Part shown: positions 1 to 39,793 of the stretch, piece after piece
Layout of the letters: each line of letters starts with the position of its first letter
How positions within the stretch are numbered: position 1 is the stretch's first letter
NCBI GenBank assembly: GCA_020845955.1
Contig: JADLEU010000108.1
Span: forward strand, 1 to 39,793
DNA: 39,793 nucleotides
Source: Anaerolineales bacterium
GTDB lineage: Bacteria; Chloroflexota; Anaerolineae; Anaerolineales; UBA6663
Reading direction: 5' to 3'
Notes under the pieces: model-generated
What the model was told of the DNA's origin: nothing
Databases searched by the model: none
The model's input: only the letters and a program-made list of their open reading frames with translations
Program-made: the position numbers and the translations under genes

Positions 1-1356
1 AGCGAAGATGGCAACGGCCGCGCGGTGAACGAGAACGTCTACGAGACGCTGCTCACCCGCGACGCCGCCGGCGAGCTCCAGCCGCTGCTGGCCACCGAGT
101 ACACCCAGGTCGACGACACCACCTGGGAGTTCACGCTGCGCGAGGGCGTTTCCTTCCACAACGGCGCGCCCTTCAACGCCGAAGCGGTCGCCTTTAGCGT
201 CAACCGCATCGTCGATCCCGCCACCGCCTCCGACCAGGTCAACAACTTCGCCACCATCACCTCGGCCGAGGCCGTATCCGACAACGTCGTCCGCATCCTG
301 ACCAACGGCCCCGACCCGATCCTGCCGGCGCGCCTGAACATGCTGATGATCGTCGAGCCCGGCCACGTCCAGGCCGACCCCGAGGTCTTTGCCACGACCC
401 CCATCGGCACCGGCCCCTACAAGTTCGTCTCCTGGGACCGCGGCGTGGACGTCACCATCGAGAAGAACCCCGACTACTGGGGCGAACCCGGCAGCATTGA
501 CGTCGTGCACTACCGCCCGATCCTGGAAGAGTCCACCCGCCTGGCCGCGCTGCAGGCCGGCGAGGTCGACCTGGTCTTCGGCCTGCTGCCCGAACAGATC
601 GACTCCGCCCCGGTGGCCGTGCACCGCCCGGGGCTGGAATTCCCGGTGATCCTGCTGCACAACGGTCCTGACTCGGTGCTGGCCGACGTGCGCCTGCGCC
701 AGGCCATGAACTACGCCGTCGACAAAGAGGGCATTGCCGAGGCGATCTATGGCGGCTACGCCGTCCCGGCCGACGGCCAGGTGCTCACCCCAGGCCACTT
801 CGGCTACAACCCCGACGTCAAGGCCTACCCGTACGACCCGGCGAAAGCTCAAGAGCTCATCGCCGAGTCCGGCTACGACGGCGCCGAGATTGTGCTGGAG
901 AGCGAGGTCGGACGCTGGCTCAAGGACAAGGAGTTGGTGGAAGTGGTCGCCGGCCAACTGGCCGAGGTCGGCCTGAACGTCCGCATCAACATCAGCGAGT
1001 TCTCCAACTACCTCGACATCCTCTTCGACCCGGACAACCGCGCCCCGATGATCTTCGTTTCGCACGACAACACGCTGCTCGACGCCGACCGCACCCTCTC
1101 GGGCTACTACTCCTGCGAGGGCACGGCGCCGTCGTACTGCAACGAGGCAGTCACGGCCATGATCAACGCCGCGCGCACCGAGACCGACGTTGCCGCCCGC
1201 GAAGCCATGTACCATGAGATCGTCAAGACCGCGCACGACGAGGCCTCGCACCTGTTCCTGGTCAACATCGAGAACATCTACGGCCTGAGCGAGCGCCTGA
1301 ACTGGGAGCCGCGCCTGGACGGCCGCCTGTTGATCACGGAGATGAGCCTGAAGTAA
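1..1356 (+). CDS. Peptide ABC transporter substrate-binding protein (family 5), 5' truncated
   Basis: The reading frame is open from base 1, so the gene starts upstream of the window and lacks its signal peptide and N-terminal lobe start; about 451 residues are visible. The protein is an extracytoplasmic solute receptor of the SBP_bac_5 (DppA/OppA/nickel) family, which captures short peptides or related ligands for the permease downstream. Supporting features are the N-terminal NENVYETLL segment, the WEFTLREGVSFHNG motif, the GTGPYKF motif and the RLRQAMNYAVDKE segment, all characteristic of the family. It heads an operon-like series with two permeases and two ATPases, but a strong hairpin separates it from them, a usual arrangement that gives more receptor than membrane parts. 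The actual ligand cannot be told from sequence. Confidence 0.93.
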   Translation, partial: SEDGNGRAVNENVYETLLTRDAAGELQPLLATEYTQVDDTTWEFTLREGVSFHNGAPFNAEAVAFSVNRIVDPATASDQVNNFATITSAEAVSDNVVRILTNGPDPILPARLNMLMIVEPGHVQADPEVFATTPIGTGPYKFVSWDRGVDVTIEKNPDYWGEPGSIDVVHYRPILEESTRLAALQAGEVDLVFGLLPEQIDSAPVAVHRPGLEFPVILLHNGPDSVLADVRLRQAMNYAVDKEGIAEAIYGGYAVPADGQVLTPGHFGYNPDVKAYPYDPAKAQELIAESGYDGAEIVLESEVGRWLKDKELVEVVAGQLAEVGLNVRINISEFSNYLDILFDPDNRAPMIFVSHDNTLLDADRTLSGYYSCEGTAPSYCNEAVTAMINAARTETDVAAREAMYHEIVKTAHDEASHLFLVNIENIYGLSERLNWEPRLDGRLLITEMSLK

Positions 1357-1370
1357 CGCTGTCCGTACCC

Positions 1371-1419
1371 CAGACCAGCCAGGCCGCCCGGCGCCAAGCC
1401 GGCCGGCCTGGCTGGTCTG
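1371..1419 (+). terminator. Strong hairpin after the substrate-binding protein gene
   Basis: A perfect 16-bp stem, CAGACCAGCCAGGCCG at 1371-1386 against 1404-1419, encloses a second 5-bp hairpin (1388-1392 with 1398-1402). It begins 14 bases after the stop codon of the binding-protein gene and is not followed by a T run. It is probably a partial terminator or a 3' mRNA-stabilising structure that raises binding-protein expression over the permease genes. Confidence 0.7.
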
Positions 1420-1524
1420 ACCCTCGCCAAGCAGATCGAACGGCGGGCGAGGCCGCCAAGCGGACCCTTAGCCTGGCATCCGGCGCCCCAGGGCGCTGGC
1501 GGAACCGCCCCGGAGGATGACTCG

Positions 1525-2445
1525 ATGGTAGGTTATCTGCTGCGCCGCCTGTTCTATGCCACGATCTCAGTGGCCGCCGTGTCGGTCCTGGTCTTCGTCA
1601 TAACCCGCGTCATCGGCGACCCGGTGAAGCTGATGCTGCCGCTGGAAGCCACCGAAGCCCAGCGCGAGCAGATGCGCGAGACCCTCGGCCTTAACGATCC
1701 TCTGCTGGTCCAATTTGCGCGCTTTTCGTGGGACGCCCTGCGCGGCGATTTCGGCAACTCGCTCTGGCAGCGCGTGCCGGCCCTGCCGCTGGTGATCGAC
1801 CGTCTGCCGGCCACGTTCTTATTGTCATTCGCCGCCATGGGGTTGGCTATCCTTTTCGCCGTGCCGCTGGGGGTGCTGGCCGCGCTGCGGCCGCGCAGCC
1901 TGCTGGACCATGCCTGCAGCCTGGGCTCGCTGGCGGGCATGTGCGTGGCTTCCAATTGGCTCGGCCTGATGTTCATCCTGGTCTTCGCCGTCAACCTGGG
2001 CTGGTTCTATACCTCGGGTTACGGCACGCTCAAGCACCTGGTGCTGCCGGCCGTCACCCTGGCCGCCGCGCCGCTAGGCCGCATCACACAGATCGTGCGC
2101 TCCAGCGTGCTCGACGAACTCGGCCGCAACTACGTCACCGCCGCCCGGGCCCGCGGGCTGTCCGAGCAGACCGTCATTATGGGCCACGCCCTCAAGAATG
2201 CCGCCATTCCCATCGTCACCCTTAGCGGCTGGGAGCTCAGCCGCCTGCTGGCCGGCTTCACCGTCATCGTGGAGGTAGTCTTCGGCTGGCCGGGCGTGGG
2301 TCTGTTGGCCATGGACGCCATCCGCCGCCAGGATCTTTTCCTGCTGCAGGCAGACGTCTTCGTAGTCGGCGTGCTAGTGGTGGCCCTCAACCTGCTCATC
2401 GACATGACCTACGGCTGGTTCGACCCGCGTATCCGCCTCACCTAG
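1525..2445 (+). CDS. Dipeptide/oligopeptide ABC transporter permease (DppB/OppB type)
   Basis: This 306-residue polytopic membrane protein is the first permease of a peptide-type ABC importer. Its start MVGYLLRRLFYATISVAAV is the typical cytosolic Arg-rich start followed by TM1. Family marks are GDP after TM1, the RETLGLNDPLLVQF periplasmic segment, a VRSSVLDELGRNYVTAARARG coupling helix (EAA-type loop), and the closing DPRIRL. About six membrane spans are expected. A GGAGG ribosome binding site lies at about 1512 and the ATG at 1525 follows it. The next permease starts 17 bases downstream. It pairs with the DppC-like protein; the substrate is not deducible. Confidence 0.93.
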   Translation: MVGYLLRRLFYATISVAAVSVLVFVITRVIGDPVKLMLPLEATEAQREQMRETLGLNDPLLVQFARFSWDALRGDFGNSLWQRVPALPLVIDRLPATFLLSFAAMGLAILFAVPLGVLAALRPRSLLDHACSLGSLAGMCVASNWLGLMFILVFAVNLGWFYTSGYGTLKHLVLPAVTLAAAPLGRITQIVRSSVLDELGRNYVTAARARGLSEQTVIMGHALKNAAIPIVTLSGWELSRLLAGFTVIVEVVFGWPGVGLLAMDAIRRQDLFLLQADVFVVGVLVVALNLLIDMTYGWFDPRIRLT

Positions 2446-2462
2446 CCAGACCAGGAGGTCCC

Positions 2463-3428
2463 ATGGCAACCACCCTGCGCGATCTGAGGTTAGCCGACGC
2501 CCGGGTTGAGCCGGCCGAGCGAGTCGCCGAGCGAAAATTCCCCGCGCTGCATGCGCTGCGCGAACTGCTGGCCGACCTGGTCAGCGACCGGGTCGCCCTG
2601 GTCGGCGCCATCGGCTTCCTGATCGTCCTGCTCCTGGCCGCCACCGCCCCTTACACCGCCGACCAGTACACCAAACAGAACCTGCGGATGCGGTTGTCGC
2701 CCCCCGCCCTGACGATCGACGGCGAGTTCAACTACCACTACCTGTTGGGCACCGACCAGCTCGGCCGGCCGATCCTCGACCGAATCATCCACGGCAGCCG
2801 CGTGTCGCTGCTGGTGGGCCTGGGCGTAGTCTCGGTGACGGGCCTGTTCGGCACCGTGCTGGGGCTGCTGGCCGGCTATTTCGGCGGCCGGGTCGACACC
2901 CTCATCATGCGCTGGATCGACATCCAGACCGCGTTTCCGGGCCTGTTGGTGGCGCTGACGCTGCTGATCATGCTCGGGCCCAGCCTGCAGAACATGATGT
3001 TCGCGCTGATGATCAACGGCTGGATGATCTTCGCCCGCATCGTGCGCGGGGTGACGCTCTCGCTGCGCGAGGAGGTCTTCGTCAAGGCCGCGCGCGTCAT
3101 CGGCGCCAGCGACCTGCGCATCGTCTTCGCGCACCTGCTGCCCAACCTGGTCTCGCCCATCCTGACCATCGCCGTGATGGAGCTGGCCCGCATTATCCTG
3201 GCCGAGGCCGCCCTGTCGTTCCTGGGCATGGGCATCCAGCCGCCCGAGTCGTCCTGGGGCCTGATGCTGTCCGACGGGCGCGATTACATGGCCAAGGCCT
3301 GGTGGTTGGTGACCTTCCCCGGCGTGGCCATCGGCCTGAGCGTGCTCTTCATCAACATGGTCGCCGGCTGGCTGCGCTCGGTCACCGACCCACAGCAGCG
3401 CTTCAAGAAGGCCAGCAAGGAGGCCTGA
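2463..3428 (+). CDS. Dipeptide/oligopeptide ABC transporter permease (DppC/OppC type)
   Basis: This 321-residue membrane protein is the second permease of the importer. It has a cytosolic N-terminus of about 40 residues, TM1 near 44-63, the GTDQLGRPILDRIIHGSR motif found in nearly all DppC/OppC proteins, and the coupling-helix segment EEVFVKAARVIGASDLRI near residues 200-220. The ending SWGLMLSDGRDYM...WW followed by a final TM and DPQQRF is also family-typical. An AGGAGG site at 2454-2459 precedes the ATG. Its TGA stop overlaps the ATG of the stress-protein gene by one base, so the two are translationally coupled. Confidence 0.93.
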   Translation: MATTLRDLRLADARVEPAERVAERKFPALHALRELLADLVSDRVALVGAIGFLIVLLLAATAPYTADQYTKQNLRMRLSPPALTIDGEFNYHYLLGTDQLGRPILDRIIHGSRVSLLVGLGVVSVTGLFGTVLGLLAGYFGGRVDTLIMRWIDIQTAFPGLLVALTLLIMLGPSLQNMMFALMINGWMIFARIVRGVTLSLREEVFVKAARVIGASDLRIVFAHLLPNLVSPILTIAVMELARIILAEAALSFLGMGIQPPESSWGLMLSDGRDYMAKAWWLVTFPGVAIGLSVLFINMVAGWLRSVTDPQQRFKKASKEA

Positions 3429-3990
3429 TGTTCGCCAACATCCTCGTTCCGCTGGACGGCTCAGATCTGGCCGAAGAGGCCCTGCCCTACGCGGCCGCCA
3501 TCGCCGGCCCGCTCGGCTCGACGCTGCATCTGCTGATGGTCGTGCCTGCCCCCGAGGGGCGCTCGGGCGGCGCCTTCAAGCTGGCAGCCTCTTTCCTCAG
3601 CTCGCTGCAGCTCCCGCGCTCGGAAGACGACCTGGACATGGCCCACCATCCGATCTACAAGGAAAGCGAGATGGCCAGCCAGGAGGCCGAGGCCAAGCGC
3701 CTGCTGATGCCGGCCGCCGAGCGCCTGGAGGCGCAAGGCTTGAAGGTAGCAGTCGGCGTGGCCTTCGGCCGGCCAGCCGGCGGCATTTTGGAGTACGCCG
3801 AGGACAACGGCATCGGCCTGATCGTGATGTGCACTCACGGCGAAGGCGGCCCCGAGCCCTATGCCTATGGCCCGACCGCCGACCGGGTGGCGCGGCGCGC
3901 CGCCTGCCCGGTCATGCTGATCCGCCCGGAGGAAGTCAGCCGGGTGCTGCCGGGTGCCCATCCTCAGAGGCGCGGCGAGGACCACCACGC

Positions 3991-3994
<4 letters not shown>
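3428..3994 (+). CDS. Universal stress protein (UspA family) inside the ABC operon
   Basis: This is a 188-residue single-domain UspA-like cytosolic protein. The start MFANILVPLDGSDLAEEALPYA is the classic beta1-alpha1 opening. The C-terminal nucleotide-binding loop IVMCTHGEGG...ACPVMLI keeps the Gly-x2-Gly and following Gly spacing, but Pro replaces the Ser/Thr normally next to the last Gly. An insert of about 30 residues (roughly 55-95) lies between beta2 and the second half. The ATG at 3428 is chosen because it overlaps the permease stop (TGATG) and matches the family N-terminus. Its own stop overlaps the next ATG (ATGA at 3991). Being wedged between permeases and ATPases suggests a regulatory or stress link to peptide uptake, which is inference. 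Confidence 0.9.
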
Positions 3995-4978
<984 letters not shown>

Positions 4979-4998
<20 letters not shown>

Positions 4999-6013
4999 CA
5001 CCACTGCCGCCAGCGTTCACGCGCCGAACGGCGCCCGCCGCGAGACCCTGCTGGAGGTGCGCGAGCTCAAGGTGCACTTCCCCATCTATCGCGGCTTCCC
5101 GGTCGCGCGCCAGGTGGGCGCGGTCAAGGCCGTCGACGGCATCTCCTTCAGCGTCAAGCCGGGCGAGACCGTGGGACTGGTGGGCGAGAGCGGCTGCGGC
5201 AAATCGACCACCGGCCTGGCGCTGGTGAAGATGAACCCGATTACGGCCGGCGCCGTGCACTTCGAAGGACAGGACATGGTGCATAGCACCGGCGAGCACA
5301 TGCGCCAGCTGCGCCGCAAGATCCAAATGGTCTTCCAGGACCCCTACGCCTCGCTCAACCCGCGGATGACGGTCGAGCAGATCGTGGGCGAGCCTCTGAT
5401 GGTGCATGGGCTGGCCCAGGGCGCGGCCCGCCGTGACCGGGTGCAGGAACTGCTGCGCGTGTGCGGGCTCGACCCGCGCGTTTACACCCGCTACCCGCAC
5501 GAGTTCTCGGGCGGGCAGCGCCAGCGCATCGGCATCGCCCGCGCCCTGGCCTCCGACCCAATCTTCGTCATCTGCGACGAACCGATCTCGGCCCTGGATG
5601 TCTCGATCCAGGCCCAGATCATCAACCTGCTAGAGGACTTGCAGGAGGCCTTCGGGTTGACCTACCTGTTCATCGCCCACGACCTGGCCGTAGTGCGCCA
5701 CATCAGCCAGCACGTGGTGGTCATGTACCTGGGCAAGATCATGGAAGTAGCCGGCAGCAAGACGCTCTACGATCAGCCGCTGCACCCCTATACACGGGCG
5801 CTGCTGGCGGCGGTGCCCATCCCCGACCCCAAGCTGGAAAAGAAGCGCGAGCGCATCGTGCTCAAGGGCGAGATCCCCAGCCCCATCAACCCGCCTAAGG
5901 GCTGCCGCTTCAACACGCGCTGCCCGCTCGCGCAAGCGATCTGCTTTGAGGAGGAGCCAGCGCCCCGCCAGGTGGGCGACGGTCACTACGTTAGCTGCCA
6001 CCTGGTGGAGTGA
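4979..6013 (+). CDS. Peptide ABC transporter ATP-binding protein (DppF/OppF type)
   Basis: A 344-residue partner ATPase of the DppD-like protein. Walker A GESGCGKS is at 69-76, the signature FSGGQRQR at 176-183 and Walker B FVICDEP near 196-202. The C-terminal oligopeptide domain has the segment GCRFNTRCPLAQAIC. The ATG at 4979 is preferred over the in-frame GTG at 4970 because GAGGAG at 4965-4970 sits eight bases upstream of it and would overlap the GTG. The N-terminus is about 25 residues longer than usual before LLEVRELKVHFP. The exporter gene follows nine bases later. Confidence 0.94.
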
Positions 6014-6022
6014 GCGTCGATC

Positions 6023-7447
6023 TTGAAAAGCAACCCGACCCAACAACGGATTGACTATGGCAACCGCCGCTGGGCCATCCTCGCGACCGTCCTCACCGGT
6101 TCGCTGGTGGGCACCTTCGGCAACAGCATGTCCAACGTGGCCCTGCCGTCCATCATGGAGCACTATGGCATTGGCCTGAACGCCGGCGTGTGGATCGTCA
6201 CCATCTACATTCTGCTGTTCTCGACGCTCATGCCGGTCTTTGGACGGCTGGGCGATATGTTCGGCTACAAGCGCATCTACCTGATCGGCATGATCGGGTT
6301 GGTGGCCTCGTCGGCCATGGGCGCCGTCGCCCCCAACATCGGCTGGATGATCTTCTGGCGCGCGGTGGCCGGGCTGTGCAACGCCCCCACCCTGCCAGCC
6401 ATCATGGCCATCATCGCCGAGGTCTTCCCGCCCGAGCAGCGCGGCGGCGCGCTTGGGTTCTGGGCCACCGCCAACGGCGCCGGGCATGGCTTTGGACCCG
6501 TGATCAGCGGGCTGTTGGTGCAGTATTTCGGCTGGCAGTCGGTTTTTTGGTTCAACGCCTGGCTGACGCTGCTGGGCGTCGTGCTGATCTGGCTGGTGGT
6601 GCCCACCGACCACAAGCACACCCGTGAGCGTTTCGACCTGGTGGGCGCCGCGACACTGACGGCGGCCATGATCATGATCATGTTTAACCTGAGCGAGGGC
6701 CTGCAAGGCACCTTTAGCCCGGCCGCCACCGTCGCGCTCTGGCTGGCCTGCGCCGGGCTGTTCGCCTTCTTCATCGTCTCACAGCTTCGCGCCAGCCAGC
6801 CCTTCGTCAACCTGCGGCTGTTCGCCAACTCGGGCTATGGCGTGGTGACCTTTGTGTCCGCCGCCCAGCTCTTCTGCCTGTTCGGCCTGCAGCTCTTGCT
6901 GCCGCAGTTCCTAATCAACGTACAGGGCCGCACCAGCGGCAACGCCGGGCTGCTGATCGCGCCGCTGGCCGTCAGCCTGGCCTTTATCTCGCCAGCCGCC
7001 GGCCGCCTGTCGGACAAGATCGGCAGCCGCTTCACCTGCCTGGTGGGCATGGGGACGGTGGCGCTGATTGGGCTGGGGTTCTCGCTGTGGACGGCCGGCA
7101 CCAGCCCATGGTTGATCGCCGGCATGCTTACCCTGCTGGGCACCGGCATGGGCATGACCCAATCGCCCACCGCCAACGCCGTGACGCTCGTCATCGACAA
7201 GACCCAGCTCGGCGTGGCCCTGGGCATTTTCAACATGCTGCGCTTCGTCTCGGGCACGCTCGGCGCCACTATCTTCGGCGCCGTGCTCGAGCGCGGCGGC
7301 ACCAGCGCCCTGCCCGCCTTCCGCGCCGATTTCTGGCTCCTGGCCGCCGTGGCAGGCCTGGCAGCGCTGTTAGCGCTCAAGATGCCCACCGCCCCGCGGC
7401 GCCTGGTGACCGCGGGCGTGGTCAACGTGCCCGTGGCCGGCGATTAG
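6023..7447 (+). CDS. MFS transporter, DHA2 (EmrB/QacA, 14-TM) family
   Basis: This 474-residue membrane protein is probably a proton-driven drug or metabolite exporter. Motif A appears as FGRLGDMFGYKRIY after TM2, and motif C-like ANGAGHGFGPVISG falls in TM5. The repeated TM pattern fits 14 spans. It starts with TTG at 6023, because no in-frame ATG lies upstream of the conserved NRRWAILATVLTGSLVGTF region; a GGAG lies 12 bases before it. Only nine bases separate it from the ATPase gene, so it may be the last gene of the ABC operon. Its cargo is unknown; export of a product of the imported compound is possible. Confidence 0.88.
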   Translation: MKSNPTQQRIDYGNRRWAILATVLTGSLVGTFGNSMSNVALPSIMEHYGIGLNAGVWIVTIYILLFSTLMPVFGRLGDMFGYKRIYLIGMIGLVASSAMGAVAPNIGWMIFWRAVAGLCNAPTLPAIMAIIAEVFPPEQRGGALGFWATANGAGHGFGPVISGLLVQYFGWQSVFWFNAWLTLLGVVLIWLVVPTDHKHTRERFDLVGAATLTAAMIMIMFNLSEGLQGTFSPAATVALWLACAGLFAFFIVSQLRASQPFVNLRLFANSGYGVVTFVSAAQLFCLFGLQLLLPQFLINVQGRTSGNAGLLIAPLAVSLAFISPAAGRLSDKIGSRFTCLVGMGTVALIGLGFSLWTAGTSPWLIAGMLTLLGTGMGMTQSPTANAVTLVIDKTQLGVALGIFNMLRFVSGTLGATIFGAVLERGGTSALPAFRADFWLLAAVAGLAALLALKMPTAPRRLVTAGVVNVPVAGD

Positions 7448-7554
7448 GGCGCCCTGGAGCCGGGTCCGATTGGGCGAAACGAAGGGGTTGCGCCGTTTCC
7501 CTCCCGCGCGGGCATGCCGGCGAGGGACTATTGTGGTGTATAGGAGGCAAGTAG

Positions 7555-10398
7555 ATGGAAACCTTGACCGTGAACCTGAAGATCAACGGCCAGCCCTATC
7601 AGGCCACCGTGCCCACCAAAGACAGTCTGCTCGACTATTTGGGCGAGAAACGCCTGAGCCCGGCGATTACCACCCGGCTAAGCCTGCTCAAGACCCTGCG
7701 CGACGATCTGCGCCTGACCGGGACCAAAAACGGCTGCGGCACCAACCACTGCGGCAACTGCCTGGTGCTGGTCAACGGCAAGCCCAAGAAGTCGTGCCTG
7801 CTGCAGATGCGCAGCCTGCAGAATGCCGAGATCGTCACTATCGAGGGCCTGGCCGATAATGGCGGTCTGCACCCCATCCAGGCCGCCTTTATCAACTCCG
7901 GCGGCAGCCAGTGCGGCTTCTGCACGCCAGGTATGATCATGGCCACCAAGGCCCTGCTCGACACCAACCCTAACCCCAGCGAGGCCGAAATCAAGCAGGG
8001 TCTGGAAGACGTCATCTGTCGCTGCACGGGCTACAACAAGATCATCGATGCCGTCAAGCAGGCCGCGCGCGCCCTAGCCCAGGCCGACGAGATCGGCGTG
8101 GTCGAGGCCGGCGGCCTGGGCGCCTCGGTGATGGACTACGACGGCGTGCAGAAGGCCAAGGGCGCCCTGACCTACGCCGACGACCTTTACCTGGACGGCA
8201 TGCTGTACCTCAAGGCCGTGTGGAGCGCTCATCCGCACGCCAACCTGATCGGCGTCGACACCAGCGCGGCCGAGGCCGTGCCGGGCGTGGTGCGCGTGCT
8301 GACCGCCAGAGACGTGCCCGGCGTCAACCGCTTCGGCAACCTCAAGCGCGACCAGCCGGTGCTGGCCGACGACCGTGTGCGCTTCATCGGCGACGCCGTC
8401 GCGCTAGTGGTAGCCGAGAACGACCTGGCAGCCGAGAAGGCTGCCCGCCTGGTGAAGGTGGACTACGAGCCGCTGCCGGGCGTCTTTACGGCGGCCGACG
8501 CCCTCAAGCCCGACGCGCCCCAGCTCTTCCCCGAGGGCAACATCTGCAAGCACCTGGTGCACACCGTCGGCGACCCGGCCCAGGGCCTGGCCCAGGCCGA
8601 CCTGATCGTCGAGGGCCATTTTGAGACCCCTTGGGTGGAGCACGCTTACCTGGAGCCGGAGGCGGGCGTCGCATATTGGGACGACGACCGGTTGGTCATC
8701 AAGACTCCCACCCAGTTCCCCTTCGAGCTGCGCGCCCAACTCTCGGCGATCTTCAACCTACCCGAAGAGCGTGTCCACGTCATCTGCACGCCCGGCGGCG
8801 GCGCCTTTGGCAGCAAAATCGACGGCACGGTCGAGCCGCTGCTCGCGCTGGCCACCTTCGTCACCGGCCGGCCAACCAAGATGACCCTGACCCGCGAGGA
8901 ATCGCTCTTCCGCAGCACAAAGCGTCACCCCTACTACATGGACTATCGCGTGGGCCTCAGCCGCGAGGGCCGCATCCTGGCCGTGGACTGCAAACTGCTG
9001 TCGGACGCCGGCGCCTACACCGATATGAGCCCGCGCGTGATCGATCAGGCTTGCATCTTCGCCTGCGGGCCCTACGAGGTCCTCAACCTCCGCATCGAAG
9101 GCTGGGCGATGTACACCAACAACGTCAAGAGCAGCGCCTTCCGCGGCTTCGGCATCAACCAGGTAGCCTTTGCCATCGAGTCGCTGCTGGACGAGGCGGC
9201 CCGCAAACTGGGCCTCGACCCAATCGAGATGCGGCTGCTTAACTGCCTGCGCCCCGGCAGCAAGACCGCCTCGGGCGAGATCCTGCGCTACAGCGTCGCC
9301 ATCGAAGAGACCCTGGTGGCCGCGCGCGAGGCGCTGACCAAGGACTTGCCGCGCATTCGCCAAATGGTGACGCCCGGCTGGAAGCTCGGCCTGGGCGTGG
9401 CCAGCGGCTTCAAGAACGTCGGCGCCGGCAAGGGCAAGGTCGACGACGCTGGCGCCACCTTCACCTTGCTGCCCGATGGCCGCGTCCAGTTGCGCGTCTC
9501 GGCCGTCGACTTTGGCCAGGGCATCCGCACCACCATGGCTCAGATCGCCCGCGGCGTGCTGCCGCTGCCGCCCGGCGCGCTCGAGGTCATCTCGGGCGAC
9601 ACGGTCCTGACGCACAAGCACGGCGGCGCCGTGGCCGAGCGCCAGACCCTCATCAGCGGCGCGGCGGTGGAGAAGGCCGCTAACCAATTCAAGGACACGC
9701 TGGTGACCAAGGCCGCCGCCATCTGGGAAGTGCCGGTCGACGAGGTCATCCTGGTGCCCGAGGGCGTGGCCGACACGCGCACCGAGCAGCATATGACCCT
9801 GAACGAGCTGGCCAGCGACCTCGACCAGCGCGGCGACAAGGCCGCCTGCAGCTACGTGCACGTGGCCCCCAAGACCTTCGCGCTGGCCGACCACGAAGGC
9901 CGCAAGAGCGTCTCGGCCGAGGACTATCGCAACTACCCGGCCTATGCCTACATCACCCAGGCCTGCGCGTTGGAGGTCAATCCCGAGACGGGCCAGGTGC
10001 GCGTGCTGAAAGTCTGGGCCGCGCACGATGTGGGCCGCGCCATTAATCCGCAGAAGATCGAGGGACAGGTGGAAGGCAGCTGCATGATGGCCATTGGCTA
10101 TGCGCTGTCCGAGGATTACCCGATGGAGAACGGCTTCCCCAAGTTCGCCGATTTCGGCGATTTGGGTGTGCCCACCATCCACGCCACGACGCCGGTCCGG
10201 ACACTGATCATCGAGAAGCCCGACCCGGCCGGCCCGTTTGGCGCCAAGGGCATCTCGGAGGTGGCCACTGTGCCGCTGACCCCGGCGGTGTGCAACGCGA
10301 TCTACGACGCCGTCGGCGTGCGCGTGTACCAGCTCCCGGCCACGCCGGCCCGCCTGCGGGCCGCGCTGCAGGCCCAAGCGGAATATGCCAGTGTGTGA
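7555..10398 (+). CDS. Molybdenum hydroxylase (xanthine dehydrogenase/aldehyde oxidoreductase family) with fused 2Fe-2S domains and no FAD domain
   Basis: This 947-residue protein fuses the small iron-sulfur part and the large molybdopterin part of the xanthine oxidase family, as in Desulfovibrio Mop or the XdhD/Se-dependent group. Plant-type 2Fe-2S ligands are Cys61, 66, 69 and 81; the second cluster uses Cys120, 123, 155 and 157 (QCGFCTPG, CRCTGY). The molybdopterin domain begins near 195 and ends with GPFGAKGISE, whose Glu902 corresponds to the catalytic glutamate. There is no FAD domain, so electrons must leave through a partner. About 17 extra residues sit at 30-47 in the first Fe-S domain. 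AGGAGG at 7542-7547 supports the ATG. Substrate (purine, N-heterocycle or aldehyde) cannot be told; no XdhC-type maturation gene is nearby. Confidence 0.9.
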   Translation: METLTVNLKINGQPYQATVPTKDSLLDYLGEKRLSPAITTRLSLLKTLRDDLRLTGTKNGCGTNHCGNCLVLVNGKPKKSCLLQMRSLQNAEIVTIEGLADNGGLHPIQAAFINSGGSQCGFCTPGMIMATKALLDTNPNPSEAEIKQGLEDVICRCTGYNKIIDAVKQAARALAQADEIGVVEAGGLGASVMDYDGVQKAKGALTYADDLYLDGMLYLKAVWSAHPHANLIGVDTSAAEAVPGVVRVLTARDVPGVNRFGNLKRDQPVLADDRVRFIGDAVALVVAENDLAAEKAARLVKVDYEPLPGVFTAADALKPDAPQLFPEGNICKHLVHTVGDPAQGLAQADLIVEGHFETPWVEHAYLEPEAGVAYWDDDRLVIKTPTQFPFELRAQLSAIFNLPEERVHVICTPGGGAFGSKIDGTVEPLLALATFVTGRPTKMTLTREESLFRSTKRHPYYMDYRVGLSREGRILAVDCKLLSDAGAYTDMSPRVIDQACIFACGPYEVLNLRIEGWAMYTNNVKSSAFRGFGINQVAFAIESLLDEAARKLGLDPIEMRLLNCLRPGSKTASGEILRYSVAIEETLVAAREALTKDLPRIRQMVTPGWKLGLGVASGFKNVGAGKGKVDDAGATFTLLPDGRVQLRVSAVDFGQGIRTTMAQIARGVLPLPPGALEVISGDTVLTHKHGGAVAERQTLISGAAVEKAANQFKDTLVTKAAAIWEVPVDEVILVPEGVADTRTEQHMTLNELASDLDQRGDKAACSYVHVAPKTFALADHEGRKSVSAEDYRNYPAYAYITQACALEVNPETGQVRVLKVWAAHDVGRAINPQKIEGQVEGSCMMAIGYALSEDYPMENGFPKFADFGDLGVPTIHATTPVRTLIIEKPDPAGPFGAKGISEVATVPLTPAVCNAIYDAVGVRVYQLPATPARLRAALQAQAEYASV

Positions 10399-10748
10399 GC
10401 GGGGAAATTGGCTCTAGCAAATCTGGTGGATTCGCGGCACAATAGACAAGGTTTTGAGCCTGAGCAGATGCGTATGGTATCCGTGATCCGGCCCCTGGCG
10501 CCCATCCTCGTTGCAGCTCCGCGCGCGCGCCGCGCCGCGGCCCACGCCGCCGGGTTTGGCCACGCCCACTGCCGCCGGGCCCACCACTACCACCGCTGCG
10601 CCCACGGCTTCCGCTGCCGCTGGCGCCTGCTCTCTGGCACCTGGCGAGTGCGAGCCTCGACACCCGCTGGAGCCCGGCCAACACCGGCCTAGGCGCTCCA
10701 CGCCGTCACCGGTCACCTGTCATCCGTCATTGGATCTAGGAGGCAAGT
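10399..10748 (+). other. 350-base gap: possible promoter and a decayed leader-like stretch
   Basis: A lone -10-like CACAAT lies at 10438-10443 with only a poor -35 (TAGCAA at 10415-10420, 17-base spacer). From 10468 a frame reads MRMVSVIRPLAPILVAA, resembling the start of a signal peptide. The adjacent frame then reads a Pro/Thr/Ala-rich linker-like string (about 10520-10625) before stops. This could be a broken lipoprotein start or just low-complexity GC-rich DNA. The end (10737-10749) holds the strong AGGAGG ribosome binding site of the next gene. Confidence 0.35.
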
Positions 10749-12137
10749 ATGAGCAGTTCCGGAAATGGCAATTCACGCGCGGGTATGGGCCAGGTGCCCT
10801 CCACCGTCTACAAGCGCAAGAGCACCCATGCCGATGTGGTGGTGGTCGGCGGCGGCTGGTCGGGCTGCGCGGCGGCTCTGGCGGCCAAGAAGGCTGGCGC
10901 CGAGCGCGTGATCATCCTCGAGCGCACCGACGGCCTACTGGGCACCGGCCTGGTGGGCGGCATCATGCGCAACAACGGCCGCTTCGTGGCCACCGAAGAG
11001 ATGATCGCCCTGGGGGCCGGCGATCTGTTCCAGGTCTGCGACCAGAACGCGCGCCACAGCAACATCGAGTTCCCTGGCCACAAGCACGCCAACTTCTACG
11101 ATGTGGCCCACATCGAGCCGGCGGTGCGCAAATGCCTGCAGGAGTACGGCGTCGAGTTCTGGCTGATCGCGCGCGTCACCAGCGCCCACCGCGAGGGCAC
11201 CAACTTCATCCGCATGGTGGCGCTGGAAAACGGCACCTACGTCTCGGGCGACGTCTTCGTCGACGCCACCGGCACGGTGGGCGCCCAGAGCTTCTGCACC
11301 GAAAACGGCAATGGCTGCGTCATGTGCATTGTGCGCTGCCCCACCTTCGGCCCGCGCGTCAGCTTGGCGGGGTTGGTGGGCATCGCCGAGCGCCAGGGCA
11401 CCCGCTCGGATGGCGGCATCGGAGCCATGAGCGGCTCGTGCAAGCTGGCCAAGGACACCATCCACCCCAGCATCATCGACGAGATGGAGCGCACCGGCGT
11501 GGCCATCGTGCCCATCCCCGAGGCTCTGGTGCACGAGGAGAAACTCGGCCTGAAGGCCTGCCAGCAGTACGCCCTGCCCGAGTACGCGCACAACATCATC
11601 CTGCTCGACACCGGGCAGGTGAAGCTGATGACGTCATACATCCCGCTCGAGCAGCTGCGCCAGATCCCGGGCATGGAGGAGGCGCGCTATCTCGATCCGT
11701 ACTCGGGCACCATCGGCAACTCGATGCGCTACTCGCAACTCTCGCCGCGCGACGACGCCATGCACGTGCGCGGGCCGGTGGACAACCTGTTCTGCGGCGG
11801 CGAGAAGGCGGGCCTGCTGGTGGGCCACACCGAGGCCATGGTCACCGGCTCGGTGGCCGGGCACAACGCCGTGCGCTTCCTGGCCGGCAAGGAGCCGCTG
11901 GTGCTGCCCGACACGCTGGCCACCGGCGACGCCATCACCTACGTGCGCGAGGAGATGGATCGGCCCGGCGGAATGTCCAAGAAGTACACCTTCTCCGGCT
12001 CAGTGCTCTTCCAGCGTATGAAACAGCGTGGCCTGTATGACGGGCCGAAGCCTGAGGTCTACCACGATCGGGTAGCCAAGGCGGGGCTGACCGGCGCGTT
12101 GGCTGAGCAGGTCTATCACAAAGCCAAGGTTATGTAG
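10749..12137 (+). CDS. FAD-dependent oxidoreductase with four-cysteine insert, copy 1
   Basis: A 462-residue flavoprotein with a Rossmann FAD-binding start VVVVGGGWSGCAAALAA (about 30-46), an acidic ERTD end of the ADP-binding fold at 58-61 and a C-terminal FAD motif NLFCGGEKAGLLVGHTEA. It is of the FAD_oxidored/GidA-like fold group, but not a true GidA or TrmFO. Cys183, 190, 193 and 197 form C-x6-C-x2-C-x3-CP, which could hold a [4Fe-4S] cluster. The first 29 residues are a Ser/Gly-rich extension absent from copy 2 (16653-17939). The ferredoxin gene follows one base after its stop, so the two likely form an electron-transfer pair. Its substrate is unknown. Confidence 0.82.
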   Translation: MSSSGNGNSRAGMGQVPSTVYKRKSTHADVVVVGGGWSGCAAALAAKKAGAERVIILERTDGLLGTGLVGGIMRNNGRFVATEEMIALGAGDLFQVCDQNARHSNIEFPGHKHANFYDVAHIEPAVRKCLQEYGVEFWLIARVTSAHREGTNFIRMVALENGTYVSGDVFVDATGTVGAQSFCTENGNGCVMCIVRCPTFGPRVSLAGLVGIAERQGTRSDGGIGAMSGSCKLAKDTIHPSIIDEMERTGVAIVPIPEALVHEEKLGLKACQQYALPEYAHNIILLDTGQVKLMTSYIPLEQLRQIPGMEEARYLDPYSGTIGNSMRYSQLSPRDDAMHVRGPVDNLFCGGEKAGLLVGHTEAMVTGSVAGHNAVRFLAGKEPLVLPDTLATGDAITYVREEMDRPGGMSKKYTFSGSVLFQRMKQRGLYDGPKPEVYHDRVAKAGLTGALAEQVYHKAKVM

Positions 12138-12138
12138 C

Positions 12139-12477
12139 ATGCCGCACATGATCACGGCGGAGTGCATCAACTGCACCGCCTGCGCCACCGACTGCCCTAC
12201 CGAGGCGATTAGCCCAGGGCCGAATCAGTACGTCATCAACCCGAACGTCTGCACCGACTGCGAGGGGTTGTACAACATTCCGAAGTGTTTTCAGGTGTGC
12301 CCGGTGAACGCCTGCGTGCCGCGGCGCGAGCACTACCTGAATAAGATCGCCACCATGGCCACGCGCGGGGCCCGGCCGGTGCGCTACGGGTCGGAGGGCC
12401 CGCTGCCGGAATACGTGGAGGTTGGCTGGTACGAAGAGTCGCCCTTCCTGTTCATGCAGCCGGCCGGAGACGGCTGA
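12139..12477 (+). CDS. 2[4Fe-4S] ferredoxin, copy 1
   Basis: A 112-residue ferredoxin. The first cluster motif is CINCTACATDCP (Cys9, 12, 15, 19). The second is CTDC-x8-CFQVCP (Cys38, 41, 50, 54), the longer spacing seen in Allochromatium/YfhL-type ferredoxins, which usually have very low and unequal potentials. The last 50 residues form an extension without cysteines. It starts one base after the flavoprotein stop and has the same cysteine positions as the second ferredoxin (17942-18400). It probably shuttles electrons between the flavoprotein and the 2-oxoacid oxidoreductase or the molybdenum hydroxylase; this is inferred from position. Confidence 0.9.
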   Translation: MPHMITAECINCTACATDCPTEAISPGPNQYVINPNVCTDCEGLYNIPKCFQVCPVNACVPRREHYLNKIATMATRGARPVRYGSEGPLPEYVEVGWYEESPFLFMQPAGDG

Positions 12478-12494
12478 GGGCCAAGCAAGCGATA

Positions 12495-12535
12495 GCGGCC
12501 GGGGGGACGGGCGCGCGGCCCATCCCCCCGGCCGC
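12495..12535 (+). terminator. Perfect 13-bp GC hairpin after ferredoxin copy 1
   Basis: GCGGCCGGGGGGA at 12495-12507 pairs perfectly with 12523-12535 around a 15-base loop. It starts 17 bases after the ferredoxin stop and has no T run. It probably ends or attenuates the first flavoprotein/ferredoxin transcript. Confidence 0.7.
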
Positions 12536-12672
12536 CAGAACATATCGGCTTTGTTCCCGCAAGGCGGGCCTCGCGGCCGCCTGACAACTCAAACCGTTCG
12601 CCCACCAGGCCACTCGCTGCGCGAGAATGGCAGAGTATGGCTTGGCTCACGCAAGGCCCGCTAGGAGAAGGC

Positions 12673-12969
12673 ATGGCCACTTTCTTGCTGCTCGGCACCT
12701 ACACCCACCAGGGCATGGAGAAGATCCGCGGCGCGCCCGCCCGCATCGACACCGCCCGTGAAGTCATCGACAACAGCAGCGCCAAGCTGCTGGGCTGGTA
12801 CGTAACCATGGGCCAGTACGACTTTGCCGCCCTGGTAGAAGCCCCTAGCGACGAAGTCATGGCGCGGCTGTCGCTGGCGATGAGCTCACACGGCAATATC
12901 CACACCCAGACCCTGCGGGCCTTCACCGAGCAGGAGTTCCGCGACATCGTCAACGCGCTGCCCTATTGA
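12673..12969 (+). CDS. GYD domain protein
   Basis: A 98-residue small protein of the GYD family, a ferredoxin-like-fold alpha/beta domain of unknown biochemical role. The start MATFLLLGTYTHQGMEKIR and the central GWYVTMGQYDFAALVEAP segment match the family layout; the usual GYD tripeptide is represented by GQYD. The ATG at 12673 is chosen over an upstream in-frame ATG at 12637 because AGGAGAAGG lies directly before it. It stands between the first flavoprotein/ferredoxin pair and the 2-oxoacid oxidoreductase genes. GYD proteins often occur singly next to metabolic genes, and no function should be assumed. Confidence 0.8.
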   Translation: MATFLLLGTYTHQGMEKIRGAPARIDTAREVIDNSSAKLLGWYVTMGQYDFAALVEAPSDEVMARLSLAMSSHGNIHTQTLRAFTEQEFRDIVNALPY

Positions 12970-13112
12970 CCTGGGCCGGCTAGCCTCCCACACCCGGCGA
13001 TCGTGCGCGTACTGGCCCATCCGTCCCGTACCTCTGTCGTCCCGAACCCGGCGCTCTCGCGCAGCGCGGCGGAGTTGTTGCCGGGTGAGGGATCTTCCGC
13101 CCTGCGCTGCCT

Positions 13113-14045
13113 ATGACCGCCCCCGCCCCGCCCACCCAATTGCAGACCTCTTTCATCCTGCGGGAGTACCTCCGTCCGCAGATGCTGCCGTCCACCTGGT
13201 GTCCCGGCTGCGGGCTCGGCATTATCCTGAGCAGCATTGCGCAGGCCGTCCACTTCCGCGGCCTGGCCAAGGACCAGGTGGCCATGGTCTCGGGCATCGG
13301 CTGCACCGGCCGCATGTCGGGCTACGCCGACTTCAACACGCTGCACACCACCCATGGCCGCGCCCCGGCCTTTGCCACCGGCCTTAAGCTGGCCCGGCCA
13401 GAGCTGACCGTGATCACCGTTATGGGCGACGGCGACGCGATGTCCATCGGCGGCAACCACCTGGTGCACGCCATGCGCCGCAACCTGGGCCTGGTCGCGG
13501 TCGTGGTTAACAACAGCGTCTACGGGCTAACCGGCGGGCAGCTCTCGCCCACGACGCCCGTCGGCGGACACACCACTACTGCCCGCGCCGGGTCGTTCGA
13601 GCGGCCGATGAACCTAGAGGCGCTGGCGCGCGCCGCTGGGGCCGCGTTTTTCGCCCGCGCCACGGTCAACCACAGCTTTGGGCTCACCAAGATGGTAGAG
13701 CGCGCGCTGAGCGGTCCGGGCTTTGCTCTGGTGGAAGTCATCAGCAACTGCCACGTGCTCTACGGCAAGATGAACGAGACGCCAGAGGCGGCCGGCATGA
13801 TGATGGCCATGGACGCCAACACCGTGCGCAGCAACCCCACGCTACAGCGCCGCGCGCGCCTGCCGGTGCGGCTGACCGACGCCGAAACCCCGGCTGTGCC
13901 GGCTGCCGACGCCCGGCCGCTGGCCGGCGTGCAGACCGACACGCGCCTGCGCCGGGGCGTGATCTTCGAGCGGCGCGGCCGGGTGGACTACAGCGGGCGC
14001 TATTACGCCCAATCGGCCCCGCCCGGCGACGACGAGGCCGCCTGA
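13113..14045 (+). CDS. korB: 2-oxoacid:ferredoxin oxidoreductase beta subunit (KorB-like)
   Basis: This 310-residue subunit binds thiamine diphosphate and one [4Fe-4S] cluster and decarboxylates a 2-oxoacid, passing electrons to ferredoxin. The cluster ligands are Cys30 and Cys33 (WCPGCG), Cys64 (SGIGC) and Cys213 (SNCHVLYG). The TPP motif runs from GDGD at 105-108 to NN at 133-134. All functional residues are therefore present. The closest group is 2-oxoglutarate-type KorB. The final 60 residues are a Pro/Arg-rich tail longer than in most KorB proteins. The delta subunit gene begins one base after its stop. The true substrate could be 2-oxoglutarate, 2-oxoadipate or another 2-oxoacid. Confidence 0.92.
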   Translation: MTAPAPPTQLQTSFILREYLRPQMLPSTWCPGCGLGIILSSIAQAVHFRGLAKDQVAMVSGIGCTGRMSGYADFNTLHTTHGRAPAFATGLKLARPELTVITVMGDGDAMSIGGNHLVHAMRRNLGLVAVVVNNSVYGLTGGQLSPTTPVGGHTTTARAGSFERPMNLEALARAAGAAFFARATVNHSFGLTKMVERALSGPGFALVEVISNCHVLYGKMNETPEAAGMMMAMDANTVRSNPTLQRRARLPVRLTDAETPAVPAADARPLAGVQTDTRLRRGVIFERRGRVDYSGRYYAQSAPPGDDEAA

Positions 14046-14046
14046 C

Positions 14047-14274
14047 GTGGCCTCGGTCGTGCGTGGCGTCTATCACATCGAGGTCTACCGGGCGTTGTGC
14101 AAGGCCTGCGGACTGTGCACGGCCTGGTGCCCGCAGGCGGTGCTGGAACCCGACGCCGAGGGCTATCCCCTGGCGCCCGGCCTGGCGAACTGTATCAACT
14201 GCAAGCTGTGCGAGCGGCACTGCCCCGACTTCGCCATCGAAGTGTCGCTGGCCGCGGTGGAGAAACGCGCGTGA
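14047..14274 (+). CDS. korD: 2-oxoacid:ferredoxin oxidoreductase delta subunit (2[4Fe-4S] ferredoxin, KorD-like)
   Basis: A 75-residue ferredoxin subunit with two standard motifs, CKACGLCTAWCP (Cys18, 21, 24, 28) and CINCKLCERHCP (Cys49, 52, 55, 59). It carries electrons from the beta-subunit cluster to external ferredoxin. It starts with GTG at 14047, directly behind the beta gene. Its TGA overlaps the GTG of the alpha gene (GTGA at 14271), so translation is coupled. Unlike the separate ferredoxins in this cluster it has normal short C-x2-C-x2-C-x3-C spacing in both motifs, supporting its role as an integral subunit. Confidence 0.9.
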   Translation: MASVVRGVYHIEVYRALCKACGLCTAWCPQAVLEPDAEGYPLAPGLANCINCKLCERHCPDFAIEVSLAAVEKRA

Positions 14275-15416
14275 CCCACATCGCCTTCATGCACGGGAAT
14301 GAGGCCGCCGCCGAAGGCGCCGTCGCCGCCGGCTGCCGCTTCTACGCCGGCTATCCGATCACACCTTCCAGTGAGATCGCCGAGATTCTATCCGGCCGGC
14401 TTCCCGAGGTGGGCGGTGTCTTCATTCAGATGGAAGACGAGATCGCCAGCATGGCGGCCATCATTGGCGCCTCGCTGGGCGGCCTGAAGAGCGCCACCGC
14501 CACGAGCGGCCCGGGCTTCTCGCTGATGCAGGAGAACCTGGGCTTCGCCGTGATGAGCGAAATCCCCTGCGTCGTCGTCAACGTCCAGCGCGTGGGCCCC
14601 AGCACCGGGCTGCCCACCAAGGCCGCGCAGGGCGACGTGATGCAGGCCCGCTGGGGCACCCACGGCGATCACCCCATCATCGCCCTCACCCCTAGCAGCG
14701 CCCAGGAGACCTACCACCTGGCCGTGCGCGCCTTCAACCTGGCTGAGCGCTTCCGCACGCCCGTCATCCTGCTGATGGACGCCATCGTCGCCCAGCTCAA
14801 GGAGAAGGTGGAGGTGCCTGACCCGGCCAGTCTTCAGATCGTGCCGCGCGCCGCGCCGAGCGTGCCGCCTGCCGACTACAAACCCTTCCCCTTTGCGCGC
14901 GGCGAGGTCGGCCCGCTGGCCGTCTTTGGGCAAGGGTATCGCTATCACGTCACCGGGCTGCTGCACGACGAGCACGGCTACCCCACTGAAGACCCCGCGG
15001 TGGTCAGCGCCTGGTGGGAGCACATGGCCACCAAGCTCGACGCCCACCTGGACGAGATCCTGGCTTGGGAAGAGGTGCAGTTGGCCGACGCCGACCTGGC
15101 CCTGGTGGCCTACGGCGGCACGGCCCGCGCCGCCGCGCACGCCGTCACCCTGGCGCGATCCGAAGGGATCAAGCTCGGCCTGCTGCGTCCGATCACGCTC
15201 TGGCCATTCCCCGAAGAGGCCGTTCGCCGGCTGGCCGGCCAGGTGCGCGGCTTCATTGTGCCCGAGCTGAACTTGGGCCAGATCCGCTACGAAGTCGAGC
15301 GCCTGAGCGCCGGCCGCGTGCCGGTGGAGGGCCTCCACCGGGCCGACGGGCTGCAGATCACACCCGACCAGATCGTGAGCGCGGCCCGCGCCGCGCACGC
15401 TCGAGACCAGGCATGA
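14271..15416 (+). CDS. korA: 2-oxoacid:ferredoxin oxidoreductase alpha subunit (KorA-like)
   Basis: A 381-residue alpha subunit with the pyrimidine-binding domain of the TPP site. Motifs are YPITPSSE at 28-35, the MEDE catalytic Glu region at 54-57, TSGPGFSLM at 79-87 and RVGPSTGLPTKAAQGD followed by QARWGTHGDHPI, a hallmark of KorA/VorB proteins. The GTG start at 14271 overlaps the delta stop. There is no N-terminal gamma domain, which is instead supplied by the next gene. The stop overlaps the next ATG (ATGA at 15413). With KorB, KorD and the following fusion protein it forms a complete enzyme. Confidence 0.92.
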   Translation: MTHIAFMHGNEAAAEGAVAAGCRFYAGYPITPSSEIAEILSGRLPEVGGVFIQMEDEIASMAAIIGASLGGLKSATATSGPGFSLMQENLGFAVMSEIPCVVVNVQRVGPSTGLPTKAAQGDVMQARWGTHGDHPIIALTPSSAQETYHLAVRAFNLAERFRTPVILLMDAIVAQLKEKVEVPDPASLQIVPRAAPSVPPADYKPFPFARGEVGPLAVFGQGYRYHVTGLLHDEHGYPTEDPAVVSAWWEHMATKLDAHLDEILAWEEVQLADADLALVAYGGTARAAAHAVTLARSEGIKLGLLRPITLWPFPEEAVRRLAGQVRGFIVPELNLGQIRYEVERLSAGRVPVEGLHRADGLQITPDQIVSAARAAHARDQA

Positions 15417-16660
15417 CCTACGACCGGCACTTTGCCACCAACTGGCAACTGCTGCTCGACGCCATCTGCACCACCATGATGCTGGCGCCGGAGCGCGAGC
15501 CGCCCATCGTCTTGTCGAGCCTGGCCGACCTGCCTTACGAGGTGGGCCAGGCCAGCGGGCGGGCGCCGCTTTCGTTCATCCAGGGGCCGCCAGGCCGCAA
15601 CATCGCCCTGGCCATCGGGCTGCGCGCGGCGCTGCCCGCCACGCCGCTGGTCCTGATCATGTCGGCCGACAGCGTCACGCTGGGCACCAATCACCTGATC
15701 CACGCCGCGCGCCGCAACATCGGCATGACCCTGCTGCTGCTGCGCTCCGACGTAACCGCGGGCGCGGCGCCCGGCAGCCAGGACCGTATGGATTGGACCC
15801 AGCCTTATTATCAGCCGGACCTGGAAAGCGCGCCGGCCCCGCTGGCCTGGCTGACGGCCCTCGACGCCGCCCTGGTGGGCCGCGCCTCGCTGCGCGACCC
15901 TGACGGCCTGGCCGAGCTGATCCACACCGCCATCGAAACCAAAGGGTTCGGCGTGCTGGGCGTTACCACCGACGCCCGGTTGGAAATCGGGATCCTCAGC
16001 CGGTCGGAGTGGCCCGAGTATTTCGACGCCTACCGCGCCTGGACCGCGGGCCTGGCGGCGCCGGCCGCGCGCGCGGCCGGCGCCGCACCGGCCCGGCCCG
16101 CGCGTCGCGTGCCGCGCTGCGCCTTGCGCATCGCCGGCTTGGGCGGCCATGGTATCAAGCTGGCCGGAACGGTGCTCAGCGAGGCCCTCGGCCGCCACGA
16201 GGGGCTGTGGACCACCCAGCGCGGCGAGTATGGCTCGGCCACGCGCGGCGGCCCCAGCCTGGTGGACGTCATCGCCGGGAGCGACCCGATCACCTACCCC
16301 GGCGCCGACCAGCCCGACGTGCTGGTGCTGCTGAGCCAGGCGGCCGCCCAGCGTTACGCCGGCAGCGAGCGGCCCGGCGCCGTGCTGGTGGCCGATCCCG
16401 GCGAGGTCGACCCCCTGCCCCCCGGCGCCGCGCCGGTGCCCATCACGGCCCTGGCGCGCGAGCACGTCGGCGCGCCGATCGCGGCCGGCATGGTCGCTCT
16501 GGGCTGCGTGGCCGCGCTGACTGAGATTGTGTCGTTGACCGCACTGCGGCTGAGCCTGGCCGGGCACGTGCCCCAGCGCCTGGTGGCGCGCAACCAGGCC
16601 GCGCTGGAAGCCGGCTACGCGGCCGCCCAGGCCGCCCGTGAAGGAGCACAACATGGCTAG
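15413..16660 (+). CDS. Fusion of a degenerate second beta domain with the gamma subunit of 2-oxoacid:ferredoxin oxidoreductase
   Basis: This 415-residue protein has two parts. Residues 1-210 align by eye along the length of KorB, sharing for example NHLIHAARRNIG, but all four cluster cysteines are gone. GDGD has become SADS (84-87) and NN has become RSD (111-113), so it can bind neither TPP-Mg nor a cluster in the normal way. After an Ala/Pro/Arg linker (211-234), residues 235-415 are a regular gamma domain (RIAGLGGHGIKLAGTVL, then RGEYGSATRGG), which normally supports CoA binding and electron transfer. It overlaps the alpha gene by four bases and the next flavoprotein gene by eight. The first domain is probably structural or regulatory. 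Confidence 0.88.
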   Translation: MTYDRHFATNWQLLLDAICTTMMLAPEREPPIVLSSLADLPYEVGQASGRAPLSFIQGPPGRNIALAIGLRAALPATPLVLIMSADSVTLGTNHLIHAARRNIGMTLLLLRSDVTAGAAPGSQDRMDWTQPYYQPDLESAPAPLAWLTALDAALVGRASLRDPDGLAELIHTAIETKGFGVLGVTTDARLEIGILSRSEWPEYFDAYRAWTAGLAAPAARAAGAAPARPARRVPRCALRIAGLGGHGIKLAGTVLSEALGRHEGLWTTQRGEYGSATRGGPSLVDVIAGSDPITYPGADQPDVLVLLSQAAAQRYAGSERPGAVLVADPGEVDPLPPGAAPVPITALAREHVGAPIAAGMVALGCVAALTEIVSLTALRLSLAGHVPQRLVARNQAALEAGYAAAQAAREGAQHG

Positions 16661-17939
16661 AGTCGTGATCGTTGGCGGCGGGTGGGCCGGCTGCGCCGCG
16701 GCCCTCACCGCGCGCCAGGCCGGCGCCGATGAGGTGCTGGTGCTGGAGCGCACCGACAGCCTGCTGGGCACTGGCCTAGTGGGCGGCATCATGCGCAACA
16801 ACGGCCGCTTCACCGCCGCCGAGGAAATGGCCGCGCTGGGCGCGGGCGAGTTGTTCGTGATTGCCGACGCCGCCGCCCGCCACCGCAACGTGGCCTTCCC
16901 CGGCCACCAGCACGCCACGCTGTACGACGTGGCCATCATCGAGCCGGCCGTGCGCCAGGCCGTGCTGGCCCACGGCGCCGAGGTCTGGCTGATGAGCCGC
17001 GTGACGGGCATCGCCCGCAGCAACGGGTCGTTGAGCGCCGTCCAACTGGAGAACGGCACCCTGATTGAGGGCGACGCCTTCATCGACACAACCGGCACGG
17101 TCGGGTCGCAGAGCTTCTGCACCGAGCACGGCAACGGCTGCGTGATGTGCGTCGCGCGCTGCCCAACGTTTGGCCCGCGCACTAGCCTCACCGGCCTGGC
17201 CGGCATCCCCGAGCGCTCGGGCAAGCGGGCCGACGGCGGCATCGGCGCCATGAGCGGCTCGTGCAAGCTCAATAAAGACACGGTCGCCCGCGACCTGCTG
17301 CGTCGGCTGGAGAACGCCGGCGTGCTGGTCATCCCGTTGCCCCGGCACCTGGTCAATCTGCACAAGCTGGGGGGCAAGGCCTGCCAGCAATACGCCTCGG
17401 CCGAGTTTGCCGAGAACGTCGTGCTGCTCGACACCGGGCAGATCAAGCTGATGACGTCGTATATGCCCCTGGAACAGCTTCGGCAAGTGCCCGGGCTAGA
17501 GAACGTGCGTTACGAGGACCCGTACTCGGGCACGGTGGGCAACTCGATGCGCTACTCGCAACTCTCCCCGCGTGATGACAGCCTGCGCGTGCTGGGCGGC
17601 CCCGAAAACGTGTTCTGCGGCGGCGAGAAGGCCGGCCTGCTGGTGGGCCACACCGAGGCCATCGTCACCGGCGCGCTGGCCGGGCACAACGCCGTGCGCC
17701 ACCTGGCGGGCAAGCAGCCCCTGGTGCTGCCCGATACGCTGGCCTGCGGCGACGCCATCGGCCACGTGCGCGCGGCGATGGAGACCGAGGCTGGCCTGAC
17801 CAAGAAGTACACCTTTTCGGGCTCGGTCTACTTCGAGCGCATGCTGGCCCGCGGCCTGTACACCACCGACCTGGAGGTCATCGCGGCGCGCGTGGCCGCT
17901 GCCGGGCTGGCCAACGTTTACCAGCAGCGGGTGTTGTAG
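16653..17939 (+). CDS. FAD-dependent oxidoreductase with four-cysteine insert, copy 2
   Basis: A 428-residue paralog of the flavoprotein at 10749-12137, similar over nearly its whole length. The FAD fold begins at residue 4 (VVIVGGGWAGC), the cysteine motif is Cys156, 163, 166, 170 (C-x6-C-x2-C-x3-CP), and the C-terminal FAD motif VFCGGEKAGLLVGHTEA is near-identical. It lacks the Ser/Gly extension of copy 1. The ATG at 16653 is chosen because AAGGAG lies six bases upstream; a GTG at 16638 would overlap that site. It is translationally coupled to the oxidoreductase fusion gene, placing it in the same operon. Role: probable electron exchange with the ferredoxin that follows. Confidence 0.82.
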   Translation: MARVVIVGGGWAGCAAALTARQAGADEVLVLERTDSLLGTGLVGGIMRNNGRFTAAEEMAALGAGELFVIADAAARHRNVAFPGHQHATLYDVAIIEPAVRQAVLAHGAEVWLMSRVTGIARSNGSLSAVQLENGTLIEGDAFIDTTGTVGSQSFCTEHGNGCVMCVARCPTFGPRTSLTGLAGIPERSGKRADGGIGAMSGSCKLNKDTVARDLLRRLENAGVLVIPLPRHLVNLHKLGGKACQQYASAEFAENVVLLDTGQIKLMTSYMPLEQLRQVPGLENVRYEDPYSGTVGNSMRYSQLSPRDDSLRVLGGPENVFCGGEKAGLLVGHTEAIVTGALAGHNAVRHLAGKQPLVLPDTLACGDAIGHVRAAMETEAGLTKKYTFSGSVYFERMLARGLYTTDLEVIAARVAAAGLANVYQQRVL

Positions 17940-17941
17940 CC

Positions 17942-18400
17942 GTGGCCTACATGATCACCGCCGAGTGCATCAACTGCGGCGCCTGCGAACTCGACTGCCC
18001 AGTGCGCGCTATCACCCCGGCGCCGAGCCAGTTTCGGATCGACCCGATGGTGTGCATGGAATGCGACGGCTACTACCCGGTGCCGCGCTGCCAATGGGTT
18101 TGCCCCGTCAGCGCCTGCGCGCCCGAGCGCGAGAGCTATCTGTTCAAGGCTCGCGCGCTGACCAACCGCGGCGCCCCGCCGGTGGTCCTGCGCGCCGCGC
18201 CACCCGCCGAAACGCCCGCGATTCTGCAGGGCCGCCTGGACCGGCTGCAAAAGCAGCTGGCGCTGGTGACTAACAAAGAAACCCGCGCCGAGCTGCGCTA
18301 CGCCATGGCCAAGCTCCAATGGCAGCTCGGCCAGATCACCGACGCCGAGTTCGCCGAGATCGAGAAGTTCTACGAGAACTTTACTTACGAATGGTGCTGA
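17942..18400 (+). CDS. 2[4Fe-4S] ferredoxin with helical C-terminal tail, copy 2
   Basis: A 152-residue paralog of the first ferredoxin with identical cysteine positions: Cys9, 12, 15, 19 and Cys38, 41, 50, 54, the second motif again having the x8 spacing. From about residue 90 it carries a tail not found in copy 1. The tail is two charged, leucine-rich helices (LQGRLDRLQKQLALV and RAELRYAMAKLQWQL), then DAEFAEIEKFY and a final Cys152. This looks like a helical hairpin for docking or dimerisation. It begins with GTG two bases after the flavoprotein stop, and the MAYMITAECINC start matches copy 1. Confidence 0.87.
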   Translation: MAYMITAECINCGACELDCPVRAITPAPSQFRIDPMVCMECDGYYPVPRCQWVCPVSACAPERESYLFKARALTNRGAPPVVLRAAPPAETPAILQGRLDRLQKQLALVTNKETRAELRYAMAKLQWQLGQITDAEFAEIEKFYENFTYEWC

Positions 18401-18502
18401 CGCATAGGAGCGGGCCGCACCCGGACAATTTGCGTGAGCGGGTTGCACCCGTGCTACGCCTAAGCGCGGGCGGCGCCCACCAAACAAGGAGACCGATCCA
18501 TA

Positions 18503-20026
18503 ATGAAGGCCTTACTTGACAAGCTGAAGATCGAACCAGTCAATCCCGGGGCCTGCACCGGCCCGGACGGCTGGATCAGCGATCCTGAAGGTAAGCCGCT
18601 GGTGTCGTATAACCCGGCCACCGGCGAGCCGATTGCCAGCATCACCCAGGCGTCGGCCACGACCTACGAGGCTGTGCTGCGCCAGGCGGCCGGCGCCTTC
18701 CGCACCTGGCAGACCGTGCCCGCGCCGCAGCGCGGCGCCGTCGTGCGCGACCTGGGCACGATCCTGCGCGAATACCAGGCACCGTTGGGTGAGCTGGTAA
18801 GCCTGGAGATGGGCAAGATCCGCCCGGAGGGCCTCGGCGAAGTGCAGGAGATGATCGACATCTGCGACTTTGCCGTGGGGTTGTCGCGCCAGTTGTACGG
18901 CGTCACCACCCACAGCGAGCGCCCCGGCCACCGCATGTACGAGCAGTGGCACCCGCTGGGCATCGTCGGCATCATCACCGCCTTCAACTTCCCCACCGCG
19001 GTTTGGAGCTGGAACGCCGCCATTGCCGCCGCCTGCGGCGACACCATGGTCTGGAAGCCGGCCTCGGCCGTGCCGCTGTGCGCCATCGCCGTGCAGCACT
19101 TGGTGAACCAGGTGGCCGGCGACCACCACCTGAACGGGGTCTTCAACCTGCTGGTCGGAAGCGGCAGCGTCATCGGCGAACGCATGCTCAACGACACTCG
19201 CGTCCCGCTGATCTCCTTCACCGGCTCGGTTTCCATGGGTCGGCACGTGGCCGAGACGGTGGCCCGCCGGCTGGGCCGCACCATCCTGGAGCTGGGCGGC
19301 AACAACGGCATCATCGTCACCGAAGACGCCGACCTGGCCTTGGTCACACGCGCCATCTTGTTCGGCGCGGTGGGCACCGCCGGGCAGCGCTGCACCAGCA
19401 CACGCCGCATCATCGTGCACAAGTCCATCGCCGCCGACCTGACCGAGCGCCTCAAGCGCGCCTACGCCCAGGTGACCATCGGCAACCCCCTGGACGACGG
19501 CATCCTGATGGGGCCGCTGGTCGAAGAGCAGGCCGTCACCGACATGTTTGCCGCGCTGGAGCGCGTCAAACAAGAAGGCGGCGAGATCGTCACGGGCGGC
19601 AGCCGCCTGCCCGACAAGGGTCCGTGCTTCGTCGAGCCCACAATTGTCAAAATGCCGCGCCAGACGTCGATGGTCTGCGAAGAGACCTTCGCCCCGATCC
19701 TGTACTTGATGGAATACGGCACCCTGGACGAGGCTATCGCCATTCACAACGGCGTGCCGCAGGGCCTGTCGAGCGCCATGTTCACCACCAACCTGCTCTC
19801 GTCCGAGCGCTTCCTCTCGGCCACGGGCTCCGACGCTGGTATGGCTAACATCAACGTCGGCACCAGCGGCGCTGAGATCGGGCTGGGCTTCGGAGGCGAA
19901 AAGGAGACCGGCGGCGGGCGCGAGAGCGGGTCAGACGCCTGGAAGGTCTACATGCGCCGGCAGTCCAACGTCATCAACTGGTCGCGTGACCTGCCCCTGG
20001 CGCAGGGGATCAAGTTCGGCGATTAA
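18503..20026 (+). CDS. Aldehyde dehydrogenase, ALDH7 (antiquitin/AASA dehydrogenase-like) family
   Basis: A 507-residue NAD(P)-dependent aldehyde dehydrogenase. Catalytic residues are Asn162 (FNFP), Lys185 (WKPA), Glu263 (LELGGNN) and Cys297 (GTAGQRCTSTRR). The ELGGNN form and the end motif NVGTSGAEIG...GGEKETGGGRESGSD are typical of ALDH7A1/AmaB, which oxidise alpha-aminoadipate semialdehyde to alpha-aminoadipate in lysine breakdown. AAGGAG at 18486-18491 precedes the ATG by 11 bases. It starts a three-gene group with the SDR and the DAO-type oxidase. Family membership is firm; the exact aldehyde is inferred, since ALDH7 enzymes can also take betaine aldehyde and fatty aldehydes. Confidence 0.9.
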   Translation: MKALLDKLKIEPVNPGACTGPDGWISDPEGKPLVSYNPATGEPIASITQASATTYEAVLRQAAGAFRTWQTVPAPQRGAVVRDLGTILREYQAPLGELVSLEMGKIRPEGLGEVQEMIDICDFAVGLSRQLYGVTTHSERPGHRMYEQWHPLGIVGIITAFNFPTAVWSWNAAIAAACGDTMVWKPASAVPLCAIAVQHLVNQVAGDHHLNGVFNLLVGSGSVIGERMLNDTRVPLISFTGSVSMGRHVAETVARRLGRTILELGGNNGIIVTEDADLALVTRAILFGAVGTAGQRCTSTRRIIVHKSIAADLTERLKRAYAQVTIGNPLDDGILMGPLVEEQAVTDMFAALERVKQEGGEIVTGGSRLPDKGPCFVEPTIVKMPRQTSMVCEETFAPILYLMEYGTLDEAIAIHNGVPQGLSSAMFTTNLLSSERFLSATGSDAGMANINVGTSGAEIGLGFGGEKETGGGRESGSDAWKVYMRRQSNVINWSRDLPLAQGIKFGD

Positions 20027-20027
20027 C

Positions 20028-20825
20028 ATGGATCTCGGACTGAAAGATAAGATTGCCCTGGTCGCCGGCGCCAGCCGTGGCCTGGGCGCTGCTACGGCGC
20101 GCGAGTTGGCGCGCGAGGGCGCGGCGGTTATTATGTGCAGCCGCGACGCCCGCACCCTGGTCCGCACCCAGGAAGCGATCTTCCTTGAGCAGAACGGGCG
20201 CACACCCACCATGGTGGTCGAGGCCGACCTGACGCGCGACGAGGACGTGACCCGGCTGATGAGCATGGCCACCGCCCGCTTCGGCCGGCTGGACATCCTC
20301 ATCACCAACTGCGGTGGGCCGCCCAGCGGCCGCTTCGAAGACCACGACCTCGACGCCTGGCGCGCGGCCGTGGACACCACCATCTTCAGCGTCGTGCGCC
20401 TGATCCGCGCCGCGCTGCCCGAGTTGCGCAAGTCGGACTGCCCGTCCATCCTGACCTTCTCGTCCAACTCGGCCCGCCAGCCGGTGCCCTACCTGGCGCT
20501 GTCGAACTCACTGCGCCTGGCGGTGGTCGGCCTGACCAAGACCCTGGCGCTCGAGCTCGGCCCCGAGGGCATCCGCGTCAACAGCCTCCTGCCCGCCTGG
20601 ACTAAGACCGAGCGGGTGATGCAGATCATGGAAGAGCGCTCGCAGCGCAACCACACCACGGTCGAGGCCGAGATGGAGAAGCAGGCCGAAGAGTCGCCCC
20701 TCGGCCGGTTGGGCACCGTGGAGGAATTCGCGCGGGCAGCGGTGTTCCTGTGCTCGCCAGCCGTGCCCTTCATGACCGGCGTCATGCTGCCGTTCGACGG
20801 CGGTATGTACAAGGCCACGCTGTAG
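20028..20825 (+). CDS. SDR-family protein with atypical active site
   Basis: A 265-residue short-chain dehydrogenase/reductase. The nucleotide-binding loop AGASRGLG is at 13-20, the NAG-equivalent reads NCGG at 94-97 and the Ser is at 145-146. In the active-site helix the usual Tyr-x-x-Ser-Lys is replaced by Leu-x-x-Ser-Asn (PYLALSNSLR, 154-163), with a Tyr shifted one place upstream. This matches a known set of BKR-like SDRs with an incomplete catalytic tetrad. It may be a non-standard reductase or a binding protein. The ATG at 20028 follows the aldehyde dehydrogenase stop by one base, so co-translation is likely. Confidence 0.86.
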   Translation: MDLGLKDKIALVAGASRGLGAATARELAREGAAVIMCSRDARTLVRTQEAIFLEQNGRTPTMVVEADLTRDEDVTRLMSMATARFGRLDILITNCGGPPSGRFEDHDLDAWRAAVDTTIFSVVRLIRAALPELRKSDCPSILTFSSNSARQPVPYLALSNSLRLAVVGLTKTLALELGPEGIRVNSLLPAWTKTERVMQIMEERSQRNHTTVEAEMEKQAEESPLGRLGTVEEFARAAVFLCSPAVPFMTGVMLPFDGGMYKATL

Positions 20826-20866
20826 AAGCGTTTCCGATGGGGCCTTCAACAACGAGCCACGCAATT

Positions 20867-20920
20867 GGGGCGTGCACCACCTGCCCAGGACCGCAAACCC
20901 GTTGGGAGGTTGGACGCCCC
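20867..20920 (+). promoter_or_regulatory. Stem-loop covering the ribosome binding site of the FAD oxidase gene
   Basis: Outer arms GGGGCGT (20867-20873) and ACGCCCC (20914-20920) pair. Inside, ACCT-G-CCCA (20879-20887, one bulged G) pairs with TGGGAGGT (20903-20910), which contains the GGGAGG ribosome binding site of the gene starting at 20925. The loop is 15 bases. Such a fold would hide the site and could regulate translation; it could also be a dispersed palindromic repeat. Confidence 0.5.
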
Positions 20921-20924
20921 TACC

Positions 20925-22019
20925 ATGGCTGACGTCATCGTCATCGGCGCCGGCATCATCGGCGCGGCCTGCGCCTGGCGCCTGGCCCAAGCCGGCGTGC
21001 GCGTCACACTCCTGGAGCGCACCGCGCCGGCCGCCGGCGCCTCGCAAGCCGCGCTGGGCGTGCTGCAGTTTCACGCCATGCCCGGCGCCCACCCGGCCTA
21101 CCAGCACCTGTCGCTGCGCAGCCGCGAGCTGTACCCGGCCTGGCTGGCCGAGCTAGCCGAGACCACCGGCGAGCGCGTGCCGTATTTCGCCGGCGGCCAA
21201 CTCAAGCTGGCATTCGCCGAGGCGGACTGGCCCGAGCTGGAAGCATTGCTGGCGGCCAATGAAGCGCTGGGCCTGCCGGTCGAGCGCGCCGGCGCAGACG
21301 AATGCCTGCTGCTTGAGCCGGCCCTCAACCCCACCCTCCTCGGCGGCGTCTTCCTCCCCGCCGATGCTTGGGTAGACAACACTGCCCTGACCCTGGCGCT
21401 GGCCAAAGCTGCGCAGCGAGCCGGCGCCTGCCTGGAGCGGGTCGCCGTCACGGCCATCGAGCAAGCCGGTGGCCGTGTCACCGGCGTGCGCGCCGCCGGT
21501 CAGCACTACGCCGCCGATTGGGTCGTGCTGGCGGCCGGCTGCTGGTCGAGCCAGATTGCCGGCGTGCCGGCCCTGCCGGTGCAGCCCGTGCGCGGCCAGG
21601 CGCTGGCTGTGGCCGGGCGGCCGGTGCGGCACGTGGTCGCCTCCTCGCACGGCTATCTGGTGCCCAAGACCACCGAGCAGACCCTGGTGGGCGCCACCGT
21701 CGAGGCCGTGGGTTACGACGAAGCCACCACCCTGGGCGGGCTGGCCCAGGTGGCCGCGGCCGGTCTCGAGATCTCGCCGCGCCTGGCTGGCGGCGCCTTC
21801 CTCGGCGCCTGGGCCGGGCTGCGTCCCGCCACTCCCGACGGCCGCCCGTGCCTGGGCCCGTTTGCCGCCCTGCCCAACCTGATTGCCGCGGCCGGCCACT
21901 TCCGCAACGGAATCCTCCAAGCCCCGGCTACGGCTGAGATCGTCTGCGTTCTGGTGGCCGGCGCGCCCCTGGCGGCCGACATCAGCGGCCTCAACCCAGA
22001 CCGTGAGGGGTGGGTATAA
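20925..22019 (+). CDS. FAD-dependent amino acid/amine oxidase (DAO family, ThiO-like)
   Basis: A 364-residue flavoprotein of the D-amino acid oxidase fold. GAGIIGAACAWRLAQAG (8-24) and the acidic ERT (31-33) bind the ADP part of FAD. The C-terminal segment AGLRPATPDGRPCLGP followed by AAGHFRNGILQAPATAE is typical of glycine oxidase (ThiO), sarcosine and D-amino acid dehydrogenases. It oxidises an amine to an imine. No thiamin genes are nearby, so a ThiO role is not favoured; with ALDH7 upstream, an amine feeding the aldehyde dehydrogenase (for instance pipecolate) is possible. The ATG at 20925 follows GGGAGG by about 15 bases; a strong hairpin overlaps this leader. Confidence 0.88.
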   Translation: MADVIVIGAGIIGAACAWRLAQAGVRVTLLERTAPAAGASQAALGVLQFHAMPGAHPAYQHLSLRSRELYPAWLAELAETTGERVPYFAGGQLKLAFAEADWPELEALLAANEALGLPVERAGADECLLLEPALNPTLLGGVFLPADAWVDNTALTLALAKAAQRAGACLERVAVTAIEQAGGRVTGVRAAGQHYAADWVVLAAGCWSSQIAGVPALPVQPVRGQALAVAGRPVRHVVASSHGYLVPKTTEQTLVGATVEAVGYDEATTLGGLAQVAAAGLEISPRLAGGAFLGAWAGLRPATPDGRPCLGPFAALPNLIAAAGHFRNGILQAPATAEIVCVLVAGAPLAADISGLNPDREGWV

Positions 22020-22103
22020 GCGTGTAGGTACGCACGGGCGCAAGTGGACCGTGTCGGCCCACCTACCTGCCCAGGTGCGCACATACCAACTTGCCTGCCG
22101 GGG

Positions 22104-22109
22104 TACAAT
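22104..22109 (+). promoter_or_regulatory. Candidate -10 box (TACAAT) for lysX
   Basis: TACAAT stands out in GC-rich DNA 36 bases before the lysX start. No convincing -35 lies 16-18 bases upstream. It suggests that lysX has its own promoter separate from the oxidase gene. Confidence 0.4.
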
Positions 22110-22144
22110 AGCCGCTGACCGCAGACTGACGACCGGGGATCACC

Positions 22145-22999
22145 TTGCTCAAGATCGGCGTTTTACTATCACGCGTTCGCGTGGAAGAAAGATGGCTGTT
22201 CGAGGCCCTCGAAAAGCGCGGGCTGCCCTACGACCGCCTAGACGACCGCGATCTGGTCTTTGACCTGCGGTGTCCTGACCCGTGGCGGCCATACGGCGTC
22301 GTGCTCGAACGCAGCATCTCCTTTGGCCGCGGGCTGGCGGCCCTGCACATCCTCAACGCCTGGGGCATTCCCACCGTCAACACCGCCCAAGTCGCTGAGA
22401 CCTGCGGCGACAAACTGGCCACCTCGGCCGCGCTGCAGGCCGGGGGCGTCCCACAGCCCAGGGTGCGCGTGGCTTTCACGGTTGAGTCCGCCCTGGCCGC
22501 CATCGAAGAAATGGGCTACCCGGTGGTGCTCAAGCCGGTCGTTGGCTCGTGGGGCCGCCTGGTGACCAAGCTCAACGACCGCGACGCGGCCGAGGCCGTC
22601 CTCGAGCACCGCGAGGTGCTCGGCAGCTACTACCACCAGATCTACTACCTGCAGGAATATATCAGTAAACCGGGCCGCGACATCCGCGCCTACGTGGTCG
22701 GCGGCCGGACCGTCGCCGCCAGCTACCGCTCGTCGAAGCACTGGATCACCAACACCGCCCGCGGCGGCGCCGGCTCAAACTGCCCGGTGACGCCCGAGCT
22801 AGAGGCCGTGTGCCTGGCCGCGGCGCGGGCCGTGGGCGGCGGCGTGCTGGCCGTGGACGTGCTCGAAGACCCCGACCGCGGCTACCTGGTCAACGAAGTC
22901 AACCACACCATGGAGTTTCACAGCTCCGTCCCAGCCACGGGCATTGATATCCCCGGCTTCGTGGTGGAATATACGGCGGCGCAGATGCTGCCGGCGTAG
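22145..22999 (+). CDS. lysX: LysX: alpha-aminoadipate-LysW ligase (RimK-type ATP-grasp)
   Basis: A 284-residue ATP-grasp enzyme which, in the Thermus-type lysine pathway, joins the amino group of alpha-aminoadipate to the C-terminal Glu of the carrier LysW. Key segments are CGDKLATS (87-94), [13 protein letters not shown] (126-138), [12 protein letters not shown] (170-181), [10 protein letters not shown] (199-208) and NEVNHTMEF (250-258), all very close to Thermus LysX. It starts with TTG at 22145 behind GGGGAT. Members with a different specificity loop act as ArgX on glutamate, so the substrate is likely but not certain. No lysW, lysZ or lysY lies in the window. Confidence 0.9.
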
Positions 23000-23004
23000 C
23001 CGGC

Positions 23005-23038
23005 CACCGGGCGCTGGCAGGCGGCTCGCCCGCCGGTG
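23005..23038 (+). terminator. Imperfect GC hairpin after lysX
   Basis: CACCGG at 23005-23010 pairs with CCGGTG at 23033-23038, with further partial inner pairing (GCG at 23011 with CGC at 23027). It lies six bases after the lysX stop. There is no T run, so it is only a moderate candidate. Confidence 0.4.
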
Positions 23039-23143
23039 TCCACAGCCGCCACTATCCTTCCGCATCGGCTTCACATTTCACCCACAATCCAATTGCATAC
23101 TTTCGATCGTCAAAGCTGAGCCTGTGTTGGAAAGGAGACACCC

Positions 23144-23575
23144 ATGACCAGGCGGATTGTGATCGGTATCTTGGTGGCGCTAGTGCTGCTGGCCGGCGCG
23201 GTGACGGTCGGGGTCTACGCCTATCAGTTCGGCGTCATGCAGGGCCTGAACAGCAGCGGCCAACTGGTTTTGTCTGAAGGCGCGCCCGGCCCTGGGCCCT
23301 ACTTCTACCACGGTATGCCCTACCACGTCGGTCCCTGGGGATGGGGCGGCTTTGGCTTCGGGTTCGGCCTGCTGCGCTGCCTGTTCCCGCTGCTGGGCTT
23401 CTTGCTGCTCTTCGCCCTGCTGCGCGGCCTCTTCTGGCGCGGTCATTGGGGCAGGCGCGGCTGGGGCGGCCCGCTGACCTGGGACCGTGAGCACGGCGCC
23501 CCGCCCATGTTCGACGAATGGCACCGCCGCGCGCACAGCGGCGAAGGCGGTCAGACCCCCGGGGGAGGCGCGTAA
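23144..23575 (+). CDS. Small two-span membrane protein, Gly/Trp/His-rich
   Basis: A 143-residue protein with no recognised domain. Residues 5-27 form a signal anchor or TM helix. Residues 45-74 are a Gly/Pro/aromatic segment with repeated FGFG. Residues 75-97 form a second hydrophobic helix. The C-terminus is rich in Trp, His and Arg (HWGRRGWGG, then DEWHRRAH). GAAAGGAG lies just before the ATG. Proteins of this type are often seen beside two-component systems, and one follows 350 bases later. It may be an accessory or sensed envelope protein; this is inference from context only. Confidence 0.75.
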   Translation: MTRRIVIGILVALVLLAGAVTVGVYAYQFGVMQGLNSSGQLVLSEGAPGPGPYFYHGMPYHVGPWGWGGFGFGFGLLRCLFPLLGFLLLFALLRGLFWRGHWGRRGWGGPLTWDREHGAPPMFDEWHRRAHSGEGGQTPGGGA

Positions 23576-23924
23576 GCGCGCGTACGTGAGCCAGCAATGC
23601 GCCCGAGTAAGGCGGGAGCATCCGCTCGCCGCACAGCAGTCAGTGCCGGCGCCAGCCGGCGGACGCTTCGCCTCAGGCTAATCGCGCCCGATCTGGCTAC
23701 CTTGGGAAATCCAGCCGTTGGCGCTCCCCGCGCAGCGTGGGCGCGTGCGCTCCTACGCCGTGGCGCCCAGCGGCAACACTTGCCGCCGCTGCTGCTGGTT
23801 TTCCGGCGCGGACGCGAACACATGAAAGCCTTGGCTTCAACCTTACTGCGCGGCGTCACCCGCCACCCGTGGCATAATCCAACCGCGGTTGTACTGACCC
23901 TCGTCCTTCGTTTTCCATCCGCCT
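23576..23924 (+). other. 349-base gap with hairpin and candidate -10 box
   Basis: A small hairpin, GCCGGC at 23645-23650 with 23655-23660 and a GCCA loop, may end the membrane-protein transcript. CATAAT at 23873-23878, about 50 bases before the response regulator start, is a candidate -10 box without a clear -35. Nothing else convincing was seen. Confidence 0.4.
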
Positions 23925-24617
23925 ATGCCCACCATCCTCGTCGTCGACGATGAAACTCGCATCACCCAGTTGGCTCTGGACTACCTCGCCCACGCCGGCT
24001 TCCAGGTGACCATCGCCCACGATGGGCCGGGCGCGCTGCGGGCCTTCCGTTCCCAGCCGCCCGACTTGATCGTGCTCGACCTGGGGCTGCCCGGCCTGGA
24101 CGGGCTGGACGTAACCCGCATGCTCCGCAAAGAGTCCAACGTGCCTATCATCATGCTCACCGCCCGCGGCGAAGAGAGCGATAAGCTGGTGGGTCTGGAG
24201 TTGGGCGCCGACGACTACATCGTCAAGCCCTTCAGCCCCAAGGAGTTGGTGGCCCGCGTGCGAGCCGTGCTGCGCCGCGTCGAAGTCAGGGGCGCCGGCC
24301 CGCTCGATCCCAACGCCGTCATCCACGCCGCTGACCTGACCCTCGACGGCCCGCGCTTGCGCGTGCTCCGCGGCGACCAGCGAGTGGACCTGACCGCGAC
24401 CGAGTTCGCGCTGCTGGCCACGTTGGCACGCCAGCCGGGCCGCGTCTTCACGCGCGCCCAGTTGCTCGACGCCGTGCACGGCGTGGCCTTCGAAAGCTAT
24501 GAGCGCGCTATCGACACCCACATCAAGAACCTGCGCCGCAAGCTGGAGCCGAACCCGCGCGAGCCGCGTTATATCCTCACCGTGTACGGCCTGGGATACA
24601 AATTCGCCGATGTCTAG
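23925..24617 (+). CDS. OmpR/PhoB-family response regulator
   Basis: A 230-residue two-domain regulator. The receiver domain (1-115) has the acidic pair DD at 8-9, phospho-acceptor Asp52 (LIVLDLGLPGLDG), Thr79 (MLTAR) and Lys101 (IVKPF). The C-terminal winged-helix domain (about 130-228) shows LTATEFALLATLARQPGRVF and the IDTHIKNLRRKLE recognition helix, ending in YILTVYGLGYKF. It is thus a DNA-binding transcription factor controlled by phosphorylation. The histidine kinase gene overlaps its 3' end by eight bases. Target genes are unknown; the membrane-protein gene upstream is one candidate. Confidence 0.94.
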   Translation: MPTILVVDDETRITQLALDYLAHAGFQVTIAHDGPGALRAFRSQPPDLIVLDLGLPGLDGLDVTRMLRKESNVPIIMLTARGEESDKLVGLELGADDYIVKPFSPKELVARVRAVLRRVEVRGAGPLDPNAVIHAADLTLDGPRLRVLRGDQRVDLTATEFALLATLARQPGRVFTRAQLLDAVHGVAFESYERAIDTHIKNLRRKLEPNPREPRYILTVYGLGYKFADV

Positions 24618-25767
24618 ACCGCCCTGGGCTCATGGCGGACGCCCGCGTCACCGGCCAACCTGGTGGCCCGAAGGCGAGCCCTGGCCGCCTTCGGGCCCGC
24701 CCAGCCCGCGCGCCTGGCGCCAGTTCCGTGGGCGCGTCGTCGGCCCGGCGGTAGTTTTTTTCCTGGCCCTGTTTGTCTTCACGGTCGGCGGCTGCACCCT
24801 GGTCTTCTGGCTCACCGTCGCGGCCGTCGGCCAACTCGACCTGCCCCAAGACCTGACCGCACTGGCCCTCCCCGTCGTCCTGGTCGCCTTGCTACTTGGG
24901 GTGCTGGCTCTGTTGGCCGCGGCCCGCGCCGTGCGCCGCGCGGCTGCGCCGGTAGCGTCGCTCGTTGACGCCGTGGAGCGCGTGGCCGAGGGCGATTTCG
25001 AGGCCCGCGTGTCCGAGCGTGGCACCCTTGAGGGCCGCCGCCTGGCGCGGGCCTTCAACGCCATGGCCGCGCGGCTGCAAGCCGACGAAGCCCAGCGGCG
25101 CTCGCTGCTGGCCGACGTCACCCACGAACTGCGCACTCCGCTGACCGTCATCCAGGGCAGCCTGGAAGGCCTGCTCGATAGCGTCTACCCGGCTGACCCC
25201 GGCCACTTGACACCCATCCTGGATGAGACGCGCGTACTCGCCCGTCTGATCGACGACCTGCGCACCTTGGCCGAGGCCGAGAGCGGGACGCTGGCCCTAC
25301 GTCGCGAGCCCACCGACGTGGGCGTGTTGTGCGGCGAGGCCCTGGCCGCCTTTCGCCCGCGCGCCCAGGCCGCCGGCGTGACCCTGGTCTTGGAGGTGGC
25401 CGACGACCTGCCGCTGCTCAGCGTGGACCCGGTGCGGCTGCGCGAAGTGCTCGCCAACCTGCTGGCCAATGCCCTGCGCTACACGCCGGCCGGCGGCCAG
25501 GTGCGGCTTGGCGGGCGGGCCTTGGCCGGCGACGATGTGATCATTACCGTCAGCGACACTGGCCCGGGCATCTCTCCCGAGGCTTTGCCGCACATCTTCG
25601 ACCGTTTCTACAAATCGCCCGACTCGCGCGGCAGCGGGCTGGGCCTGGCGATCGCTAAATACCTCGTCGCCGCCCACGGCGGCGAGATCACGGCCGCGAG
25701 CGCCCCCGAAAGCGGCACCACGGTGACCATCTGCCTGCCGGAGGCGCGAAACCGTAACGGGCTTTGA
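24610..25767 (+). CDS. Sensor histidine kinase (HAMP-HisKA-HATPase_c)
   Basis: A 385-residue membrane kinase that phosphorylates the regulator encoded upstream. A Pro/Trp-rich cytosolic N-terminus (1-40) is followed by TM1 (about 43-73), a loop of only about ten residues, TM2 (83-106), HAMP (107-158) and the HisKA segment with phospho-acceptor His172 (DVTHELRTPL). The ATPase domain has the N box NLLANALRYTP, the G1 box SDTGPGIS, the F box IFDRFYK and the G2 box GSGLGLAI. The lack of an extracytoplasmic sensor domain implies sensing within the membrane or through a partner. The ATG at 24610 overlaps the regulator stop. Confidence 0.93.
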   Translation: MSRPPWAHGGRPRHRPTWWPEGEPWPPSGPPSPRAWRQFRGRVVGPAVVFFLALFVFTVGGCTLVFWLTVAAVGQLDLPQDLTALALPVVLVALLLGVLALLAAARAVRRAAAPVASLVDAVERVAEGDFEARVSERGTLEGRRLARAFNAMAARLQADEAQRRSLLADVTHELRTPLTVIQGSLEGLLDSVYPADPGHLTPILDETRVLARLIDDLRTLAEAESGTLALRREPTDVGVLCGEALAAFRPRAQAAGVTLVLEVADDLPLLSVDPVRLREVLANLLANALRYTPAGGQVRLGGRALAGDDVIITVSDTGPGISPEALPHIFDRFYKSPDSRGSGLGLAIAKYLVAAHGGEITAASAPESGTTVTICLPEARNRNGL

Positions 25768-26313
25768 CGATCAAGTACGGCGATGCTCCGTCTGCACCCG
25801 CCCCTGCCGTCGTCCGTGAGCGCAATCGCGGTTGCAAGCCCCTGCATACGGACCTAACCGCACCCCCTGTGGCCAGGGCTCTGCCAGGTCCACGGCTCCC
25901 ATGGGGTTGGCCCGCCTGCTTCCACCTGTCCGTCGCGCTCATGACGGCCTTACGCTGGCAGGCGCCGTGCGAGAACCGAGAAACGTCTCCAACCCCTAAA
26001 ACGCCTGCCGCGCCGCATAGCGCCGCTTGCCGGCCGCGGCCAGCGGGATCTGGACTCGCCCGGCCAGGCGCGGCGCGTTTAGGTGATGCGCGACCGTCGG
26101 CGCCCGCGGCCCCGGCCGCCGCGCGCGCGGCACCGGTGTGCGCGGTTGGGTGAAGAGATATTGGAGGATTCGAAGATAAGTAGGGGTCGGCCAGCGCTTT
26201 CAGCGACGCCAGCAGCGCATCGGGCACGACCTCGCCCGGAACCAGCGACGCCTCGGCCGGCCGTGCCCCGAACAGCACCGGCAGGCCCTCCGCGCCCAAG
26301 GCGAGCACCAAGA
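25768..26313. other. 546-base stretch without a supported gene
   Basis: No intact gene is seen. On the - strand between about 26180 and 26320 one frame reads a protein-like string (VLVLALGAEGLPVLFGARP, then LKALADPYLSS), which may be a piece of a broken gene that I cannot name. The rest is GC-rich sequence with only antisense or short frames. Confidence 0.4.
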
Positions 26314-26525
26314 CACGTGCGCGGCCGCTACGTCTGCCCGCTGCCGCGCAAGCGCTCGGGCGCGCTGGCCTGTCCCGTTTGCCACAAGAACGCCAAGCGC
26401 GGCGGTTGCACGGCGATGACACTTGCACCAGCATGCAAGTGCAGCTTGTGCCCGCCAGCATTGGCGCGCGTCTACGTTATCGGCTCGACCGTCAGACCGA
26501 CGAATACAAAGCAGCCTACAAGCAG
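26314..26525 (+). pseudogene. Transposase remnant, frameshifted and truncated
   Basis: From 26314 one frame reads RHVRGRYVCPLPRKRSG...CPVCHKNAKRGGCTAM with paired cysteines. Near 26415 the similarity moves to another frame reading PASIGARLRYRLDRQTDEYKAAYKQ up to 26525. The order of a Cys-rich segment, then GCxx, then (R/Q)LDR-x3-(E/A)YK-x2-YKQ resembles the C-terminal part of transposases common in Chloroflexota; in intact ones RTATERIN usually follows, and it is missing here. No terminal inverted repeats were found. The match is from memory of the family and needs a search. Confidence 0.55.
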
Positions 26526-26552
26526 CCCGCGCTGGCTGATGCGGCGCGGGTT

Positions 26553-26574
26553 GGGGCGTTCAGTCGAACGCCCC
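26553..26574 (-). terminator. Perfect 9-bp hairpin at the end of prfC
   Basis: GGGGCGTTC at 26553-26561 pairs with GAACGCCCC at 26566-26574 around an AGTC loop. It touches the prfC stop codon (26574-26576, - strand). It could terminate prfC, or be a copy of a dispersed palindrome, since ACGCCCCTAC also occurs at 20914-20923. Confidence 0.55.
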
Positions 26575-28208
26575 TACGCCGTCTCGGCGTAGCTCACATT
26601 GGGGAACTTCTCCAGGCAGTAGTTCAAGTCAAACGCCGACCGGAACAGCGCCACCAGCCGGTCCTGCCCGTCCCGCGCGCGCAGCAAGCCGTGGCCCCAC
26701 GGCAGCCGCTCCAATTCCTCCGGCTCGCCCGTCACCCAGCGCGCCAGCTTGTAGGCCAGCGGCTCCACCACCGTCGGGACCCCGTATTCCTGCTCCAGCC
26801 GCGCCTGCACCACGTCGAACTGCAGCCGCCCCACCACCGCCAGGATCGGGTGGCGCTGGCTGGCGTCCGCGCCGTACAGCACCTGCATGGCGCCCTCGGT
26901 CTCCAACTGCCGCAGCCCGCGCGTGAACTGCTTCTGTTTGCCGATGTCGGTGTTGCGCAGCAGCGCGAAGTGCTCGGGCGGAAAGCGCGGGATCGGCGCG
27001 AACTGGAAGCCGCCCTCGGCCGCCAGCGTGTCGCCGATGGCGAATTGCCCATTGCCCGGCAGCCCGATGATGTCGCCCGGGAAGGCCTCCTCGATCACCT
27101 CGCGCTCGTTGGCAAAGAAGCGGTATGGCCGCGGCAGCCGCAGGCTACGCGCGCCCCGCGGGTGGCGCACGCTCATATCGCGCTCGAAGCGCCCCGAGAC
27201 CACCCGCACAAAGGCCACACTGTCGCGGTGGTTGGGGTTCATGTTGGCCTGGATCTTGAACACGAAGCCTGAAAAGGCCGGCCGCTCGGGCGCGATGTCG
27301 CCCGCGTCGCTTGGGTAGGGCCGCGGCGCCGGGCCGTACGCCCGGAATCCATCCAGGAACAGCCGCACGCCGAAATTGGTCAGCGCGCTGCCGAAGCACA
27401 CCGGCGTCTGCGCCGCCGCCAGCACCAACTCGTGGTCGAAGTCGATCCCCAGCCCATCCAACAGGCCCACGTCGCCGCGCAGCCGCTCGAGCTCGCGCGC
27501 GTCGAGGTGGCCGGCCAGGCCCGGGTCGTCCAGCGCCAGGAAGCGCTCGGGCGCGATGCTCTCATTGCGCACGGTCCGGTCGTAGAGGAACACCCCGCGC
27601 GCCGACCGGTCGTATACCCCGCGGAACGCCGCCCCGTCGCCGATAGGCCAGTTCACCGGCGCCGGCTGCATCCCCAGCACTGTCTCGATCTCGTCCAGCA
27701 GTTCCAGCGGGTCGCGCGCCGGCCGGTCGAGCTTGTTGATGAAGGTGAAGATCGGAATGTCTCGCCGCCGGCAGACCTCGAACAGTTTGCGCGTCTGCGC
27801 CTCGATGCCCTTGGCGCCGTCCAGCACCATCACCGCGCTGTCCACGGCCGCCAGCGTCCGGTACGTGTCCTCGGAGAAATCCTCGTGGCCCGGAGTGTCC
27901 AGCAGGTTGAAGACGTGCCCGTCGTAGGGGAACTGCAGCACCGTGGACGTGATCGAGATGCCGCGCTCGCGCTCGATCGCCATCCAGTCCGACGTGGCCC
28001 GGCGCTGGTTGCGGCGGGCGCGCACGCTGCCGGCCAGGTGAATAGCATTGCCGTAGAGCAGCAGCTTCTCGGTCAGCGTGGTCTTGCCCGCGTCGGGGTG
28101 CGAGATGATGGCGAAGGTGCGGCGCGCGGCGATAGCCGCCGCCAGCGAGCCGTTCAACGGCGCGGCGGCGCTGTTCAGCGCGGGGGGAGTCTCAATCGAA
28201 AGTGACAT
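26574..28208 (-). CDS. prfC: Peptide chain release factor 3 (RF3)
   Basis: A 544-residue translational GTPase that recycles RF1/RF2 after peptide release. The P-loop is SHPDAGKTT (36-44), switch I is ERERGISITS, G3 is DTPGHEDFSEDTYR and G4 is NKLD. The SEDTYRTL segment and the C-terminal QFDVVQARLEQEYGV region separate RF3 from EF-G. The start MSLSIETPP at 28208 is preferred to an upstream in-frame TTG (28244), since the added residues look non-native. The length is slightly above the E. coli protein. It stands alone, divergent from the MFS gene, with a possible shared promoter region (28209-28318). Confidence 0.94.
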   Translation of the reverse strand: MSLSIETPPALNSAAAPLNGSLAAAIAARRTFAIISHPDAGKTTLTEKLLLYGNAIHLAGSVRARRNQRRATSDWMAIERERGISITSTVLQFPYDGHVFNLLDTPGHEDFSEDTYRTLAAVDSAVMVLDGAKGIEAQTRKLFEVCRRRDIPIFTFINKLDRPARDPLELLDEIETVLGMQPAPVNWPIGDGAAFRGVYDRSARGVFLYDRTVRNESIAPERFLALDDPGLAGHLDARELERLRGDVGLLDGLGIDFDHELVLAAAQTPVCFGSALTNFGVRLFLDGFRAYGPAPRPYPSDAGDIAPERPAFSGFVFKIQANMNPNHRDSVAFVRVVSGRFERDMSVRHPRGARSLRLPRPYRFFANEREVIEEAFPGDIIGLPGNGQFAIGDTLAAEGGFQFAPIPRFPPEHFALLRNTDIGKQKQFTRGLRQLETEGAMQVLYGADASQRHPILAVVGRLQFDVVQARLEQEYGVPTVVEPLAYKLARWVTGEPEELERLPWGHGLLRARDGQDRLVALFRSAFDLNYCLEKFPNVSYAETA

Positions 28209-28280
28209 CCAGCGGTATCCAGACAACAAAAAAGTCACGGCCAACTGCGCCGCGACCGGCGGACTCCAAGCGAGAGCGAG

Positions 28281-28286
28281 TATAAT
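28281..28286 (+). promoter_or_regulatory. Consensus -10 box (TATAAT) before the MFS gene
   Basis: TATAAT lies 33 bases upstream of the MFS start in otherwise GC-rich DNA, in the divergent gap between prfC and the MFS gene. No good -35 is present at the right distance. Confidence 0.5.
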
Positions 28287-28318
28287 CGTCTCCGCCGGCC
28301 TTGTAAAGGCAGGCGACT

Positions 28319-29503
28319 ATGCGACTTCTGCGCCATCCCGTTTTTCTCGCAGTGGCTCTCAGCCACTTCATCGTCGACGTCCTCAACGGGCAGGCCGGCA
28401 TCCTGCTGGCCGTGCTCAGCGTGCCGCTCGGCCTCACCAACGCCAACATCGGCCTGATTGCCACCGTCTACTCGCTGGTCGGCTCGCTGGCCCAGCCGAT
28501 CTTTGGCTGGCTGGCTGATCGCTACGGCTCGCGCTGGGCCACCGCCGGTGGGGTGTTGTGGATGGCGCTGTTCTTTTCGCTCGTGGCCGTCGCCCCCGGC
28601 TTTTGGCCCATCGCCTTTCTCGTGCTCGGCGCCATCGGCTCGGCCGCCTTCCACCCGCCCGGCACCATGCGCGCCGTCCAGGTCGGCCACCTGCACATGA
28701 CCGGCCAGGCAGCCACCGCCGCCTCGGTCTTCTTTCTGTTCGGGCAGGGCGGCCTGTCGGTGGGGCCGGCTGTCGGCGGCCTCCTCATCGAAGGGCTGGG
28801 CCGTGCCGGTCTGCTGATCCTCACTGCCGTCACCGTGCCCATTGGCCTGTTCACCGCCTGGCAGCTGCGTCCCGCACGGGCCGCTGCCCCCGGCCGCCCG
28901 CGCGCCGCGTCCAACTTGGCGCCGGCCGCCCGCCCCGACCGCGCGGTGTTCGTCCTGGTCATGGCGCTGGCCAGCCTGCGCACCGGCGCCCAGACCATCA
29001 CCACCACCTTCGCCCCCAAGTTCTTTCACGATCAGGACGTCTCACCCGCCATCTATGGCGCCATCGTGGCGCTCTACATGGGCGGCTCGGCCATTGGCGG
29101 CGTCTTCGGCGGGGTGCTGGCCGACCGATGGGGCCGCCGCCGCACCATCACGCTCGCTCTCTTGCTGAGTGTCGTGCCCTTTTACTTCTTCCCACTCGCC
29201 AGCGGCGGCTGGATCTTCCTGCTGGCCGTGCTGGCCGGCCTATTCAACGGCGCGCCGCACAGCATTTTCGTCACCATGGCTCAGCGCGCCCTGCCCGGCC
29301 GCGCCGCGCTGGCCTCGGGACTGACCCTCGGCCTGATGTTTGGCGCCGGTGCCCTCGGCGCCTATCTGGGCGGCCTGGCTGCCGACCAGCTGGGGCTGGC
29401 GCCCGTGCTCCAGGCGAATGCCATCCTGGTCCTGACCGCCGCACTGCTCAGCCTGGCGCTCCAGCCCGAGCGGAAACCCGCCGTCGTCGCGGCCGCCGAC
29501 TGA
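28319..29503 (+). CDS. MFS transporter, fosmidomycin-resistance (Fsr)-like
   Basis: A 394-residue, 12-span membrane transporter. The start MRLLRHPVFLAVALSHFIVD and the stretch IGLIATVYSLVGSLAQPIFG with WLADRYGSR (motif A) closely follow the Fsr group, as does GGVFGGVLADRWGRR in the second half. The substrate is probably a small drug-like or phosphonate compound, but Fsr-like proteins are widely annotated without proof. It starts with ATG at 28319 after a weak AAGG site. It is a single gene, divergent from prfC. Confidence 0.88.
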   Translation: MRLLRHPVFLAVALSHFIVDVLNGQAGILLAVLSVPLGLTNANIGLIATVYSLVGSLAQPIFGWLADRYGSRWATAGGVLWMALFFSLVAVAPGFWPIAFLVLGAIGSAAFHPPGTMRAVQVGHLHMTGQAATAASVFFLFGQGGLSVGPAVGGLLIEGLGRAGLLILTAVTVPIGLFTAWQLRPARAAAPGRPRAASNLAPAARPDRAVFVLVMALASLRTGAQTITTTFAPKFFHDQDVSPAIYGAIVALYMGGSAIGGVFGGVLADRWGRRRTITLALLLSVVPFYFFPLASGGWIFLLAVLAGLFNGAPHSIFVTMAQRALPGRAALASGLTLGLMFGAGALGAYLGGLAADQLGLAPVLQANAILVLTAALLSLALQPERKPAVVAAAD

Positions 29504-30186
29504 GGGACTAGGGACGCCTACCGGCATCGTCAGGCCGAGGCGTTTCTCGCCGAGGTCTCCCGATGCTGTGGGGCCGGCAGGGCCAACACCGCCCCGCCCG
29601 CGACCAATCTCTGGTTGGAGCAGTCTGCCGTCGCGGTGGCCGCTTGATCGAATCCAATCGCGCCTGCAAGGCGCTCGCAGGCGAGTGTGCCCGCCGCTAA
29701 GCTGTGGTAACGGCTTGACGCCGCGATCGCCGCATTGCTTTCTGCACACCTCGGCACGTTCACACCTCCACCCGCGGCTGCTCGCAATTCTCTGCTATAC
29801 TCGCCCCAGGATGACCCCCGCTCCTGACCTGGGCCTGGCGTACCTGCAAGCTGAGGTGTCACGCCTCGCCGCGCGTCTGCAGCGGGAGGTCCATCGCTGG
29901 CAGCCAGCCGGCCAGGACCCGCGCGTTACATTCTGCAGTCTGAAGACCAGCGCACTGAGCGCCTCTGTGGCTATCCGCAGGACGCCACCACCCGCCAGGG
30001 AAGAGTGTTGACCCGTGGCTGAGCCCCGCCCAGCGCTGCCCGAGCCCGGCCGGGTCTTTGAGGCGATTGATGGACCATTACTCGCCCCGCCTGGCCGCCA
30101 TCCTGTCGAAAGGCTGATCGCCGGTCGGGGCCCCCGCGCAAGTCGAGGAACACCAAGGCCGCGTTGGCTGGGGGACGGGCGCGCGC
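29504..30186 (+). other. 683-base gap with extended -10 promoter and possible gene remnant
   Basis: TGCTATACT (extended -10 at 29793-29801) lies ten bases before an ATG at 29811. The frame from it runs 66 codons to 30011 and starts MTPAPDLGLAYLQAEVSRL, then LQREVHRWQPAGQDPR. This beginning resembles N-termini of some Chloroflexota ATPases, but the sequence soon loses protein-like character, so it may be a decayed gene still carrying its promoter. Nothing else is supported in this gap. Confidence 0.35.
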
Positions 30187-31167
30187 GTGTCGTTCCCTAA
30201 CCCGATTGATCCACGGGTCGTCTACTCGTCCGCCTACGATATTCACTTCCTGGGCCTGGAACGATTGCACCCTTTTGACGGGCGCAAGTTCACCCGCGCA
30301 TGGCGGTACGCCCGGCGCCTGCTCGGCCCAGAGATCGAGCGCCGCACTCTATGCCCGCGCGGGCCCATCTCGCGCGAGCAGTTGCTGGCTGTGCACACCC
30401 CGGAATACCTGGCGCGGTTGCGGTCGTCGCGCTACGTGGCCCAGGCCGTCGAGATGCCGGGGCTGGCCTGGTTTCCGGCTGCCGTTCTCGACTGCCGCAT
30501 CCTGCGCCCCATGCGTTTCGGCACCACGGGCACGCTGTTGGCCGCGCGCGCCGCGCTGCAGGGCGGGCTGGCCTACAACCTCGCCGGCGGCTATCACCAT
30601 GCCAGCCAGGAAGAGGCCGAGGGCTTCTGCTTTTACGCCGACATCCACGTAAGCCTGGCGGCGCTGCGCCAGGCCGGCGAACTGCATCCCGGCGAGCGCA
30701 TCCTGATCATCGACTTGGACGCCCACCAGGGCAACGGCCATGAGCGCCTGTCGCGCGGCGACCCGGACCTTTTCATCGTCGATCTCTACAACCGCGACAT
30801 CTACCCCCAAGACTTCGCCGCGCGGCGCCGCATCAACATCGACCGGCCGCTGCCGTCTGGCACCGGCGATACGCGCTACCTGCGCGTTCTGCGCGACCTT
30901 CTGCCGCAACTCCCCGGCCACGGGCCGTTCAAGCTGGCCTTCTACATTGCCGGCACCGACATCTACGAGGCAGACCTGCTGGGCGGCCTCAACATCTCCG
31001 GCGATGCGCTGCTCACCCGCGACCGTCTGGTGCTTACCACCCTCCAGTCAGCCGGCATCCCCGTCGCCGTGCTGGCGGGCGGTGGCTATGGACCGCGCAG
31101 CTATCAGCAGGTAGCCAACAGCCTGTGCTACTTCCTCGAACAGTGGGGCGATCGGGCCAGCCGCTAG
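30187..31167 (+). CDS. Histone deacetylase family protein (class IV, HDAC11-like)
   Basis: A 326-residue zinc hydrolase of the arginase/deacetylase fold. Catalytic His pair His137-His138 lies in GGYHHAS. Zinc ligands are Asp178 and His180 (IDLDAHQGNG) and Asp258 (AGTDIYEADLLGG). The transition-state Tyr301 lies in AGGGYGP. The whole set is intact. GTDIYEADLLG and the HQGNG motif point to the HDAC11-like bacterial group, which may remove acetyl or fatty-acyl groups from lysine or polyamines. The start is GTG at 30187 after GGGGGA. A polyamine transporter operon lies about 600 bases downstream, so acetylpolyamine is one possible substrate (inference). Confidence 0.9.
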   Translation: MSFPNPIDPRVVYSSAYDIHFLGLERLHPFDGRKFTRAWRYARRLLGPEIERRTLCPRGPISREQLLAVHTPEYLARLRSSRYVAQAVEMPGLAWFPAAVLDCRILRPMRFGTTGTLLAARAALQGGLAYNLAGGYHHASQEEAEGFCFYADIHVSLAALRQAGELHPGERILIIDLDAHQGNGHERLSRGDPDLFIVDLYNRDIYPQDFAARRRINIDRPLPSGTGDTRYLRVLRDLLPQLPGHGPFKLAFYIAGTDIYEADLLGGLNISGDALLTRDRLVLTTLQSAGIPVAVLAGGGYGPRSYQQVANSLCYFLEQWGDRASR

Positions 31168-31778
31168 CGTACCAGCGATCTGCTCACACTTGGACCAGCC
31201 CTGGTAACCGTCTTCACCGTGGTCGCCGTGCCCGTAAACCCGACCCGGTCAATGGTGGGTGGGCCCGTTGACGCTGCCCGCCGCGCTCACCCTTCAGACG
31301 GCGCTCGGCGTCGCTTCCGGCCACCACCGTCGTTATCTTGCCCGGTGCGCCCGGCCGCATTGCGCTGGTGCCGGCCAGCGTCACCGCCGCGCTGCCCCCG
31401 GCGCCGGGCGGTGCCCCCGCCTTATCCAGCGGCACCTTCCACGACGCCGTCAACTACGGCCCAATCGCCATCACGGGCATAGCCCGGCTGACGGCCACGG
31501 TCACGAGCGGAAACACCGTCAGCCACGCCTGGGGCTTTGGTGGCAGATCGCCCACCGCGGCCTACAGCCCCAACAACTCGGCCACGCGAGCGTACACCCG
31601 CCCGTGCCTCCACACGGCCACGGCCTGCAACACGGCCGCCATCGACGCCGATGCCGCCGCAATTACTGCCAACCAGCTGCAGCCCACCCTGTGGGCGATT
31701 TCGCTGCTGACGCTGGCGCAGGAGCTCAGCGCCAGCCGCCTGTGCGCCGCCCGCAGCCCTTCCGCCGGGTAACGGCAG
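31168..31778 (+). other. 611-base gap with a possibly decayed secreted-protein sequence
   Basis: No intact gene is seen. A frame over about 31338-31772 reads Ala/Thr/Pro-rich protein-like sequence (YGPIAITGIARLTATVTSG) such as beta-rich repeats of surface proteins. It lacks a ribosome binding site and recognisable domain. It may be a remnant, or chance coding in GC-rich DNA. Confidence 0.3.
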
Positions 31779-31806
31779 TTGACTCAGGCCCTAAAAGCCT
31801 TACAAT
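31779..31806 (+). promoter_or_regulatory. Sigma70-type promoter for the potABCD operon
   Basis: TTGACT at 31779-31784 and TACAAT at 31801-31806 are separated by 16 bases, giving five of six matches in each box. Transcription would start near 31813, about 20 bases before the potA ATG. Confidence 0.75.
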
Positions 31807-31832
31807 GGCCCCCACTCGCGCCAGGACAATCG

Positions 31833-32936
31833 ATGACCGATTACGCTGTCGAACTTCGCAACGTCTCGAAACGATTTCCAGGACCTACGGGCGAGGAAGT
31901 TATTGCCGTTAACAACGTCAGCCTGCAAATCCGCGACGGCGAGTTTTTCTCCCTGCTCGGCCCTTCCGGCTGCGGCAAGACCACTAGCCTGCGCATGATC
32001 GCCGGATTCGAGCTGCCCAGCGCTGGCGAGGTCAATGTGCGCGGCCGGCCCATGGGCCAAACCCCTGCCTTCCAGCGCCCGATCAATACCGTCTTCCAAC
32101 ACTACGCCCTTTTCCCCCATCTGACCGTAGGCGAAAACGTGGCCTTTGGCCTGCAGATGAAGGGCATCGCCAAGACCGAGATCGCCCGGCGCGTGGCGGA
32201 GGCGCTGCACATGGTGCGCCTGCCCGGCATGGAAAAGCGCAAGCCCAAGCAGCTTTCCGGCGGCCAGCAGCAGCGCGTGGCGCTGGCCCGCGCCCTGGTC
32301 AACCGGCCCCAGGTGCTCCTGCTCGACGAGCCTTTAGGCGCGCTCGACCTGAAACTGCGCAAGGAGATGCAGCTCGAGCTCAAGACCCTCCAGCGCGAAG
32401 TCGGCATCACCTTCATCTACGTTACACACGACCAGGAAGAAGCCCTGACCATGAGCGACCGCATCGCTGTGATGAATCATGGGCTGGCGCTGCAGGTGGG
32501 TTCGCCTAACGAGATTTACGAACGGCCGAACTGCAAGTTCGTGGCCAGCTTCATCGGCGAGACCAACTTCATCGAAGGCATCCTGGCCGCGCCCGGCAAC
32601 GGCAGCGCCCAGGTGCAGCTGGGCGAAGGCGCGCTGGTGCGGGCCGATGCCTCCGCCGGCCTGACGGCCGCCCCCGGCCAGAAGATCACCCTGGCCATCC
32701 GGCCCGAAAAGCTGCACCTGCCCGGCCGGCCCGGCGACGCCAACCAATTGACCGGCCAGGTGGACGACGTGGTCTACATTGGTACCGACACGCAATACGC
32801 GATACGGCTGCCGGGCGGTCACAGCGTGCGCGTGCGCGAACAGAACACCGACCCGGCCTCGCGCCCGCTGGCCCAGCGCGGCGACGCCGTCACGGTCTCC
32901 TTCGTGCCGCAAGCCGCGCGCGTCTTAGTGGACTAG
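31833..32936 (+). CDS. potA: Spermidine/putrescine-type ABC transporter ATP-binding protein
   Basis: A 367-residue ATPase. Walker A GPSGCGKT is at 43-50, the Q-loop is [13 protein letters not shown], the signature LSGGQQQR is at 141-148, Walker B LLLDEP is at 162-167 and the switch His lies in [11 protein letters not shown]-terminal TOBE domain (about 265-367) contains the IRPEKL segment. The order potA-potB-potC-potD supports polyamine uptake. The ATG at 31833 is used because the -10 box of a good promoter lies within any longer frame. The permease gene starts three bases after its stop. Confidence 0.92.
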
Positions 32937-32939
32937 CCC

Positions 32940-33812
32940 ATGCTCAACCTGGTGCGCCGCCATCGTAGCCTGCGCCTGGTCGGGTTACTTGGCCCCGGCG
33001 TGTTCTGGCTGCTGCTTTTCTTCAACGTGCCGCTGCTGATCGTCCTGTTCATCAGTCTGGTCGAACGCGGCCGGGCCGGCGGCATTCGCTTGCCGCCGGT
33101 CTACACCCTGAAGAATTATGCCGACGTCTTCGATCCGCTCTACCTCGGCATCCTTGGCCACTCGCTGCGCATCGGCCTGATCGTCACCGGCCTGTGCCTG
33201 CTGCTCGGCTACCCGCTGGCCTACTTTGTCGCCCAGCGCTCGCCGCGCTGGCGCGATGCCCTGCTGCTGCTGGTCATGATCCCCTTCTGGACCAACTTCC
33301 TGGTGCGCACCTACGCGCTGCGGCTGGTCCTAGGCGCCGACGGTCTGATCAACGCTGCCTTGCTGGGTCTGGGGCTGATCCAGCAGCCGCTGGACCTGCT
33401 CTTCAACGAGTTCGCCGTCATCGTCGGCCTGGTCTATGGCTACCTGCCCTTCGCCATCCTGCCGATGTACACCTCCATCGAGAAGTTCGACTACTCGCTG
33501 CTGGAGGCAGCCGCCGACCTGGGCGCCAACCCGGTGCTGGCCTTCTGGCGCGTCATGCTCCCCATGACCCTGCCTGGCCTGGTGGCGGCCGTGGTGCTCA
33601 CGCTGGTGCCGGTTGTCGGCGCCTTCATCACCCCCGACATCATGGGCGGCGGCAAGGTCGAGATGATCGGCACGCTCATCAACCGCCAGTTTGGCGTGGC
33701 CCGCGATTGGCCCTTCGGCTCGGCCATTTCGCTGGTGCTGATGGCGCTGGTGCTGCTGGGCGTTGTCATTTACTTCCGCAGCGGCTCGGAGCAGGACAGG
33801 CGCGCGCTATGA
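32940..33812 (+). CDS. potB: Spermidine/putrescine-type ABC transporter permease PotB
   Basis: A 290-residue membrane protein with about six spans. TM1 is near residues 15-38 and the coupling loop is LLEAAADLGANPVLAFWRVMLPM followed by a Gly-containing turn (EAA motif). The segments FWTNFLVRTYA and GAFITPDIMGG are typical of PotB/PotH permeases. It starts with ATG three bases after potA, and its stop overlaps the potC start (ATGA). With PotC it forms the pore of a polyamine-type importer. Confidence 0.92.
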   Translation: MLNLVRRHRSLRLVGLLGPGVFWLLLFFNVPLLIVLFISLVERGRAGGIRLPPVYTLKNYADVFDPLYLGILGHSLRIGLIVTGLCLLLGYPLAYFVAQRSPRWRDALLLLVMIPFWTNFLVRTYALRLVLGADGLINAALLGLGLIQQPLDLLFNEFAVIVGLVYGYLPFAILPMYTSIEKFDYSLLEAAADLGANPVLAFWRVMLPMTLPGLVAAVVLTLVPVVGAFITPDIMGGGKVEMIGTLINRQFGVARDWPFGSAISLVLMALVLLGVVIYFRSGSEQDRRAL

Positions 33813-34951
33813 CCACCGAGGCTCTGTCGCAGGTAGCCGCGGGCCAGCGGCGCGTTACGGCCCGCCAGCGCTGGGCCGCGCGCCTGGCGCGCTGGTCGCT
33901 GGGGACCAACGCCGCCTTGGTCTTCGGCTTTCTTTATCTGCCGGTCCTGATCCTGATCATCTTTTCTTTCAACAGCACGCGCTCTGTGGCCGTTTTCTCC
34001 GACTTCTCCACCGAGTGGTACCTCCGGCTGGCCGCCAACGGCGAGCTGCTCCAGGCAGCGCGCAACAGCCTGCTGATCGGACTGGTGGCCACGGCCGGCA
34101 GCACCGCCATCGGGACGCTCACCGCCCTGGCCATGGACCGCTACCGCTTTCGGCTGCGCACGGTCTTTGACGCCAACCTGTACCTGCCTATCGTCATCCC
34201 CGAGATCGTCATGGGCATCGCCCTGCTGCTGTTCTTCAACCAGGGGCTCTTCCCGCTGCTGGCCCGCCTGGGCGTGCGCGCCTCCACCGGCCTCATCACT
34301 ATCACCCTGGCCCATATCGCCTTTGACATCCCCTTCGTCTACGTCATCGTCCGCGCGCGCCTGGCCGACTTCGACCGCACCCTGGAAGAGGCCGCCCAGG
34401 ACCTGGGCGCCGATGAGTGGCGCACCTTCACGCGCGTCACGTTGCCGCTGCTCATGCCGGGCATCATCGGCGGCGCGCTGATGGCTTTTACGCTGTCGCT
34501 GGACGATTACCTCATCACGGCCTTCACAAAGGGCGTCGGCTCGCAGACCATGCCGCTCTACATCTACAGCTTGGTGCGCAAGGGCGTTACGCCCGAGATT
34601 AATGCCCTATCGACCGCGCTGCTGATCGGATCGATGGGGCTGGTGGGCTTGTCGCTGACCGCCCAGGCAGGCGGCCCTCTCTTCACCCGGGGCATGGCCC
34701 TGGGCGCGGCAGCGGGCTCGATCCTGCCGGCAGCGGCCGGCCTCGTCGGGCGCCTGGCGAACGGCGCTTTTTCGCCCCTCGACCTGCTGCGCCTGCTGCC
34801 CTTGCTGCTCCTGTGGCTGGCCGGCCGCGGCCTGCGCGACTGGCTGGCTGACCTGCGCGAAGCCAACCTGGCCGGCCGAGCGCTGGCCGTCTTTGCTCTG
34901 CTGGCTTCCGCCAGCGCGGCGTTCATCAGCGTGCTGCTCCTGGTAGGTTAG
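33809..34951 (+). CDS. potC: Spermidine/putrescine-type ABC transporter permease PotC with C-terminal extension
   Basis: A 380-residue membrane protein, about 100 longer than usual PotC (near 265-285). The core (about 30-285) has the FSFNSTRS start, MGIALLLFF, the EAA loop EEAAQDLGADEWRTFTRVTL (193-212) and FTLSLDDYLITAF, diagnostic of PotC/PotI. After the normal end near 285 come three further hydrophobic segments (about 294-316, 324-340 and 356-379), joined by a charged stretch WLADLREANLAGR. The extra part may be an extra membrane domain of unknown role. The ATG overlaps the potB stop. Confidence 0.9.
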   Translation: MTTEALSQVAAGQRRVTARQRWAARLARWSLGTNAALVFGFLYLPVLILIIFSFNSTRSVAVFSDFSTEWYLRLAANGELLQAARNSLLIGLVATAGSTAIGTLTALAMDRYRFRLRTVFDANLYLPIVIPEIVMGIALLLFFNQGLFPLLARLGVRASTGLITITLAHIAFDIPFVYVIVRARLADFDRTLEEAAQDLGADEWRTFTRVTLPLLMPGIIGGALMAFTLSLDDYLITAFTKGVGSQTMPLYIYSLVRKGVTPEINALSTALLIGSMGLVGLSLTAQAGGPLFTRGMALGAAAGSILPAAAGLVGRLANGAFSPLDLLRLLPLLLLWLAGRGLRDWLADLREANLAGRALAVFALLASASAAFISVLLLVG

Positions 34952-35180
34952 AGTTGGCAAGTGGTTTTGGAGCTGATCCGACCGATGGCAACATGGCTGC
35001 GGCGATGCGAGGCCACCGGCACACACCGCGCAAGAAGGCTTAGACCGCCCTGATTATCAAGGTCGGACTTTTACCGGCCGACTTGCGGGAGACCTGCTTG
35101 AGCTGCTCTTGGAGGAACCGCCGCTCAGCCGCTACATCCGTTAGCATATCCGCTGCCACCATGGCCCCAGGAGGAGATCC

Positions 35181-36338
35181 ATGAAACGCTATCTTTACGC
35201 CCTGCTCGCCTGTACTCTGCTGCTCACCGCCTGTGCCTCGCCGATCGGCCTAACCGATGACGACGAGGCCGAGCCGACGTCGCCCGCGGGCCCGGGTGCC
35301 AGCAGCGGCGGCGAGGCCAGCGCCCGCTGCGGCGACACCGCCCAACTGGCAGACGAGCTGCAGCTCTACACCTGGGTCGAGTACATCGACCCAGCCATCA
35401 AAGACCAGTTCGAAGAGGAGTGTGGTGTGCGCGTCGTCGAGACGAACTTCGACTCTAACGAGACGCTGCTGGCCTCGCTCCAGTCGGGCGCCACGGGCTA
35501 CGACATCGTCGTGCCCTCCGACTACATGGTGCAAATTCTGATCAGCGAGAACATGCTCCAGCCGCTCGACTTCGGCGTCATCACCAACATCAAACACATG
35601 GGCGCCCAGCATGTCAACCAGTACTTCGATCCCGAGCAGCAGTACACCGTGCCCTACTTCTGGGGCACCTCGGGCCTCGTTGTCGATACCAACGTCATCC
35701 CCGATCCGCGGCCGAGCTGGAAGCTGGTGTTCGAGCCCAGCGCTGAGGCCTGCGGCAAGATCAGCATGCTCGACGACCAGCGCGAAACCCTCGGCGCCGC
35801 GCTGATGTACCTGGGCTACTCACTCAACGACACGGACCCCGTCCACCTGGGCGAGGCCAAGAGCCTGCTCATCGAGCAGGCCAACTGCGTCAAGGCCTAC
35901 GACAGCCAGACCAACGACGACCTGGCCGTCTCGGGCGAGACCGTCATCGGCCACATCTGGACCGGCGATGCCATCCTGGCCGGCACGCCCGACGCCGGCG
36001 GCCGCGAGGAGCTCGTCTACGTCATCCCTGAGGAAGGCTGCGTCATCTGGCAGGACAACCTGGCCGTTCCGGTCGGCGCGCCCAACAAGCACACCGCCGA
36101 GGTCTTCATCAACTACCTGAACGATCCTCAGATTGCCGCCCAGAACGCCAACTTCGTCGGCTACGGCACGCCCAACCAGGCCGCCAAGGAGTTCGTCGAT
36201 CCCGAACTGCTGGAGAACCCTGGCATCTATCCGCCCAAGGAGACCATGGCTCGCCTGCAGTGGATCGAAGACGTGGGCGACGCGCTGGAGCTGTACGACC
36301 GCGTCTGGACCGAGTTCAAGGCCGCCATCGGCGGCTGA
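35181..36338 (+). CDS. potD: Spermidine/putrescine-type substrate-binding lipoprotein PotD
   Basis: A 385-residue exported lipoprotein. The signal peptide ends in the lipobox LTAC, with lipidated Cys18, followed by a Pro/Ser/Gly linker (about 25-50). The mature part reads LQLYTWVEYIDPAIKDQFEEE, SNETLLASL and YDIVVPSDYMV, all typical of PotD/PotF; the Trp and Asp residues of these segments line the polyamine site in the family. An AGGAGGAG site precedes the ATG. It lies 229 bases behind potC. A reductase gene follows within six bases and may be co-transcribed. Confidence 0.92.
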   Translation: MKRYLYALLACTLLLTACASPIGLTDDDEAEPTSPAGPGASSGGEASARCGDTAQLADELQLYTWVEYIDPAIKDQFEEECGVRVVETNFDSNETLLASLQSGATGYDIVVPSDYMVQILISENMLQPLDFGVITNIKHMGAQHVNQYFDPEQQYTVPYFWGTSGLVVDTNVIPDPRPSWKLVFEPSAEACGKISMLDDQRETLGAALMYLGYSLNDTDPVHLGEAKSLLIEQANCVKAYDSQTNDDLAVSGETVIGHIWTGDAILAGTPDAGGREELVYVIPEEGCVIWQDNLAVPVGAPNKHTAEVFINYLNDPQIAAQNANFVGYGTPNQAAKEFVDPELLENPGIYPPKETMARLQWIEDVGDALELYDRVWTEFKAAIGG

Positions 36339-36344
36339 CGCGCC

Positions 36345-37316
36345 GTGGAGCACACCGCCCTGGGCCGCACCGGCCTCAAGGTCAGCCGCCTTTGCCTGGG
36401 CACCATGAACTTCGGCCCGCACACCAGCGAGCCGGACAGCTTCGCCATGATGGACCGGGCGTTGGAGTTGGGTCTGAACTTCTTCGACACCGCCAACGTC
36501 TATGGCTGGAAGCTCGGCGAGGGCATCACCGAGCAGATTCTCGGCCGCTGGTTCGCCCAGGGCGGCGGCCGCCGTGAGCAGGTAGTCCTCGCGACCAAGG
36601 TCTACGGCCGCATGGGCGACGGCCCGAACGACCGGCGCCTGTCGGCCTACCAGATCCGCCGCGCCTGCGAGGACAGCCTGCGCCGCCTGCAGACCGACCA
36701 CCTCGACCTGTACCAGATGCACCATATCGACCGCGACACGCCCTGGGACGAACTCTGGCAGGCGATGTCGGTGCTGGTGCAGCAGGGCAAAGTGCTCTAC
36801 GTCGGCAGCAGCAACTTTGCCGGCTGGCATATCGCCCAGGCCCAGGCGGCGGCCGCCGACCGGCATTTCCTGGGCCTGGTCTCGGAGCAGTGCTTGTATA
36901 ACCTGAAAGACCGGATGGTCGAGCTAGAAGTGCTGCCCGCTGCCCGCGCTTACGGCCTGGGCGTCATCCCCTACAGCCCCCTGGCCGGCGGGCTGCTGGG
37001 CGGCGCGCTCAAGAAGTCGAAGACCGGGCGGCGCGCTACGCCAGACAAACAGAAGCAGATCCAGGCCAACCGCAAACGCCTGGCCGCCTATGAAAGGCTG
37101 TGCACCGAGTTGGGCGCAGAGCCCGCCGACGTGGCCTTGGGGTGGCTCCTGGGCCGGCCGGGCGTGACGGCCCCCATCATCGGTCCGCGCACCCAGGCCC
37201 AGTTCGACGGCGGCCTGCGCGCGCTCGGGCTGAAGCTGGACGAGGCCGCGCTCAAGCGCCTCGACGAGATCTGGCCCGGCCCCGGCGGCGAAGCGCCCGA
37301 GGCTTTCGCCTGGTAA
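36345..37316 (+). CDS. Aldo/keto reductase
   Basis: A 323-residue NADPH-dependent reductase of the TIM-barrel AKR family (YajO/YghZ-like). The catalytic tetrad is Asp48 and Tyr53 (FFDTANVYG), Lys85 (LATKVYG) and His126 (QMHHID). SSNFAGW and the phosphate-binding end IIGPRTQAQ are present. It reduces aldehydes or ketones, with unknown substrate. It begins with GTG at 36345, six bases after the potD stop, so it is probably the last gene of the polyamine operon, possibly acting on aldehydes formed from polyamines (inference). Confidence 0.9.
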   Translation: MEHTALGRTGLKVSRLCLGTMNFGPHTSEPDSFAMMDRALELGLNFFDTANVYGWKLGEGITEQILGRWFAQGGGRREQVVLATKVYGRMGDGPNDRRLSAYQIRRACEDSLRRLQTDHLDLYQMHHIDRDTPWDELWQAMSVLVQQGKVLYVGSSNFAGWHIAQAQAAAADRHFLGLVSEQCLYNLKDRMVELEVLPAARAYGLGVIPYSPLAGGLLGGALKKSKTGRRATPDKQKQIQANRKRLAAYERLCTELGAEPADVALGWLLGRPGVTAPIIGPRTQAQFDGGLRALGLKLDEAALKRLDEIWPGPGGEAPEAFAW

Positions 37317-37327
37317 GCCAGTCCAAA

Positions 37328-37356
37328 CCGCCGGCCCCCGCGTGGGGGATCGGCGG
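37328..37356. terminator. Bidirectional hairpin between convergent genes
   Basis: CCGCCG (37328-37333) pairs with CGGCGG (37351-37356), and CCCCC (37335-37339) with GGGGG (37344-37348), around a GCGT loop. It lies between the reductase (+) and the glycosyltransferase (-), so it can serve both. Confidence 0.65.
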
Positions 37357-37483
37357 ATTCGAAGGACACGACAAATTCTTCAACGGTCATGGCGGTCCAG
37401 CCGGTAGTGGCTGCCGGCGTGCGCCAGCTTGTGCATGACAAAGCCGCGCCGGCAGCGCAGGCAGGTCCACAGTGGTTTGGGCG

Positions 37484-38686
37484 TCAGCGGCCCAAGATGA
37501 TCTGCGCGCTCCTACCGCGCTCGCGCAAGAGCGCTTTGTAAGAGTCGAGGATCCGCCGCGTCGTCGCTTGGATACTGTACTGCTGCGCCGAGGCCCGCGC
37601 GCCGTCACTCAGCGCCTGGCGCAGCGTGGGCGCCCGCGCCACCTCGGCCAGGGTCGCCCCCAGCGCGGCCGCGCTCGCCGCCGCGTCTGGGCCGGGCGAC
37701 GCCAGCCGGCCATTCTCGCCGCTGCTGATCGTCTCCCGGATGCCGGGCACGTCCAGCGCCACCACCGGCAGCCCCGCGGCCAGCGCCTCGATCACGGCGA
37801 TGGGGTGACCTTCAGTCACCGACGCCGTGACAAAGGCGTCGGCGTTGGCCACCAGCGCTGGGATCGCCTCGTTCGGCCGGCGGCCCAGGAAGTGCACCGC
37901 CCCGGCCAACCCTGGCCGCTGGGCGGCGCGCCGCAGCTCGGCCTCCAGCGGCCCGCCGCCTACCAGCGCCAGCACGGCTTCCGGCGCCTGCCGCCGGGCC
38001 TGCTCGAAGGCGTCTAGCAGCAGCGGCAGGTTCTTTTCCAGCCCAAGCCGCCCAACGTACATCGCCACGAAACCGGCGGCTGGCAGCCCCAGCGCCGCGC
38101 GCGCGGCGGGATCGCCCCGGCCGGCCTGCCAGGCGCGCGTGTACGGCTCCAGCGCGATGCCGTTGGGAATCACCTCGATGGGCGCCGTCACCCGCATTGC
38201 ACGCAGCATCGTCTCCGCCGCCGCCGACACGGCCAGGATCAGGTCGAAACCCCGCGCCACGTGCCGCATCCAGGCCGCCATCAGCGCCGCCGCGGTGCGC
38301 GCCGGCAGAAACGGCAGGTAATAGTGAGCGTACAGGTCGTAGCGAGTATGGCTGGTGAAGATCACCGGCTGCCCCCTTCGCCGGCTCACCCGCCGCGCCA
38401 ACGACGCCGCCAGCAGCGGGTGATGGACGTGCAGCACGTCCATGGTGTTGACCAGCTCCCAGGCATGTGCCGAGTAGTTGAGGTAAGCATAGTAGCCGGT
38501 GCTGCCCATCGGCACGCCCGGCGAGCGGAGCACGTTCGGCTCGTCGTCGGCGTAATTCGGATAGCCGCTGGTAAAGACGTATGGCTCGGCGCCCATCTCG
38601 GCCAACGTGCGCTTGAACAGGCGCACGAAGCTGGTAACACCATTGATGACCGGAAGATAACAGTCGGTGAGTTGGCCGAGGCGCAT
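37484..38686 (-). CDS. Glycosyltransferase family 4 (GT-B fold)
   Basis: A 400-residue glycosyltransferase. The N-terminal Rossmann domain starts MRLGQLTDCYLPVINGVTSF with the Gly-rich acceptor loop, followed by HVHHPLLAA and FTSHTRYDLYAHY. The donor-binding domain has VGRLGLEKNLPLLLDAF and TEGHPIAVIEALAAGLPVV, whose two Glu residues form the E-x7-E motif. It probably makes a glycolipid or exopolysaccharide, like the PimB/MgtA-type enzymes. The start is taken at 38686 (MRLGQL), where family similarity begins; an upstream in-frame TTG (38716) adds ten residues. It is a monocistronic-looking gene. Confidence 0.9.
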   Translation of the reverse strand: MRLGQLTDCYLPVINGVTSFVRLFKRTLAEMGAEPYVFTSGYPNYADDEPNVLRSPGVPMGSTGYYAYLNYSAHAWELVNTMDVLHVHHPLLAASLARRVSRRRGQPVIFTSHTRYDLYAHYYLPFLPARTAAALMAAWMRHVARGFDLILAVSAAAETMLRAMRVTAPIEVIPNGIALEPYTRAWQAGRGDPAARAALGLPAAGFVAMYVGRLGLEKNLPLLLDAFEQARRQAPEAVLALVGGGPLEAELRRAAQRPGLAGAVHFLGRRPNEAIPALVANADAFVTASVTEGHPIAVIEALAAGLPVVALDVPGIRETISSGENGRLASPGPDAAASAAALGATLAEVARAPTLRQALSDGARASAQQYSIQATTRRILDSYKALLRERGRSAQIILGR

Positions 38687-39051
38687 GGAGGTTGGGCCCG
38701 CGGCGGCCGTGGGCAAGCGGCGCCGCGCGCGATAGACTCAGTCCCAATATCATACACGCAAAATTGAGACCCTCGCAGGCATAGGTTCTGGCACTACGGG
38801 GAATCTGGCGCCAGGCGCCCCACCGGCGGCGCCAGGCCCAAGATCAGCCCAGGCTCGGCGTGCGTGGCGCCAGGTCCGCTGAACTTGTGCCACGCGCCAG
38901 TCAGGCCAGGCCGCGGCTCGCGCATCGGTTGGCTGTAGCGGCTGCGGCCGGCGCGACGATGGTCAGCACCGGGCGCAGCCGGTTGGATTCGCTCTCGCCG
39001 TGACGGATGAGGGAGGTAGGAGCGGGCCATCGACGGCGCCTGGCAGAAGCG
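38687..39051. other. 365-base gap with GC repeats and hairpin
   Basis: GGCGCCAGG occurs three times (38807-38815, 38828-38836, 38866-38874). CTGGCGCC (38805-38812) and GGCGCCAG (38828-38835) form an 8-bp stem. A - strand TATGAT-like box near 38748-38753 may serve the glycosyltransferase. A - strand frame (about 38800-38935) reads LTGAWHKFSGPGATHAEPG, which might be a gene fragment; nothing firm was found. Confidence 0.35.
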
Positions 39052-39639
39052 CTATGCCGCTCCCGCCTTCAGCTCCCGGGTGCCCGGCAGCCCGCGGCGC
39101 GGCAGCCACTCGGCCTGGAGCACGGCGTACAGGTACTCGTCGGACCAATGTCCCTTGAACCAGGTGTTCTTGATGAACTGCCCCTCGCGCCGCAGCCCTA
39201 CGCGCTCCATCAGCGCCGCCGATCGCTCGTTCTCCACGTCCATGATGGCCATAACGCGGTGCAGATCAAGATTGATGAAGGCAAAGTCCAGCACGACCGT
39301 CAGCGCTTCGGTGGCCAGCCCCTGCCCCTGGTAGGCTCGGTTGAAGGAGATGTCCACCTGGGCCTGGCGGGCGTCGTGAACCTGCACCTGCAGCCCAATG
39401 TCGCCGATGAGCTGCCCGGTGTCCTTCAGCGCGACCGCGAACTGGTACCACTGCCCCGGCACGCCGGGCGTCATGGTCTTCTGCTCCTGGATGAAGCCCT
39501 GCGCGCGCGGCGCGCTGATCGCTTCCCAGCTCTGGTAGCGAGCCACCTCGGGATCGTTGCGGTAGGCCAGAAAGGCGGCCAGGTCGGCATCTTGAAAACT
39601 ACGCACGATCAGGCGGCTGGCTTCGATGGGAGTAAACAT
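39052..39639 (-). CDS. GNAT family N-acetyltransferase (RimJ/RimL-like)
   Basis: A 195-residue acetyltransferase. Strand beta1 reads EASRLIVRSFQDADLAAF. The acetyl-CoA pyrophosphate loop is NRAYQGQGLATEAL (100-113, Q-x-x-G-x-A type). VENERSAALMERVGLRREGQF is the classical RimJ/RimL C-terminal helix and strand. It likely acetylates an N-terminus or small molecule. The start at 39639 (MFTPIEAS) follows AGAGAG. A good - strand promoter lies about 120 bases upstream. Confidence 0.9.
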   Translation of the reverse strand: MFTPIEASRLIVRSFQDADLAAFLAYRNDPEVARYQSWEAISAPRAQGFIQEQKTMTPGVPGQWYQFAVALKDTGQLIGDIGLQVQVHDARQAQVDISFNRAYQGQGLATEALTVVLDFAFINLDLHRVMAIMDVENERSAALMERVGLRREGQFIKNTWFKGHWSDEYLYAVLQAEWLPRRGLPGTRELKAGAA

Positions 39640-39760
39640 GCGCTCTCTGTGGTGGCATGCCTGCGGCCGCCGCTTCCGCGCAACGGCGTTGAGACGCCTG
39701 GGCCAACTATTGATTCCGAGGCGTTGTGGGCCGAGGACTCTGGTTGTGAAAGGCGGCCTT

Positions 39761-39788
39761 AGTGTATGCCAAAGCACCGGCCCGTCAA
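39761..39788 (-). promoter_or_regulatory. Sigma70-type promoter for the GNAT gene
   Basis: Reading the - strand, TTGACG (39783-39788) and TACACT (39761-39766) are separated by 16 bases. This predicts a leader of about 115 bases before the start at 39639. Confidence 0.7.
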
Positions 39789-39793
39789 CCCGA

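Follow-up and report, generated by a model that had tools for sequence, protein, structure and literature searches.

A conserved beta-type domain without cofactor ligands is fused to the gamma subunit of a predicted 2-oxoacid:ferredoxin oxidoreductase

2-Oxoacid:ferredoxin oxidoreductases (OFORs) are central to anaerobic carbon metabolism and are described as symmetric dimers with TPP and a cluster in each beta domain. The stretch of Anaerolineales DNA analysed here (39,793 nucleotides, hereafter the window) carries an OFOR operon in which the gamma subunit is preceded, within a single open reading frame of 415 codons plus stop (15413-16660, plus strand), by a homologue of the beta subunit that lacks the Mg-TPP and [4Fe-4S] ligands. 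This pseudo-beta domain (residues 1-213; 15413..16051) is joined to a gamma (KorC, domain III) domain (residues 235-410; 16115..16660, including the stop codon) by an Ala/Pro-rich linker of about 22 residues, which is poorly conserved in the alignment and has no family match (residues 214-234; 16052..16114). Pseudo-beta is probably a structural or regulatory part that exists beside an active beta copy. We consider it fairly likely that the domain is a non-catalytic module, tethered via gamma to a complex with active alpha and separate beta subunits, and that it shapes the assembly or activity of this complex.

The initial annotation of the window had noted that residues 1-210 parallel KorB. 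This relationship was confirmed by Pfam, TIGRFAM, BLASTP and PDB profile comparisons; the domain spans about residues 1-213. The domain matches TPP_enzyme_C (PF02775) above the gathering score (1.6e-6) and PorB_KorB (TIGR02177) at 5.5e-13, although its 49.1 bits do not reach the curated cut-off of 261.9 bits, and it matches the KorB encoded in the same window at 5e-12 by BLASTP. When the three fusion domains known to us were combined into a profile and compared with the PDB, this profile recovered OFOR beta chains and little else, as evident by the matches to Helicobacter OorB (8ys5_C, 6.3e-17) and 5b46_B (6.1e-12). An AlphaFold model of pseudo-beta alone, built from seven aligned rows (pLDDT 70, pTM 0.75), likewise finds OFOR beta chains as its top Foldseek and VIA-align matches, with a Z score of 17.5 over 177 residues to 5b47_B. 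Because KorB rows were included in the alignment used for modelling, which leans the result towards a beta fold, this model supports the sequence comparisons but is not fully independent of them. A model of the full-length fusion was set aside (pLDDT 47). Judged by these profile and fold searches, which were also proposed as a means of refuting the relationship and instead uphold it, residues 1-213 are homologous to the OFOR beta subunit (domain VI). We could not name a source for the domain, since its stem in the beta tree is about 7 changes per site long and meets other long branches.

The residues on which catalysis by a beta subunit depends are absent from this domain. In StOFOR from Sulfolobus, the ligands of the TPP-bound Mg are GDG 89b-91b and Asn118b (PMC5020499), and they align with a gap followed by S/N84 and A85, and with S112, of the fusions. 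As the initial annotation had read from the sequence, GDGD is replaced by SADS (84-87) and NN by RS (111-112) in the window, and all four cysteines that hold the proximal [4Fe-4S] cluster (Cys30, 33, 64 and 213 of P0002) have been replaced or deleted. Across all three fusions, the Mg-TPP ligand positions read SAD or NAD, and RS. The TPP loop YG(M/L)TGGQxSPTT is shortened and rewritten, with 30% identity between lineages. Among the loci examined, the fusion is the only beta-like open reading frame without GDG, apart from a fragment at a contig end (L017).

A more general comparison is provided by the 49 beta columns that are at least 90% conserved among 79 homologues. Pseudo-beta keeps 17 of these, and none of the 17 is a Mg or cluster ligand. 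Most of the kept columns fall around the GR helix (58-75, with columns at P0001 61-75) and a helix that follows the old GDGD position (89-104); among them are Asp86/Gly91, His97, Ala98 and Arg101. Asp86, the second Asp of GDGD, is present in all three fusions and is the one feature that favors a TPP site that has been rebuilt but still works. However, the Asp and Asn ligands of Mg have become S/N and S, the cysteines are gone, and the cut TPP loop is variable, such that we regard a working site as exceedingly improbable. The family alignment of the fusions against beta homologues, in which a working replacement TPP site would have spoken against a dead domain, contains none. Pseudo-beta also lacks the C-terminal part of beta, which in StOFOR extends over the other protomer (PMC5020499). 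Without this arm, the domain is no straight stand-in for beta.

The operon that contains the fusion has one gene each for intact alpha, active beta, dicluster delta and the fusion itself. The KorB encoded at 13113..14045 (plus strand), previously taken to be the active copy, indeed retains every motif (CxxC, GDGD, NN and TGGQxSPTT) and matches the beta chain of Helicobacter pylori OorDABC (8ys5_C) at 1.8e-65. It is followed on the same strand by a delta subunit, a 2x[4Fe-4S] ferredoxin by family match (14047..14274), and by KorA (14271..15416), which has YPITP and the region of the TPP-activating Glu and scores above the NF006412 cut-off. Of the columns that are 95% conserved in other loci, the separate beta subunit of the three fusion operons retains 70 of 74 and alpha retains 69 of 73. 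Therefore, only the fused copy of beta is dead. The ATG of the fusion and the stop codon of KorA share an ATGA overlap that is identical in the other two loci. A 719-residue open reading frame on the minus strand (15287-17446) was rejected as a gene, as it shows no coding evidence and the plus-strand genes that overlie it have homologues, which is typical of a shadow frame in GC-rich DNA. A GYD-domain protein (PF08734; 12637-12969) is encoded between the first ferredoxin of the window and KorB.

The second half of the fusion had been described as a normal gamma domain at residues 235-415. Its identity and its fusion stand, as evident by the PF01558 (POR domain) match at residues 244-403 (8.7e-29, 101.3 bits against a gathering score of 27.4), but the domain is not wholly normal. 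The gamma loop GGQG, which has Q in each of 55 other gammas, carries H instead in all three fusions. This change to GGHG may be connected with the remodelling that produced pseudo-beta. The subunits otherwise resemble those of four-subunit OFORs (KorABCD, or OorDABC of Helicobacter pylori, 8ys5; compare the two-subunit Magnetococcus OGOR, 6n2n), which have the same alpha, beta, delta and PF01558 gamma. The gamma in our operon differs from theirs by its extra, ligand-free beta domain and by GGHG in place of GGQG.

A scan of 84,980 species genomes, the survey that the initial annotation had suggested, yielded two relatives of the fusion (L023 and L024), both from Anaerolineae MAGs and 54% identical over the whole protein. 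The fusion is thus known from three genomes that represent two independent lineages, the window and L023/L024. It is absent from five further genomes that belong to the family of the window. A pseudo-beta profile was also run over overlapping genome sets drawn from the order (400 genomes), the class (396), the relatives of genome G759 (200) and the phylum (400). The three members score 400-437 bits, whereas the other hits are ordinary KorBs and none of them exceeds 73 bits. No relative of the fusion was found on viral contigs, where scans with the KorB and KorC profiles returned one unrelated KorB and nothing, respectively. A lone intact KorB-like gene (L101 2962-3843) sits among phage-like neighbors on IMGVR_UViG_3300001528_000662, a contig of 63.5 kb with a viral classification, and no alpha or gamma was seen close to it.

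In all three loci, the orthologous gene order is ABC transporter, MFS, beta, delta, alpha, fusion, FAD protein, ferredoxin, ALDH and SDR. Conservation of the fusion in other genomes indicates that it is neither an assembly error nor a dying gene. Between L023 and L024, dN/dS is 0.072 for pseudo-beta, 0.079 for gamma and 0.124 for the separate beta subunit. The dN is 0.43 for pseudo-beta versus 0.20 for beta, a roughly twofold faster change. Between the two lineages, three segments of pseudo-beta stand out, namely residues 58-75 (89% identity), 89-104 (100%) and 105-115 (82%), while identity elsewhere is 17-58%. When pooled, about 91% of the 45 segment positions are identical, compared with about 42% of the remaining 168. 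The equivalent segments of the active beta are not outstanding. By these sequence comparisons, the most constrained part of pseudo-beta is the rim of what was the diphosphate pocket, where the letters have changed from those of beta. The low dN/dS, together with the near identity of three segments around this pocket, shows that pseudo-beta is under purifying selection and is being maintained, not decaying.

These data bear on two other interpretations. The domain could be a relic of a beta-gamma fusion whose redundant beta part is decaying, as its faster evolution relative to beta and the presence of intact beta-gamma fusions in the same order (below) might suggest. However, we find this very unlikely given the dN/dS value, the retention of a full domain with identical motif losses at 54% identity, and the position of the fusion gamma apart from the gammas of those intact fusions. 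Alternatively, the diphosphate pocket might have been rebuilt for another, perhaps anionic, ligand through which pseudo-beta regulates the enzyme. The pocket rim (QGPPGRN, ADxxTLGTNH and LLRSDVT) is the best conserved part of the domain even though its letters differ from those of beta, but a surface for protein contacts would explain this equally well and only two lineages are available for comparison. We therefore view a ligand sensor as unlikely.

The explanation that we favor places the fusion as the gamma subunit of an alpha-beta-gamma-delta OFOR, with a second beta-type (domain VI) module in front. Gamma is an integral OFOR subunit, and no separate gamma gene is present in the fusion-bearing operons, such that pseudo-beta would enter the complex together with gamma, anchored to the enzyme as one copy per gamma. 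Catalysis would be conducted by alpha and the separate intact beta, with electrons leaving via the beta cluster and delta. In TPP enzymes, PP-type domains contact their PYR-type partners through one face, which pseudo-beta is predicted to keep along with the beta fold and the two helices on either side of the former diphosphate pocket. Through this face it could bind a new ligand or a partner, which would most simply be alpha, the partner of beta, and thereby shape assembly or activity. Presence in the complex, binding through the old face and an effect on the enzyme are all inferred. The conserved helices may be kept for folding only, a point that counts against this explanation.

The initial annotation had proposed that the complex has one active and one pseudo beta, perhaps as an asymmetric scaffold or a changed CoA or substrate gate. 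The homology, the lost ligands, the fusion and the separate active beta behind this proposal are supported, while the asymmetry and any part in gating are conjectural. How such a module would be arranged can be considered in at least two ways. Pseudo-beta might take the place of beta on one alpha, creating an asymmetric alpha2-beta-pseudobeta/gamma-delta enzyme with one active and one silent site. The kept GR helix and helix 89-104 flank the beta-alpha-facing site, and alpha, beta, the fusion and delta are each encoded by a single gene. Moreover, the OFOR dimer interface is built from domains I, II and VI, and the TPP sites of the dimer are 16.5 A from one another, which might allow cross-talk (PMC5020499). 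This arrangement is nevertheless doubtful, because each dimer would then have a single gamma and a single delta, as in no known OFOR, and because pseudo-beta is missing the C-terminal arm. In broader terms, the proposition that pseudo-beta either fills one of two TPP sites in such a half-of-sites enzyme or holds a regulatory ligand in a rebuilt pocket strikes us as possible, though on balance somewhat improbable.

The second arrangement is a symmetric (alpha beta delta pseudobeta/gamma)2 complex, in which pseudo-beta lies next to gamma at the wing and docks a partner, for example the FAD oxidoreductase or ferredoxin encoded alongside. The wings, formed by gamma (domain III), are exposed (PMC5020499). 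Gamma is normally present 1:1 with alpha. In all three genomes, genes for an FAD-dependent oxidoreductase (16653..17939 in the window, plus strand) and a YfhL-like 2x[4Fe-4S] ferredoxin (17942..18400, plus strand), both assigned by family match and shared gene order, lie directly 3' of the fusion. Relatives of the FAD protein (58-62% identity) occur in nine other genomes of the class sample. In the two of these that were inspected (G496 and G404), the genes for molybdenum hydroxylase, FAD protein and transporter form a cluster that adjoins an OFOR with intact beta and a free GGQG gamma, whose delta and alpha are fused (L119 404-1843; L120 17492-18922). FAD docking therefore does not need pseudo-beta, which counts against the outer position, and we regard this arrangement as possible but somewhat improbable. 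An obligatory link between pseudo-beta and the FAD oxidoreductase was rejected, since the relatives stand beside an ordinary OFOR, as in these two genomes, or where no OFOR was seen. The occurrence of an OFOR with free gamma in related clusters indicates that pseudo-beta is an add-on.

Several features of this neighborhood deserve mention. In the window, a pair of FAD oxidoreductase and YfhL-like ferredoxin genes occurs twice and flanks the OFOR (10749-12477 and 16653-18400; 67% and 57% identity), and a single pair is seen in L023 and L024. The association of molybdenum hydroxylase (7555-10398) with FAD protein (10749-12137) recurs in the class (L113 and L115) along with ABC transporter, MFS and DapA-like genes, suggestive of a putative catabolic module. 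The aldehyde dehydrogenase encoded at 18503-20026 scores above the NCBIfam cut-off for L-piperidine-6-carboxylate (piperideine-6-carboxylate) dehydrogenase, and L023 carries a glutaryl-CoA-dehydrogenase-like gene. These gene families hint at 2-oxoadipate or 2-oxoglutarate as the OFOR substrate.

Additional or rearranged subunits are known from other OFORs. The five-subunit enzymes of Aquificaceae (Aquifex, Hydrogenobacter) carry an extra delta subunit that is reported to resemble CODH/ACS epsilon (PMC10052474). Like pseudo-beta, this is an additional subunit, but its reported similarity is to epsilon and not to beta; a Pfam search of the fusion at E values up to 1 shows no CODH/ACS epsilon family. 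In the alpha-beta-gamma oxalate oxidoreductase of Moorella, gamma comprises domains III-V with a ferredoxin domain as the fusion partner (PMC5020499). The gamma-type subunit is fused there as well, with the ferredoxin domain in the place of our beta copy. Pseudo-enzyme subunits are well known in kinases and elsewhere. We found no description of an inactive or pseudo beta subunit of an OFOR in the open-access literature, most subscription papers being outside the scope of the search. This weakly suggests that a pseudo-enzyme subunit, limited so far to two lineages, may be new to the OFOR family, and it would extend the concept to a TPP/Fe-S enzyme. A conserved dead beta locked to gamma also offers a natural test of whether both sites must work, whether they communicate, and what gamma contributes.

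Two genomes of the same order encode the intact beta-gamma fusions mentioned above (L025 5297-6994 and L026 4917-6479). As in our fusion, beta precedes gamma in one chain, but the beta part retains GDGD, NN and the cysteines, and the linker is longer. Derivation of the pseudo-beta/gamma fusion from these proteins is not supported by the gamma tree, in which their gammas fall in another clade and the fusion gamma groups with unfused KorC (SH-aLRT support only, with long branches). Given the different clades, the pseudo-beta/gamma fusion probably arose separately. Each of the intact fusions has another OFOR and a gene for a flavoprotein beside it. The converse case is seen in L027 (4551-5879; G049:C60), where an intact KorB is fused to an apparently degenerate gamma in which GAAGTKIGSAG replaces GxGGQG and much of the domain is unrecognizable.
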